Below, piece after piece: positions 1-50,560 of a stretch of 50,560 nucleotides of DNA (positions are counted from its first letter, which is position 1; each line of letters begins with the position of its first letter). The position numbers and the translations under genes were made by a program. Source of the stretch: an archaeon (GTDB taxonomy: Archaea; Nanobdellota; Nanobdellia; Woesearchaeales; ARS49); contig JAGVQG010000064.1 in assembly GCA_020051845.1 (NCBI GenBank), positions 1 through 50,560 of the forward strand, in the 5' to 3' direction. Under the pieces are notes generated by a model that ran no database searches, had not been told where the DNA came from, and was given only the letters and a program-made list of their open reading frames with translations.

Positions 1-115
1 CATGCAAAGTCTGGGCATACCAACGACTCAAACGCTACGGAGAAACATAAATCACATCACACAGTCAAAACTTCGAACGAGTTATGCAACACGGCATAAT
101 GGAATGATAGGAGGT
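1..115. other. Left window edge, no complete gene
   Basis: These bases lie downstream of the last gene of the minus-strand pilin-like operon. The reverse complement of bases 1-3 is ATG, with a T/A-rich TATA-like stretch about 45 bases upstream of it (near 46-57), so a further minus-strand gene may begin exactly at the edge. This cannot be confirmed. A GGAGGT string at 110-115 precedes only a three-codon frame on the plus strand and is taken as chance. Confidence 0.3.
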
Positions 116-958
116 TCAGCTATGGACATATGATGTCTTTTGCAGGCTTCCAGGCACTGTCAAGTTGATCTGCATGCTTGTATATAGTTCTGGTTTCGCG
201 CTTGTCCTGTAGCGTCCAGAAAGGTCGACGATCTGCGCTGCGATATTCGTCGGTACGACAAGCAATGTGCCTGAAGTCCCATTGACCACGCCGAATGTGA
301 CATCCACTGTCGATCCGTCCGTGAATTCCGCGTGGAAAGGCGCGTTGTTCTGGACAGGGTCCAAAGCCCATGTCGGGTATTCAATGATGAGATTATTGTT
401 GGAGTCCACTATCTTGACCCCGACCGCGATGGCTCCGTTGTTTGCCGGAGTGCTGTTGCTCGCAAGGCTCGCGTTCGTGTTGACGCCGACCACCAATCCT
501 ATCTGTGTGAAGTTCGAATACGGAGCGCCAGAAAATGGTCTGAATGATAACTGATCATCGACAGTCAGGGAATAACCGATCGGAGTTATGTTCACTGGAT
601 AGATTGTTTCGGATAGATGCGCCACCAGATTGAACTTTTGTGCGTAGACGCTCGACACGAAATCGGCGAAGTTGACTATCAGCGTGTCGTTGCCTAGCGT
701 ACCGATGCCGCTGATGTTGAATACCGCTGTCCCGTCACCCGCGATCGAGCTTTTCCAGCCTAGAATCTCGATGATGTCCGAGGATATATCCTCTTCGCAG
801 TATCTTATCTTCAGGCCTCCTTCCATAACGGTGTATGCTGTCTGCGTCAGCTTGAAATTGGTCGATGCCGTCATGACGAGTATCACGAACGGAAGGGTGA
901 ATAGGACGGTCATCATGGTGGCAAGTATGCCTTTCCGCTTCAGCAATGCCGTTCTCAT
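116..958 (-). CDS. Pilin-like secreted/membrane-anchored protein, 280 aa
   Basis: Last gene of the overlapped operon that begins at 8462. The N-terminus (MRTALLKRKG, then a hydrophobic stretch at about residues 10-30) resembles an archaeal prepilin: short basic segment, then a membrane helix with no obvious signal peptidase I site. The remaining ~250 residues are rich in Thr, Asn and Ser and look like an extracellular beta-rich domain; only one Cys is seen. The ATG at 958 was chosen because it lies six bases past the preceding stop. A GTG at 976 would overlap that stop and add six residues. No family is recognised. A minor pilin or cell-surface subunit of the adhesion machine is inferred from position and N-terminus only. 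Confidence 0.6.
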   Translation of the reverse strand: MRTALLKRKGILATMMTVLFTLPFVILVMTASTNFKLTQTAYTVMEGGLKIRYCEEDISSDIIEILGWKSSIAGDGTAVFNISGIGTLGNDTLIVNFADFVSSVYAQKFNLVAHLSETIYPVNITPIGYSLTVDDQLSFRPFSGAPYSNFTQIGLVVGVNTNASLASNSTPANNGAIAVGVKIVDSNNNLIIEYPTWALDPVQNNAPFHAEFTDGSTVDVTFGVVNGTSGTLLVVPTNIAAQIVDLSGRYRTSAKPELYTSMQINLTVPGSLQKTSYVHS

Positions 959-963
959 ACGCG

Positions 964-1392
964 TCAGCGATACCACACATACGCCTCCGCCATATGCAAG
1001 CCTTTACCAGGGGGTATGAATGTCCTTGACGCTATTGCGACTCCCTGGGCAGTCACATTACTGCATCCCTCGCTCACGACCCCTCCAATGCGCGTGAGGT
1101 TGTACACGGGTGGTTCTCCGACGCTGTATATGAGGATGCTGTTGCACATATAGGATGGTAGCAGATCTATGAAATTCTTGATCGTGTCCACATTGTCGTT
1201 CACCACCGCGTCGCTTAGCGTGCCGTTCACGTCAAGCACGGTGAGCATGTCATGGCCTGTGACTGCGAGCGCGGAGTTGTCGTATGAATACGCGCCCCAA
1301 CCACCAAGCACCACGAATCCTGCGCTGACCATTATCACGAAAAGGGCTATCGCGATTATGGCATCGAGCGCGTAGAAAATCCCCCGTTTCAT
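964..1392 (-). CDS. Pilin-like membrane-anchored protein, 142 aa
   Basis: The protein begins MKRGIFYALDAIIAIALF: a basic tip, then a long hydrophobic helix at about residues 6-28, followed by an extracellular-looking domain with two Cys (about residues 90-115). Short archaeal proteins of this form are usually minor pilins or pilin-like components of type IV pili. The ATG at 1392 overlaps the TGA of the upstream gene as ATGA, so translation is probably coupled. The glycine before the aromatic segment could be a prepilin peptidase site, but the usual Gln after it is replaced by Ile. Function is inferred from context. Confidence 0.62.
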   Translation of the reverse strand: MKRGIFYALDAIIAIALFVIMVSAGFVVLGGWGAYSYDNSALAVTGHDMLTVLDVNGTLSDAVVNDNVDTIKNFIDLLPSYMCNSILIYSVGEPPVYNLTRIGGVVSEGCSNVTAQGVAIASRTFIPPGKGLHMAEAYVWYR

Positions 1393-1886
1393 TGCCACAC
1401 CTTAAGCGTCAGCCTTGTCCAAGAATGGTTCAGTAGGGCGTATCTTTGATGCACGACCACGACATTAGCCGCGCTGCTGTTGCCGCCGAAAGAATATGTT
1501 GGGGTGAAAGCAGAGCCACCATAGACATCGACATCGATATGGAATCCGTATCCTGACCCTATTATCCCTAGCGCATCCAAAGAATCATCATATGACGCGC
1601 TTGACAATGCCGCGAGCTTCACAGGATCAATCTCATGATTGCCTGAAGAAAGGCCGATGGCGCTGGCGGTACTCACATCGGTCCACGATTCAGGATAACC
1701 CGGAGTATCGACGAGCGTATACGCGACGTCACGCGATATCTGCTGCAACTCACTCTGTGATCTGTAGATTGCTTTACGCTCAAGCGAATATATCCAAAGG
1801 AGCGTTGTCAGGATGATGACTATGACGACGACGCTGAACGATATGGACAGATCCGTGGTGAATAGCTGCGCCTTTCTTCTACCCAA
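1389..1886 (-). CDS. Pilin-like protein with RKAQ N-terminus, 165 aa
   Basis: With a TTG start at 1886 the protein begins MGRRKAQLFTTDLSISF, a K-A-Q class III type processing motif followed by a membrane helix (about residues 10-32). A TPGYPESW segment near residue 65 is the kind of motif seen in other archaeal pilin-like proteins. The TTG at 1886 is preceded by AGAGGTG with seven bases of spacing; the TTG at 1892 would sit inside that ribosome binding site. The start overlaps the end of the upstream gene by eight bases. Probably a minor pilin of the adhesion system; exact role unknown. Confidence 0.62.
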   Translation of the reverse strand: MGRRKAQLFTTDLSISFSVVVIVIILTTLLWIYSLERKAIYRSQSELQQISRDVAYTLVDTPGYPESWTDVSTASAIGLSSGNHEIDPVKLAALSSASYDDSLDALGIIGSGYGFHIDVDVYGGSAFTPTYSFGGNSSAANVVVVHQRYALLNHSWTRLTLKVWQ

Positions 1887-2292
1887 GGACAATCACCTCT
1901 TTTTCGTTGGTTATCGTCACAGTGCCGATGATATCGCTGATCTTTCCGGAGATGGCCGCTGTCGTCATTGGCGTCATGTAATATTTGCTTCCTGTCGGAC
2001 TGTCGTAGATTATCATGGCAAGATTGGAACCGGGATATATGCTGATATTGTAGTCTCCAGGGGTATCTATGCTTTGAGACAGTTCAAGCACCGCTTTCGC
2101 ACCGTCACCCGATACGTGCACAGCATTCACGTGCATGACAAAGGTTTCAAGTATCGACCTTGCGCCGCCATCTATGTGTTCTGATTGCGCTTGCGTGTAG
2201 CGCTCTGACGCGACTCCCGCCAATAGAAGGAACACCAGGAGCATTATGCCTAAAGACAGCATGAACTCCGCACTCATCTGTCCTTTACGCAT
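1879..2292 (-). CDS. Minor pilin with class III signal peptide, 137 aa
   Basis: The N-terminus MRKGQMSAEF followed by a hydrophobic helix is a clear archaeal class III signal peptide (K-G|Q, Glu at +5 to +6 of the mature protein), cleaved in this family by an EppA/PibD-type prepilin peptidase. The mature domain has no Cys. The ATG at 2292 shares one base with the upstream TGA (TGATG), so the longer frame starting at 2322 is not preferred. Sits fourth from the end of the operon, between a pair of paralogous anchored proteins and three further pilin-like proteins. Confidence 0.72.
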   Translation of the reverse strand: MRKGQMSAEFMLSLGIMLLVFLLLAGVASERYTQAQSEHIDGGARSILETFVMHVNAVHVSGDGAKAVLELSQSIDTPGDYNISIYPGSNLAMIIYDSPTGSKYYMTPMTTAAISGKISDIIGTVTITNEKEVIVLG

Positions 2293-2846
2293 CAGGGATG
2301 CCACCAGCTCCTTATCACCCATGCCGCGGCCAACAATGCAAGTATCATGGTGATCCCAAGACCCACATCCAATCCTATCACAGAATGCTCTTCGTTTGCC
2401 TTGTCGACCACGGGTATTTCCTGGACGTTGCTGACAGCGGTTTTTTCATGCTCTGCCACGGCCATCCCTGTGAAAGGCGACGGAAGTTCCGTATCTTGTA
2501 CGCTTCCTATATCCACTGTCCCATTCGCGATCCTATCCAATTTGAACGTGTATGTGGACTCATCAAGTCCAAGACAATATTCACCTTCGCGCGCTTCAAG
2601 CGTTCTTGTCATTTTCGTCCAATCACAGCCTTTTTCAGCGATAGGATACAATTGAGAGACCATCATCACTTTTCCGTCAGAGAGATAGAAACTTATGGTG
2701 TCAGGATGCTGTCCCGGTCGCACGACGGTCATATCCGAGAGCCTCAGCGCTTCTGTGGCCAATGCCCCCTCTCCTGCCACGTTTATGCTCACGGCGTTGA
2801 CACAGGCACAAAACAGCACCAGCAACACTATCTGAACTATCCTCAT
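2292..2846 (-). CDS. Secreted protein anchored by C-terminal helix, paralog A, 184 aa
   Basis: A Sec signal peptide (about residues 1-18, ending CVNA) precedes a ~130-residue outside domain with two Cys (near CDWTK and YCLGLDEST) and a C-terminal membrane helix ending in IRSWWHP. It is a paralog of the next gene upstream (2910-3479): same order of elements, the same ATEA.R.SD start to the domain, a matching Cys pair and the same last seven residues. The start at 2846 aligns with that paralog and has GGGTG seven bases upstream; 2864 is an alternative. Unlike its neighbours it is not pilin-like. It could hold the pilus or adhesin at the membrane. No known family is recognised. Confidence 0.65.
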   Translation of the reverse strand: MRIVQIVLLVLFCACVNAVSINVAGEGALATEALRLSDMTVVRPGQHPDTISFYLSDGKVMMVSQLYPIAEKGCDWTKMTRTLEAREGEYCLGLDESTYTFKLDRIANGTVDIGSVQDTELPSPFTGMAVAEHEKTAVSNVQEIPVVDKANEEHSVIGLDVGLGITMILALLAAAWVIRSWWHP

Positions 2847-2909
2847 TTGATTGCACCCGCTCATGTTTTACCTATCGACCCTGATACCCGCCAATATCCC
2901 ATTCACGCA

Positions 2910-3479
2910 TCAAGGATGCCACCAGCTCCTTATCACCCAGATCGCGGCCACAAGTGCTATGAACATGGTTATGCCGATGATCACTGTGACTTCGGTGTCT
3001 GAAGTTGTTTTTTTCACTGTTCCTGGGACAACTGGCGTCGCCACTGACTGTTTCTGCTTGGCCTCGTATTTCACAAAAGCCTTTTCCTCATACGTCACCT
3101 TTGTCACATCAGGCGTCTCCGCTATCACGTCTATGGACTCGACATCGACGGATGTCTTGTCCACGCGCGCAAGCTTGAAACGGTAGGTGACCTGGTCCGT
3201 GCCAAGGCAATAGTCACCGACCTTCGCAGGCAAAGACCTTTGACCCTCCACCCACTCGCAATTAGCGCCTGCCACCAGGAAAAGAGGCGAGACCATCCTG
3301 ACATCCTTGCCTTCGTCGTAGAAACTGACCGAGTCCATGAACGTGTCTGGTACGACCAATTCAATATCGCTCACGCGTGCCGCTTCTGTCGGCAAAGTGT
3401 GTTCCGGCGCTACACTGACCGTGACCGCCATCACTAGCGGCACACATACCAAAAACAACAATACGACTGATAGTCTCAT
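2910..3479 (-). CDS. Secreted protein anchored by C-terminal helix, paralog B, 189 aa
   Basis: Signal peptide at about residues 1-18 (ends PLVMA), outside domain with one Cys pair (NCEWVEG and DYCLGTD), a short linker and one C-terminal membrane helix ending IRSWWHP. It is the tandem paralog of the 2292-2846 gene. The ATG overlaps the stop of the giant adhesin gene as ATGA, so the two are translationally coupled, which supports a direct role with the adhesin, for example as an anchor or assembly factor. The conserved C-terminal SWWHP on the cytoplasmic side could be a docking signal; that is inference. Confidence 0.65.
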   Translation of the reverse strand: MRLSVVLLFLVCVPLVMAVTVSVAPEHTLPTEAARVSDIELVVPDTFMDSVSFYDEGKDVRMVSPLFLVAGANCEWVEGQRSLPAKVGDYCLGTDQVTYRFKLARVDKTSVDVESIDVIAETPDVTKVTYEEKAFVKYEAKQKQSVATPVVPGTVKKTTSDTEVTVIIGITMFIALVAAIWVIRSWWHP

Positions 3480-6400
3480 CTGCTAACCCTCCCTATGGAT
3501 ATGTCTGACGTCAAAGACGCTGTTTGCGCCGACGTCCACATTATCGTTCCGTTCCTTCCGTTTATCGCCCTCAGATTGCCTGATGCTTCCACCGTCACCA
3601 CATCCTCGAATCCGTCCTGGTTCACGTCCCATATCAAGGCGCGCACCTCCTGGGCTAGGACCGACGGCGCAGTCCATAAAGCTTGATTCGTCCTTCCATC
3701 ATACACCGACGTGGTCTTTGCGCTGTAATTTCCATAGATGACTGCCGAGTATCCATCTCGGTCGAAGTCCGCGGTCTTGAGGAAGTTAGTGTTGTCTGAC
3801 CCTACCGGGTGTGTCTGCACAAGCGCGCCGGTCAGTCCGTTGAATACATAGATGTTCGACTTCCTTTCGCCCATGACCACGACATCAGAACTGCCGTCTG
3901 CCGTGAAGTTGCCAAGCGCGACATAGCTCACGTTCGAGCCTATCGCTGACGAGCTCTGCCACAGTTGCGCACCCGTACGGCCGTTGTATGAGTACACTCG
4001 TCCATTGGCAGCCCCATATATCACGTCCTGGTATCCATCCAAGTTCGTGTCGAACATGAATAGTCTGTTGGCCGAAAAGCGCTGTGTGAGCGCGAGATTG
4101 GTCGTCCAAATGACCTTGCCATTGCTGCCGTTGATGGCACGCACGTATGACACTGTCGTGTTGACATCCGTCATATAGATATCAAGCACCCCATCATTTT
4201 CAGCGTCCCCGAACGCGATGGAGCGCATCGAGCTGTTCATATTTGGCGAGATTCCTATTGACATCCAGGTGTCATTGCCTGTGCTCAAGCTTGTCCTGTA
4301 TATCCTGCCTTTCCTGGATCCCCAGAACAAGTTGTTGCCATAAGTCAACATCTCCGCCGTCCCTATCGAGTCATTTATTATGGTTCGTGTCCATGACACT
4401 GATCCATTCGGTCCGACCGAGTTGAGCGTTGTGGAGTTCATCTTTCCGAAATATGCCTCGGTCAGGCTGTCACCATTGAAGTCACCAAGACCCAGACTGT
4501 CCGCGTATGCGCTCGTGTTATAGCTCCAGATCTGAGAACCGTTCTTTACCATCACCGAGACAAGGCTTCCGCTAGCGCCATCCTGATTGCCGAAGATGAA
4601 TGCGAATAATGATTGATCGTTTGCTGAGCGATAGAGCGTGTAGTTGCTTATACCCCATGATTTCGCGCCTTGCGTGTCCACTGCTGCGCAGTTCCAGACT
4701 ATCCCCTCATAGCCCAATTGCACGTCCATGGAACAATTCGCCTCTCCTCCTGTCACGCCGCAACTTCCAAGCTCGTTGAAATTACCTGTGACGTTGGTCC
4801 ATATCTCTATCGATGTCAGTGGATATGATGAGTTGGCGACACAGGTGAGCGTGATGTTTATGACGTCGAATGTGTCACGCACCGTCAGGGCGGGTCCACC
4901 GTACGAAGGATTGCTTTTCGCGTAGCCTGTGGCAAGCGTCAACACATCACTGCTCACCGGAATGCTCGTGTCGATGTCATCCTCAAGGTACGTGAAATTC
5001 CTTCCTCTCAGATAAGTGAGCAAAGGATGGTCTTGGTCGGCGAAAGTCACGCTATAATTCGTGTCTAGTCCATTGTTCACGTTGCGCAGGCCTGTCAGCG
5101 GCTCAAGGTCTGTCTGCGCTAGCTCGACTGTCCCCCAGGTCATATCATCGCCATGCAGGACCACTGGAACCCCTTGCTGGTTCATCGCTATAAGTGTCTG
5201 TACTGTCGTGCGGTGGTTCATGGGCCATCCAGGGCATACGAACCACAGCAGGCTGTATCCTGCCGTGTCGTTGATTCGCAGTCCACCCGCGGGCTCGTTG
5301 ATGAAAGTGTAGTTTATTTCCTGGCGCTGGAACACGCCTAGCGTGTAGTTGACATCATCTATGTCCTCGTTGTGGTGGTAGTCGTCTAGCACCACGAGTA
5401 TCTTGTTCTTGGCGCAGTCGCAGCCGCAGGCACGCTGCAGCCCTTCATCTATATTGCCATCGCAATTGTCATCCACGCCATTGCACGCCTCGGGTTGTGG
5501 GCCGTTCAATTCCGAGCACCTTCCCCAGAATCCGTTCTCGCAGCTCTGCACTCCTGCTCCACATTGCGTCGGGCAAGAACGTGTCGCTCCTGTTGGACTG
5601 CAGACGCAGTTCACCTCATCGACAAGGTTGTCACAATCGTTGTCCAAAGCGTCACATACCTCTATCCCTGGCATCACCGCTCCCTGACAAGAACTCCAAA
5701 GGCCCGCGGCACAATGACGCGTTCCGAGTTCGCACATCCCGATGTTCGAGACTCCACAAGTCTGTGGAGCTATGTTGTCGATGTTTCCATCGCAGTCATT
5801 GTCAAGGTTGTCGCAAACCTCGCTCTGCACCGCGACTCCTCCTGTGCAATTCCCCCATGTGCTGTTCGCGCATGTCCTTGTGCCTATCACACATTCACCC
5901 ACATCGCTTCCGCACTGCTCCACGGCTCCGTTCATGCAGCTGCAGTTGATGTTCTCATCCACAATCAGGTTGCAATCATCATCTATTCCGTTGCATACTT
6001 CGTTGATGGGCGGTGTTCCCTCGCATATGCCCCAGCTGCCGCCCGTGCACATCTGGACACTGTGCTGGCACGCACCTATGTCAGAACCGCATTGGCACTC
6101 TCCTGCCAAGGTCAGCAGCCAATTGATCATGCTTCCGACAAGCGCCTCTGCCTGCCATTGAGGGTATATTTCCTTGACGGTCATCAATGTGGTTATCTCC
6201 ACTCCCCTTGATGAATATGTGCTCCATCCGTCCAAGGGTATCATCTTGATTATCGTCGGAGTGACGTTTGTCACGAGGAACGTGGAGTTCGGACCCCAGC
6301 TGACATGTCCGAAGTCATCGGTCGCCCTGCAATTCCACTTGGTCCATCCCTTCTGGGCGACTATGTTGACATCGCAACTGGCGGTTTTTTCGGTCAAGCC

Positions 6401-7168
6401 CGAACAGTCGCGCTCAGGTATCCACACTCCCGTGCTATTCGACCATATCTGCAGGTCGATGAGACTGAAATCATCCGTTGCAGAACAGCTCAATGTCACG
6501 TTCATGTTGGTCTGTGTGAGGTTCGTGATCGTGGTGTTGCTCTGAGGATAATCTATGCTGACCACCGGAGGATTGTCCACAAGGCATGTCGATAGGTCAT
6601 ATTGGCACTCTATCGAACATTGCAGGACACCGCCACGATACCCTACATCCACGCAGGTCTTGTTGCCGGTTGAACGCAGGTCGCATCGCTCTCCGAGTTC
6701 TCGGTAGCCGTTGCCGCAGAAAGGCTCTCCAAGGACGGCTGTCGAGGGGTTGTTTGTTATCAATACATAGCCTGGCAGCGATTCGATGAACACCTGCTGC
6801 ACGCCTTCTGAGTTCATCAAGCCGCCCGTCACGTTGAAGGCGAAATTGCGCGTCACGTCATGCTGGCCTCCTCCGCAGTCGACTCTCATCCGCAGGGTCT
6901 TGTTGGTTATCTGCACAACCGCCACTCCTTGGGGAAGCGTCGCGAACATGTCCGTTCTTGAACCGACTGATTGTGAGTGCACGAGCTGCGCCTCATCCCC
7001 GATAGTGTTGACAGCAGCCTGTGCCGCAGAGACCGAGCTCTGGCAGCGTATCGACTCGGCTATCCTGTTCTGTATCGGGAATGAATAAGCGAGTATGGCA
7101 AGGACTATCCCTATGACTATCAACGCCTCTGTGGCGATCTGTGCCTTTCTCCAAACCCCTTTTTCCAT
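3476..7168 (-). CDS. Giant pilin-like adhesin with MopE-type repeats and beta-propeller, 1230 aa
   Basis: The start is MEKGVWRKAQIATEA: a class III signal peptide (K-A-Q at residues 8-10) then a membrane helix, so this large protein is probably processed and anchored like a pilin. Domains in order: a Cys-rich CGNGYRELGERC segment (about 151-195, DUF4215-like); an Ig-like domain (~200-300); four Cys/Asp repeats of the form E(V/A)C(N/D)..D(D/N)(D/N)CD...D (about 389-575), matching the MopE metal-binding motif of bacterial surface proteins; a Rossmann/ThuA-like segment (~587-682); a second Ig-like domain (~767-847); and a FG-GAP/PQQ-type beta-propeller (~850-1230) with five or more Asp-rich D.(N/D).DG..D calcium loops. 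The ATG at 7168 overlaps the upstream TGA as TGATG; an ATG at 7222 is less likely. Likely tip adhesin; ligand and metal unknown. Confidence 0.78.
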   Translation of the reverse strand: MEKGVWRKAQIATEALIVIGIVLAILAYSFPIQNRIAESIRCQSSVSAAQAAVNTIGDEAQLVHSQSVGSRTDMFATLPQGVAVVQITNKTLRMRVDCGGGQHDVTRNFAFNVTGGLMNSEGVQQVFIESLPGYVLITNNPSTAVLGEPFCGNGYRELGERCDLRSTGNKTCVDVGYRGGVLQCSIECQYDLSTCLVDNPPVVSIDYPQSNTTITNLTQTNMNVTLSCSATDDFSLIDLQIWSNSTGVWIPERDCSGLTEKTASCDVNIVAQKGWTKWNCRATDDFGHVSWGPNSTFLVTNVTPTIIKMIPLDGWSTYSSRGVEITTLMTVKEIYPQWQAEALVGSMINWLLTLAGECQCGSDIGACQHSVQMCTGGSWGICEGTPPINEVCNGIDDDCNLIVDENINCSCMNGAVEQCGSDVGECVIGTRTCANSTWGNCTGGVAVQSEVCDNLDNDCDGNIDNIAPQTCGVSNIGMCELGTRHCAAGLWSSCQGAVMPGIEVCDALDNDCDNLVDEVNCVCSPTGATRSCPTQCGAGVQSCENGFWGRCSELNGPQPEACNGVDDNCDGNIDEGLQRACGCDCAKNKILVVLDDYHHNEDIDDVNYTLGVFQRQEINYTFINEPAGGLRINDTAGYSLLWFVCPGWPMNHRTTVQTLIAMNQQGVPVVLHGDDMTWGTVELAQTDLEPLTGLRNVNNGLDTNYSVTFADQDHPLLTYLRGRNFTYLEDDIDTSIPVSSDVLTLATGYAKSNPSYGGPALTVRDTFDVINITLTCVANSSYPLTSIEIWTNVTGNFNELGSCGVTGGEANCSMDVQLGYEGIVWNCAAVDTQGAKSWGISNYTLYRSANDQSLFAFIFGNQDGASGSLVSVMVKNGSQIWSYNTSAYADSLGLGDFNGDSLTEAYFGKMNSTTLNSVGPNGSVSWTRTIINDSIGTAEMLTYGNNLFWGSRKGRIYRTSLSTGNDTWMSIGISPNMNSSMRSIAFGDAENDGVLDIYMTDVNTTVSYVRAINGSNGKVIWTTNLALTQRFSANRLFMFDTNLDGYQDVIYGAANGRVYSYNGRTGAQLWQSSSAIGSNVSYVALGNFTADGSSDVVVMGERKSNIYVFNGLTGALVQTHPVGSDNTNFLKTADFDRDGYSAVIYGNYSAKTTSVYDGRTNQALWTAPSVLAQEVRALIWDVNQDGFEDVVTVEASGNLRAINGRNGTIMWTSAQTASLTSDISIGRVSR

Positions 7169-7578
7169 CAATCCGATGCCCTTATGACGACGAGCCCTCC
7201 GCTTCGTTCGACTATTACCCAATAGCCGCTGCGCGTGATGCTGAGATTACCCGTCACATTGAAGCTCAAAGCCCTTGTATACTGTTTTTCATTGCCAGCG
7301 ATCCCGCGTGTGAGCGTTATGTGTTCTCCCTGTGTGGATATGTTCGTTACCCCGTCGGGCAATTGAAGGTACACTCTTTGCCGCGCACCCTCTCCCTGGT
7401 GCCACACTATCAGCGCGTTGTCAGCCAGATCATTGGTCGCTGTGCGCACGATCCCGTCATCGTAGATGTTCTGCGATGTCATCCCTATGTTGAGCAGCAT
7501 CACGATGAGTATCAACAGCGACACGAGCACGGCTGCCACGATTATCAAGGCCTCGGTCGATGCCTGTGCCCGCTTCAT
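7168..7578 (-). CDS. Minor pilin with class III signal peptide, 136 aa
   Basis: Begins MKRAQASTEALIIVAA: a class III prepilin signal (R-A|Q, Glu at +5) followed by a ~20-residue hydrophobic helix. The mature part is small and beta-rich, without Cys. The open frame extends 85 codons further upstream through the KaiC-like gene, but those codons are a shadow of that gene. ATG 7578 overlaps the KaiC-like stop as ATGA. Its helix resembles the start of the giant adhesin encoded next, so the two may pack in the same filament. Probably a minor or priming pilin. Confidence 0.75.
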   Translation of the reverse strand: MKRAQASTEALIIVAAVLVSLLILIVMLLNIGMTSQNIYDDGIVRTATNDLADNALIVWHQGEGARQRVYLQLPDGVTNISTQGEHITLTRGIAGNEKQYTRALSFNVTGNLSITRSGYWVIVERSGGLVVIRASD

Positions 7579-8462
7579 CTGCGTGGGCGCGACTTGAGTT
7601 TGACTGCCTTGCCCGCGACAGACATGCGATGGCCATTTATGTCGAGTGGGAATATGCTCAATGCGTGCGCAGAACCCCGCATCTTGAATATCTCGATGCT
7701 GCGTTGCCTGCTCGATCCTGAACGTATGTTGTATAGCAGTATCACCGCGTCGGTCTCGAACTCGAGGACGCTGCTGAGGTGTGTTGTCGGGTCCTGTTCC
7801 TGCTGGCTCGTCATCAATGCCGTGACGCCCCATTTGCGCGCGTTGTCGAACAGGCCGAGCATGGCTCTTCTTCGGGCCAGCTCTGTCTCGTGCAGGAGCG
7901 TGAATGCCGTGAGCGAATCCACCACAAGACGTTTGGCGTTTATGCTTTCGATGGTGTCGCGCACTATGCCTCCTCCTGCTTCCACGACCTTCTCGACCTG
8001 CTGAGGGGTGTAGTAGAGTATGACCAGTTTCTTGTCCTTGATCTTCTTCTCAAGGTCCCAACCGAATGGCTTGAAATCATCGAGTATCTTCTCCTGGTCC
8101 TCTTCGAATGATATGTAGATTCCGTTCTCTCCGAACTTCTCGATGCCTTCTATCAGGAATTGCATGCAGAATATGGATTTTCCAGAACCCGCGCCTCCAC
8201 CTATCAGATTGATGGTTCCACTTCGGAATCCACCATCCATATACTTGTCAAGACCAGGTATTCCGGTTGGTACCCTTTCATCTACTGCCCTGTGTCTTGG
8301 CTCCTCTGGCTTTGGCTTGATAGGGAGCATTGCGTGGATTCTTCCTGTGGCAAGATTGTGTACGACAACAGGATGGCCTGCCGCCTTCTTAGCTCTTGTC
8401 CCACTACTGGCTTTTCTCCTAGCGAACGATTTAGCTACTCTACCCCTCTTTCTACTGACCAT
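7575..8462 (-). CDS. KaiC/RecA-like ATPase, single domain, 295 aa
   Basis: A single KaiC-type RecA-fold domain: the family start VPTGIPGLDKYMDGGF (about 65-79), Walker A GGGAGSGKS (88-96), Glu-rich ISFEEDQE (~118-124), Walker B VVDSL (180-184). Flanked by a basic N-terminal tail (~50 residues) and a short basic C-terminal tail. In archaea such proteins include the archaellum regulator FlaH and unassigned regulators. Being first gene of the pilin/adhesin operon, it may act in that machine in the way FlaH binds the archaellum motor; this is inference. A TATA-like GTTTTATAG sits about 31 bases before the ATG. It is separated from the upstream major pilin by a poly-T terminator. Confidence 0.8.
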   Translation of the reverse strand: MVSRKRGRVAKSFARRKASSGTRAKKAAGHPVVVHNLATGRIHAMLPIKPKPEEPRHRAVDERVPTGIPGLDKYMDGGFRSGTINLIGGGAGSGKSIFCMQFLIEGIEKFGENGIYISFEEDQEKILDDFKPFGWDLEKKIKDKKLVILYYTPQQVEKVVEAGGGIVRDTIESINAKRLVVDSLTAFTLLHETELARRRAMLGLFDNARKWGVTALMTSQQEQDPTTHLSSVLEFETDAVILLYNIRSGSSRQRSIEIFKMRGSAHALSIFPLDINGHRMSVAGKAVKLKSRPRR

Positions 8463-8570
8463 TGTATATAAGCCAGCATAGAGAGTCTATAAAACTTGCG
8501 GTGGTGGATTATGCACCAGAATCCTGGTTGTTTACTAGCTGAATGACATTCGAAGGAATCCTGAAGAATT

Positions 8571-8598
8571 AGAAAAAAAGAAAAAAATATTTTTGCTT
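8571..8598 (-). terminator. Poly-T terminator of the major pilin gene
   Basis: On the minus strand, just past the pilin stop, there are two runs of seven or more T (within the A-rich stretch 8571-8598 of the plus strand). This is a typical archaeal factor-independent termination signal and separates the pilin transcript from the KaiC-led operon. No strong hairpin is needed or seen. Confidence 0.6.
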
Positions 8599-8601
8599 AG
8601 C

Positions 8602-9054
8602 TTATGCGGCGCACGTGCCTTCAAGCATAGCACCGTCGCCCGAAAGTGTGGTCGACGCGCCAGTCTTGGAGTTCGTGTAGGTTATGACTACAGGGTAGCT
8701 GTAGCCCTGGCCTGCCGTGCAAGCAGCGACTGCGCCAGTGTACGACTTGGTGCCGCCGAGGCCCAGAATCGACGTGGCTGGTTCGAGCGCAATACTGTTC
8801 ACAGTCAAAGCTGTGATAGTGATGGCTTCACGCGCGTTGTTCTTCACAGTCACTATGTCATCTCCAGCCGCGGATATTGCGAAGCTGGTTATTGCGACAT
8901 CTTGTGTCGCCCAGTAGGCCGCACTTGTACGTCCTGCTGCACCCTTGCCGATACCAGGAATGCCTCCTGTGATTGCTACCACTATCAAAGCAATGATTAC
9001 GACCACTGCCAAGACAATGAGGTATTCCGTAGCGGCTTGTCCTTTCTTGTTCAT
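8602..9054 (-). CDS. Major pilin with class III signal peptide, 150 aa
   Basis: MNKKGQAATEYLIVLAVV is a textbook archaeal type IV prepilin start: basic tip, cleavage expected between Gly5 and Gln6, Glu at mature position +5, then a hydrophobic helix. The rest is small, Ala/Thr/Gly-rich, with two Cys (CTAGQ and the near C-terminal GTCAA) that may form a disulphide. It stands alone with its own promoter, an AGAGGTG ribosome binding site and a strong poly-T terminator, as expected for an abundant structural subunit. It lies between the motor block and the minor pilin/adhesin operon. The prepilin peptidase is not in this window. Confidence 0.85.
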   Translation of the reverse strand: MNKKGQAATEYLIVLAVVVIIALIVVAITGGIPGIGKGAAGRTSAAYWATQDVAITSFAISAAGDDIVTVKNNAREAITITALTVNSIALEPATSILGLGGTKSYTGAVAACTAGQGYSYPVVITYTNSKTGASTTLSGDGAMLEGTCAA

Positions 9055-9116
9055 GCATGCACCTCTTTGATTTATTTGTTCAATATCACTTACAGTAGTG
9101 TGGCATTCTGTATATT

Positions 9117-9128
9117 GATATATAAATC
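9117..9128 (-). promoter_or_regulatory. TATA box of the major pilin gene
   Basis: The minus strand reads GATTTATATATC, a near-perfect archaeal TATA box, centred about 68 bases before the pilin ATG at 9054. That predicts a leader of about 40 bases carrying the AGAGGTG ribosome binding site. A second TATA-like CTATATAAAC lies about 20 bases further upstream (9137-9146) and could be an alternative promoter. Confidence 0.55.
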
Positions 9129-9161
9129 TTTGCCTGAGTTTATATAGTGGACCTTTGGATC

Positions 9162-10148
9162 TCAGAACATACCGCCGATAATTCTCTGGGCGACAAAAAA
9201 GACCACTATTGACGCTGCTATCATTATCGGCGCGAAGCGTAGCCCTTCGAGAAGCTTGCCTTCTTTGATGACACCCATAAGCACGCTTGCGAGGGTGCCT
9301 GTGCCAACAAGCATAGAGATCGATAGTGCGAAAAGGAAATCGACCGAAACAGGCATCTGTCCGGCGAACATGCTAAGACCGCCGAGTGCCGAGCTTCCGC
9401 TGAAACTGGCCTTGCCCGCTATGCCCGTTATCATCTTCACGAACTGCATCGCGATTGTCAACAGGAAAGGGGCGCCGACAGCCACCGTGAACGAGATGAA
9501 CATTGAATACGTCTTTGTCGCTGAGACGAAGTCGTTCTTCAACTGCCTTGATTCCGTGATATCCTTCGCGAGGTCCTCGAGCAGCTTCGCGGAATGGCCT
9601 CCTGAGCGCAGAGAAGTGGTGAACAAGCGAAGAGTCCTTTCAAGAGTGCCGGAATTAAGGCGTTTGCTTATCTTCAGAAGTATGTCCGAGAATGATTCTG
9701 AACCGAATGCGCGCTGTGTGGCGTGCGCAATCTCGTCCGAGAGCGGCCCGAACTCCTTGCGCCTGCTGGATTTGAGCGCGTTGTATGGAGTCATGCCTGC
9801 GCGCAGGTTGGATGAGACCAGGTGCAGGAAATCAGGCAGTGCTTCTTCTGCGCGTTTCGCCCTATCCGTCGCCTTGAAGAAGATGAGCATGTAGAATATC
9901 ACTTCGACCATCACAGCGACACCGACGCCTATCGCGAGATACCACCATTGAACGATGATGCCGAACGCCAGAGGGACCAACAATGAGATCACAGGGATCA
10001 ATACTGCGAGCAGCGTGTTCGCGCCGAGCAGGATATCTTCATCCTGGTCCTTGACTCCTGCGTAGGCGAGCTGTTTCTTGATATGGTCGCGGTAGCTTGG
10101 CGGCAGCAACTTGGCGACATTCAGGTATATCCTGTCCTGGAATCTCAT
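9162..10148 (-). CDS. Type IV pilus platform protein (T2SSF, TadC-like), second half, 328 aa
   Basis: A T2SSF-domain membrane protein. A cytoplasmic helical region (about residues 75-240) with the family pattern of a short NLRAGMTPYNAL helix pair follows two N-terminal membrane helices, and two or three helices close the protein. In archaella and archaeal pili one protein (FlaJ/PilC) carries two such domains; here the two domains are on separate overlapping genes, like bacterial TadB and TadC. ATG 10148 overlaps the upstream stop as ATGA; the longer frame to 10211 is rejected. It would form the inner-membrane platform on which the ATPase acts. Last gene of the motor block. Confidence 0.8.
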   Translation of the reverse strand: MRFQDRIYLNVAKLLPPSYRDHIKKQLAYAGVKDQDEDILLGANTLLAVLIPVISLLVPLAFGIIVQWWYLAIGVGVAVMVEVIFYMLIFFKATDRAKRAEEALPDFLHLVSSNLRAGMTPYNALKSSRRKEFGPLSDEIAHATQRAFGSESFSDILLKISKRLNSGTLERTLRLFTTSLRSGGHSAKLLEDLAKDITESRQLKNDFVSATKTYSMFISFTVAVGAPFLLTIAMQFVKMITGIAGKASFSGSSALGGLSMFAGQMPVSVDFLFALSISMLVGTGTLASVLMGVIKEGKLLEGLRFAPIMIAASIVVFFVAQRIIGGMF

Positions 10149-11038
10149 ACGCTCACCACCGGCCGCCGCGTCTGTATGAAACCTATGAGCGCCATCTGCA
10201 TCACGAAGCATCCAGCGATGAAGACTATGAAGAACGTCTTTCCGATGCCTGAGCTGCCGAAGGTCGACAGGATTATCATCATCGTCAGGCCGATGGATGG
10301 CACTGCGACCGCGAACGTCATATAGAGCAGTCCCCAGAGGTTGAGTTCCTGCGAGAAGTCATGGATGCGCGTTCGCTTGTCTGCTGTCGCGTCGTCGATT
10401 ATCGCGCGCATCGCGCCCTGTAGCGACGAACCCGCGCGCTGGGCGTTGTTCAACTGCCAGACCGTGCGTCGCAATATTATTGATGCGTTTCTGTCGGCTA
10501 GCTGCTCGAGCGCCTTGAAAAGAGGCATTCCCGCGTTGACATCGCGAGCGACCAGTCCGAATTCTTTGGAGACCGAGCCGTAGTTCTGTTTGCTCAGGTT
10601 GACGATCGCGTTGTAGAGTGAGATGCCGCTGCTGATCTGAAGCAGCATCTCCTTGAGCGCGAAGATGAGGTATGTGTCGATGCTCTCGGATTTCTTTCCT
10701 GCAATTATCTTCGGATAACGCAGGAAGAGTAGCAGCACGAGCAATGCGACTCCGGCTGCGTAGGCTATCGAGACCGTGAGCGCCTGTGCCATCTGGGTCT
10801 CGGAGACACGGATCAGCAACGCTGCGAAGAGTCCGTAGAATATAAGGAAGAAGATGATCGTGTTTACCATGGCGACCGTGAGGTAGTCGTGCGGTTTCGT
10901 GCCCAGGTCTGTTTTTTTCAGGTCCACCGGCAGGTCAGGCAGCGCTCGCTCAAGGGCGTCGACTATCGGACGCAGCGGCCTGCCGATGATGCGGCAGGTT
11001 CCGACTCCCAGCAGGGCAAGGGGTACGCGTTGGCTCAT
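10145..11038 (-). CDS. Type IV pilus platform protein (T2SSF, TadB-like), first half, 297 aa
   Basis: Short N-terminal soluble segment, two membrane helices (~58-110), a cytoplasmic T2SSF helical domain (~130-230, with ISSGISLYNAIVNL and NAGMPLFKAL) and two C-terminal helices. It pairs with the following gene to give the two-domain platform that FlaJ carries as one chain. Both ends overlap neighbours by ATGA. The likely partner is the ATPase encoded immediately upstream. The family assignment is firm; whether it assembles a pilus or a secretion channel is inferred from the pilin genes downstream. Confidence 0.8.
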   Translation of the reverse strand: MSQRVPLALLGVGTCRIIGRPLRPIVDALERALPDLPVDLKKTDLGTKPHDYLTVAMVNTIIFFLIFYGLFAALLIRVSETQMAQALTVSIAYAAGVALLVLLLFLRYPKIIAGKKSESIDTYLIFALKEMLLQISSGISLYNAIVNLSKQNYGSVSKEFGLVARDVNAGMPLFKALEQLADRNASIILRRTVWQLNNAQRAGSSLQGAMRAIIDDATADKRTRIHDFSQELNLWGLLYMTFAVAVPSIGLTMMIILSTFGSSGIGKTFFIVFIAGCFVMQMALIGFIQTRRPVVSV

Positions 11039-12540
11039 CTTAGTACCGACTTGAGGTCGTTGGATTTGATCAACCGCAGAAGCGCGGGCTTGTCAGTGTA
11101 ATACTTGTGCATCACTTCACCGAACTGGTTGATGTCTGTCACGTCGTTATCCATCAGCCATTTCAGGACCGACGCTTTCTCCTTGCGGTCGTCCGCTATC
11201 TCCTCGTCGGTCATTCCCGTGTGCAGGTTCAGCTCCTCTTTCACACGGACGCTCTCATACACGTTCTCCCATGTGTCGGCGCGAGGTCTGTAACGGTAGA
11301 GGTAATGCACGTCAAGGTCGTCCTTTCCGCCCGTGAGTATCTCGGCGAGTTCCAACATCCTTCGCGTTCCCTTGCGACGGTCGCGATATTGGATGAATAC
11401 CAGGTGCAGCGCCTCTGCTTCTGTCTTTGGTATCGATATCGGAGGTTCCAGTATACGACGCTTTAGCTGTTCTGTCGTGTCCGCGTGCATTGTCGCGACG
11501 ACGCTGTGTCCTGTGTGCATCGCCTCGAACATCGTCTCTGCCTGCTGCCGCTGTCGTACTTCGCCGACGACTATCCTGTCAGGACGCATACGCAGCGAAG
11601 CGATCATGAGGTCGAGCATCGTGACCTCGCCCTGTCCCTCAGGGTTCTTGTTGCGCGATGTGAGCGGAACCCAGTTCCATTCAAGCTGTTTTGGCAGGTC
11701 TATCTCGCGCGTGTCTTCTATCGAGATGACTCGCTGCGATGATGGGATGAATGAGCATAGGGCATTGAGCGCGCTGGTCTTTCCCGAGGCTGTTCCGCCC
11801 GCGACTATGATGTTGAGTTCATACTGCATCGCCTGCCAGATGAACGCGGCGATTTCCACATTCATCGCTCCTGCCTTGATCAGGTTCGTCGGGGTCCAGG
11901 GATTGCGCGAGAAACGCCTTATTGTTATCGTGTTTCCTGCCGTCGATATCGGGAACAGGGTCGACGCGACACGGTCGCCGGATATGAGATGCGAGTCCAT
12001 TATCGGGTTTAGGGAGTTGATCTCCCTGCCGCTGCGCCTGCCGACCTGGGCCGAGAAGTTGTAGATCTCCTCCTCGCTGCCTGGCTGTATCGTGGTCTTG
12101 CACCAGCCGTGCTTCTTGTGGTAGACCGCGATGCTCTGCTGCGCACCATTGACAGCGACTTCCTCAAGGAAATCGTCGGCCATGATGACCTCGAGGAAAT
12201 CAAGGCCGTACATCTTATGCACAAGCACTCCTGCGAGCGCGTCGAGCTGCTCCTTGCTTATCCTGGTGAACTTCTTCTCAAGGTAGTCATGCGTGTCCCG
12301 GTAGAAGTTACGGCGCATCTCCTCGATCTTGTTCGGATCGTTTATCGACTCGACATCCACAGGCACCTTGTCGGCGAGGTCGTCCATGAATTCCGTCATT
12401 AGCGCCTCTGTGGCCTTGCCGACCGAAGGCATCGTGACCTCATAGAGCGGCACGCTTTCTCCCTCGATCTTCGTGATGACGATTATCGCGGGGATGCTGT
12501 CGGCCACGACCTTGTATTTGTCGATCGTCTGCTTCGTCAT
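11035..12540 (-). CDS. Type II/IV secretion ATPase (TadA/FlaI/PilB type), 501 aa
   Basis: An N-terminal domain (~1-220) precedes the hexameric VirB11-like ATPase core: Walker A GGTASGKTS (about 248-256), Asp box ISIEDTREI (~273-281), Walker B region RPDRIVVGEVR, His box ATMHADT (~350-356). The length fits archaeal FlaI/TadA-type motors. It would power pilin extraction and assembly through the two platform proteins encoded directly after it, with an ATGA overlap. Its start codon directly follows the stop of the upstream winged-helix protein gene, so all four motor-block genes look co-translated. Confidence 0.88.
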   Translation of the reverse strand: MTKQTIDKYKVVADSIPAIIVITKIEGESVPLYEVTMPSVGKATEALMTEFMDDLADKVPVDVESINDPNKIEEMRRNFYRDTHDYLEKKFTRISKEQLDALAGVLVHKMYGLDFLEVIMADDFLEEVAVNGAQQSIAVYHKKHGWCKTTIQPGSEEEIYNFSAQVGRRSGREINSLNPIMDSHLISGDRVASTLFPISTAGNTITIRRFSRNPWTPTNLIKAGAMNVEIAAFIWQAMQYELNIIVAGGTASGKTSALNALCSFIPSSQRVISIEDTREIDLPKQLEWNWVPLTSRNKNPEGQGEVTMLDLMIASLRMRPDRIVVGEVRQRQQAETMFEAMHTGHSVVATMHADTTEQLKRRILEPPISIPKTEAEALHLVFIQYRDRRKGTRRMLELAEILTGGKDDLDVHYLYRYRPRADTWENVYESVRVKEELNLHTGMTDEEIADDRKEKASVLKWLMDNDVTDINQFGEVMHKYYTDKPALLRLIKSNDLKSVLR

Positions 12541-13560
12541 CTAGCCACCCCTTATTGTCTGCAAGAGTATGAACGCGGACAATCCCAACACCATGAGTAT
12601 GAGTAGCAGCAGGACTATCTTCTTGATGCTCCTGTCCGGTTTCTTCTCATTCTTCTTCTCGGATTTGACCGTTCCTTTGTCCTCGGTTTTGGCCTCTCCG
12701 GCCTTTTGACGCGGCAGCGTGACGAACGCCCTTCCTACCACAGGATAATTCAGCACAAGAAGACCGTTCTCCTGCATCTTGTCGCACCACATCTCGATTT
12801 TGTCTGCAGGGATCTTCAGTTTCGCACTGATGTCTGCGAGCGTGATTTTCCTGTTGTTCTCGACAAGGGAATAGATGTCGTCTATCTCTGTCCTGATGAA
12901 CTCCATCCCTCCCCGCGGTGATTGTGATTCTGCTTTCTCCGCTGACTTCTTGGCCTTGGCGTCTTTCTTCGCCTGGCGCTTGGCTGCCTTTGCCTCTTTC
13001 TTGGCCTTGAGCTTGGCTGCCTTCGCTTCCTTCGCCGCCTTTATGCGGCTGGCTTTCTCAGCTGCCTTCGCTTCCCTGGCAGCTCGGAGCTGGATTTCCT
13101 TGGTGTTCTTCGCTTCTTGCTTTGCCTTGAGCTTGGCTTCCCTTTCTTCTTTGAAGGCTTTTTGTTTGGCTGTCTTCGCGTCCTTGGCGTCTTTCTTCGC
13201 TTGGCGCTTGGCTGCTTTTGCCTCTTTCTTGGCATTGAGCTTCACTGCTTTTGCTTCCTTCACAGCCTTCAATCGCGCGGCTTTCTCTGCTTGCCTTGCC
13301 GCCTTGTCCGCTTTCTTCAGCGCTGCCTTCTGCGTCTTGGTGAGCTTGGCTGTTGACTTCTTTGTGGATGCTAGAACCGGCTTCTTATTGAGTTCACGTC
13401 TTACCTTCTTGATTCGTGCCTTTGACCTTCTCGTCTCTTTCTTGATGCGCTTGCTTTCCTTGCGCTCGACCAACTTCACCCTTTTCTTCATCGAAGAGAG
13501 AGCCTTCTTTATCCTCTTATTGAAAGCGTGTCTAACTTGCAAGCGCACACCCCTTTGCAT
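12541..13560 (-). CDS. Lys/Ala-rich winged-helix protein with C-terminal membrane helix, 339 aa
   Basis: Three parts are visible: a very basic, helical, low-complexity N-terminal ~210 residues built from KEAKAAK-type units; a winged-helix-like domain (~215-285, with KITLADISAKLKIPADKIEMW) of the kind that binds nucleic acid or protein; and a C-terminal membrane helix (~314-333). The basic part holds an internal duplication seen at DNA level (about 12953-13062 against 13188-13297). It begins the motor operon. A membrane-bound basic tether joined to a winged helix is unusual; it might couple the pilus base to DNA or RNA, or act as a transcriptional sensor. The start could also be the ATG at codon 24. 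No family name is assigned. Confidence 0.7.
   Translation of the reverse strand: MQRGVRLQVRHAFNKRIKKALSSMKKRVKLVERKESKRIKKETRRSKARIKKVRRELNKKPVLASTKKSTAKLTKTQKAALKKADKAARQAEKAARLKAVKEAKAVKLNAKKEAKAAKRQAKKDAKDAKTAKQKAFKEEREAKLKAKQEAKNTKEIQLRAAREAKAAEKASRIKAAKEAKAAKLKAKKEAKAAKRQAKKDAKAKKSAEKAESQSPRGGMEFIRTEIDDIYSLVENNRKITLADISAKLKIPADKIEMWCDKMQENGLLVLNYPVVGRAFVTLPRQKAGEAKTEDKGTVKSEKKNEKKPDRSIKKIVLLLLILMVLGLSAFILLQTIRGG
12953..13297 (-). repeat. Direct duplication inside the Lys/Ala-rich coding region
   Basis: A stretch of about 110 bases at 12953-13062 is repeated with scattered, mostly third-position changes at 13188-13297. Both encode the same KLKAKKEAKAAKRQAKKDAK-like series. The intervening ~125 bases encode a related but more diverged basic helix. 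It shows that the basic tether grew by segmental duplication while the reading frame was kept under selection. Confidence 0.65.
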
Positions 13561-13707
13561 GCACTAACCAGACCGAACAGTAATCAAAGAATGTGGACAG
13601 TATGCAAATCACTATGAACATTACACTACCCCCTTTTTCCAAGTCATCAGACACAGCATCTCCTTAAAAAGCTTGCGGCCGGCGTGATGCCTGAAGCGCG
13701 GCCAATC

Positions 13708-13715
13708 TTTATATA
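13708..13715 (+). promoter_or_regulatory. TATA box of the tail-fibre-like surface protein gene
   Basis: TTTATATA centred 30 bases before the ATG at 13742, so the transcript should start at or very near the start codon (leaderless). The surrounding CAATCTTTATATAC string recurs at the divergent ligase/nitroreductase promoter at 16594-16606, suggesting a shared BRE-TATA consensus for this genome. Confidence 0.6.
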
Positions 13716-13741
13716 CCAGCGACGCCACTTTCAACCTGATT

Positions 13742-14740
13742 ATGAGCAAAGAGGTTGTGTTGTTGTCAGCGCTCATTGTGGGCGTGGTTCTATTATTCAT
13801 CCCTGTAGCTCTCGCTGTCGTCGGCCATGACGCGCCTGCGATAAGACCAGGACAGTTCGCGACAGGCAATTACGTCTTCCCGCAGAATGTCAGCGTGACT
13901 GGCAACGTCGGCATCGGGACGACGAGTCCTGCGACTCAATTTGAAGTCTACAAAGATAATGGTGTAGGTATTGTCGACGGTGCGTTCAGGGTCGGATTCT
14001 CGGGAACCAATCTCAATAGGGTTCTTTTGATAAATGACACGAACGGTGTTATTTCTTTACAAACCCGCGCGATTGATGATAATTCGGTCCAGTCCTTATT
14101 GATTAATCCCGCCGGTGGCAACGTAGGCATAGGGACGGCAAATCCTACAATGACCTTCGTCATCAATTCAAGCAACAACAACGCGATGATTATCAGGCAC
14201 ACCAGCACAACAGGAACACCTATTCTTTACATTGGTAATAGCGATTTATCACATTATGGTCTATTGTCAGTATATGGCGGCGTGTCACTTCCGTTCACAG
14301 GAGCGTTAACGGGAGCGACCTGCATTGGCGCGGCATCTAACAACGCTTTGCAGTTCGCGGCGAACAATGATGTCAAGATGACCATTGCCGCAGGCGGCAA
14401 AGTCGGAATCGGGTTGACGAATCCAGATACAGCACTCCAAGTCAATGGAGTGATAGCAAACAACGGTTGGTCGACATTCGCGAACGGAGACACGACTCCT
14501 TCGGTGTCCGGGAATAATATTTTCACGACCTCAAATAGCGGACCTACAACGATAACTAATTTCGATGACGGCATTAATGGACAAATTATCACGATTTATT
14601 GTGGCGACGCACAAACTACCATCACTAGGGCAAATGCGGTCCTGGACGGCGGCACCAATTTCGTCTGCACTCTTTATGATACGATAACATTGATCAAATC
14701 CACCTATTGGACTGAAATCGCGAGAAGTGTCAATTCATAA
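13742..14740 (+). CDS. Secreted surface protein with tail-fibre-like repeats, 332 aa
   Basis: A hydrophobic signal segment (about residues 5-27, ending ALAVVG) is followed by repeats of the form NVGIGT.(S/N)P..(Q/T)F.V at about residues 58-70, 122-136 and 219-232. This VGIGTT-P pattern is typical of phage tail fibres, bacterial trimeric adhesins and environmental archaeal surface proteins. The C-terminal ~80 residues are Thr/Asn-rich beta. It probably forms an extended beta-solenoid or trimeric fibre on the cell surface, for attachment or defence. It is divergent from the pilus motor operon and its own gene is monocistronic. Substrate unknown. Confidence 0.72.
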   Translation: MSKEVVLLSALIVGVVLLFIPVALAVVGHDAPAIRPGQFATGNYVFPQNVSVTGNVGIGTTSPATQFEVYKDNGVGIVDGAFRVGFSGTNLNRVLLINDTNGVISLQTRAIDDNSVQSLLINPAGGNVGIGTANPTMTFVINSSNNNAMIIRHTSTTGTPILYIGNSDLSHYGLLSVYGGVSLPFTGALTGATCIGAASNNALQFAANNDVKMTIAAGGKVGIGLTNPDTALQVNGVIANNGWSTFANGDTTPSVSGNNIFTTSNSGPTTITNFDDGINGQIITIYCGDAQTTITRANAVLDGGTNFVCTLYDTITLIKSTYWTEIARSVNS

Positions 14741-14774
14741 CTATCATGAGAGCGAGAATGTTCATTGATTCTGT

Positions 14775-16553
14775 TCAGCTCGTCTGTCTTCCTCTTTGTA
14801 CTTTGTAGAATCTCTCGACATCTTCTATGGTGCTGATGTCCTCCACGCTCCGGTCCTCGCGCAGTCGGACGAACCTCGGGAAGCGCAATGCGTAGCCGCT
14901 TGAGTATGTTGGGCTTTTCTGTATCTCTTCGTAGTGGACTTCGATTATGATGTCGGGCTTGACGTGGACGAACCTGTCCTCTTCACGTACGACCAACTGT
15001 TTGAGCGCGATCGTCATCTGGTTGAAGCTCACGCCTTCCTCGTCTTTTTCCTTGAAGCCTGTGCCGACGCGACCGATCTCGAGCAAATTATCCGTGTCAG
15101 GGTCGCGTACTGCGATGACGAATGTGGCGAGCCATTCACTGCGCTTTCCTTCGCCGTACTCGGCACCCACAATAACCACTTCAAGCGTTTCCAGCACTGG
15201 TTTGACCTTCATTCCGAAGCCCACACGAGAACCTGGCTTGTATACCGAGTTCAGATTCTTGACCATGACTCCTTCGTTGCCTGCGGCAAGCGACCGTTCA
15301 TAGAACGCCTGTGCTTTCTCCTCTGTGTCTACGATCTCCTGCGTGGCAAGACTCACGACACCGGCCGCATTCTTCGGCAGAGACTTCATCAGCACTTCGC
15401 GACGTCTAGAGAACGGTTGATGCACCAGATTCTCACCCTCATAGAACAGAACGTCGAATATGTCTAGTTCGACAGGGAAACGTTTACCCAATTCCTCGAT
15501 GTCATACTTGCGCCTTATTCTCTGGCCGATGTTCTGGAACGCGATGTACTTCCCAGTCTTCACGTCGATACCGACTGCTTCGCCGTCAAGGATGAATGAT
15601 GAGCCTTTGACATGCTCCGAAACAATCTTGACGACGTCTGGGAATTGTTCAGTCACGTTCTCAAGACGCCTGGTGAATATCTTGATCCCGTCAGAATTCT
15701 TGTGGATTTGCATCCTGAAGCCATCATACTTGTACTCGATCGCGGCAGGAACGGTGACGGTCTCGAGCGCTTCTTTCATCGTCGGAGCTTTCTGGAAAAG
15801 CATGACCTTCACAGGCGTGCCTGGCATTAGTGTGATATTTGCCAAGCCCGCAATGCCCTCGGTCTTCGCGATGATCGCGACGCGGGAGAAATCGTTAGAC
15901 AAATCATAAGCTTCCTGGTATTTCTCGACGGTCTCATCGTATATTTTCCTGTCGTCGTCAGGCAGCACGATGTCGTTCTTCTCGGAGTCATACTTTATTC
16001 CGATGTGTTCGTTCTCGAACGCCCAGACAATAGCGTCACGAAGAGTCCCTTCTCCAAGTCCGATTCGCAAATCCTCGAGTGTCGTGCGAAGGATGAATAT
16101 CGCCTCATCGGGCGAAGCGCTGGACAGAAGTTCAGACACGAGCGACACTTTCGTGTTCACGACCCCTTGCCCTTCTAATCCCGCGAGCTTGCGCAGGTTG
16201 TTGTAGACTTTCTGCGTGGTCAACTTCTCCGAGAAAAGCGTCGCCTGTCTCTTATTCACGACCAGCTTGGCAGCGACTTTTCCCAAGTCACCCAGCTCTT
16301 TCCACGCGCGCATTATCTCTTCGTCGCTTGCTCCACTCGCCCTTGCAAGCGCTTTCAAAGCGAGCTGTGATGAGAATCCAAGCGTCCTGCTGTCCCAGTT
16401 AGGGAAGACCTTGCCCTGCAATAGTCGGATGACGTGCTCCATCTCAACGACAGGGATGTCACGCAAAAAGCCGCTCACTATGTGCGTCTTCTCAAGGCGC
16501 TTTGTCGTGGAAGACAAAGCGACATAGACCCGCACCAAATCAGAGTAATCCAT
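14775..16553 (-). CDS. lig: ATP-dependent DNA ligase, 592 aa
   Basis: Archaeal replicative DNA ligase (class I, ATP-dependent), sealing nicks such as those between Okazaki fragments. Visible: N-terminal DNA-binding domain (~1-240); adenylation motif EYKYDGFR with the catalytic Lys at about 275; motif III FILDGEAVG; motif IV EGVMVKNL; motif V GFGMKVKP; and the OB-fold domain ending RFPRFVRLREDR. Length is normal for the family (550-610). ATG 16553 (MDYSDL) was preferred because the upstream in-frame ATG at 16595 abuts the shared TATA element. Divergently transcribed from the nitroreductase gene. Confidence 0.92.
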   Translation of the reverse strand: MDYSDLVRVYVALSSTTKRLEKTHIVSGFLRDIPVVEMEHVIRLLQGKVFPNWDSRTLGFSSQLALKALARASGASDEEIMRAWKELGDLGKVAAKLVVNKRQATLFSEKLTTQKVYNNLRKLAGLEGQGVVNTKVSLVSELLSSASPDEAIFILRTTLEDLRIGLGEGTLRDAIVWAFENEHIGIKYDSEKNDIVLPDDDRKIYDETVEKYQEAYDLSNDFSRVAIIAKTEGIAGLANITLMPGTPVKVMLFQKAPTMKEALETVTVPAAIEYKYDGFRMQIHKNSDGIKIFTRRLENVTEQFPDVVKIVSEHVKGSSFILDGEAVGIDVKTGKYIAFQNIGQRIRRKYDIEELGKRFPVELDIFDVLFYEGENLVHQPFSRRREVLMKSLPKNAAGVVSLATQEIVDTEEKAQAFYERSLAAGNEGVMVKNLNSVYKPGSRVGFGMKVKPVLETLEVVIVGAEYGEGKRSEWLATFVIAVRDPDTDNLLEIGRVGTGFKEKDEEGVSFNQMTIALKQLVVREEDRFVHVKPDIIIEVHYEEIQKSPTYSSGYALRFPRFVRLREDRSVEDISTIEDVERFYKVQRGRQTS

Positions 16554-16597
16554 GGTATATCGACACCCGGAGCAGTATATTACTTTGTCGGGCAATC

Positions 16598-16605
16598 TTT
16601 ATATA
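16598..16605. promoter_or_regulatory. Shared divergent TATA element of ligase and nitroreductase genes
   Basis: TTTATATA on the plus strand lies 26-30 bases before the nitroreductase ATG at 16628. Its complement TATATAAA could serve the ligase gene with a leader of about 20 bases; an AATATACT string about 26 bases before the ligase ATG is an alternative for that direction. Confidence 0.5.
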
Positions 16606-16627
16606 CAAACCATGACACGAATATCCC

Positions 16628-17266
16628 ATGGACCTATTCGAGGTGATGCAGAAGCGCAGGAGCGTCCGCAAGTTCTTGGAAGCTCCGCTTGACTGGCAGG
16701 ATGTCGGCGAGGTGCTCGAAGCAGGACGCCTCGCCCCCACAGCAGGAAATGTCCAGGATGTCCGCATCCTTGTCGTTCTTGATCCTGACACACGAAACAA
16801 GATCGCAGAGGCCTGCTACCAGCAGTACTGGATGGCCAAGGCGCCTGCCCACATAATCGTCGGAGTGGAGCCTCAGAAGATAGAGCAGTTCTATGGCAAG
16901 CGCGGCAAGGAATTATACACCGCGCACGACGCAGGGGCTGCCGCGATGTCGATGATACTCGCCGCCGAAGCGCTTGGTCTCGCAACCTGCTGGGTCGGCG
17001 CTTTCGAGGACCACATGCTCAAGCGCGCGTGTGGCATGGCAGAAGACGTTCAAGCGCACTGCGTGATCCCGCTCGGTTATGCCGACGAGAAGCCTCGGGA
17101 GCCTGTGAAGTTCGGCATCGAGACCATAGTCTACCTCGGTAACTGGGGCAACAGGTACACCAACATGCGCGACCTCACCGGCGAGTTCTCGGACCTTTCA
17201 GAGAACGCGCTCAAGAAGGGCAAGGACATCATCGAGAAGGCGAAGAAGCATCTGCAGAGAGTGTAG
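16628..17266 (+). CDS. Nitroreductase family flavoprotein, 212 aa
   Basis: FMN-dependent nitroreductase-fold protein. The family start FEVMQKRRSVRKF (FMN phosphate-binding Arg/Ser) is at residues 4-16, RLAPTAGNVQ at ~34-43, and ALGLATCWVGAF at ~117-128. The last ~45 residues form a Lys-rich helical extension. These enzymes reduce quinones, nitro compounds or flavins using NAD(P)H, and some act in cofactor metabolism; the substrate cannot be told here. Monocistronic with a leaderless-type promoter. Confidence 0.85.
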   Translation: MDLFEVMQKRRSVRKFLEAPLDWQDVGEVLEAGRLAPTAGNVQDVRILVVLDPDTRNKIAEACYQQYWMAKAPAHIIVGVEPQKIEQFYGKRGKELYTAHDAGAAAMSMILAAEALGLATCWVGAFEDHMLKRACGMAEDVQAHCVIPLGYADEKPREPVKFGIETIVYLGNWGNRYTNMRDLTGEFSDLSENALKKGKDIIEKAKKHLQRV

Positions 17267-17327
17267 TTGGATCCTTTTCTTGTGCTGATTCACAACCTAT
17301 TTGAAACGACGCTCTTCGCATGAAAAT

Positions 17328-17573
17328 ATGAGTGATCGATTCTACAACGGATACCTTATGCCTGTCGCGGTAGCAGGTGCGGCAATCATCGACGGAGCAT
17401 CGGTCGCAGGTGCGCATTATCTGTGCAAAAAGTATAATTTGGAATCTCTTGCGATGATCATCCCCGCAGACATCGCGACAGGCATTGTCGTGTTGGTTCC
17501 GAGCGTCTGCGTCTCTTTCTATCTGACCGATATAGTTGACAGATTATTACCCAGTTCTCGACGGAGAAATTGA
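17328..17573 (+). CDS. Small hydrophobic membrane protein, 81 aa
   Basis: The frame starting MSDRFYNGYLMPVAVAG encodes two predicted membrane helices (about 8-28 and 45-68) joined by a short basic/aromatic loop, and ends in a basic tail. The in-frame ATG at 17301 would add nine basic residues. No family is recognised and no clear ribosome binding site is seen. Codon use is similar to neighbouring genes, which supports it as real, but the evidence is modest. Confidence 0.45.
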   Translation: MSDRFYNGYLMPVAVAGAAIIDGASVAGAHYLCKKYNLESLAMIIPADIATGIVVLVPSVCVSFYLTDIVDRLLPSSRRRN

Positions 17574-17921
17574 GTTTTTTCACGCTAGAATTTCACTTGA
17601 GAGTACTGACATGGCTACTGCATCATTTATATTGATTATAAGTAATGTTTAAATACCACATAAATAACAAGAACAATAAGTTTGGGTTACGAATCAAAAT
17701 TGTGGTAAATTTTGATACATGAGTTGGTTCAGGTTCAAATCGTTTGGCGACGAAATGAATCTTTCCGACAACGAATTGGCGTTCGTCATCGACGTGATCC
17801 GGGATTGGCGTCCCAGACAACTACGGGTTCTAAAAGGGAGTAATATCGCACTCCAATAAAAAGCTTTCGGTAGCGAGAGCCATATTCAAAAAATGGGTAG
17901 ACCACAAAGGGGGAGAAACAA
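17574..17921 (+). other. Structured 5' region of ftsZ
   Basis: A 348-base stretch with no long gene. It holds a TATA-like GTTTAAATA (17647-17655), a perfect 9-base inverted repeat ATCAAAATT/AATTTTGAT (17693-17701 and 17708-17716), a 46-codon frame (17719-17859), a hairpin GCTTTCG/CGAGAGC with GTAG loop (17863-17880), and a GGGGGAG ribosome binding site just before the ftsZ ATG. The ftsZ mRNA may therefore begin near 17678 with a ~240-base leader. This contrasts with the apparently leaderless genes elsewhere in the window. Confidence 0.5.
17719..17859 (+). CDS. Possible 46-residue upstream ORF before ftsZ
   Basis: ATG at 17719, only two bases after the inverted repeat, opens a 46-codon frame starting MSWFRFKSFGDEMNLSDNEL with an acidic/basic soluble composition and a TAA stop. 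It ends 62 bases before ftsZ on the same strand. It could be a small protein translated with FtsZ, a regulatory leader peptide, or chance. No family is recognised. Confidence 0.35.
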   Translation: MSWFRFKSFGDEMNLSDNELAFVIDVIRDWRPRQLRVLKGSNIALQ

Positions 17922-18995
17922 ATGATGGACTTTTTGGTAGAACGGGCAAACCAGCAGCAGAAATTCGACGGCGGCCTTGAAGTGGGCCAGGCCAACATCA
18001 AAGTCATAGGCGCAGGTGGAGCAGGTAACAACATGGTCTCCTGGCTCTATAAGAGAGGTGTCAAGGGCGCGGAGATCATCGCGTGCAACACCGACCAACA
18101 GCACCTCAAGATAAGCGAGGCTGACAAGAAGTTCCTCATAGGAAAGGACCTCACTCGCGGCCTTGGCTGCGGCGGATTCCCCCAGAAGGGACAGGAAGCT
18201 GCACAGGAATCGCTTTCAGAGATCAAGGAATCGCTCAAGGGCTCGGACATGGTATTCGTCTGCGCAGGAATGGGCGGCGGAACAGGCACCGGTAGCGCCG
18301 CTGTCGTCGCGCAGGTCGCAAAGGACATGGGCGCCATCGTGATCGGCACTGTCACAATGCCGTTCAAGATCGAACGCGCAAGATGCGACAAGGCAGAATG
18401 GGGCCTGGCGCAGCTACGCAAGGCATCCGACACGGTCATCGTGATCGACAACAACCGCCTCGTGCAGATCGCCGGCAACCTGCCGGTCCAGCAGGCGTTC
18501 GCGGTAGCCAACGAGCTAGTGTCGACCATGATCAAGGGAATCGTCGAGACTATCGCGATCCCCTCACTGGTCAACCTGGATTTCGCTGACGTCAAGGCAA
18601 TCATGACGAATGGCGGCTTGGCCGTCATCGGAGTGGGCAGCTCTGACACCAACAACCGCGTCGAGGAAGCCGTCAAGGGCGCTCTCGAGAACCCGCTGTT
18701 GCAGATCAGCTATGAGGGAGCCACTGGCGCGCTTGTGCACGTCACAGGCGGTCCTGACATGACACTGGACGACATCAACAAGGTCGGCGAACTTGCCACC
18801 TCGGCACTCGATGAGGACGCAAACGTCATCTGGGGCGCGCGTGTGGACGAAGCGATGAAGGGAAGGATAATGGTGATGACGATCATCACCGGCGTCAAGA
18901 GCCCGTACATCACAGGTTCATCCGACCTCAGGCAGTCCGCGAGGGTCGCGGCCGCGCAGATGTCGGACCAGCTGGGCATTGAAGTGCTACGGTAA
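17922..18995 (+). CDS. ftsZ: Cell division protein FtsZ, 357 aa
   Basis: Tubulin-like GTPase that polymerises into the division ring. Visible: nucleotide-binding start IKVIGAGGAGNN (about 26-37), tubulin signature GGGTGTGS (118-125), the T5/T6 region and the T7 synergy loop NLDFADVK (about 218-225) that completes GTP hydrolysis in the next subunit. The C-terminus ends soon after the core, with no long acidic tail. GGGGGAG lies six to eight bases before the ATG pair at 17922/17925; either could start. Followed by a hairpin terminator. Confidence 0.95.
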   Translation: MMDFLVERANQQQKFDGGLEVGQANIKVIGAGGAGNNMVSWLYKRGVKGAEIIACNTDQQHLKISEADKKFLIGKDLTRGLGCGGFPQKGQEAAQESLSEIKESLKGSDMVFVCAGMGGGTGTGSAAVVAQVAKDMGAIVIGTVTMPFKIERARCDKAEWGLAQLRKASDTVIVIDNNRLVQIAGNLPVQQAFAVANELVSTMIKGIVETIAIPSLVNLDFADVKAIMTNGGLAVIGVGSSDTNNRVEEAVKGALENPLLQISYEGATGALVHVTGGPDMTLDDINKVGELATSALDEDANVIWGARVDEAMKGRIMVMTIITGVKSPYITGSSDLRQSARVAAAQMSDQLGIEVLR

Positions 18996-19084
18996 TTCAC
19001 ACTACCCCTTTGGTCTTAGGTGTGTGTTTTCTTGCCGTCGCGTGTACCACCCCCAACTAGACCGCGTCCGGCAGACACCTAATT

Positions 19085-19117
19085 GCCCCCTTCGGGGGGC
19101 TTTTTTTCTTTTTTTAT
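19085..19117 (+). terminator. UUCG-capped hairpin terminator after ftsZ
   Basis: GCCCCC (19085-19090), TTCG loop, GGGGGC (19095-19100), then a run of seven T and further T-rich sequence. This is a complete bacterial-type intrinsic terminator with the very stable C(UUCG)G tetraloop. Archaeal RNA polymerase normally needs only the T run, so the extra hairpin may add 3'-end stability. Confidence 0.75.
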
Positions 19118-19156
19118 TTCCCAAACATTTTATACTGGCTTCTTCTCGAAGTCATA

Positions 19157-19633
19157 ATGCCCATCGAAGAGACAATCCACGACCTATCCTCGCTTGGAGG
19201 ACTGCCTGCTTTCGTCGTGATATCCGCTCTTCTTGTCTCGTTCCTTCCTGCACCTAACCAATTCGAGCTCACATTGATGTTCATTCTTGGCCTTGCCACC
19301 TGCTTCGGCGTGACCGCAGTCATACGTTGGTTCTGGTTCAGGACAAGGCCGCAACCACAGTCACACGGCAATTGGTATGAACGCATCGACGCAGGCTCCT
19401 TCCCGAGCATGCATGCCATGCGCGCATCCTTCCTTTCGACGGTTGTCGTCATAATGTTAAGGTTCTCGCCGATCGTCATCGCCGCCTCGATCATAATCAC
19501 AATCGCTGTCTGCTGGGCACGGGTCCACAGGAAACGGCACCACCCCATCGATGTCATTGCTGGCGCGATCATCGGTGTTGTCATAGCGCTTGCCGCGATG
19601 GTGTTGATGGCTGCCGTTCCTTACTGGTTCTGA
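19157..19633 (+). CDS. PAP2-family membrane phosphatase, 158 aa
   Basis: Type 2 phosphatidic acid phosphatase fold: the three motifs appear as RWFWFRTRP (about 55-63), FPSMHAM (~81-87; Ser/His in place of the usual PSGH) and RVHRKRHHPID (~116-126; acid-base His and Asp). There are about four to five membrane helices. Such proteins dephosphorylate lipid phosphates, for example polyprenyl-PP recycling for glycan synthesis, or phosphatidic acid-like archaeal lipids. TTTTATAC at 19128-19135 lies 25 bases upstream, so the mRNA is likely leaderless. Confidence 0.82.
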   Translation: MPIEETIHDLSSLGGLPAFVVISALLVSFLPAPNQFELTLMFILGLATCFGVTAVIRWFWFRTRPQPQSHGNWYERIDAGSFPSMHAMRASFLSTVVVIMLRFSPIVIAASIIITIAVCWARVHRKRHHPIDVIAGAIIGVVIALAAMVLMAAVPYWF

Positions 19634-19693
19634 AGTGTCAGAAACCGCCACTTGCAATCTCCACGCTTTAGCTCGGAGTAAAAGGGCGTTTTC

Positions 19694-19785
19694 TGAGCAT
19701 GCTCAAGAACAGCAGGCTCAACGAAATCAAAGATTTCGTGAGCATAAAACGCCACACGTTTTATTGCTTTAGCCCGCGGTTCTTG
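19694..19785. ncRNA. Hairpin cluster, possible structured RNA
   Basis: Within the 223-base gap between PAP2 and RHH genes lie: a 12-base palindrome TGAGCATGCTCA (19694-19705); a 12-pair stem GCTCA-A-CGAAATC / GATTTCGTGAGC with one bulged A and an AAA loop (19716-19743); an adjacent perfect 8-pair stem ATAAAACG/CGTTTTAT with a CCACA loop (19744-19764); and a closing pair CAAGAAC (19704-19710) with GTTCTTG (19779-19785). Together they can fold as a closed multi-branch structure in either strand. The style recalls the hairpins after the tRNA-Gln genes. A competing reading is a minus-strand protein (63-76 codons, 19621-19812/19851), of unknown type. Confidence 0.4.
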
Positions 19786-19856
19786 ACATTTCTGGAAGAT
19801 TTCCGGCATCATAACGAAAAAGTTTAAGAAAGCAGACGCATTACGATTCAATTACG

Positions 19857-20105
19857 ATGGTGATGCAGACTTTGCAGATAAGATTGAGTAAAGGCCTTGT
19901 TGACTTCCTTGATGGTCTCGTCAAAAGAGGGATTTACAACAGCCGTTCTGATGCTGTGAGAGGAGCTGTTCGGAAATCATTCTGGGACAACCAAGTGGGT
20001 ACCATTCATAACACCGGCAACTCTGTTACGGAGATTCGACGTATTCGTAAAGAACTCTCTAAGAAGTTCACATCCGCGGATCTTGAAGAGATCAATTCAT
20101 TGTAG
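19857..20105 (+). CDS. Ribbon-helix-helix DNA-binding protein, putative antitoxin, 82 aa
   Basis: The N-terminal pattern TLQIRLSKGLVDFLDGLVKRG....RSDAVRGAVRKSF is a CopG/ParD-type ribbon-helix-helix domain (about 3-45), which dimerises and binds operator DNA. The C-terminal ~35 residues are a charged tail that could bind a toxin. A TATA-like AGTTTAAG lies about 30 bases upstream. The start could be the ATG at 19863. Its last nine bases overlap the end of a PIN-domain gene on the opposite strand, an unusual arrangement for a toxin-antitoxin pair. Confidence 0.78.
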   Translation: MVMQTLQIRLSKGLVDFLDGLVKRGIYNSRSDAVRGAVRKSFWDNQVGTIHNTGNSVTEIRRIRKELSKKFTSADLEEINSL

Positions 20106-20522
20106 TAATTCCTCAGGTCGTACAGCGACGCAACGACCCTTGGCAAATGCCAAAAGTTTCCGATCACGAGTTACGAGTACTGCATCTGATGCTTTTGCCA
20201 GAACTATGTGCATGCAATCAAAGAAACTTATCGAGAACCTGCTTTCCGATTCGAGTAACCTTGCTCGTTCATAATGAGAATCCATCACTATTATCCTATT
20301 GAAGTGCGATGGATCATTGAATGTTTCTCTCTTTTGTTCATATAATTGAGGCGCTTTGTGTTTAAGCTCCTTTAGAACCATACCTGAGTACACAACAACA
20401 TTTCCTGAAGCATACATGTGGTCAAAGAATTCTTTGGCTATCCTCCAATGTGGCCTGCCAAAGTAACCTCGCTCCCGTTTCCACAAGTTCAGGTACACGC
20501 AGGTATCGACATAAACAGCCAT
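20097..20522 (-). CDS. PIN-domain ribonuclease, putative toxin, 141 aa
   Basis: VapC-like PIN-domain nuclease. The acidic active-site residues are visible: Asp6 (YVDTC), Glu52 (VLKELK), Asp102 (FFDCMH) and Asp120 (TRDRKL). Such enzymes cut tRNA, rRNA or mRNA and are held inactive by an antitoxin. It runs convergent to the RHH gene and overlaps its end by nine bases, so if they are partners they are transcribed from separate promoters. A GCTATTAAGG string about 27 bases upstream of the ATG may be its TATA element. Confidence 0.82.
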   Translation of the reverse strand: MAVYVDTCVYLNLWKRERGYFGRPHWRIAKEFFDHMYASGNVVVYSGMVLKELKHKAPQLYEQKRETFNDPSHFNRIIVMDSHYERARLLESESRFSISFFDCMHIVLAKASDAVLVTRDRKLLAFAKGRCVAVRPEELLQ

Positions 20523-20625
20523 ACAAGTATAAGATTTCCGACCTTAATAGCGTCGACCGTGTTTTCCGCGGAAATCCTCCGTCGAAGGCGAAATTTCTTA
20601 TACCTATTGACGTAAAACACGCATT

Positions 20626-21396
20626 ATGGCCCTATTCATCATCGGCATCGGACTCAACGACGAGAAGGACATCACTGTCCGCGGTCTTGAGCTTGTCAAG
20701 CAGGCAGACCTTGTCTTCCTGGAGTCATACACCAGCATAATGCAGGTGCCGACAGAACGCCTCGCTGCTTTCTATGGGAAGCAGGTACAGCCCGCGACAA
20801 GAGACTTGATCGAGAACGCCGCCGAGGGCATGATAATCGCGCCAGCCATGGCCAAGAACGTCGTCGTCCTTGTGCCAGGCGACGTGACGAGCGCCACCAC
20901 TCATCTCGACATCATCGGCCGCGCCCAGGCGCACGGCATCCCTGTGACTGTCGTGCATAACACTTCGATAATGACTGTCATCGCCGACACCGGTCTCTCG
21001 TTGTACAAGTTCGGAAAGACGACGAGCATCCCCTATCCCGCACCTAATTTCCAGCCCGAGACTTACTATGATGTCATGCTCGACAACAAGTCCATCGGAG
21101 CGCACACGTTGATGCTTCTTGATCTCAGACCCGATATCGGCAAATTCATGACAGTCAATGATGCCCTTGTGCAACTGATGGGCATCTCTGCAAGGCGCAA
21201 GAAGAAGGGCTTTGACGAAGACACCCTCGTCGTCGGCTGCGCACGGCTTGGAACGCCCACCGCCCACATCGCCTGCGGTCCTGCGAAGAAGCTGTTCGCC
21301 CACAATTTCGGACCTCCACCGCATTGTTTGATAGTGCCCGGACCTTTGCACTTCACAGAAGAAGAGGCACTTAGTTCTTTCGGGATGTCGCGCTAG
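20626..21396 (+). CDS. dphB: Diphthine synthase, 256 aa
   Basis: SAM-dependent methyltransferase of diphthamide synthesis, methylating the modified His of archaeal EF-2. The sequence has the family start MALFIIGIGLNDEKDITVRG, the tetrapyrrole-methylase-like SAM region VVVLVPGDVTSATTH (about 83-97), HNTSIMTVIADTGLSLYKFG (~110-129) and the C-terminal HCLIVPGPLHF.EEE. Length is normal (about 250-265). CTTATACC at 20597-20604, 25 bases before the ATG, indicates a leaderless mRNA. Confidence 0.93.
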   Translation: MALFIIGIGLNDEKDITVRGLELVKQADLVFLESYTSIMQVPTERLAAFYGKQVQPATRDLIENAAEGMIIAPAMAKNVVVLVPGDVTSATTHLDIIGRAQAHGIPVTVVHNTSIMTVIADTGLSLYKFGKTTSIPYPAPNFQPETYYDVMLDNKSIGAHTLMLLDLRPDIGKFMTVNDALVQLMGISARRKKKGFDEDTLVVGCARLGTPTAHIACGPAKKLFAHNFGPPPHCLIVPGPLHFTEEEALSSFGMSR

Positions 21397-21408
21397 GAAG
21401 AACCTGAT

Positions 21409-21993
21409 TTATTGTGTGCAGGCGCCGTCGTTGCAACCATTCTGGCAGCTATATTCTGTCTGCTTGAGTTCTGAGAGGTCGCAATACCACTCGATCAGTG
21501 ATGTGCTGACACAGAAATCAGTCTTCAGGTACTGCTTGTTGCCCGCCACCAACTGGACTGTTCCCTTCACATTCTTGAAATCGCCGCCATCAGTATCAAG
21601 GCAGGATGGCGTCATTGACGCATTTGTCTGCGTGGTTGTTGTTGACGTCGTATTTGTCGGTGTTGTGATCGTTTGAGTGGTGTTGACAGGCGTGGTTGAT
21701 GCAGTTGTCGTCGACGCTGTTGTTGTCGTTGCCGCAGTCGTGGTCGCTGTCGTGGCAGTGGTCGTTGTGTTCGTTGCCGGTTGTGCTGCCGCAGGCGTGG
21801 CGTTGTTCGCCGTGTTCTGCGCAGGTGCTTGGGCTGGCTGAGTCGGTTGGCCTGCGTTCGCGGCTGTCGAACCAATCGGTGCGATCGTCGCGTTCGTGCC
21901 AGGCTCATCCGCGAAAGGCACTGCTTTCTGCTCAGAGACGCATGCCGCGAGCAAGAACATCGCCACAACACCCAAAATCCATATCCCCTTCAT
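21409..21993 (-). CDS. Lipoprotein with Thr-rich linker and Cys-rich domain, 194 aa
   Basis: Signal peptide with lipobox LLAAC (Cys18), then ~110 residues of Ala/Pro/Thr/Asn low-complexity linker, then a compact C-terminal domain with six Cys: CLDTDGGDF (~137), DFCVSTSLIEWYC and YSCQNGCNDGAC at the end. This C-terminal domain pattern (C.DTDGG..) recurs in small exported proteins of DPANN archaea, but its function is not known. The linker would carry the Cys-rich head away from the membrane and may be O-glycosylated. A TATA-like CTATTTATAG is 27 bases upstream; the gene is convergent with dphB. Confidence 0.72.
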   Translation of the reverse strand: MKGIWILGVVAMFLLAACVSEQKAVPFADEPGTNATIAPIGSTAANAGQPTQPAQAPAQNTANNATPAAAQPATNTTTTATTATTTAATTTTASTTTASTTPVNTTQTITTPTNTTSTTTTQTNASMTPSCLDTDGGDFKNVKGTVQLVAGNKQYLKTDFCVSTSLIEWYCDLSELKQTEYSCQNGCNDGACTQ

Positions 21994-22065
21994 AGAACCT
22001 ACTCCAGAGTGATGACTATAAATAGATTTCGGCTTTCATAAGGCAATTGCACGCTCTCACAAATG

Positions 22066-22073
22066 TTTTTAAA
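22066..22073 (+). promoter_or_regulatory. TATA box of tRNA-Gln(UUG)
   Basis: TTTTTAAA about 42 bases before the mature tRNA 5' end predicts a start near 22097 and a 5' leader of about 15 bases for RNase P removal. A similar CTTTTTAAGA stands before the second tRNA-Gln gene. Confidence 0.5.
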
Positions 22074-22111
22074 GGAGACTGAAGACAACAACAACACGGT
22101 CAATACTAGAT

Positions 22112-22184
22112 AGCCCCGTCGTCTAGTGGTTAAGGATAGCGGCCTTTGGAGCCGTGGACGCTGGTTCGAATCCGGCCGGGGCTA
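22112..22184 (+). tRNA. trnQ-UUG: tRNA-Gln (anticodon UUG)
   Basis: Acceptor stem AGCCCCG/CGGGGCT (22112-22118 with 22177-22183), D arm GTCT...GGAT, anticodon stem GCGGC/GCCGT with loop CTTTGGA (anticodon TTG, 22146-22148), and T arm GCTGG-TTCGAAT-CCGGC (22160-22176). Discriminator A at 22184; CCA is not encoded and there is no intron. The A1-U72 pair is expected for archaeal tRNA-Gln, which is charged by the Glu-tRNA(Gln) amidotransferase route. It is followed by two imperfect copies of its own 3' end. Confidence 0.93.
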
Positions 22185-22327
22185 GGCCGAGCAGAGCGAG
22201 GACTAGCCACGGCAGGATCAAGTACGAGCAAAGCGAAGTACTTCGAATCCGGCCGGGGCTAGCGAACGCAGTGAGCTAGACACGGACGAATCCAGAAACC
22301 ACAGTTTCTCGAATCCGGTCGGGGCTA
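22185..22327 (+). repeat. tRNA-Gln(UUG) tail array: two repeats of the tRNA 3' end with hairpins
   Basis: The 20-base tRNA 3' end (22165-22184) recurs exactly at 22242-22261 and again with one change at 22309-22327. The spacers fold into hairpins: GGCTAG/CTAGCC (22180-22185 with 22203-22208), AAGTAC/GTACTT (22220-22225 with 22238-22243), CTAGC/GCTAG (22259-22263 with 22275-22279; loop GAACGCAGTGA) and AGAAAC/GTTTCT (22294-22299 with 22304-22309). Unit length is 66-77 bases, about the size of a tRNA. The same arrangement with covarying stems follows the second tRNA-Gln. Nothing in the window suggests a protein here. Confidence 0.75.
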
Positions 22328-22340
22328 TTCAGAACGTCAT

Positions 22341-22751
22341 CTATCTCAGTTCCGCGCTGAATCCGTAGTACACCAGCGCGTCCCTGACCGCGTTGGGATA
22401 GAGTTCATTCGTGGGCGAGACGTTGAACGCGTACATCACGAGATTGCCCCCTTCCATATTCTCTGCAGTGAGTTGGAGGTCTCCCTTGGCAGGTATCTCC
22501 ACAAGCGCTGTCCTGAGACGGTCGAGCGCAGGGTTTTCATTGAGAACAGTGAGCTTGAGCTCGCCGGTTGGGCTCACCTCGATGCTGGCGATCTTAATCC
22601 TTTTCAGATTATGGGGATTGTGGGGCTCTTCGTCGACAGAAACGGTTATGACGTTGTCATTGACAGGCTTGCCTATCGTGCCCGTTCCTGGCGTGCAGCC
22701 GATCACGAGTATTGATATCGTGATGATAATGCACACTGCGTTCATATTCAT
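22341..22751 (-). CDS. Small lipoprotein, 136 aa
   Basis: Signal peptide with lipobox LVIGC (Cys19) followed by a ~115-residue domain without further Cys, of mixed beta/alpha character (SIEVSPTGELKLTVLNENP). No family is recognised. It lies between the tRNA-Gln tail array and the P-type ATPase gene; an ATG at codon 3 is an alternative start. Likely anchored on the outer face of the membrane. Confidence 0.6.
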   Translation of the reverse strand: MNMNAVCIIITISILVIGCTPGTGTIGKPVNDNVITVSVDEEPHNPHNLKRIKIASIEVSPTGELKLTVLNENPALDRLRTALVEIPAKGDLQLTAENMEGGNLVMYAFNVSPTNELYPNAVRDALVYYGFSAELR

Positions 22752-22794
22752 GGCAAGCCTCTTCTGTTTGATACTCTAATTGAATATAACTCTT

Positions 22795-25323
22795 TTACTC
22801 TAACTGGTACTTCTTAATCAGCCATCCCTTGACTTTCCAGACCATGTAGAGGTAGCTGGATACTATCACGGCGAGCGCGATGAAGTACGCCGGTGGAGGC
22901 CTCACCAGACCGAGATAGATCGCCAGTGGCGAGTATGGCAGGTATATCCCTATCCCGACCGTCAATATCGTCATGATCAACAGGAACCTGCTCGGCATGC
23001 TTTCGATGAATGGTATCTTGTTGGTCCTTATGACATGCACGATCAATGTCTGCGTGCACAACGACTCGAGGAACCATCCTGTCTGGAAGAGCGGCGCTTG
23101 CGCATGGAAGATGAACCACAAGACTCCAAAAGTTATGAAGTCGAAGACCGAACTTAGCGGTCCTAGGAAGAACATGAACCGTCGTATGGCTGCCACATCC
23201 CAGGGCCGTGGTTTGCGCAGGTAGTCCTTGTCGACATCATCAGTCGGCAAAGCGAGCTGTGAGAAGTCATACAAGAAGTTGTTGAGCAGGATCTGCACTG
23301 GCGCCATGGGCAGGAATGGCAACAGACTGCCGCCGGTCATGCTGAACATGTTGCCGAAGTTCGACGACGCACCCATCCGTATGTACTTGGTGATGTTGCC
23401 GAAGACCTTGCGTCCTTCGAGGACTCCTTCCTTGAGCACGGACAGGTCTTTCTCGAGCAGGATTATGTCCGCGCTCTCTTTCGCGATATCGACGGCGTTG
23501 TTCACGGATATACCGACGTCGCTGACCTTCAGCGCAGGAGCGTCGTTGATGCCATCACCAAGGTAACCGACGGTATGGCCGTTCTGGCGCAACGCGACTA
23601 TCACCCTTTCTTTCTGCAGCGGGTTCAGACGCGCGAATATGGTCGTCTTTTCTACGATCCTGCGTAATTGCGCGTCGTTTAGCTTGGCGATCTGTTCACC
23701 GATCACCGTGCCCTTCGATACCAATCCCACTTCTTTGCAGATCTTCTGCGTCACTAGTTCATTGTCGCCGGTTATGACTTTGGTCTCTATTCCGAGATCG
23801 CTCAATGACTTGAGCGTCTTTGTGGCGGATGCCTTTGGCGGGTCGAGGAATGCCACATAGCCGCGAAGCGTGATGCCTTTCTCGTCATCTTTGCCGTAGG
23901 CGTGTTTCGGCGTCTCGAAATCGCGGTAGGCCACTGCGAGCACCATCAATCCATCCGCGCTCAGCACATCGAATTCCTTGCGGAGTTGGGCAAGTATCTT
24001 TCCATGGATCGCGTGCCTCTTGCCATGCAGCTCATAATGGGTGCATCGCTTGAATATCTCCTCTGGCGCTCCCTTGGCGACCAACCTGTGCTCGGAATCG
24101 TGCTCTATGACGACCGACATTATCCTTCGTTGGAAGTCGAACGGTATCTCGTCCACCTTGGCGTATGGCAGTCGCCCGACTTCTTTGTGCGCGAGTATGG
24201 CCTTATCCAGCAGGTTCTGCACACCAGTCTGGTGGCTGCTGTTGATGTACGCCAACCTCAGCACACGGTCGTCATCGTGGCCGTCGATATCGCAGTACTT
24301 CTCAAGTATGATCCTGTTCTCGGTCAAAGTTCCTGTCTTGTCTGTGCAAAGGACATCCATCGCGCCGAAGTTCTGGATGGAGTTCAATTTCTTCACTATC
24401 ACTTTCTTGCGCGCCATCATTATGGCTCCCTTGGAAAGGTTCACGGTGACTAGCATAGGCAACATCTCAGGCGCGAGCCCGACGGCCACTGCGAGCGCGA
24501 AAAGTATCGACTGCACGATGTCGTTTTTCGTGAACAGGTTCAGTAGGAAGATGACGCCCGCAAGCACCACTATGACGCGTATCATCATCCAGGTGAATGA
24601 TTTGATGCCCTTTTCGAAGCTGGACTCGGTGCTGGCGCTCGCGAGTTCGTGCGATATCTTGCCGAACTGGGTCTCGATGCCCGTCTTGACTATGACTCCC
24701 ATTCCCGAGCCGCTCACGACGCTCGATCCCATCAATGCCACGATGTCCGACTCCGATGCTTTCCGGTGATGCTGTGCTTGCGCGAATTTCTCCACAGGCA
24801 ATGATTCGCCTGTCAACGATGATTCATTGACGAACAGTTCCTTGGTGTGCAACAACCTCAGATCAGCGGGTATTATGTCGCCTGCGTTGAGCACGACCAC
24901 ATCGCCCGGCACCAATGACCTGATGTCGACCTCTTTCTTCTGGCCGTCGCGGTAGACCGTGGCCGTGGTCTTCACCAGCTCTCGCAGTTTCTCTGCGGCC
25001 TTGTTCGACCGGTATTCCTGGACGAATGACAGCAGGACGCTCATGAAGATCATCGTTCCTACGAATATTGCGCTTATGCGCTGGCCGAGGAACCATGACA
25101 ACAACGCTATGACGAAGAGTATGATGACTAGCGGATTGATGAATTGCTTGACAAGATGACCGAGGACCGTGATCCTGGTCATCACAGCAGGCTGATTATA
25201 GCCATAGACGCGCAACCGTCTGGCGGCCTCTTTCTCAGAAAGACCGTAGCGGTTGGTGTGTAGGACAGCGAGGAGCCTGTCGCGGGTGTAACCATATTCA
25301 GGACAGCCTTGTGATTTGCCCAT
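22795..25323 (-). CDS. P-type ATPase, MgtA-like (P3B), 842 aa
   Basis: Full-length P-type cation pump: N-terminal cytosolic segment, actuator motif TGES (171-174), phosphorylation motif CTDKTGTLT with Asp328, hinge GDGINDAPALK, and about ten membrane helices. The helix-4 motif VGLAPEMLPMLVTVNL (~281-296) matches the MgtA/MgtB group of magnesium importers rather than Ca2+, H+ or Cu+ pumps. It therefore probably imports Mg2+. AGAGGGG stands before the ATG and a TTTAAAAAGG element about 45 bases upstream. It follows the cupredoxin and membrane-protein genes on the same strand, but nothing shows a shared metal. Confidence 0.85.
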   Translation of the reverse strand: MGKSQGCPEYGYTRDRLLAVLHTNRYGLSEKEAARRLRVYGYNQPAVMTRITVLGHLVKQFINPLVIILFVIALLSWFLGQRISAIFVGTMIFMSVLLSFVQEYRSNKAAEKLRELVKTTATVYRDGQKKEVDIRSLVPGDVVVLNAGDIIPADLRLLHTKELFVNESSLTGESLPVEKFAQAQHHRKASESDIVALMGSSVVSGSGMGVIVKTGIETQFGKISHELASASTESSFEKGIKSFTWMMIRVIVVLAGVIFLLNLFTKNDIVQSILFALAVAVGLAPEMLPMLVTVNLSKGAIMMARKKVIVKKLNSIQNFGAMDVLCTDKTGTLTENRIILEKYCDIDGHDDDRVLRLAYINSSHQTGVQNLLDKAILAHKEVGRLPYAKVDEIPFDFQRRIMSVVIEHDSEHRLVAKGAPEEIFKRCTHYELHGKRHAIHGKILAQLRKEFDVLSADGLMVLAVAYRDFETPKHAYGKDDEKGITLRGYVAFLDPPKASATKTLKSLSDLGIETKVITGDNELVTQKICKEVGLVSKGTVIGEQIAKLNDAQLRRIVEKTTIFARLNPLQKERVIVALRQNGHTVGYLGDGINDAPALKVSDVGISVNNAVDIAKESADIILLEKDLSVLKEGVLEGRKVFGNITKYIRMGASSNFGNMFSMTGGSLLPFLPMAPVQILLNNFLYDFSQLALPTDDVDKDYLRKPRPWDVAAIRRFMFFLGPLSSVFDFITFGVLWFIFHAQAPLFQTGWFLESLCTQTLIVHVIRTNKIPFIESMPSRFLLIMTILTVGIGIYLPYSPLAIYLGLVRPPPAYFIALAVIVSSYLYMVWKVKGWLIKKYQLE

Positions 25324-25372
25324 ATCCCCTCTTTTTCTTTCTATGACGTGAGATTGAGTTATCCTTTTTAAA

Positions 25373-25747
25373 TCATCGTGACGATTTCAGCAGGTTCCTT
25401 GACAACCAAAGCAGTAAGAACGATGTTGGGACAAGCATGAGAAAATGGTACAAGAGGAACTCGAGAACGAATTCCGTTGGATAACCTTCAAAGAAATAAC
25501 GTGTCTGCAATAGAGCGCTCACGACCAAGGACGTGGTCAACGCCCGCCAATGTAGCTTCATCTTCTGAGTGAACGTCAATGCAAGGAACATCAACAAGGT
25601 GCCGAACATCAATTTGTTAGTGAAATAATAGGAAGGCACGGCGTATTCATCACTCCAAGAATGGACGTAGTAGTCCATAGCGGTGAATACCGATACTATG
25701 AGAATAGAGATGAAGAACAACAACAAATAAGCCTTGACCTTGCTCAT
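25373..25747 (-). CDS. Four-helix membrane protein, 124 aa
   Basis: Begins MSKVKAYLLLFFISIL and has about four membrane helices with short loops, resembling small uncharacterised membrane proteins of the DUF2061 or PqqA-size class without a clear match. ATG 25747 overlaps the cupredoxin stop as ATGA, so both are made together and the membrane protein may be a partner of the copper protein. The longer frame to 25789 runs inside the cupredoxin gene and is rejected. Confidence 0.65.
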   Translation of the reverse strand: MSKVKAYLLLFFISILIVSVFTAMDYYVHSWSDEYAVPSYYFTNKLMFGTLLMFLALTFTQKMKLHWRALTTSLVVSALLQTRYFFEGYPTEFVLEFLLYHFLMLVPTSFLLLWLSRNLLKSSR

Positions 25748-26145
25748 TCGATTATCACTTTGGCGCGCATGGACGGGTGCGGCGTGCAATGATACGCGAA
25801 ATCGCCGGCTTCGTTGAATGTGTGCGAATAGCTTCCACCCAGAGCAAGAAGCTCCGAATCCAGCTCGGTTCCAGAGTCGGACGTCACGGTGTGTCTTGCC
25901 GAATCCTCATTGGTCCATATCACTGTCGTCCCTGTCTTCACGTTCAGCGTGTCAGGGATGAACTTGAAGTCCTTGATGCGGACGTTGACGGTCTCGCCTT
26001 GTACGAGCGCTGCCGCGGATGGCGCTGTTTGCGCTTGCGTGTTGGCAGGAGCCGCCGCAGGCGCAGTCACTGGCGCATTGGGCGTTGTTGCGCATGCCGC
26101 TAGCGCGAGCAGTGCAATCACGATTAGTAGTGTTACTGTTTTCAT
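25744..26145 (-). CDS. Cupredoxin (plastocyanin-like) lipoprotein, 133 aa
   Basis: Signal peptide with lipobox LALAAC (Cys18), Ala/Pro/Gln linker, then a plastocyanin/azurin-fold domain (about 50-133). Copper ligands are visible: His85 in SARHTV, Cys120 in YHC, His123 in PHP and Met126, the classic His-Cys-His-Met type 1 site. It would carry electrons on the outer face of the membrane or bind copper. ATG 26145 was chosen because AGGT precedes it and the earlier start (26181) sits in the TATA-like region. Coupled to the membrane protein downstream. Confidence 0.87.
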   Translation of the reverse strand: MKTVTLLIVIALLALAACATTPNAPVTAPAAAPANTQAQTAPSAAALVQGETVNVRIKDFKFIPDTLNVKTGTTVIWTNEDSARHTVTSDSGTELDSELLALGGSYSHTFNEAGDFAYHCTPHPSMRAKVIIE

Positions 26146-26207
26146 TTTATACCTCACTGACAACCTATTGTCCGAGTGCATATATTATGATTATGTATCA
26201 GATTGAA

Positions 26208-27350
26208 CTAGACCAATCGCAGGTCGACTTCAAGCCCGTCAGATGTCGGGTATTCCTCGACCACTGTGGGGATGAGCTTCATCTTCTTGAACAACGCCTT
26301 GTTCTTCAGGACAAGGGCTTTGCTTGTCAACAACCGGTACTTCTGGTCGTCGATGCTGACTTTCGCGGCCAACGTCTTGGGCAGTCTGGAACGGCAGGCC
26401 TTGAGTTTACTTAGAAGCTGGTCGTGATTCGCTTCCTCGAGCCGCTTGCGATAATGGAATCCTGGCGCTGCTTCGACCAGATAGACGCAACCCCTGAGAA
26501 GCGTGCCTTCGCTCGTCACCTTGTCTGTCTGCAGCGCAATCGATTTCGCGCGTCGGATAAGCCTGTTGCCGACCTGAACCCTGTCCTTGAGACGTGCCGT
26601 GCAGTAATGTGCCGACAGTCCTTTCTTGCAGGCGTATTTCAGCATCGCGCGTCCGAGCTTCTCGCTCCCCTTGACGCCATAGCTTATCTCATCCTTCGCC
26701 TTGAACATCTCATTGAGCCTGTAGTGCGGGGCAGATGTGTCGCTCAACTCAAGTTCGTTGAGGTTGATGAACTTGACCTTGTCGAATATGTAGTCGATGA
26801 GCGCTTTTGTCTGCGAAGCATAACCCGGCACCGCAGGTATCTCGACGCCGATGTCCCACTTGAATCTCCGGGCGAGTTCTATCCTCGGCCACAGAGAGTT
26901 ATCTTCGAGATTCGGATGGAACCTGATCTCGTCCAATCCCGCGTCTGATAATCTCTTCAGGTTATCGGGTGTCACCAGCTTCAGCGGAGTATAGAGATGT
27001 ATATGGAATGGTTTTCCGAATCTCTTCTTCAGTAACCGGATATATCCTGTCGTGCGTCGCATGTTCACGAGCGGATCACCGCCTGTGATGCCAGCGCCGT
27101 GCGCGCGTGTGAGTTTTATCTCCTCAAGCATCTCTTTCGGGTGCTCAGGGTCCTTCACCTTCCACTCATTCGCATAGACTACGTCCTTGCCGAACTTGTG
27201 CTCTGCGACAGGACAGTATATGCAGCGTTGCGCGCAGATGCCAGTGATGAAAAGGACGAGCTTCTCGCCGGTGACGCAGAGCCGGCAGCCGCGTGCCAGA
27301 TTCCCCGTCTTCCAGGAATGGTATGGTGTCTTGCAGACAGTGCAGGTCAT
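26208..27350 (-). CDS. Radical SAM protein (COG2108-like), 380 aa
   Basis: The radical SAM cluster motif C39-A-Q-R-C43-I-Y-C46 follows two N-terminal Cys pairs, C3-x2-C6 and C22-x2-C25, that look like a small zinc site. GITGGDPL (the GGE-type SAM-binding motif) comes about 60 residues later, followed by a TIM-barrel and a ~110-residue C-terminal extension with basic residues. It is related to pyruvate formate-lyase activating enzymes; archaeal members of this group have no assigned substrate. Start MTCTVC at 27350 has a TTATATC element ~30 bases upstream; 27425 is a longer alternative. Divergent from the ABC transporter genes. Confidence 0.75.
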   Translation of the reverse strand: MTCTVCKTPYHSWKTGNLARGCRLCVTGEKLVLFITGICAQRCIYCPVAEHKFGKDVVYANEWKVKDPEHPKEMLEEIKLTRAHGAGITGGDPLVNMRRTTGYIRLLKKRFGKPFHIHLYTPLKLVTPDNLKRLSDAGLDEIRFHPNLEDNSLWPRIELARRFKWDIGVEIPAVPGYASQTKALIDYIFDKVKFINLNELELSDTSAPHYRLNEMFKAKDEISYGVKGSEKLGRAMLKYACKKGLSAHYCTARLKDRVQVGNRLIRRAKSIALQTDKVTSEGTLLRGCVYLVEAAPGFHYRKRLEEANHDQLLSKLKACRSRLPKTLAAKVSIDDQKYRLLTSKALVLKNKALFKKMKLIPTVVEEYPTSDGLEVDLRLV

Positions 27351-27440
27351 GTCCCATTCCCAATGAACGACAGATATAAGGTTTGCGCAGGGAGCTACAA
27401 CCACTCCGACGTGCGGACAAGGCATGATTCCGATAGCGGT

Positions 27441-27452
27441 CTATTTTTATAG
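27441..27452. promoter_or_regulatory. Near-palindromic TATA element of the ABC transporter operon
   Basis: CTATTTTTATAG is almost its own reverse complement and lies 27 bases before the ATG at 27474 (21 before the ATG at 27468). It could drive transcription in both directions, serving the ABC genes leaderless and the radical SAM gene with a leader. Confidence 0.45.
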
Positions 27453-27473
27453 TTCAATACAATAATCATGACA

Positions 27474-28154
27474 ATGGCCCTCATCTCCTTCAAGCACGTC
27501 TCGAAGAGGTTCGGTGACAAGGTCGTCCTGAAGAACATCACCTTCTCCGTGCAGAAAGGGGAGTGCATCGCCCTGCTCGGCAGGAGCGGATGCGGCAAGA
27601 GCACGCTACTCAAGATCCTGCTTGGTTTGTACAGGGCTGACAGCGGCACGATAACTTTCGAGAACGAGCCCATAGACAACAAGGCTTTGCGTCTTCTCAC
27701 CGGCTACGCTTCGCAGGAGAACTCGTTCTACGATACCCTGACTGTCAAGGAGAACATTTTCTATTACGCGGCCAGGCAACTGGCTTCGATCGATGATAGA
27801 CGCGCGCACGAACTTGCCGCGTCCGTGCGGCTCGAGCACGCCATGGGAACTCTCGCAGGCCAGCTTTCAGGCGGCATGAAGCGCCGCCTTGACTTCGCTC
27901 TTTCCCTCATCCACGACCCGATGATCCTCATACTCGACGAGCCGACCACGGGCCTTGATCCCTTGTTGGTGGAATCTTTCTGGCACCTTGTCGATGAAAT
28001 GCGAACAAAGGGCAAAACAGTGATAGTCGTGACTCACCATCTTGAGGATGTCAAAGCGCACTGCACGCGCGCGGTGATACTGAAGGACGGCAAGGTCAGC
28101 GGCATCCTCGAGGACATGAAAGACCTCGCGGAAGAGTTCAGGAGGCTCTCGTGA
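27474..28154 (+). CDS. ABC transporter ATP-binding protein, 226 aa
   Basis: Complete ABC ATPase: Walker A LLGRSGCGKST (about 34-44), Q-loop SQENSFYD, signature QLSGGMKRR, Walker B LILDEPTTGLD and switch His in THHLEDV. It is a single nucleotide-binding domain of the ABC-2 export class (as in DrrA). The start at 27474 fits the TATA spacing better than 27468. It is coupled to the permease by a GTGA overlap and so works with that protein; substrate unknown, probably export. Confidence 0.88.
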   Translation: MALISFKHVSKRFGDKVVLKNITFSVQKGECIALLGRSGCGKSTLLKILLGLYRADSGTITFENEPIDNKALRLLTGYASQENSFYDTLTVKENIFYYAARQLASIDDRRAHELAASVRLEHAMGTLAGQLSGGMKRRLDFALSLIHDPMILILDEPTTGLDPLLVESFWHLVDEMRTKGKTVIVVTHHLEDVKAHCTRAVILKDGKVSGILEDMKDLAEEFRRLS

Positions 28155-29824
28155 GGATCCTCCAGGAACTGAAGAAGAACGCGCTCTCGCTAGTCAGAAG
28201 CCCTGCCGCGCTCGTGACCCTTGTCATTGGTCCTCTGCTTCTGCTGTTACTTACCGGCATCACGCTGAGCGGCACAGAACCGAACGGGATACGTATCGGC
28301 GTGACAGGTCCTGGCGCGGGCACAGTCAACCTCAACGCGACCGTCGATTCATTCTCGACGCTCGATGGCTGTCTAGCCGCTCTCCGAGACCAACAGATTC
28401 ATTTATGCATCGAGTTCGGCAAGTTCTACACGAGCAGCGGCATCCCTCAAGGGACGGTGACTTTGCACGTCGATGAGAGTAGGCAGCGCATCAGCTCCCT
28501 GGTCCTTGAAGAGGTGAGCAAGCAGCTCGGCGTAGAGAGCAGCAAGATCCGCGTCGAGGCTGTCAAAGGCCTGCTCGACCAGTTCGGTAACATCGCATCT
28601 TTCATGTCAGAGAAGCGCACGGATCTCGTCAAGGTGCGGCAGGAGGCGCTGTCGCTCAAGTCAGACGTCACCGCCCGCCGCGTACGTCTTGAGGAGCAGC
28701 AACAAGTGTATCGCGCCGCATATTATCCTGTGCGCGACGGACTGCGTGGCGTCGATGTTTCCCTTCGATCATCGCAAGCCGATCTTGGCGGCGTGATCGC
28801 TGCAGCGTCCTCCTCACTTGACGCCATTGATTCAGCGGCTTCCCAGTTGCCGAACGCGACGCTGAACATCTCAGGATTCAACCTGTCCATGCCTGTCATC
28901 GACCTCTCGCCGCTACGACAACAGCTCACATTGATCTCAAACGACCTCAACAGCTCGCGCAACGATTCGGCTTCGACAAGCGCGTCGATCGAGGTTCTTC
29001 TCTCGGGCCTTGAGGACATCGATGTACAGATCGATGGCGACATCAACGCGTCAAGGGAGTACGAGTCGAAGATCGATACTGGCGTGACGACCATCGACGC
29101 GCTTCTCGTGCAGCTCGACGCAGACATAGAGAAGCTCAGCAGCATGGACCCGACGCTGGGCAAACGCATCGACACACCCATAGTCCAGGATGTCAAGACG
29201 CTTTTCACCGATCTTTTGCCGATACAGACGGGTTTCTCCCAGTTGTTCTGCATCGTGGTCGTCTTCATCAGCATGCTCTTCGGAGCTATCGTGACGCTCA
29301 TAGAGATAAACAGCCGCGCTGTGCTGCGCAACACCCTGACGCCGACAGGCGAGGGCTGGACGATGATTGCGCTGTGTGTCACAAGTCTCATCGTCGTCTG
29401 GATACAGGCGGGTGTGCTTCTCGTCGTGGCTGACACGTTGTTATCCGTCGATGTCAAATCCTCGCTTGCCGCGTTCGCCATTGTCGGCACGCTTCTTGCG
29501 CTGATTTTCATCAATCTGGGCATGGCCATCGCCCTGCGCCTGCGCAAGCAGCAATCCTCGATACTCGTAGCGACGTTCAGCGCCCTCATCGTGCTTCTTT
29601 TCAGCGACGTGATGACTGCCATCGAACTGATGCCCGTGAGTGTGTCAAGGTTCGTGCAGTACAACCCGCTCATAACAGCCAGCTCATTGCTCAAGCAAGT
29701 GCAGCTTTTCGGCCAGGATCTTGTCTTCACTCGGCTACAGCCATTGCTCATTTGGCTCGTAGTCTCAGTCATGGCCGTCATCCTTGCGTACAAGATATAC
29801 AAGTCAAGGATATCGCGCTGGTAG
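28151..29824 (+). CDS. ABC-2 type permease with large extracellular domain, 557 aa
   Basis: GTG start within the ATPase stop (GTGA). One membrane helix (about 17-38), a ~330-residue outside domain with predicted coiled-coil (LKSDVTARRVRLEEQQ and a later helical region), then about five membrane helices in the last ~190 residues. The layout matches ABC-2 membrane proteins such as the YhgE/Pip group and drug exporters, where the first loop is enlarged. It forms the channel for the ATPase encoded just before. The large domain probably handles a substrate or partner outside the cell. Confidence 0.78.
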   Translation: MRILQELKKNALSLVRSPAALVTLVIGPLLLLLLTGITLSGTEPNGIRIGVTGPGAGTVNLNATVDSFSTLDGCLAALRDQQIHLCIEFGKFYTSSGIPQGTVTLHVDESRQRISSLVLEEVSKQLGVESSKIRVEAVKGLLDQFGNIASFMSEKRTDLVKVRQEALSLKSDVTARRVRLEEQQQVYRAAYYPVRDGLRGVDVSLRSSQADLGGVIAAASSSLDAIDSAASQLPNATLNISGFNLSMPVIDLSPLRQQLTLISNDLNSSRNDSASTSASIEVLLSGLEDIDVQIDGDINASREYESKIDTGVTTIDALLVQLDADIEKLSSMDPTLGKRIDTPIVQDVKTLFTDLLPIQTGFSQLFCIVVVFISMLFGAIVTLIEINSRAVLRNTLTPTGEGWTMIALCVTSLIVVWIQAGVLLVVADTLLSVDVKSSLAAFAIVGTLLALIFINLGMAIALRLRKQQSSILVATFSALIVLLFSDVMTAIELMPVSVSRFVQYNPLITASSLLKQVQLFGQDLVFTRLQPLLIWLVVSVMAVILAYKIYKSRISRW

Positions 29825-29850
29825 CTGGATGATAGCCATCGAGTCGTAAG

Positions 29851-29860
29851 CTTTTTAAGA
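29851..29860 (+). promoter_or_regulatory. TATA box of tRNA-Gln(CUG)
   Basis: CTTTTTAAGA lies about 29 bases before the mature tRNA 5' end, predicting a very short leader. It resembles the element at 22066-22073 before the other tRNA-Gln. Confidence 0.45.
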
Positions 29861-29884
29861 GGCAGCGAAGAGCGAGAGAGTAAC

Positions 29885-29957
29885 AGCCCCGTAGTCTAGC
29901 GGTCAAGGATAGCTGGCTCTGGCCCAGTTGACGGTGGTTCGAATCCGCCCGGGGCTA
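29885..29957 (+). tRNA. trnQ-CUG: tRNA-Gln (anticodon CUG)
   Basis: Acceptor stem AGCCCCG/CGGGGCT (29885-29891 with 29950-29956), anticodon stem GCTGG/CCAGT with loop CTCTGGC (anticodon CTG, 29919-29921), T arm GGTGG-TTCGAAT-CCGCC (29933-29949), discriminator A; no CCA encoded, no intron. It is the second Gln isoacceptor, so both Gln codons are served by genes within 8 kb. It shares the acceptor stem and tail architecture of the UUG gene. Confidence 0.93.
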
Positions 29958-30089
29958 GACTGAGTGGAACGAATACTAGCAACGGGCGGGCCCAGAAACA
30001 GCAGTTTCTCGTGTCCGCCCGGGGCTATCGAACGAAGTGAGATAGACAAGGGCACCCACAAACAACAGTTTGTCGTGCGACCGGGTCTA
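29958..30089 (+). repeat. tRNA-Gln(CUG) tail array: two repeats of the tRNA 3' end with hairpins
   Basis: TCCGCCCGGGGCTA (29944-29957) recurs exactly at 30014-30027 and in a decayed form (10 of 12 bases) at 30078-30089. Spacers fold: GCTAG/CTAGC (29954-29958 with 29976-29980); a compound stem CGGGCGG/CCGCCCG (29983-29989 with 30015-30021) enclosing AGAAAC/GTTTCT (29994-29999 with 30004-30009); CTATC/GATAG (30025-30029 with 30041-30045; loop GAACGAAGTGA); and GCAC/GTGC enclosing ACAAAC/GTTTGT (30058-30063 with 30068-30073). Compared with the first array, stems change on both sides together (CTAGC/GCTAG to CTATC/GATAG; AGAAAC/GTTTCT to ACAAAC/GTTTGT), which is compensatory change expected of a folded RNA or DNA. 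Confidence 0.75.
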
Positions 30090-30154
30090 TTATTCTTAAG
30101 TGCATTTTCGTCACATTCCATCTAGAGATTATTTGCGGTCTATGGTGCATATCA

Positions 30155-30187
30155 TAGTTATATTTATATATGACTAAGATATAACTA
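30155..30187 (+). promoter_or_regulatory. Inverted repeat around the TATA box of the AbrB-PIN operon
   Basis: TAGTTATAT (30155-30163) and ATATAACTA (30179-30187) are perfect 9-base inverted repeats, 15 bases apart, overlapping TTTATATA (30163-30170), which is centred 28 bases before the ATG at 30195. A repressor bound here would cover the TATA box and the start site, as expected for self-repression by the AbrB-type antitoxin. The mRNA should be leaderless. Confidence 0.6.
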
Positions 30188-30194
30188 GCATATC

Positions 30195-30410
30195 ATGCCA
30201 GATATCGACTGTTTGACAAAGAAATGGGGTAGCTCAATAGGCATCATAATACCTAATGATATCGTAAAGAAAGAGCACATAATCCCTAACGAAAGAATCC
30301 GGATTACTGTGACTAAAATTCCTGACGCGAAAAGTATCTGGGATATCGGACCGATTCAAAGAAAGCAGACTACTCAACAGATTAAGGACGAACTGAGGAA
30401 AGGATGGTGA
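30195..30410 (+). CDS. AbrB/SpoVT-type antitoxin, 71 aa
   Basis: The short swapped-hairpin DNA-binding fold is suggested by TKKWGSSIGIIIPNDIVKKEHI.....RIRITV (about 8-40), matching AbrB/MazE/VapB-type antitoxins; the C-terminal tail would wrap the toxin. It overlaps the PIN toxin gene by seven bases (ATGGTGA), the usual arrangement of a type II toxin-antitoxin operon with the antitoxin first. It probably represses its own promoter through the inverted repeat just upstream. Confidence 0.8.
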   Translation: MPDIDCLTKKWGSSIGIIIPNDIVKKEHIIPNERIRITVTKIPDAKSIWDIGPIQRKQTTQQIKDELRKGW

Positions 30411-30763
30411 ACTATTTCTTTGACACGTACGCAATCATAGAGCTCCTTGAGCATAATCCTAACTTCAAGAAGTATGGCGAGTATCCTATGATCACCACGA
30501 CTTTGAACAAGATCGAAGTTTATTGGTGGGCTTTGACTAAACATGACAAGGCTTTGGCGGATATATTGTTACGATCACTTTGCACCCAAGATATATCCGA
30601 TGAAGTGATCAGTGAAGCCATGGTCTTCCGACAAAAGTTCAAGAAGCGCGACATTTCATATGCTGATGCGATTGGTTATGTCTTCGCTCGAAAGAATGAT
30701 GTTCTCTTCTTGACAGGAGACCGTCAATTCAAGGATTTGCCTGGTGTTGAGTTCGTTCAATGA
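30404..30763 (+). CDS. vapC: PIN-domain ribonuclease toxin (VapC-like), 119 aa
   Basis: PIN-domain fold with acidic residues Asp7 (FFDTYA), Glu38 (NKIEVY), Asp88 (SYADAIGY) and Asp106 (TGDRQF). Length is typical of VapC. Encoded directly after the AbrB-type antitoxin with overlap, so the two form a standard toxin-antitoxin pair. Targets of archaeal VapC proteins are RNA; the specific site cannot be predicted. Its closeness to the tRNA-Gln tail array is noted, but no functional link is shown. Confidence 0.85.
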   Translation: MVNYFFDTYAIIELLEHNPNFKKYGEYPMITTTLNKIEVYWWALTKHDKALADILLRSLCTQDISDEVISEAMVFRQKFKKRDISYADAIGYVFARKNDVLFLTGDRQFKDLPGVEFVQ

Positions 30764-30790
30764 TATTCAAAGAAAAGAACTAGAACAAGC

Positions 30791-31354
30791 CTATATCTTT
30801 CCGACAAGGTCCAATCCTGGCTTTAGCGTGCCTGATCCTGGCTGCCATGACGCCGGGCAGACCATGCCTTTGTGTTTGGAGACGAATTGTGCCGCTTGTA
30901 TCTTGCGAAGTAATTCAGCCGCGCTTCTTCCGATGCTGTTGTCGTGCATCTCTATGGCTTTTATCACGCCTTCAGGATTGATTATGAAAGTCGCACGCAA
31001 TGACAGACCTTCCTGTTCTATGTAAGTACCATAGTTCCTGCAGATGCTTCCTGTCGGGTCGGCGAGCATCGGGAACTTTATCGCTTTTATCGTCTCGCTG
31101 GCATCATGCCATGCCTTGTGGACGAACGCGGTGTCCCTGCTGACGCTTAGTATCTCGACTCCGAGTTTCTTGAACGTGTCGTAGTTGTCCGCGAGTTCCT
31201 TGAGTTCTGTAGGACAGATGAATGTAAAATCCGCGGGATAGAAGAAAAGCACGACCCATTTGCCGCGCATCTTGGACATCTTGATCTTGGTTATCTCTTC
31301 GTTGTGGTATGCTTCTGCTTCGAAGTCAGGTGCTTGTTGGTTTATCGTTGCCAT
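30791..31354 (-). CDS. Two-Cys peroxiredoxin (AhpC type), 187 aa
   Basis: Peroxidatic Cys47 lies in FYPADFTFICPTE; resolving Cys166 in GMVCPASW; catalytic Arg near LRATFIINP. It reduces hydrogen peroxide and organic peroxides using a thioredoxin-like or AhpF-like donor. Length is normal for the AhpC group. GTATTTATCC is about 28 bases before the ATG, indicating a leaderless mRNA; it diverges from glutamine synthetase. Confidence 0.93.
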   Translation of the reverse strand: MATINQQAPDFEAEAYHNEEITKIKMSKMRGKWVVLFFYPADFTFICPTELKELADNYDTFKKLGVEILSVSRDTAFVHKAWHDASETIKAIKFPMLADPTGSICRNYGTYIEQEGLSLRATFIINPEGVIKAIEMHDNSIGRSAAELLRKIQAAQFVSKHKGMVCPASWQPGSGTLKPGLDLVGKI

Positions 31355-31479
31355 GCATACAGCCGCTTCCGTCCTGGATAAATACCTTGCGGACGACAGA
31401 TGCTTTCAATCAGAAGATTTACCTTATATTTCATGCTAACCCCACAATTCCTATATACCCCCTCTATTCACGCCGATTC

Positions 31480-32847
31480 ATGGCAGACTCCCTCAATGAC
31501 ATGCTCAAGCAGCTCAACGATGTTGAGTTCGTGAAATACCAGTTCACCGACATTCAAGGCAACATTCGTGAGGTCACTCTGACCAAGGGCGATATCTCGA
31601 GCGCGGGCACGACTTCTGTCGATGGCTCATCTGTCTTCGGCAAGATAATCCCGCCCACTGAAAGCGACATGCTGCTGGTTCCTGATGTCGAGACTCTGCA
31701 GGCACTTCCATGGAAGAAGGGCGTTGCGCGTGTCATCTGCAATGTGTTCTACCCACCAAAAGCCGAAAATGAACCTGCGACACCGTTCGAGGGCGATCCG
31801 CGCGGTATATTGGCGAAGGTCGAGCGATCGATAGCTGATGTGCTCACTCTCCCTGTGGAAGCTGCGTTCCCCGGCAGGCAGATCAAGAAGTTCCACGCGC
31901 ATTTCGCGCCTGAACTTGAATTCATTTTCGTTCCGAAGGATTACAATCATTCCAGAATACATCTTGACCAGCGGTTGCAGAACAACAACTATTTCGTCCC
32001 TCCTGAAGAGGCTGTCGATGATGCTTTGCAGGAAATCCTCCATCATCTCGGTTCTTGCAAGCTCAAGAAGGAGAAGTATCACACAGAAGTGACCACCTAC
32101 CAATGCGAAGTGGGAGTCGGCCATGGCAACATACTTTCGATGGCAGACGCCACCATGACAACGAAGATCATCATCTCGAAGATCGGTGAGCGGCACGGAC
32201 TTCGCGCATCGTTCATACCTAAGTTCCGCAAGGGCGTGAATGGCAGCGGGATGCATGTTCATCAGAACCTGGCAGCCACCCTGGAGGGTGACGAGAAGGA
32301 TTTCAACCTCTTCTTCGACCAGACCAAGCCTGACGCTCTTTCTGATATCGGCCGCGGTTACATCGCGGGCTTGCTCGAGCACGCACAGGCGATCACTGCG
32401 ATCACCAATCCGCGTCCTGTCTCCTACAAGCGCCTCGTGCCTGGCTGCGAGGCTCCTACGTACATCGCATGGGATTGGCAGAACAGGACGGCGCTTTGCC
32501 GCGGCCATTCACAGGGCACGCACAAAGTGCGTGTCGAGTATAGGGCTCCTGACCCGCTGTGCAATCCATATCTCGCTTTCGCGGCGATGCTGGCAGCAGG
32601 CCTTGATGGCATCCAGAACAAGCACACCCTGCCCGAGCCTGACAAGCGGGATTTCTACCACGACAACGAGGGTGTGCGTGAACTTCCAGGGAACCTTGGC
32701 GAGGCTTTGGGACTGATGTCTAAGAACGAGATGCTGCGAAGTCGCTTGGGCGGATTCCTGATAGACACACTGCACAAACTCGGTTCGAATGAATGGAAGT
32801 CCTACTGCCAGGATGTCACCGACGTCGATATCCAGAAGTACTTCTGA
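31480..32847 (+). CDS. glnA: Glutamine synthetase type I, 455 aa
   Basis: Forms glutamine from glutamate, ammonia and ATP in a dodecamer. N-terminal beta-grasp (KYQFTDIQGNIREV) and catalytic-domain landmarks FAPELEFIF, NGSGMHVHQNL, YKRLVPGCEAPTYIAWDWQNRTALCR and EYRAPDP are all visible. The Tyr adenylylation motif NLYDLP of the beta subgroup is absent, so it looks like the unadenylylated alpha type. ATG 31480 follows CTATATAC by 26 bases (leaderless); the longer frame upstream crosses the peroxiredoxin promoter and is rejected. Confidence 0.94.
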   Translation: MADSLNDMLKQLNDVEFVKYQFTDIQGNIREVTLTKGDISSAGTTSVDGSSVFGKIIPPTESDMLLVPDVETLQALPWKKGVARVICNVFYPPKAENEPATPFEGDPRGILAKVERSIADVLTLPVEAAFPGRQIKKFHAHFAPELEFIFVPKDYNHSRIHLDQRLQNNNYFVPPEEAVDDALQEILHHLGSCKLKKEKYHTEVTTYQCEVGVGHGNILSMADATMTTKIIISKIGERHGLRASFIPKFRKGVNGSGMHVHQNLAATLEGDEKDFNLFFDQTKPDALSDIGRGYIAGLLEHAQAITAITNPRPVSYKRLVPGCEAPTYIAWDWQNRTALCRGHSQGTHKVRVEYRAPDPLCNPYLAFAAMLAAGLDGIQNKHTLPEPDKRDFYHDNEGVRELPGNLGEALGLMSKNEMLRSRLGGFLIDTLHKLGSNEWKSYCQDVTDVDIQKYF

Positions 32848-32989
32848 CCCGTAAGTTTTATAAACGGTCGCTTTGATTTCCATTGTATCGAGAGATAGGT
32901 TGGTTCGGCTCGCGCCTTGCTCGCCTATGCTGGAGATGGATTTTTCCGTCTTTTCCTCGAGATTCGAACGAACAGTAAGGTGAATCGAT
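32848..32989 (+). promoter_or_regulatory. Promoter and structured leader of rps15
   Basis: TTTTATAAA at 32857-32864 predicts a start near 32886 and a leader of about 104 bases. Within it GTTGGTTCG (32900-32908) can pair with CGAACGAAC near 32965-32973 except for one mismatch, and GATGGA/TCCGTC forms a small UUUU-loop hairpin (32935-32950). AAGGTGA lies close before the ATG. Such a leader is out of line with most genes here and could hold an autoregulatory site for S15. Confidence 0.4.
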
Positions 32990-33445
32990 ATGGCAAAGAT
33001 GCACAGCCGCGCACGCGGCAAGAGTGGACCGAACAAGCCGCTCACAAAGACGACGCCCACCTGGGTGCCGTTGAAGAAGAAGGAGCTCGAGCTGTTGATA
33101 GTCAAGCTCGCGAAAGAAGGGCATACCTCTTCGAAGATCGGATTGCTCCTTCGTGACAGCTATGGCATCCCTGATGTGCGCAGCGTCATCGACAAGCGCA
33201 TCCTCGAGCTGTTGGCTGAGAAGAACCTCACGCCCAAGCTTCCAGAGGACATGACTTCGCTTATCAGGAAGAGCGTGCTTCTAAGAAAGCACCTCGAGCT
33301 GAACAAACAGGACGAAGCGGCAAAGCGCGGCCTTCTGCTCATCGACAGCAAGATCAAGCGCCTCGCTAAGTATTACAAGCGCATCAAGAAGCTGCCGGTG
33401 ACCTGGAAGTACGATCCTGCGAAGGTATCGCTGACGACAGAGTGA
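32990..33445 (+). CDS. rps15: 30S ribosomal protein S15, 151 aa
   Basis: Archaeal/eukaryotic S15 (uS15): the extra N-terminal segment MAKMHSRARGKSGPNKP, KIGLLLRDSYGIPDVRSV, and the four-helix core with LLLIDSKIKRLAKYYKRIKKLP. It binds 16S rRNA in the platform. Length 151 is right for archaeal S15. The last residues are followed by a run of T that serves as terminator. Has a ribosome binding site and long leader. Confidence 0.96.
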   Translation: MAKMHSRARGKSGPNKPLTKTTPTWVPLKKKELELLIVKLAKEGHTSSKIGLLLRDSYGIPDVRSVIDKRILELLAEKNLTPKLPEDMTSLIRKSVLLRKHLELNKQDEAAKRGLLLIDSKIKRLAKYYKRIKKLPVTWKYDPAKVSLTTE

Positions 33446-33454
33446 TACTGGATC

Positions 33455-33487
33455 TCTCTTTTTTATTTTGTTTTTTATCTTGTTTTA
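33455..33487 (+). terminator. Poly-T terminator of rps15
   Basis: Three runs of five to seven T separated by a few bases directly after the S15 stop, the usual archaeal termination signal. Confidence 0.6.
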
Positions 33488-33561
33488 TGGGATATTCTGC
33501 CGCATTCTGACATAATAGACGGATATCGAGAAATCTTATGGCAATGACTGATTGACTGATC

Positions 33562-33583
33562 AAGGACTCACAAAAGAGTCCTT
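33562..33583 (-). terminator. Hairpin at the end of the winged-helix gene
   Basis: AAGGACTC/GAGTCCTT, eight perfect pairs with an ACAAAA loop, overlaps the last codons and stop of the minus-strand winged-helix gene. It may protect the mRNA 3' end or help termination; no T run follows immediately. Confidence 0.4.
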
Positions 33584-33849
33584 ATGTTGTCGATGTAATT
33601 CGCGACGTCCGAGCCTTTCTTGGTCAAGGTCAGCAGCTTCAAGCGGCCTTGCTTGTCGAAGTTGACTAGGCCTTCGCGCTCCATTTCCTGCAATATCTTG
33701 ACGACGTGCGAGTATGTGCAGTCGATGTGCTTCGCCAGGCTTGATGCGTACACTTCAGATTTCGCGTTTTTGAGATCGACCAGCATCATGGCCGGCTTCT
33801 CGCGGAAGAACACTTTGAATATTTCCTTGTTAGACACTTTTGACACCAC
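33568..33849 (-). CDS. Winged-helix transcription regulator, 93 aa
   Basis: MarR/ArsR-like winged-helix protein: SEVYASSLAKHIDCTYSHVVKILQEMEREGLV is a helix-turn-helix with recognition helix, and GRLKLLTLTKKG is the wing. Start codon GTG at 33849 (or GTG 33846), with TTTAAATATATA about 40 bases upstream. Regulatory target unknown; it may act locally on the divergent XPD helicase promoter. Confidence 0.78.
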   Translation of the reverse strand: MVSKVSNKEIFKVFFREKPAMMLVDLKNAKSEVYASSLAKHIDCTYSHVVKILQEMEREGLVNFDKQGRLKLLTLTKKGSDVANYIDNIRTLL

Positions 33850-34009
33850 CCAATCAACTTATGTAATGTAAGATAACTATTGCAATATATATTTAAAGGT
33901 TTCGTTGAAGGCGATTTTCCCGACGAAAAAGTCCACAACCACCATTCTACTCCCCTATATCATCCGAAGCTTCCGAACTTATTTAAAGTTTTCGACAGCA
34001 ACAGGGATT

Positions 34010-35869
34010 ATGGCGGGTGATTCGCATTTTCCACATGACACGATAAGGCCGATCCAGCAGGAGTTCGTGAATGTGGTCGACCATTGCGTCAAGAACAAGA
34101 CGCACCTTATAGCCCACGCGCCCACAGGGCTCGGAAAAACCGCGGCAGCGCTTGCTCCAGCCATAAGCTACGCTCTCGACAAGGACATGGCGGTCGTTTT
34201 CGTCACTCCACGCCACACCCAGCACCTGATCGCCTTGCGGACTGCGCGTGAGATGAAGGACAAGCACAAGCTTTCCTTCAGCGCTCTCTCGATAATCGGC
34301 AAGCGGCAGATGTGCGCGCACCAGGGCACTGCGATAATGCCCAGTGATGACTTCTCCGCCTACTGCAAAGGCATGCGCGAGGGCGGCCACTGTCTTCAAT
34401 ACATCAATTCGCGCTCAGGCACTAACTTCTCGATGATGGTGAAAGCCGCGATCAAGGAAATAGAGCCATTGTCGCCTCTCGCTGCCGAGCGTTTCGTGCA
34501 GGTCGGCATCGAGAAGACCCTCTGCCCCTACGAACTCGCCTTGCATGCCTGCGAGCGCGCCAAACTAATCGTCACGGATTACCACTATCTGTTCAAGTCC
34601 GAGATACGCGACAAGTTCCTCGCCAGGATCAACCGGAAACCGGAACAACTCATCGTGATCGTCGATGAAGGACACAACCTTCCGGGCCGCGTGCGTGAAT
34701 CGCTGACGCACAGGCTCTCGATCACGGCTGTCCGGCGCGCGATCCAGGAAGCCAAGGACTTCCACCTTGATTCCATAATGCCCGTGTTGCAGGAGATGGA
34801 CGCGACCCTGACCAAACTCGGTCGTTCGATGGATGGCGACGAGCGGCTTGTGACCTATGATGAATGGGAAGCCGCCATCGCCAAGGCCATGCCTGTCGAG
34901 ATGCGCGAACCCGCGTTCTCAGAGGCTACACGGATCGTCAACGAGAGCAACAAGAAATTCAGCAGCATCGCGCGCGTCCACAAGTTCCTCGTCGCCTGGC
35001 GCCAGAGCACGCAGGACTCGTTCGCCCGCATACTTTCCATCGCCCAGCAGAACCAAGGATGGGTGCTTTCGCTGCGTTGCCTCGACCCTTCGATAGCCAC
35101 CTCTGAATTCATCAAGCGGACGCACTGCACCATAATGATGTCTGGCACGCTTGTGCCGACCACGATGTTCGCGCAGCAGCTCGGATTCCCGGACAACACC
35201 ATTGAGAAGGAGTTCGGCAGTCCTTTCCCTGATTCTAACAAGCTCTGCCTGATCCAGCCGACCATCACGACGAAGTATGCGAAGAGGGATGACAACCAGT
35301 ACCAGAAGATCGCGAAGGAGTGCGCGACGATTGCCAACACCATACCTGGCTGCAGCGCCATATTCTTCCCGAGCTACGCGATCCTCGATTTCGTGAACAG
35401 GCATTTCGAGCCGCTCTGCAAGAAGACGATCTTCCGCGAGGATCCTTCGATGATCAAGGAGGAGCGGGCTGCGCTTCTCGAGCGCTTCAAGGGTTATGGT
35501 GTCAGCGGAGCGGTGCTTCTGGGCGTCGCTTCAGGAAGCTTCGGCGAGGGCATCGACCTGCCGGGCATCCTGAAGGCGGTCGTTGTCGTCGGCATACCTC
35601 TTGACCGCCCGAATCTGGAGACGCAGGAACTCATCAAGTATTACGACAGGCTCTTCGGCAAGGGCTGGGACTACGGATACACACTTCCCGCCCTTATGCG
35701 CACGATGCAGAACGCCGGCAGGTGCATCCGCAGCGAGACCGACAGAGGCGTCCTGATTTTCCTCGACGAACGCTATCTCTGGCCCAACTACAAACGCTGC
35801 TTCCCTTCCGACTGGACGATGAAAGTGACGCTCGACCCTGTTCCGTTGATCGAGAGATTCTTCAGCTGA
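34010..35869 (+). CDS. xpd: XPD/Rad3-type DNA helicase with Fe-S cluster, 619 aa
   Basis: Superfamily 2 5'-3' helicase: Walker A APTGLGKT (about 37-44), Walker B VDEGHN (~218-223), four cluster Cys at about 102, 119, 128 and 172 (QMCAHQ, AYCKG, HCLQY, TLCPYE), and C-terminal motifs SGTLVPTTMF, GSFGEGIDLPG and QNAGRCIRS (motif VI). It opens damaged DNA for nucleotide excision repair and related processes. ATG 34010 is 27 bases after TTATTTAAAG, so the mRNA is likely leaderless; 33905 is rejected. Confidence 0.92.
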   Translation: MAGDSHFPHDTIRPIQQEFVNVVDHCVKNKTHLIAHAPTGLGKTAAALAPAISYALDKDMAVVFVTPRHTQHLIALRTAREMKDKHKLSFSALSIIGKRQMCAHQGTAIMPSDDFSAYCKGMREGGHCLQYINSRSGTNFSMMVKAAIKEIEPLSPLAAERFVQVGIEKTLCPYELALHACERAKLIVTDYHYLFKSEIRDKFLARINRKPEQLIVIVDEGHNLPGRVRESLTHRLSITAVRRAIQEAKDFHLDSIMPVLQEMDATLTKLGRSMDGDERLVTYDEWEAAIAKAMPVEMREPAFSEATRIVNESNKKFSSIARVHKFLVAWRQSTQDSFARILSIAQQNQGWVLSLRCLDPSIATSEFIKRTHCTIMMSGTLVPTTMFAQQLGFPDNTIEKEFGSPFPDSNKLCLIQPTITTKYAKRDDNQYQKIAKECATIANTIPGCSAIFFPSYAILDFVNRHFEPLCKKTIFREDPSMIKEERAALLERFKGYGVSGAVLLGVASGSFGEGIDLPGILKAVVVVGIPLDRPNLETQELIKYYDRLFGKGWDYGYTLPALMRTMQNAGRCIRSETDRGVLIFLDERYLWPNYKRCFPSDWTMKVTLDPVPLIERFFS

Positions 35870-36205
35870 TCAAGCGAGCTTGGAGCCGTTCGGCGTTTTT
35901 CTTTCAGGCACAGCCAGAATGACCTCGCCGTTCTCCTGCACGAATCCTGTCGTCAGCACTTCAGAGACAAAGTTGCCGATCTGTTTTGGTGGGAAGTTCG
36001 TGACGCACAGCACTTGTTTTCCCAGAAGTTCTTGTTTTGAATACAACTTTATTATCTGAGCGCTGCTTTTCTTGATTCCAAGTTCACCCAAGTCTATGAG
36101 CAGCTTGTACGCAGGCTTCTTGGCCTCGGGGTAGTCTTCCACCTTGACGATCGTGCCAACTCGCATCTCGACTTTCTCGAAATCTTTCCAGGTTATCTGT
36201 GCCAT
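35870..36205 (-). CDS. csaA: CsaA-like tRNA-binding domain protein, 111 aa
   Basis: An OB-fold EMAP-II/CsaA domain: [35 protein letters not shown] at the start, then [21 protein letters not shown]. These small dimeric proteins bind tRNA or unfolded protein; the physiological role is uncertain. ATG 36205 is chosen because the longer frame is a hydrophobic shadow. It ends one base after the XPD stop, tail to tail, and diverges from trm1. Confidence 0.85.
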
Positions 36206-36267
36206 AATATGGCAAATATGACCAATCAATAATAATCTTGCCGCAAAGAATATAATTGGCACGATAA

Positions 36268-37401
36268 ATGAACGCATTAGAAGCGCTGCAAAACAAAACC
36301 ATGAAATTCTCCATCATCAAGGAAGGCAAGGCCACGATAAGCGTGCCGTTGGTGGATGCCGTCAGCAAGAAGCTTCCCGTGTTCTACAATCCTGCGATGA
36401 CGATGAACAGGGACATCTCAATCCTTCTGTTGCGTGCTTTGGGAAGGAAGGACATGCGCGTCGCTGACATTCTGGCAGGCAGCGGCGTGCGCGCCATAAG
36501 GATGCTCAAGGAATTGCCTGCGTCTATTGTCGAACATATCCACGTCAACGATTCCAACCCGAAATTCAAGAGCGTCATGACGAAGAACCTCAGGCTAAGC
36601 GACTGTCCGTCGAAGAAGCTCATCGTCACGACAGAGGATGCGAATGTCTTGATGCATGGCGCCGGCGGCTTCGACTACATCGACATCGACCCTTTCGGCT
36701 CTCCTGCTCCTTTCATCGACGCTGCCGTGAGACATCTCAATCGTGATGGCATTCTCGCCCTTACCGCGACAGACACGGCCGCCTTGGCAGGCACTGCCCG
36801 CGATGCTTGCCGCAGGAAATACTGGGCAGAGCCCATGCGAAACCATCTCATGCACGAGATTGGGATGCGCATACTTGCGAGGAAAGCACAGCTTGTCGCT
36901 GCGCAGTACGACAAGGCATTGATTCCGATCTATTGTCACGCGACCCTGCACTACAGCCGTCTTTACATGGTTGCCTTGAAATCAAAAGAGGCCGTGAGCG
37001 GCGTCCTTGACCTGCACCGGAATGTCGTATATAATACTCGGACGGCCGAGTTCGGTATACGCGACAATGAAACGCAGGAGGAACATGATATCCTGGCCGG
37101 CCCTCTATGGACCGGTCCGCTTTGGGACGCTGACCTTGCCAAGAAGATCGCGAAACTGCCTCAAAGAGACGAGACCGCAAGACTGACTTCAATGATCGCG
37201 GAAGAGGCCAAAATCCCGATCATCGGCTTCTATGACCTTCACGGCTTGGCAAGCGGGCTGAAGGTCGACTGCCCTTCGTTCGAGAGCATCATCAAGGCGC
37301 TGAGAAAGCAAGGCCATCAGGCAGCGCGTTCCCATTTCCTGCAGACTGGATTGAAGACTGACGCTGATATCACTACTCTTAGAAAGATCATCGATGACTA
37401 G
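36268..37401 (+). CDS. trm1: tRNA (guanine26-N2)-dimethyltransferase, 377 aa
   Basis: SAM-dependent enzyme that mono- or dimethylates G26 at the D/anticodon stem junction of many tRNAs. Visible: [16 protein letters not shown] motif [15 protein letters not shown] (about 66-80), catalytic [25 protein letters not shown] and the C-terminal RNA-binding region. Length is normal for archaeal Trm1. A GAATATAATT element lies 20 bases before the first ATG; MKFSII at 36301 is an alternative start. Confidence 0.93.
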
Positions 37402-37673
37402 AACGTCCTGTCAAGACCGACTACTTCCACAGAATTCACGCCTGCCAACTTGGATATCGCCTTCTCGAGGTTCTCAGTGCCGCCGAGGTTCTCGTCTGCT
37501 ATGAAAATGAGTCGGAGCGCCTTGATGCCAAAGGCGACCGGTTGTATCTCGTGCTTGTCTGATCCGTGACCGCAGTAGTCCGTGATCTCGAGGTCCACAC
37601 ATTCTTTCAGCTTCATCAAGTCGACTGTCGGGCTTTCAGGCATTATCTGCAATGTGATGATCACTTTGCCCAT
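37398..37673 (-). CDS. ef1b: Elongation factor 1-beta (aEF-1beta), 91 aa
   Basis: Guanine nucleotide exchange factor for aEF-1alpha. MGKVIITLQIMPESP start, acidic loop, EIQPVAFGIKALRLIFIADENLGGTE and the final [11 protein letters not shown] are family hallmarks. Encoded directly after its Zn-ribbon partner (stop and start adjoining) and overlapping the end of trm1 by four bases on the other strand. Confidence 0.95.
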   Translation of the reverse strand: MGKVIITLQIMPESPTVDLMKLKECVDLEITDYCGHGSDKHEIQPVAFGIKALRLIFIADENLGGTENLEKAISKLAGVNSVEVVGLDRTF

Positions 37674-37853
37674 CTAGTTAGGCCCCGTGAAGTTGCAGCT
37701 TGGACAGGTGTACTTGGTCGCCATTTTCCTTGCCCGTAGTGTGCGGATTATCTCCATTTGCCCGCACTGAGGACATAGGAAGTTGACTGTTCCCTGAGGC
37801 AGTTGCGGCAGCGGCTCGTTCGAGCCCTTCGCGCGTGTGTATGTCAGTTTCAT
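37674..37853 (-). CDS. Small Zn-ribbon protein of the COG2888/HVO_2753 group, one finger missing, 59 aa
   Basis: Two CPxC pairs (FLCPQCGQ and YTCPSCNFTGPN) form one zinc ribbon ending in the characteristic FTGPN. In the archaeal family next to aEF-1beta the protein usually has four such CPxCG motifs and two fingers. Here the N-terminal half (MKLTYTRAKGSNEPLPQLPQ) has no Cys. ATG 37853 lies about 27 bases after a TTTTTAAACC element, so MKLTY is preferred to 37868. The family is linked to translation and RNA binding. Co-transcribed with aEF-1beta. Confidence 0.75.
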   Translation of the reverse strand: MKLTYTRAKGSNEPLPQLPQGTVNFLCPQCGQMEIIRTLRARKMATKYTCPSCNFTGPN

Positions 37854-37993
37854 ATATTCGGAAGGCAAAGGGGCGGTTTAAAAACTTTGTGGAAAGGGGA
37901 TGTTGAAACATCGATCATTCACCCGAACCTTTCACCTTTCCCACTCACATGGAATGACAAAAGTATTTAAATATTGTATTAGAACGGCTAGCC

Positions 37994-40261
37994 ATGGCAG
38001 TTGAGATTCGGCCGCCCGAGCCACCTCGGGGGTCGAAAAGGGGTGGGCTATTCAGCATATTCTCTTCCTCTAATGAGAAGGCTGTCCTGGCAGACATAAA
38101 GAAGACGACCGTGCTTCTTGACAGGAAGGAACGCACCCTTTCCGAACATGAGAAGGTCCTTAACGCACTTGATGCCAAGATAACCCGTCGCGAGCACGAA
38201 CTTAAGCAATACGCCAAGAAACTCGAGGCTCAAGAGCAGGATGCCAGTCAGCAACAAAGGTCGTTGATGGACAGGGAGGCGCGCGTCAAGGAATCCGAGG
38301 CCGAGAAGGCCAGGATCATCAATGAACGTGATGAGCTTGAGCGCGAGATCCAGAAGGTTTCGCTTGCCGTCCTCAAGCAGCGCGAACAGCTTGAACAGGA
38401 TGCCGAGAAAGCCAAGCAGAAGGCCCAAGAAGAACGCAAGAAGCGCCAAGATGAGCTGAAGGAGCTGGATGATGATGTCGCTGACAAGAAGAAGGCGTTG
38501 GCGGGCGTACAGCGTGATATTGAGAGACAGATCCTTAGATTGCGTGAAGAGAAAGCCGAGCTATCCAAACAGCTTGATGAGGCTGCAAAGCAGCGCACTG
38601 CCGAATATGATAAGGGTAAGCAGGCAGCGATCAAGCGCTTCGGTCCTCTGATCGAGGCGAAACGCAAGGAGTTGGCCCAGACCCAATCGGACATCGACAG
38701 CCGCCTGAAAGAGTTCAGGCAGGAGAAAGCTGAATTGTCAAAGCAGCTCGACGATGCCGCGGCTCAGCGCAATTCTGATTTTGAGGAGAAGAAGCGCGAG
38801 ATCTCGATGAAGTATGATTCTGTCATCACCGACAAGAGGAAGGAGCTCGCCGCCGTACAGAAGGGCATAGACGCAGAGCTCGCTCGCTTGAAGGAAGAGA
38901 AAGCCGCTGCTGTCGCCGCGAAGAAGAAGGAGCTGGCTTCTGTCGAGGAGGAGATAGCCGCCGAGTTGAAGACCCTCAAGGAGGCGAAGGCGCGCATGCT
39001 CGATGATATGGAGGATGCGTCCAAGGCCCGCACGGCAGACTGGGAGAAGACCAAGCAGGAGCAGGTCAAGAAGTACGAGTCTATCATCGCCGAGAAGCGC
39101 AGGGAGCTGCAGGATACGCAGGCCCAGGCCGACAAGCAGCTTGATCGTATCAAGGAATCACAATCGTCCATCTCCAAGCAGATGAAGTTGCAGGAGACAG
39201 TGCACAAGGAATTGGCGGATGCCCAGCAGGCACTTGAGGAGAATGAACTTACCTTGGAAAAGCGCGAAGAGGCGCTTGCCGTTGGTTTGAAGGAGCTGGA
39301 TGCGAAGAAGAAGGATCTTGATCGCCGCGAGAAGGCCATGGCTCAGCAGGAAGTCTCCGTGATTAAGCACGTCGACGAGATGAAGGGCTTGCGTGACCAA
39401 CTTGGCCAGGAGCGCCAGGAACTGAAGCAGATCACTGATGGCAAAAAGGCCGAGCTGTCTGATCTGCAGAAGGAATGGCAGGCAGGCTTCACGGCATTGC
39501 AATCAATGGTCAAGGATATCCGAGGCGAGCGCAACAAGGCGGAATCGATCATCACCAAGGACATGGTGGCCATAACCGACAAGGAGAAGAGGATCACTCA
39601 GTCTCTCAAAGAGGTCGACAAGGACTCGACGAAGCTCCAGAAGCAGGAGGACGCCATAACACGTCGCATCCACGAGCTGGAGAAATCCGAGGCCGAGTTC
39701 GACCGGACCAAGAAGATATTCGACAGGAAGATAGACGATTTCGAGCAGCGCGAGAAGGACTTGCGCGAGCGCGAAGACCTGGTCACCCGCGGCATGAGGG
39801 ATATGGAGGAGGCGAAAGCGAAACTGGATCATTCCTATGACCGCATCAAGCGCGCGAAGGAGTTGCGCCAGAACATCAACTTGCTCGAGAGCAAGGAGCT
39901 CGAGCTTCAGGACTCAATCGATAAGCTCTCCAAGAAGCTGATCGTGATGGGACACAAGATGCCGCTTGAGGTCAAGGCGCATCAAAAAGCCGCGGAGAAG
40001 GCCGCTGTCTCGATTCCGAAACCTGCCGGCCCGATGAGTCCGATGCCGCAGAAGGAGAAGCATGAGGTCATCCATGACCCACGCATAATGCTCAACCAGG
40101 CCCGCGTGGCGTTCGAGGCAGGTCAGTACAAGGAAGCCACTCAACTGCTGTCGAAAGCGGACAAGCTCGCGAGCCGCATGAAGAAGGGAGACGAGAAGCG
40201 CGACATATCCTATGACATCTGGGACTTGAGGACAAGCCTGCGGCTTGTCACACTCTCCTGA
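37994..40261 (+). CDS. Large coiled-coil protein, 755 aa
   Basis: After a 30-residue Pro/Ser/Gly head, nearly all of residues 30-660 is heptad-rich, highly charged coiled coil with little hydrophobic core otherwise. Several tandem ~58-residue units (for example LREEKAELSKQLDEAAKQR and FRQEKAELSKQLDDAAAQR at about 180-360) show internal duplication. The C-terminal ~75 residues (PRIMLNQARVAFEAGQYKEATQLLSKADKL) look like a TPR/helical-repeat domain. No nucleotide-binding motif is seen, so it is not an SMC or Rad50 protein. It may be a scaffold or cytoskeletal filament. TTTAAATA is 25 bases upstream (leaderless). Its end overlaps rtcA by 14 bases. Confidence 0.75.
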   Translation: MAVEIRPPEPPRGSKRGGLFSIFSSSNEKAVLADIKKTTVLLDRKERTLSEHEKVLNALDAKITRREHELKQYAKKLEAQEQDASQQQRSLMDREARVKESEAEKARIINERDELEREIQKVSLAVLKQREQLEQDAEKAKQKAQEERKKRQDELKELDDDVADKKKALAGVQRDIERQILRLREEKAELSKQLDEAAKQRTAEYDKGKQAAIKRFGPLIEAKRKELAQTQSDIDSRLKEFRQEKAELSKQLDDAAAQRNSDFEEKKREISMKYDSVITDKRKELAAVQKGIDAELARLKEEKAAAVAAKKKELASVEEEIAAELKTLKEAKARMLDDMEDASKARTADWEKTKQEQVKKYESIIAEKRRELQDTQAQADKQLDRIKESQSSISKQMKLQETVHKELADAQQALEENELTLEKREEALAVGLKELDAKKKDLDRREKAMAQQEVSVIKHVDEMKGLRDQLGQERQELKQITDGKKAELSDLQKEWQAGFTALQSMVKDIRGERNKAESIITKDMVAITDKEKRITQSLKEVDKDSTKLQKQEDAITRRIHELEKSEAEFDRTKKIFDRKIDDFEQREKDLREREDLVTRGMRDMEEAKAKLDHSYDRIKRAKELRQNINLLESKELELQDSIDKLSKKLIVMGHKMPLEVKAHQKAAEKAAVSIPKPAGPMSPMPQKEKHEVIHDPRIMLNQARVAFEAGQYKEATQLLSKADKLASRMKKGDEKRDISYDIWDLRTSLRLVTLS

Positions 40262-41330
40262 CGATTCCGTTCTCCATTAGGAATTTCTTGCCCAGCATCT
40301 GTTCCACCACCTGGATGTTGGTCTTGACATGATCCGTCATCGTCGATGATATGGATCCGCTGCCTGCCAGCGCCAACCAAGGTATGAGCTGGTCCGCCAG
40401 ATACGGATCGATGGCGCGATCGCTATTCATGTGCTGCATCAATTGGGTCGCCGCGTCTTCACCGACTCCTTCAGGAGTCGTCATCTTGCCGAGCAGAGAG
40501 CTTGAGCCGATGCGGATCGAATCATCGTTTATCTCTCCTGAGTCCGAGAATATCGCCCACAGCGTGATGCCTGCTCCAGCGTTCTGCGCAGGCGAGTATT
40601 GTGCGGCGATGTCCACCTGTGTCTGCGATCGTGAAAGCGCCAGTCGCGCGGATTCAGCGATGGATTCGGCGACTTTCTTCGGCGCGAGTGATGTGCTCGC
40701 GTGCGCGACGCCTTTGATGCATACAAGACGGCCGCGACGCATGAGATCGATGTTCGGGACTTTGGCTGCCACTATCGGGGCGAATCTGGCCCAGTCCGGT
40801 TCTGTTGAACGCGGCAACGCAGGTGTTATCCTGACGTCTATCTCTCCTCCACCCGCAGGATAGTAACCCCTGCGCATGACATTGACCGTGATCTGAGGGC
40901 AGAATTGCCGGATGGCGGGCAGGAAGACCTCCTTAAGATAGTCCATCGGAGGTGACCAGGACACGTCAGTGCCGCCTGTCAACTTCAGCACGACCGGTTT
41001 GGCCGCGAACGCTGCAGGCAGCAATGCCGCTTGCAACACCAGCGTCAGGCTTCCTGCTGTGCCGATGTCTATCTCGAACTTGCCGCCGGATATCTGCCCT
41101 GGCGAGAACCGTAAGGTGGTCGATCCTGGATTAGCTCCCTCCACCTCTGCGTTGCATAGCCTGGCCACGCATCTCACTGCCGCGAGGTGTTGCGCGGCAA
41201 GGCCTGGATTCGGCCTCTTGGCGCGGATGTTGGTTATCTCGACGCTCTTGCCGATCAACGCGCTCAGGCCAACTGCGGTGCGCAGCATCTGGCCTCCGCC
41301 TTCGCCGACAGAACCGTCGATTGTTATCAT
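40248..41330 (-). CDS. rtcA: RNA 3'-terminal phosphate cyclase, 360 aa
   Basis: Converts 3'-phosphate RNA ends to 2',3'-cyclic phosphates through an AMP intermediate. ITIDGSVGEGGGQMLRTAVGLSA at the start, RAKRPNPGLAAQHLAAV, RRGYYPAGGGE and the C-terminal nucleotidyl-acceptor motif DHVKTN with catalytic His334 are all present, so it should be active. TTCTTATATTG lies 28 bases before the ATG. It may process tRNA or mRNA ends; no RtcB is in view. Confidence 0.93.
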   Translation of the reverse strand: MITIDGSVGEGGGQMLRTAVGLSALIGKSVEITNIRAKRPNPGLAAQHLAAVRCVARLCNAEVEGANPGSTTLRFSPGQISGGKFEIDIGTAGSLTLVLQAALLPAAFAAKPVVLKLTGGTDVSWSPPMDYLKEVFLPAIRQFCPQITVNVMRRGYYPAGGGEIDVRITPALPRSTEPDWARFAPIVAAKVPNIDLMRRGRLVCIKGVAHASTSLAPKKVAESIAESARLALSRSQTQVDIAAQYSPAQNAGAGITLWAIFSDSGEINDDSIRIGSSSLLGKMTTPEGVGEDAATQLMQHMNSDRAIDPYLADQLIPWLALAGSGSISSTMTDHVKTNIQVVEQMLGKKFLMENGIVRRV

Positions 41331-41390
41331 GCTGCCTTTGATCGAGCGGTCTCAATATAAGAATTCCGTAATTTGATGTTATAATCAAGA

Positions 41391-41417
41391 AATCAATAGA
41401 AAAGAAAAAAGAAAAAA
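41391..41417 (-). terminator. Poly-T terminator of the 85-residue lipoprotein gene
   Basis: On the minus strand two runs of six T directly follow the stop of the small lipoprotein gene, separating it from rtcA, which has its own promoter. Confidence 0.55.
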
Positions 41418-41419
41418 TC

Positions 41420-41677
41420 CTAGATGTCGAGCGAATCGATGACGCCGAGGTCGCTGTCGACAGAGTCTAATCCTGTCGTGTCCACTGACTGCGATCCTGC
41501 GCTGTCGATGTTCGTGGTCAATGCAGTCACGTCCGCTTCGGTGACTTCGGCGCTTGCCGTAGTTCCGTCAGCGGATGCCGTTGCCTGGACGCCCGTATCC
41601 TTGACAGTCGCCGCCTTCTGTCCGCATGCCGCCAATAGCAGCAATGCACAAACCAATACTACGAGTGCTGTTCTCAT
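41420..41677 (-). CDS. Small acidic lipoprotein, 85 aa
   Basis: Signal peptide with lipobox LLLAAC (Cys18), followed by ~65 residues of Thr/Asp/Ser/Ala low-complexity, no other Cys. Eleven bases after the helical secreted protein gene on the same strand. No known fold; it may be a surface spacer or anchor. Function unknown. Confidence 0.6.
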   Translation of the reverse strand: MRTALVVLVCALLLLAACGQKAATVKDTGVQATASADGTTASAEVTEADVTALTTNIDSAGSQSVDTTGLDSVDSDLGVIDSLDI

Positions 41678-41687
41678 TTTTCAGCTC

Positions 41688-42758
41688 TCAATCTGCGGTC
41701 TCGTTCGTTGGCGTCTCGGATCCGGTCTCGTTCTTGGATTCCTTCGAATTCTGTTCCTTCACAGCATTCTTGGCCGCGACCTTCTCCTGCTTCGCTGCCT
41801 TGCTGGCGTCGCGGAGGTTCTTTGTTATCTCCTTGAGCGTCACATGCGCTTCCTTCAGGGATGTGCGGGCTGCCTGCAGTTCGTCGCGGACTGTCTTTGC
41901 CTTTGCGTCGACGTTGTCGACCGTTATTCCAAGGTACGCGTCCTTCGCCGCTGTGAGATGGGTGTTGGCCGCTTCAAGCTGGCTGTCGAACGTGGTCTTC
42001 AGCGTCTCGGTCGATGACACATCGACACCCTTTGCCTTGTAGTTGGCGATCGTCGTGTCGAGCTTCTCTGACATGCGCATGACAGCGTCGGTCACTGCCT
42101 TCATCTCGCCCCAGGCGAGTTGGGCTGCGCGTGCCTTTATCGATGCGCGCGAGTCCTTCCATGCTTCCCTGATGGCCTGCGTGGCGTCCTGTATGTCGGA
42201 CTTGTCGCTGTTCTCGTCAAGCGCCGCTATCTTGTCGCGGGCATCCTGGACTTCCTTCATCTTCGCGTCGATGTCAGACACCATCTTGTCTTTGTCTTCC
42301 GCGCTGATCTGTTCATTCGCCTGGACCTGTTCCTTCAACTTGGCGAGGACGTCGAGTATGTGATCAGCAGTGCTGAGCAGTGTCTCCTGTGCATTGAGCT
42401 TTATCTCCACGCGCAGGTCGTCGCATTCGGTGGTGTTTGTGTTCTTGCAGTCCTTGAGCTTGTCCTTGTTCTTAAGGAGATTCTCGCGCGCTGTTGCGAG
42501 CGTCACGCGTGATTGCGCGATCTCTGAACGGACTTCTGCCCGTACTGTCCTGAGCTCTGCTACTTTCTCGCGTAGATTCTTCAAGCTCGTGCTGATTTCG
42601 GCACGCGCTCCCTTGAGGACTTGGCCTGTGCCTACATTCACTTTGACCGTGTCTCCTACGTTCACATTGATGTCCGTGCCATTGTCCTCGGCGAATGCCG
42701 CAGGTATGCTTACGATGAACATGGCGATGAGCACCAATGCTATTTTGTTTGCTTTCAT
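41688..42758 (-). CDS. Secreted alpha-helical protein, 356 aa
   Basis: Signal peptide (about 1-23, ending AAFAED) then NVNVGDTVKVNVG and a long charged helical region (~50-330) of heptad-like character, ending in a Thr/Glu-rich tail (NETGSETPTNETAD). One CKNTNTTEC loop could be disulphide-bonded. Possibly a cell-surface spacer or bundle. GGAGGGATAAC is just before the ATG and a gATATAAAcc element about 95 bases upstream, so it is leadered. Followed by the small lipoprotein, likely an operon. Confidence 0.7.
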   Translation of the reverse strand: MKANKIALVLIAMFIVSIPAAFAEDNGTDINVNVGDTVKVNVGTGQVLKGARAEISTSLKNLREKVAELRTVRAEVRSEIAQSRVTLATARENLLKNKDKLKDCKNTNTTECDDLRVEIKLNAQETLLSTADHILDVLAKLKEQVQANEQISAEDKDKMVSDIDAKMKEVQDARDKIAALDENSDKSDIQDATQAIREAWKDSRASIKARAAQLAWGEMKAVTDAVMRMSEKLDTTIANYKAKGVDVSSTETLKTTFDSQLEAANTHLTAAKDAYLGITVDNVDAKAKTVRDELQAARTSLKEAHVTLKEITKNLRDASKAAKQEKVAAKNAVKEQNSKESKNETGSETPTNETAD

Positions 42759-42987
42759 GTTATCCCTCCATGGCCGACCTTTTGGGCGGCTCTTGACATC
42801 TGATTATGCGGCTTTGCTTATTAAGACGCTTTTCCCGCTATGGAAATAAAGGTTTATATCCCGCTTTGAAACTTTAAATCGTGCAGATAATACTTCTTTG
42901 TTGGGAGAAAGCAGGTTTTTGCTTCTTTTGAATCTGAGAAGCCGGAACGACGCAAGATTCATATAGTGCTTTTCGCAGTTTCAATGT

Positions 42988-43686
42988 ATGAAAGTCATAT
43001 TTGGCATACTGCTGGTGCTCCTGTTGCCTTGCGCCTATGCGGCGACAATCGAGGGAAACGTCTATGATTTCGACCTTACGCCGACAAATGGTGCGGTTGT
43101 CAAGATCGACACCACCCCACAACAGCAAGTCGTTGCCATCAACAGTTCCTACAGCATCAACGTGCCCGAAGGCAGCTATACTTTGACTGCTTCGAAGAAG
43201 ATGAAGGGAAAAGTGCAGTCACAAATCAACGAAAGCATAATAGTCGATAGAAACGGAACCTACACCCTTGACCTGATACTTTTCCCTGTTTTCACCGGCG
43301 ATGAGACCATCGACGCGGATGTGGATTTCACAGGCACTGACATCACAGAACCGACCGATACGACAGCGATACCCTGGACAACGATAGCGATTATCGGCGG
43401 CGTCCTTATCGCGGGCCTGTCACTCTGGTTTTGGCTCGCCCGAAAGGCGGAGAAACAGGATCATCCAAAGCAGAGAAAGGAACAACCCTCTGAGAAGGAC
43501 GTGCTCGACGACCTTGTCGCTGCCATAAAGAAGCAGGGCGGACGCACGACTCAGAAGGAGCTTCGCAAGGATATGCCTTATTCAGAGGCGAAGATATCTT
43601 TGATGCTGACAGAACTCGAGCACAACGGCAGGATCACGAAGATCAAGCGCGGAAGATCGAATATCGTGATTCTCAAGCAACGCTGA
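42988..43686 (+). CDS. Membrane winged-helix protein with extracytoplasmic domain, 232 aa
   Basis: Signal peptide (1-19), a ~100-residue outside beta domain resembling carboxypeptidase-regulatory/PEGA folds (GNVYDFDLTPTNGAVVKIDTTP), one membrane helix (about 131-151), then a cytoplasmic winged-helix domain (LDDLVAAIKKQGGRTTQKELRKDMPYSEAKISLMLTELEHNGRITKIKRGRSNIV). The layout is a one-component membrane sensor that could carry an outside signal to DNA. TTCATATAGT lies 30 bases before the ATG (leaderless). Confidence 0.75.
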   Translation: MKVIFGILLVLLLPCAYAATIEGNVYDFDLTPTNGAVVKIDTTPQQQVVAINSSYSINVPEGSYTLTASKKMKGKVQSQINESIIVDRNGTYTLDLILFPVFTGDETIDADVDFTGTDITEPTDTTAIPWTTIAIIGGVLIAGLSLWFWLARKAEKQDHPKQRKEQPSEKDVLDDLVAAIKKQGGRTTQKELRKDMPYSEAKISLMLTELEHNGRITKIKRGRSNIVILKQR

Positions 43687-44142
43687 TCATCTGCAGAAAC
43701 GTTCGAGCTGTTCTGGCCGCACGTATTCTTTCTTTCTGGAATTCAGGTTCTGCACTTGCACGGTCTTCTTCATGGACAATACCTTCACAGGACCATCGTC
43801 TGTCTCTATGACATCCCCTATCTTGAACGGAAGCTTGCGGTAAAGGACTGTGACACGATAGACTATGTGGCCTGTCTTCGACCATCTGCCGAAGAGCTTC
43901 TTGGTCAAGGTGATCTCTCCGCCGTGCCGTGCCTTAAGGAGCTTGCCAAGCGACTGGGTGTAGTGCTGGTCCGACATGAACAGGTCAACCCCATTCTCAA
44001 ACGGCTTGATCTTCGATATCGCGCACTTCCCTGATTCCTCTATCTCCGAGATCACCGCATCTACGAACTCAGGGCTGACGTCGCGCATCTGCAGTGTGGC
44101 TTCATAGTAATCCTTGCGCCTGCCATCTAATGTCGTGACCAT
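43687..44142 (-). CDS. NMD3-like ribosome export/stability domain protein, 151 aa
   Basis: Matches the middle-to-C-terminal domain of archaeal NMD3: YYEATLQMRDVSPEFVDAV, ENGVDLFMSDQHYTQSLGKLLKARHGGEITLTKKLFGRWSKTGHIVYRVTVL, then an SH3-like GDVIETDDGPVKVLSM tail. The N-terminal zinc fingers of family members are absent. In eukaryotes NMD3 acts on the large ribosomal subunit; archaeal homologs may monitor it. ATG 44142 (MVTTLDGRRKD) follows a TTTTTAAGG element by 26 bases. Confidence 0.78.
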   Translation of the reverse strand: MVTTLDGRRKDYYEATLQMRDVSPEFVDAVISEIEESGKCAISKIKPFENGVDLFMSDQHYTQSLGKLLKARHGGEITLTKKLFGRWSKTGHIVYRVTVLYRKLPFKIGDVIETDDGPVKVLSMKKTVQVQNLNSRKKEYVRPEQLERFCR

Positions 44143-44232
44143 GGACGTCTTCGATGACCGTCCCCTTAAAAAGCATTCTATACTCCGCATTTAAACGGAA
44201 CATTTTTATGGCGGCCGAATCAGCATTGAGCC

Positions 44233-44958
44233 ATGCCAGAGGATAAAAGCGACAAGCACGCCGAACAGAACCAGAAGAATCCGGAAGATGAGACCGGCTG
44301 GCAGAAGTTCAAGCGCATATCTGGCAAGGTCTGGCACTTCCTCTGGGTCGAGGACAGTCTCGCCAGTTGGATCGCCAACATCATCGTGGCTTTCGTCGTC
44401 ATCAAGTTCATCGTCTACCCTGTCCTTGGCTGGATGCTCGGCACAGGATACCCTATTGTGGCTGTCGTCTCTGGAAGCATGCAGCACGACGGCACTTTCG
44501 GCGATTGGTGGGACAGGCAGTGCAAATATTCAGATGGCAGCGCGGCCACTCAGGGCCGTATCTATGAGCGCATGAACATCACACGCACGCAGTTCGAGGA
44601 TTACAGTTTCAAAAACGGCTTCAACAAGGGCGACCTCATGATATTGTACAGCGCGAATGATGCGAAGGTTGGTGACGTTCTCGTTTATACCGCGCCAGGG
44701 TTCTCTGATCCGATAATCCACAGGATAATCTACGGCAATGATGTCTTCGTCACAAAGGGCGACGCTAACTGCGGCCAGAGCCCATTCGAGAGGAACATCG
44801 GCAAGGACCGCGTGCTTGGCAAAGCCATACTGCGCGTGCCGTTGCTTGGCTGGATAAAGATAGGTTTCGTCGAGATAGTCATGGGCACAAAGTGCGCGAT
44901 CAACAGCGCGACGCAGGACTGTGTCGTATGGAAAAGCTTGAAGAGGTCGCAGAAGTAG
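44233..44958 (+). CDS. Signal peptidase I, 241 aa
   Basis: Archaeal type Sec11-like peptidase that removes Sec signal peptides. One N-terminal membrane helix (about 45-70), catalytic Ser82 in VSGSMQHDG, His163 in DPIIHRI and Asp177 in TKGDAN; the Ser-His-Asp pattern is the archaeal/ER type. The first ~40 residues are charged and cytoplasmic, longer than usual. It would process the many Sec-signal proteins here, but not the class III pilins. Followed within 11 bases by tfs. Confidence 0.88.
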   Translation: MPEDKSDKHAEQNQKNPEDETGWQKFKRISGKVWHFLWVEDSLASWIANIIVAFVVIKFIVYPVLGWMLGTGYPIVAVVSGSMQHDGTFGDWWDRQCKYSDGSAATQGRIYERMNITRTQFEDYSFKNGFNKGDLMILYSANDAKVGDVLVYTAPGFSDPIIHRIIYGNDVFVTKGDANCGQSPFERNIGKDRVLGKAILRVPLLGWIKIGFVEIVMGTKCAINSATQDCVVWKSLKRSQK

Positions 44959-44969
44959 GGGGTTGCGAT

Positions 44970-45281
44970 ATGATGTTCTGTCCCAAGTGCAAATCGATAA
45001 TGATGCCGTCTGTGCAGGCCGGCAAGCGTGTCCTGAAGTGCGCAAACTGCGGATTCCTGCAGGTGGGCGAGATGTCTTTCACGTCAAGCGGCACAAAAGT
45101 CAAGGAAGTGACTGTCATCGAGACAGAGACCGACGTCCGTCCTCTTGTCGACCATCCTTGCCCGAAATGCAAGCACCCGCAATCGCGCCACTGGACGCTG
45201 CAGACACGCTCTGCGGACGAGCCGGAGACGCGTTTCTATGCGTGCGAGAAGTGCAAGCACACCTGGCGTGAGTACAAGTGA
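44970..45281 (+). CDS. tfs: Transcription factor S (TFS), 103 aa
   Basis: RNA polymerase cleavage factor: N-terminal Zn ribbon MFCPKCKSIM...KCANCGF and C-terminal ribbon CPKCKHPQSRHWTLQTRSADEPETRFYACEKCKHTWREY with the acidic Asp-Glu hairpin. The start at 44970 or 44973 (ATG ATG) is chosen from GGGGGTT about eight bases upstream and the family N-terminus; the longer frame is a shadow of the peptidase gene. It rescues backtracked polymerase. Confidence 0.94.
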   Translation: MMFCPKCKSIMMPSVQAGKRVLKCANCGFLQVGEMSFTSSGTKVKEVTVIETETDVRPLVDHPCPKCKHPQSRHWTLQTRSADEPETRFYACEKCKHTWREYK

Positions 45282-45487
45282 GGCTCAGCGTAAAAGTCAA
45301 GCCTAATTCCAAGGCGACAAAAATCACAGGCAAAGACGGCGATACCCTGCTCGTCGACATCGCCGCTCCTGCCGACAAGAACAAGGCGAATCTCGAGCTT
45401 CTCAAGTTCCTCAAACGCCATTTCAAGAAGACGGCGAAGCTTGTCAGAGGGCGGACATCGAGGGAGAAGGTCGTCGAGCTCGTCTAG
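45278..45487 (+). CDS. DUF167 family protein, 69 aa
   Basis: Small YggU/DUF167 fold: VSVKVKPNSKATKITGKD...LLVDIAAPADKNKANLELLKFLKRHF and GRTSREKVVEL. GTG start overlaps the tfs stop (GTGA). Function is unknown; it is likely co-translated with TFS. Confidence 0.85.
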   Translation: MRLSVKVKPNSKATKITGKDGDTLLVDIAAPADKNKANLELLKFLKRHFKKTAKLVRGRTSREKVVELV

Positions 45488-46221
45488 AACCCATCCAGTC
45501 TAGCCTGTCGTTTGTTCTCGTCTTCGAGGTATTTCGGCGGCTTGACCGAGATGAATGTGAATCCCCAGTCCTCGAGCATCTTCTTGGCGTTCTCGGTTAT
45601 CTTGGGCGCAGCGAGTATGCCGCGAACTTTGGTGATGCCTTTCGAGACCATGACTTTCTCGACATAACGCCTCAATTGGGTCACTGCGGACAGATCAGCG
45701 CCGTATCTTTTGCATTCGACGACCGTCAGCACCCCGTTCTTGTCTGTCCCGAAGACGTCTATGAATCCGTACTTTGTCTGCTCCTCCCTGGAAGCGGCCG
45801 TGAATCCTTCCTCAATCATCTCAGGATTGGAATATAACATATCGCTCATGTCGCGTTCGCTTCCGACGAGCTCGATCACTTCGCCGTCCTGAAGCGATGC
45901 GCTGTTGAAGAAGTGGACACGTGATATCGTCGCTTCGATCGATTCTTTCGCCGCTCCATTCACTGCCTTGAATCGGAGCTCGCCATCCAAGAATACGACG
46001 CTGTGCGTGCTTCCTGCTTTCATGTAATTTATGGGCATGCTTCCATGGGGTTGGTGTATGAGCAATGCCTTGTCGCGCTTGATTATGAACAGCCTATCGC
46101 CGTGAGATAACCTGCTTTCCGCCCGGCCAGAATATCGTATGGTGCAATGGCAACCGAACACTATCGTCTCTTGCCTGTTCAGGGCGTCGTTGATCAGGAC
46201 TGCGTAATCCTCAAGCTGCAT
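45484..46221 (-). CDS. nucS: Mismatch-specific endonuclease NucS/EndoMS, 245 aa
   Basis: Cuts both strands at mismatched bases as part of a non-MutS repair route in archaea and actinobacteria. N-terminal beta-sandwich domain (~1-120) and nuclease domain (~125-235) with Asp155 (GFIDVFG), Glu169 and Lys171 (VVECKR) plus Gln182. The last seven residues QARLDGF form a PIP-box (Q..L..F) for binding the sliding clamp PCNA. ACTTTTATAG is 27 bases upstream (leaderless). Convergent with DUF167. Confidence 0.93.
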   Translation of the reverse strand: MQLEDYAVLINDALNRQETIVFGCHCTIRYSGRAESRLSHGDRLFIIKRDKALLIHQPHGSMPINYMKAGSTHSVVFLDGELRFKAVNGAAKESIEATISRVHFFNSASLQDGEVIELVGSERDMSDMLYSNPEMIEEGFTAASREEQTKYGFIDVFGTDKNGVLTVVECKRYGADLSAVTQLRRYVEKVMVSKGITKVRGILAAPKITENAKKMLEDWGFTFISVKPPKYLEDENKRQARLDGF

Positions 46222-46253
46222 CTTTCCGCCACGATTATGCCTCTATAAAAGTA

Positions 46254-46799
46254 TTAGTGTGACCTGCTGAGTATCTCATCAATGCGCGTCTGCAACCGCG
46301 CAAGGTTGCCGTCGTTCACTATGATGAAATCCGCCATCGAGATGCATTCCTTTATTCTAATGCCGCTCCTGCTGGAATCGGCCTCTTCCTGACCATCGAG
46401 ACGGCGAAGATCGTCGAGTGTCAAAGGGTCTCCTGGTCGCGACCTGCCCACAAGACGTTGCAACCGCGATTGTATCGGCGCGTCCACAGCGATGAGTATG
46501 AAATTCCCATTTGCACGTAATGCCGAGACTTCCTCTGGATTTCGAAGGCTTTCTATCACGGCATTGCCGTCCTGCGGCAACTGTTTTATGACGCGCTGCA
46601 CCAACACATCAGGACCGTGCTGCGAACGCAATGAGTTGGCCATCATTATCAGGTTCTCACGGTTCACTTCCATGCCACGATTGCGCAACTCTTCGGCGAT
46701 GATCTCCTTTATGGAATAATGGCTGCATCCCTTCGAGCGTAGAAACTCTGCGACAGTGCCCTTGCCGCTACCCGCGAACCCACACAGTCCCACAAACAT
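46254..46799 (-). CDS. UPF0200/CoaE-like P-loop kinase, 181 aa
   Basis: Walker A GFAGSGKGT (7-15), then a small NMP-kinase-like fold with SRPGDPLTLDDL lid region. It belongs to the archaeal UPF0200 group, related to dephospho-CoA kinase and adenylate-kinase-like P-loop enzymes; the substrate is not established. TTTTATAG is about 25 bases upstream. Encoded upstream of nucS on the same strand with 32 bases between. Confidence 0.82.
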   Translation of the reverse strand: MFVGLCGFAGSGKGTVAEFLRSKGCSHYSIKEIIAEELRNRGMEVNRENLIMMANSLRSQHGPDVLVQRVIKQLPQDGNAVIESLRNPEEVSALRANGNFILIAVDAPIQSRLQRLVGRSRPGDPLTLDDLRRLDGQEEADSSRSGIRIKECISMADFIIVNDGNLARLQTRIDEILSRSH

Positions 46800-46837
46800 A
46801 CACCTGATGTAGCAGCGGTCTATAAAATCATTGTGAA

Positions 46838-46855
46838 CGCTCTATATAAAGAGCG
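46838..46855. promoter_or_regulatory. Palindrome CGCTCT-ATATAA-AGAGCG between divergent genes
   Basis: A perfect six-base inverted repeat flanks a TATA-like centre (TCTATATAAAG) between the UPF0200 gene and the dTMP operon. It could be an operator for either side. A separate TATA element CATTTATAG (46894-46902) is better placed for the dTMP operon. Confidence 0.45.
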
Positions 46856-46942
46856 ATATTCCATTAAAAGCCCTCTATTCCAGCATCAATAAACATTTAT
46901 AGCCCGCTTTCACACGAAAAAGTCATCAAAGGGGGGCTTTTG

Positions 46943-48583
46943 GTGGCGACAGAGAACGTTGATGAACTCACTGCGGAAGAAGAGAAGATACTGGAGCCTT
47001 TTGTCACGAACACGAAGAGCTCCATCTTCGCCTTGCGCAATCTTCCAGAGGTCATAAAGGGCGCGCTGTTCTCGAAATACAGCCGCTCGCCCATCGGCCT
47101 TCGGAAGCTTCTTGTCAAGGAATTCATCCTCAATCCTGAAGTCGGTTTCAAGGAAGCCGTGAACTACGGCCAGCAGAGCGGCATGACAGAACAGCTCGCC
47201 ATCCAGAAGGCGCAGGCATTCTATGACAGGATCCTCGACGGTTTCGGCGACGACTCCATCGGTGAACTTGGCGGCGCGCATTTGGCGATCGAGAACATCT
47301 CGAACATTGCAACCAAAGTGATAGAGGACAGCCGCATCGGCGGCTCTCCTCTCGAGAAGTCATCGCGCTATGTCTGGTTCAACAGGAAGGTGAACGGCGA
47401 ATACCTGTACTACAAAGACCCTGTGATAATGGATTCACAGTTCAGCCAGCGCTACATCGACACCCTGAACTTCCTGTTCGACGTTTATTCAAGCATGGTC
47501 GACCCGATGGTCAAGTACATCGAGGAAGGCATGCCGAAGGAAGCGGGCGTCACAGAGACAGCGTACAAGGCGAGCGTCCGCGCGAAGGCGTGCGATGCCT
47601 TGCGTGGTCTTTTGCCTGCTGCCACCTTGACCAACATGGGTGTCTTCGGAAATGGCCGTTTCTTCGAGGGGCTTATCGGCAAGATGCGGTGCAACGAGAT
47701 GTCTGAGATGCAGGCCATCGCACAGAACATCCAGATCGAGATGAACAAGGTCATTCCATCGTTTGTGAGACGGGCAGAGCCTAACCACATGTTCTTCCAG
47801 CCGTACAAGGAGTTCATGGTGGAGACGACCAAGGCTTTGCAGCAGGTCACCAAGGACCACACCAACAACGTCGCGATAGGCAAGGCCGATGAGGTCGAGC
47901 TTGTGGAGTACGACAATGATGGAGAGGTGAAGATTGTCGCGTCTTTGTTGTACCAGTATGCACATCACCCCATGAGCCAGCTCATGAAGATTGCTAAGGG
48001 CATGACTCAGGAGCAGCGTCTTGCCGTGCTAAAAGAATCATTGAGCAGGCGCACCAACCGCCGCCACAAGCCTTTCCGCGCGTTCGAGAACACGTATTAC
48101 AAGTTCGATATCTTGGGTGATTTCGGCATCTATCGTGACCTCCAACGCCACAGGATACTCACGCAGGAGCGCCAGGATCTCACCTGTCTGCACGGCTATG
48201 ACCTGCCGAAGGATATCGTGGACGCTGGCCTTGACCGGTTCTACAAAGAGGCCATGGAAGCGGCAAAGGAGAGCTACACGATTATCGCGCGCAACTATCC
48301 CAAGCAGGCGCAGTACGTCGTGCCTTTCGCTTACAAGATCCGCTGGTATAACCACATCAATCTGCGCGGCCTCGCATGGATGGCTGAGTTGCGCAGCGGC
48401 AGGCAGGGCCACATAAACTACAGGCGCGTGGCGCAGACGATGTACACGAAGGTCCGGGCAGTGCATCCTTCGCTTGCCGAGGCCATGCGCTTCGTCGACA
48501 TGAATGATTACACTTTTGCGCGGCTTGCTGCCGAGATGGAGAAAGAGAAGATGCAGAAAACGCTGGGGAAGACTCAACTATGA
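46943..48583 (+). CDS. Double-length ThyX-like (FAD thymidylate synthase-related) protein, 546 aa
   Basis: Two ThyX-fold halves. The second carries [13 protein letters not shown] (RHR at about residues 402-404), close to the ThyX motif RHR..S..E.S.R. In the first half the matching site reads [20 protein letters not shown], with RHR lost but the SSRY part kept. ThyX converts dUMP to dTMP using methylene-THF, FAD and NADPH as a homotetramer; a fused two-half form may act as a dimer with fewer or altered sites. GTG 46943 was chosen over TTG 46940 because GGGGGG (46931-46936) then has six bases of spacing. Operon with glyA and tmk supports a dTMP role. Confidence 0.75.
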
Positions 48584-49809
48584 ACCTTGCAGAGACGGAT
48601 CCGGCTACCGCCATCGCGATAGCGAACGAGTGGAAACGACAGGAAGACGGCCTCGAGCTGATACCTAGCGAGAACTATGTCTCGCCAGCCGTCCGCGAGG
48701 CTGCCGGCAGCGCCTTGACCAACAAGTATGCCGAGGGCTATCCTGGCGCGCGCTATTACGGCGGCTGCGAATACGTGGATGTCGTCGAGACCCTTGCAAT
48801 CGAACGGGCTAAGCAGCTTTTCGGAGCCGAGCATGTCAATGTGCAGCCGCACTGCGGTTCGAGCGCGAACATGGCTGTTTACATGGCGTTGTTACAGACC
48901 GGCGACACCATAATGGGCATGGATTTGCCTCATGGCGGCCACCTGACGCACGGATTCAAGGTCAGTTTCTCAGGCAAGCTCTACAAGAGCGTGCCCTACG
49001 GCGTGAACAAGGAGACCGAGCGCATCGATTACGATGTATTGGCTCAGCTTGCGCACGAACACAAACCCAAGATGATCATCTGCGGCGCTTCGGCCTATCC
49101 TCGTATAATCGATTTCGCGCGTTTCCGCGGCATAGCCGACGAGGTTGGTGCTCTGCTCATGGCCGACATCGCCCACATCGCAGGACTTGTTATCGCGGAC
49201 GAGCATCCTTCTCCGATAAAGCATGCCCATATTGTGACGACCACGACGCACAAGACCTTGCGCGGTCCTAGGGCAGGCATGATCATGTGCAAGAAGGAGT
49301 TCGGCCAGCAGATCGACAAGACAGTGATGCCCGGATTGCAGGGCGGTCCTCTGATGCATATCATCGCTGCGAAGGCCGTATGTTTCGCAGAGGCATTGCG
49401 TCCTGACTTCAAGATGTACCAGCGCCAGATCGTGCGCAATGCGAAGGTTCTTGCGAACGTGCTCACTGATGGCGGCTTGCGTCTCGTCACAGGCGGCACT
49501 GACAATCACTTGATGCTCGTCGACCTCAACAGCCTGGACATCACAGGAAAGGAAGGCGAGAAAGCTTTGAGTCTCGCGGGCATCACCGTGAACAAGAACA
49601 CCATCCCGTTCGATCCGCGACCTCCTATGGTTGGAAGCGGTGTGAGGTTGGGCACTCCCGCCATCACGACGCGTGGCATGAAAGAGGAGGAGATGGAGAG
49701 GATAGGTCAGCTTATCCTGTCCGCATTGCGTAACAGCAAGGATCAAGCCGTTCTTGAAGACGTTAAAAAAGAGGTGAAACAGTTATGCGAGGCCTTCCCT
49801 CTGGTGTAG
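48580..49809 (+). CDS. glyA: Serine hydroxymethyltransferase, 409 aa
   Basis: PLP enzyme that makes glycine and methylene-THF (or a related pterin) from serine. [39 protein letters not shown] and [14 protein letters not shown] (PLP Lys225) are plain. ATG overlaps the ThyX-like stop (ATGA), coupling the one-carbon donor enzyme to thymidylate synthesis. Overlaps tmk by 25 bases. Confidence 0.95.
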
Positions 49810-50438
49810 GAAAGTTCATCGTCATAGAAGGCCCTGACTATTGCGGCAAGGGCACGCAGTCGCGTCTTCTTGTGAATTATCTTCTTGACCATCCGAAGGA
49901 CCGTGGACAGAAATCGTTCTCTGTCGTCGCTACCCGTGAGCCGACCGGATCCCCTTTCGGCCGCCGCATTAGGGAGCTTTTCGCGTCCCTCAAGGACCCG
50001 AAATCCGAGGCAGAGACCATCACGCAATTGTTCTTCCAGGACAGGAGATGGCACATCGACAACATGATACTGCCTGGCCTGAAACATGCGCACGTGGTGT
50101 GCGACCGTTTCATGTATTCCACCATCGCCTACCAGCAAGCGCAGGGGATCGACCTCCGGTATCTTCTTGAGGAGCAAAGATCGTTCATCATTCCTCACCT
50201 GACCATACTCATCCTTCCTTCTGTCGAACAGATGATCAAGCGCAAGGCAGCCGAGCGTGACAGGCCTTATGAGGAAGTATTCGAGAAGTCGCACGACTTC
50301 ATGGCAGAGGTGCGCGGAAACTATGCGAGGATGAAGGAATGGCTTCCTGATCACAACATCGTGGTGCTCGACGGTGACCGTACGCCGCAGGAGATTTTCG
50401 AGGACGTGAAAAGAGAGGTCGACAAGGTGCTGTTCTGA
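49785..50438 (+). CDS. tmk: Thymidylate kinase, 217 aa
   Basis: P-loop dTMP kinase: [12 protein letters not shown] (15-26), [22 protein letters not shown] (the DR(Y/F)..S motif) and a basic lid [11 protein letters not shown]. Phosphorylates dTMP to dTDP, the product of the previous two enzymes' pathway. GAGGTG is eight bases before the ATG; the start lies inside the glyA 3' end. Confidence 0.93.
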
Positions 50439-50560
50439 GAGATGAAATAATTCAAAAAAACGTATTTGTTTAGCTGATTTGTGCTTGTTCTGATTCGTAT
50501 TACGAATGTATGGTCTGGAGTAGCGAAATGCATTTATATTTAATATATATCTGATATATA
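50439..50560. promoter_or_regulatory. Right edge: palindrome and TATA-rich promoter region
   Basis: ATTCGTA-T-TACGAAT (50493-50507) is a perfect 15-base palindrome, followed by several TATA-like stretches (CATTTATATTTAATATATATC, 50530-50552 region). A gene outside the window to the right probably begins here; the palindrome may be its operator. No coding sequence is seen in these bases. Confidence 0.4.

Follow-up and report, generated by a model that had tools for sequence, protein, structure and literature searches.

The window, meaning here the whole 50,560-nt stretch of archaeal DNA that was analysed, carries two glutamine tRNA genes on its forward strand, tRNA-Gln(UUG) at 22112–22184 and tRNA-Gln(CUG) at 29885–29957, both called by ARAGORN and by Rfam RF00005 (60.3 bits for the first). 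Each is trailed, on the same strand, by two tandem units that end in a copy of the gene's own 3′ end, here called X, and all four copies lie where the earlier note had placed them. Behind tRNA-Gln(UUG), the first unit (22185–22261, 77 nt; assigned from the sequence and a copy score of 20) opens with hairpin A at 22182–22206, which includes the last tRNA bases and has a CTAG closing pair and a GAGC-AGA-GCGA core (assigned from sequence, GA/GA enrichment and pair counts). This is followed by X′, an inverted copy of the tRNA 3′ end at 22204–22218, which reads TAGCCaCGGCaGGAT where an exact copy would read TAGCCCCGGCCGGAT (two C>A differences) and which none of 200 shuffles reproduced, then by an inner hairpin, AGTAC..GTACT, at 22221–22242, read directly from the sequence, and by the direct copy at 22242–22261, exact over 20 of 20 nt by sequence and copy score. 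The second unit (22262–22327, 66 nt; sequence, copy score and pair counts) has hairpin A at 22259–22279, an inner hairpin at 22294–22309 and a 19-nt direct copy with one change (18/19) at 22309–22327. Behind tRNA-Gln(CUG), the first unit (29958–30027, 70 nt; sequence, copy score, X′ shuffles and pair counts) contains hairpin A (29955–29979, GAGT-GGA-ACGA), X′ (29977–29989), an inner hairpin (29994–30009) and a direct copy exact over 14 of 14 nt (30014–30027), and the second (30028–30089, 62 nt; sequence and pair counts) contains hairpin A (30025–30045, GAAC-GAA-GTGA), an inner hairpin (30058–30073) and a decayed direct copy (30078–30089). The earlier note had correctly described tandem units, though with lengths of 64–77 nt, and a change of stem between the arrays from CTAGC/GCTAG to CTATC/GATAG. 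It had also reported a change from AGAAAC/GTTTCT to ACAAAC/GTTTGT; both stems exist, but the former occurs in both arrays (22294–22309 and 29994–30009), while the latter is limited to the last unit. An RNA 3′-terminal phosphate cyclase gene (PF01137) also lies in the window, at 40248–41330 on the reverse strand.

A search of the rest of the genome and of related genomes, which the earlier note had proposed, revealed own-end copies family-wide and well beyond tRNA-Gln, a spread that the note had not anticipated. We scored matches anchored at the tRNA 3′ end in the downstream DNA, counting a score of at least 11 as a strong copy. Such copies followed 9 of the 39 tRNA matches of the window genome that were taken with downstream DNA (one of them a low-scoring truncated match); two further tRNAs scored 9 (Val-CAC, with the copy at +105, and a Tyr match, perhaps by chance, at +432), and Gly-GCC and Glu-CTC show own-end copies that are split or partial. 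At the same threshold, copies were present behind 15/41 (G008), 11/34 (G013) and 3/27 (G010) tRNA genes in relatives of the same family, and behind 2/20 in G025, from another family of the order. Upstream DNA gave 0/161 at this threshold, and when each tRNA 3′ end was compared with the downstream DNA of other tRNAs, scores of at least 13 arose in 0.7%, the top ones being real neighbouring or similar tRNAs; these controls rule out a chance origin of the copies. The copies stop at the discriminator base (base 73); they begin in the T-loop or, in a few cases, in the anticodon loop or arm. The window genome also holds a tRNA-Pro(CGG) 3′-end copy and unit without a tRNA, about 110 nt from a contig end (C59; L135, 19540–19643), and the contig ends of C3 and C50 have sequence in common.

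Read across tails, the units follow one plan: X (the tRNA end), hairpin A, X′, one or more core hairpins, and X again as the direct copy. Most are 58–180 bp long and free of genes. X′, which had escaped the earlier note, was significant in 25 of 45 tails versus 5 of 114 untailed flanks. Hairpin A often takes the form GARC-NNN-GYGA, closed by the tRNA's last bases; among unpaired flanks in tails, the most frequent is tandem GA around a 2-bp hairpin, at 2.3 per kb versus 0.79 in untailed flanks. The class I core stem had a covariation score of 0.451, a value reached by none of 500 shuffles, with slid versions at 0.06 or below; a mixed set of the window genome's own units and those of G025 was 74.7% paired versus at most 45% when slid. 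The covariation of spacer stems is thus upheld on many more copies than the two arrays offered, and the chance decay that the earlier note had named as its refuting alternative fails for that reason. A strict class I pattern, scanned over 371 genomes of the phylum, matched in nine. The matches read behind tRNAs include some in own-family genomes and those in G249 (Met), G163 (Asn) and G314 (Pro); the matches in G116 and G363 and one in G003 fall inside intron-containing tRNA genes. G314, of the same class, has a direct repeat of 33 bp that extends 12 nt beyond the tRNA. A scan of GTDB for the hairpin-A motif gave one match, in Vulcanisaeta, which we took as chance, the fetched 8-kb locus holding no tRNA. 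Rfam, run on the window and tails, returned only tRNA at the gathering score, and our literature searches found no description of such arrays.

Gain and loss of units between sister species, likewise absent from the earlier note, was seen in G002 and G017, which belong to one genus. Sites filled in G002 are empty in G017 at Ser (C31 vs C2), Gly (C14 vs C61), Glu (C19 vs C140) and Gln (C66 vs C94), and at these four recognisably the same flank continues after the copy. A unit behind the Leu tRNA of G002 (C9) is absent from the G017 match, with the flanks beyond not matched up, and at the Asp site both genomes have units, of which the second half is common and the first halves differ. We also found that cores are shared between different tRNAs: the 86-bp core of the G002 tRNA-Tyr unit is 99–100% identical behind tRNA-Asp of G017, and a search with it gave three hits in G002 and eight in G017; several of these stand behind further tRNAs, such as Ser and Glu, and for some the fetched stretch contained no tRNA. 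As is looked for in tRNA-targeted elements, there is an empty site in a close relative, for G002/G017 (the window arrays themselves being without such a comparison), and a partial 3′-end copy distal to a complete tRNA.

Some segments between tRNA and far copy hold genes. At tRNA-Tyr of G017, a 2.8-kb segment encodes a HepT/nucleotidyltransferase pair and a SpoIIE phosphatase, gave no recombinase match, and is followed by a far copy that includes both the core and the same terminator. In the window genome, a Fic gene lies downstream of tRNA-Ala(CGC), then come several two-hairpin elements in a row, and the tRNA end recurs in part at about +1324.

Among the three explanations put forward in the earlier note, the best fit is the small hairpin element for which the tRNA end is the target site and is copied, given the filled and empty sites within one genus, the core common to different tRNAs, the occurrence of cores in either orientation, and the runs of five to eight T between tRNA and unit in some tails. 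Decayed tandem tRNA genes are unsupported in general, most units having tRNA sequence only from the T-loop onward. The tails look like a little-known form of mobile DNA for which tRNA genes are the anchor, and not like a working RNA tail, and we consider it somewhat better than an even bet that the arrays are insertions, made in DNA at the 3′ ends of tRNA genes, with duplication of the target, probably via site-specific recombination. Each event would place a short hairpin-forming segment just behind the tRNA and leave a duplicate of the tRNA 3′ end at its far side, of 13–23 nt, sometimes reaching from the anticodon loop and sometimes with a terminator behind it; the tRNA would remain whole, and the old flank would resume after the last copy. 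Repeated events would stack units, some segments carrying genes, and the window arrays would be old remnants free of genes, with decay greatest in the most distal copies.

The enzyme we have in mind is a tyrosine recombinase acting near the T-loop. Archaeal tyrosine recombinases favour the 3′ ends of tRNA genes, their start points vary and their att sites are short, and the T-loop and anticodon loop are the regions that archaeal integrases use (PMC8371274). PF00589 recombinases were present in seven of the eight genomes checked, and several of their genes start within about 60–300 nt downstream of a tRNA. Since G003 gave no PF00589 match despite units behind both Gln tRNAs, the link to a recombinase is one that we infer. 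No unit encodes a recombinase and no excised circle was seen; the small units are gene-free, and the recombinases are located elsewhere in the genomes. Two recombinases have hits to XerA_Arch that, at 77 and 76 bits, stay under that model's cut-off of 220, along with weak hits to integron integrase. Two paralogous XerA-like recombinase genes of the window genome have hairpin arrays directly upstream (L132, 11216–11480; L137, 11250–11310); contigs C56 and C62 of this genome carry XerA-like recombinases, and a further recombinase adjoins tRNA-Tyr on C52. A hairpin beside the integrase was rejected as a general rule, being limited to these two paralogues, with the recombinases of relatives lacking such neighbours. 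Further points speak against the recombination reading: a classic att duplication includes neither X′ nor the structured core, and the sense-strand folding bias described below is a prediction of the RNA model. We hypothesise that the hairpin formed by X′, core and X may serve as a folded attachment or recombination site. A more speculative extension, which we think possible but doubtful, is integron-like gene capture in small-genome archaea, with tRNA genes as the landing site and the folded T-arm hairpins (X′-core-X) as single-strand recombination sites for stacked, mostly empty cassettes.

A functional RNA tail, co-transcribed with the tRNA, would have minihelix-like units act in processing or be released as small RNAs, like the rtT RNA of E. 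coli tyrT. Structure is indeed much stronger in tails than in other tRNA flanks (mean z −3.4 vs −0.9), and the stems of tails covary. Sense-strand folding is slightly favoured (P = 0.01–0.03), the sense-folded units mostly lack T5 runs, and the wobble changes in X′ point more often to the sense strand (6 vs 3). For sense-folded units this part of the earlier note may still apply. Against it, some tails (class II, e.g. G008 C26:243338) have their better fold on the antisense strand, and in several of these 5–8 T in a row stand directly 3′ of the tRNA; kilobase cargo separates tRNA and copy in places; and units are gained and lost between sister species. The G002/G017 comparison is why we dropped the RNA tail as first choice, and we now regard it as unlikely.

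Fold-back replication errors, by template switching, could also have made the inverted and direct copies, with recombination between tails and gene conversion spreading them and no dedicated enzyme required. G003, where two units lie behind each Gln tRNA and both genes have a common unit core of about 50 nt, is consistent with this, as is the way X′ tracks the T-loop of its own tRNA even where it is unpaired within the unit. A core family and GA/GA hairpin conserved across genera, cargo genes, and a boundary at base 73 all argue against template switching, which we judge quite unlikely.

Single-strand hairpin transposition by a Y1 transposase (IS200/IS605 or RAYT-like), with X′ as a guide for X, was suggested by a class of dispersed elements that repeat the plan of the tails, as X-HP1-X′-HP2-X, with a 4-nt X and matching guide, of which the 905 kb of the window genome contain 24 instances scoring at least 5 of 8. 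Over half lie away from tRNAs, two are upstream of the paralogous XerA-like recombinase genes, and one, of the form X-A-HP1-X′-HP2-T-X with X = GCTC and hairpins styled like those of tail units, is intergenic in the window at 19716–19769, with no strand assigned, and not at a tRNA; it adjoins an IS200-like end sequence (TAGCCCGCGG). Y1 transposases were found in five of the eight genomes, and on contig C46 of the window genome (L350) one (G000:C46:5911–6255) sits just behind tRNA-Val(TAC), whose 5′ end is abutted by a two-hairpin element with X = GAGC, the tRNA's first four bases. However, there is no Y1 in G002, G017 or G025, all three of which have tails, the window genome's Y1 copy adjoins its own kind of hairpin (CCGCGGGCTAAAAGCCCGCGG), and Y1 elements are not known to duplicate targets of 13–23 bp, which makes this route improbable. 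A third repeated motif, GGTWAAGCTTTTT-hairpin-AAAAAGGTY, lies in reverse orientation directly against several tRNA 3′ ends, and it also abuts the 5′ end of tRNA-Pro(CGG) (L028, L075, L013, L068, L012, L070; L030 and L015). Lastly, Cas1/casposase-type insertion has a precedent in the Aciduliprofundum casposon, which inserts at the 3′ end of a tRNA gene and duplicates about 14–15 bp, but is largely refuted and very hard to credit here, as none of the eight genomes gave a Cas1 match while 9 of 14 controls did.

If insertion with target duplication is correct, tRNA ends in these little-studied archaea would be a dense recording ground for small insertions, and the pairs of filled and empty sites make the mechanism directly testable. 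Were the hairpins recombination sites, they would represent an integron-like solution built on tRNA genes; were they RNA, they would make up a class of long structured pre-tRNA tails. In both cases, anyone annotating tRNAs or looking for islands in the clade must expect dozens of tRNA-end copies.

Several known systems share features with these arrays. The rtT repeats of the E. coli tyrT operon stand in tandem behind a tRNA, each 178 bp long with the last 19 bp of the gene, in one operon. They resemble our units in being tandem repeats 3′ of a tRNA that hold the gene's end, but here about a quarter to a third of the tRNAs in three genomes are involved, insertion is polymorphic and the structure is different; the RtT Rfam model gave no match by cmscan at E ≤ 0.5. 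REPIN/RAYT elements, MITE-like palindromes and Rickettsia palindromic elements are likewise short, non-coding, dispersed hairpins at many sites, whereas here the repeat is taken from the adjoining tRNA and the insert lies exactly at the tRNA end. Integron attC arrays, including those of archaeal integrons (PMC9668308), are also folded inverted-repeat sites, sometimes with cassettes, and have inner ends AAC ... GTT; unlike attC, the inverted repeat here, GATTYGAAC/GTTCRAATC as read by eye, fails RYYYAAC/GTTRRRY, the anchor is a tRNA gene, and the recombinase hits to integron integrase are weak. Integrative elements and genomic islands at tRNA genes, among them archaeal tyrosine-recombinase elements (PMC8371274) and Prochlorococcus tycheposons, share the tRNA 3′-end target, the complete tRNA on one side with a partial copy on the other, starts at the T-loop or anticodon loop, and cargo such as toxin-antitoxin genes. 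What sets the present units apart from these is that they are mostly 58–180 bp, gene-free and tandem, built as X-hairpin-X′-hairpin-X around a conserved core, and that they occupy many tRNAs of one genome.
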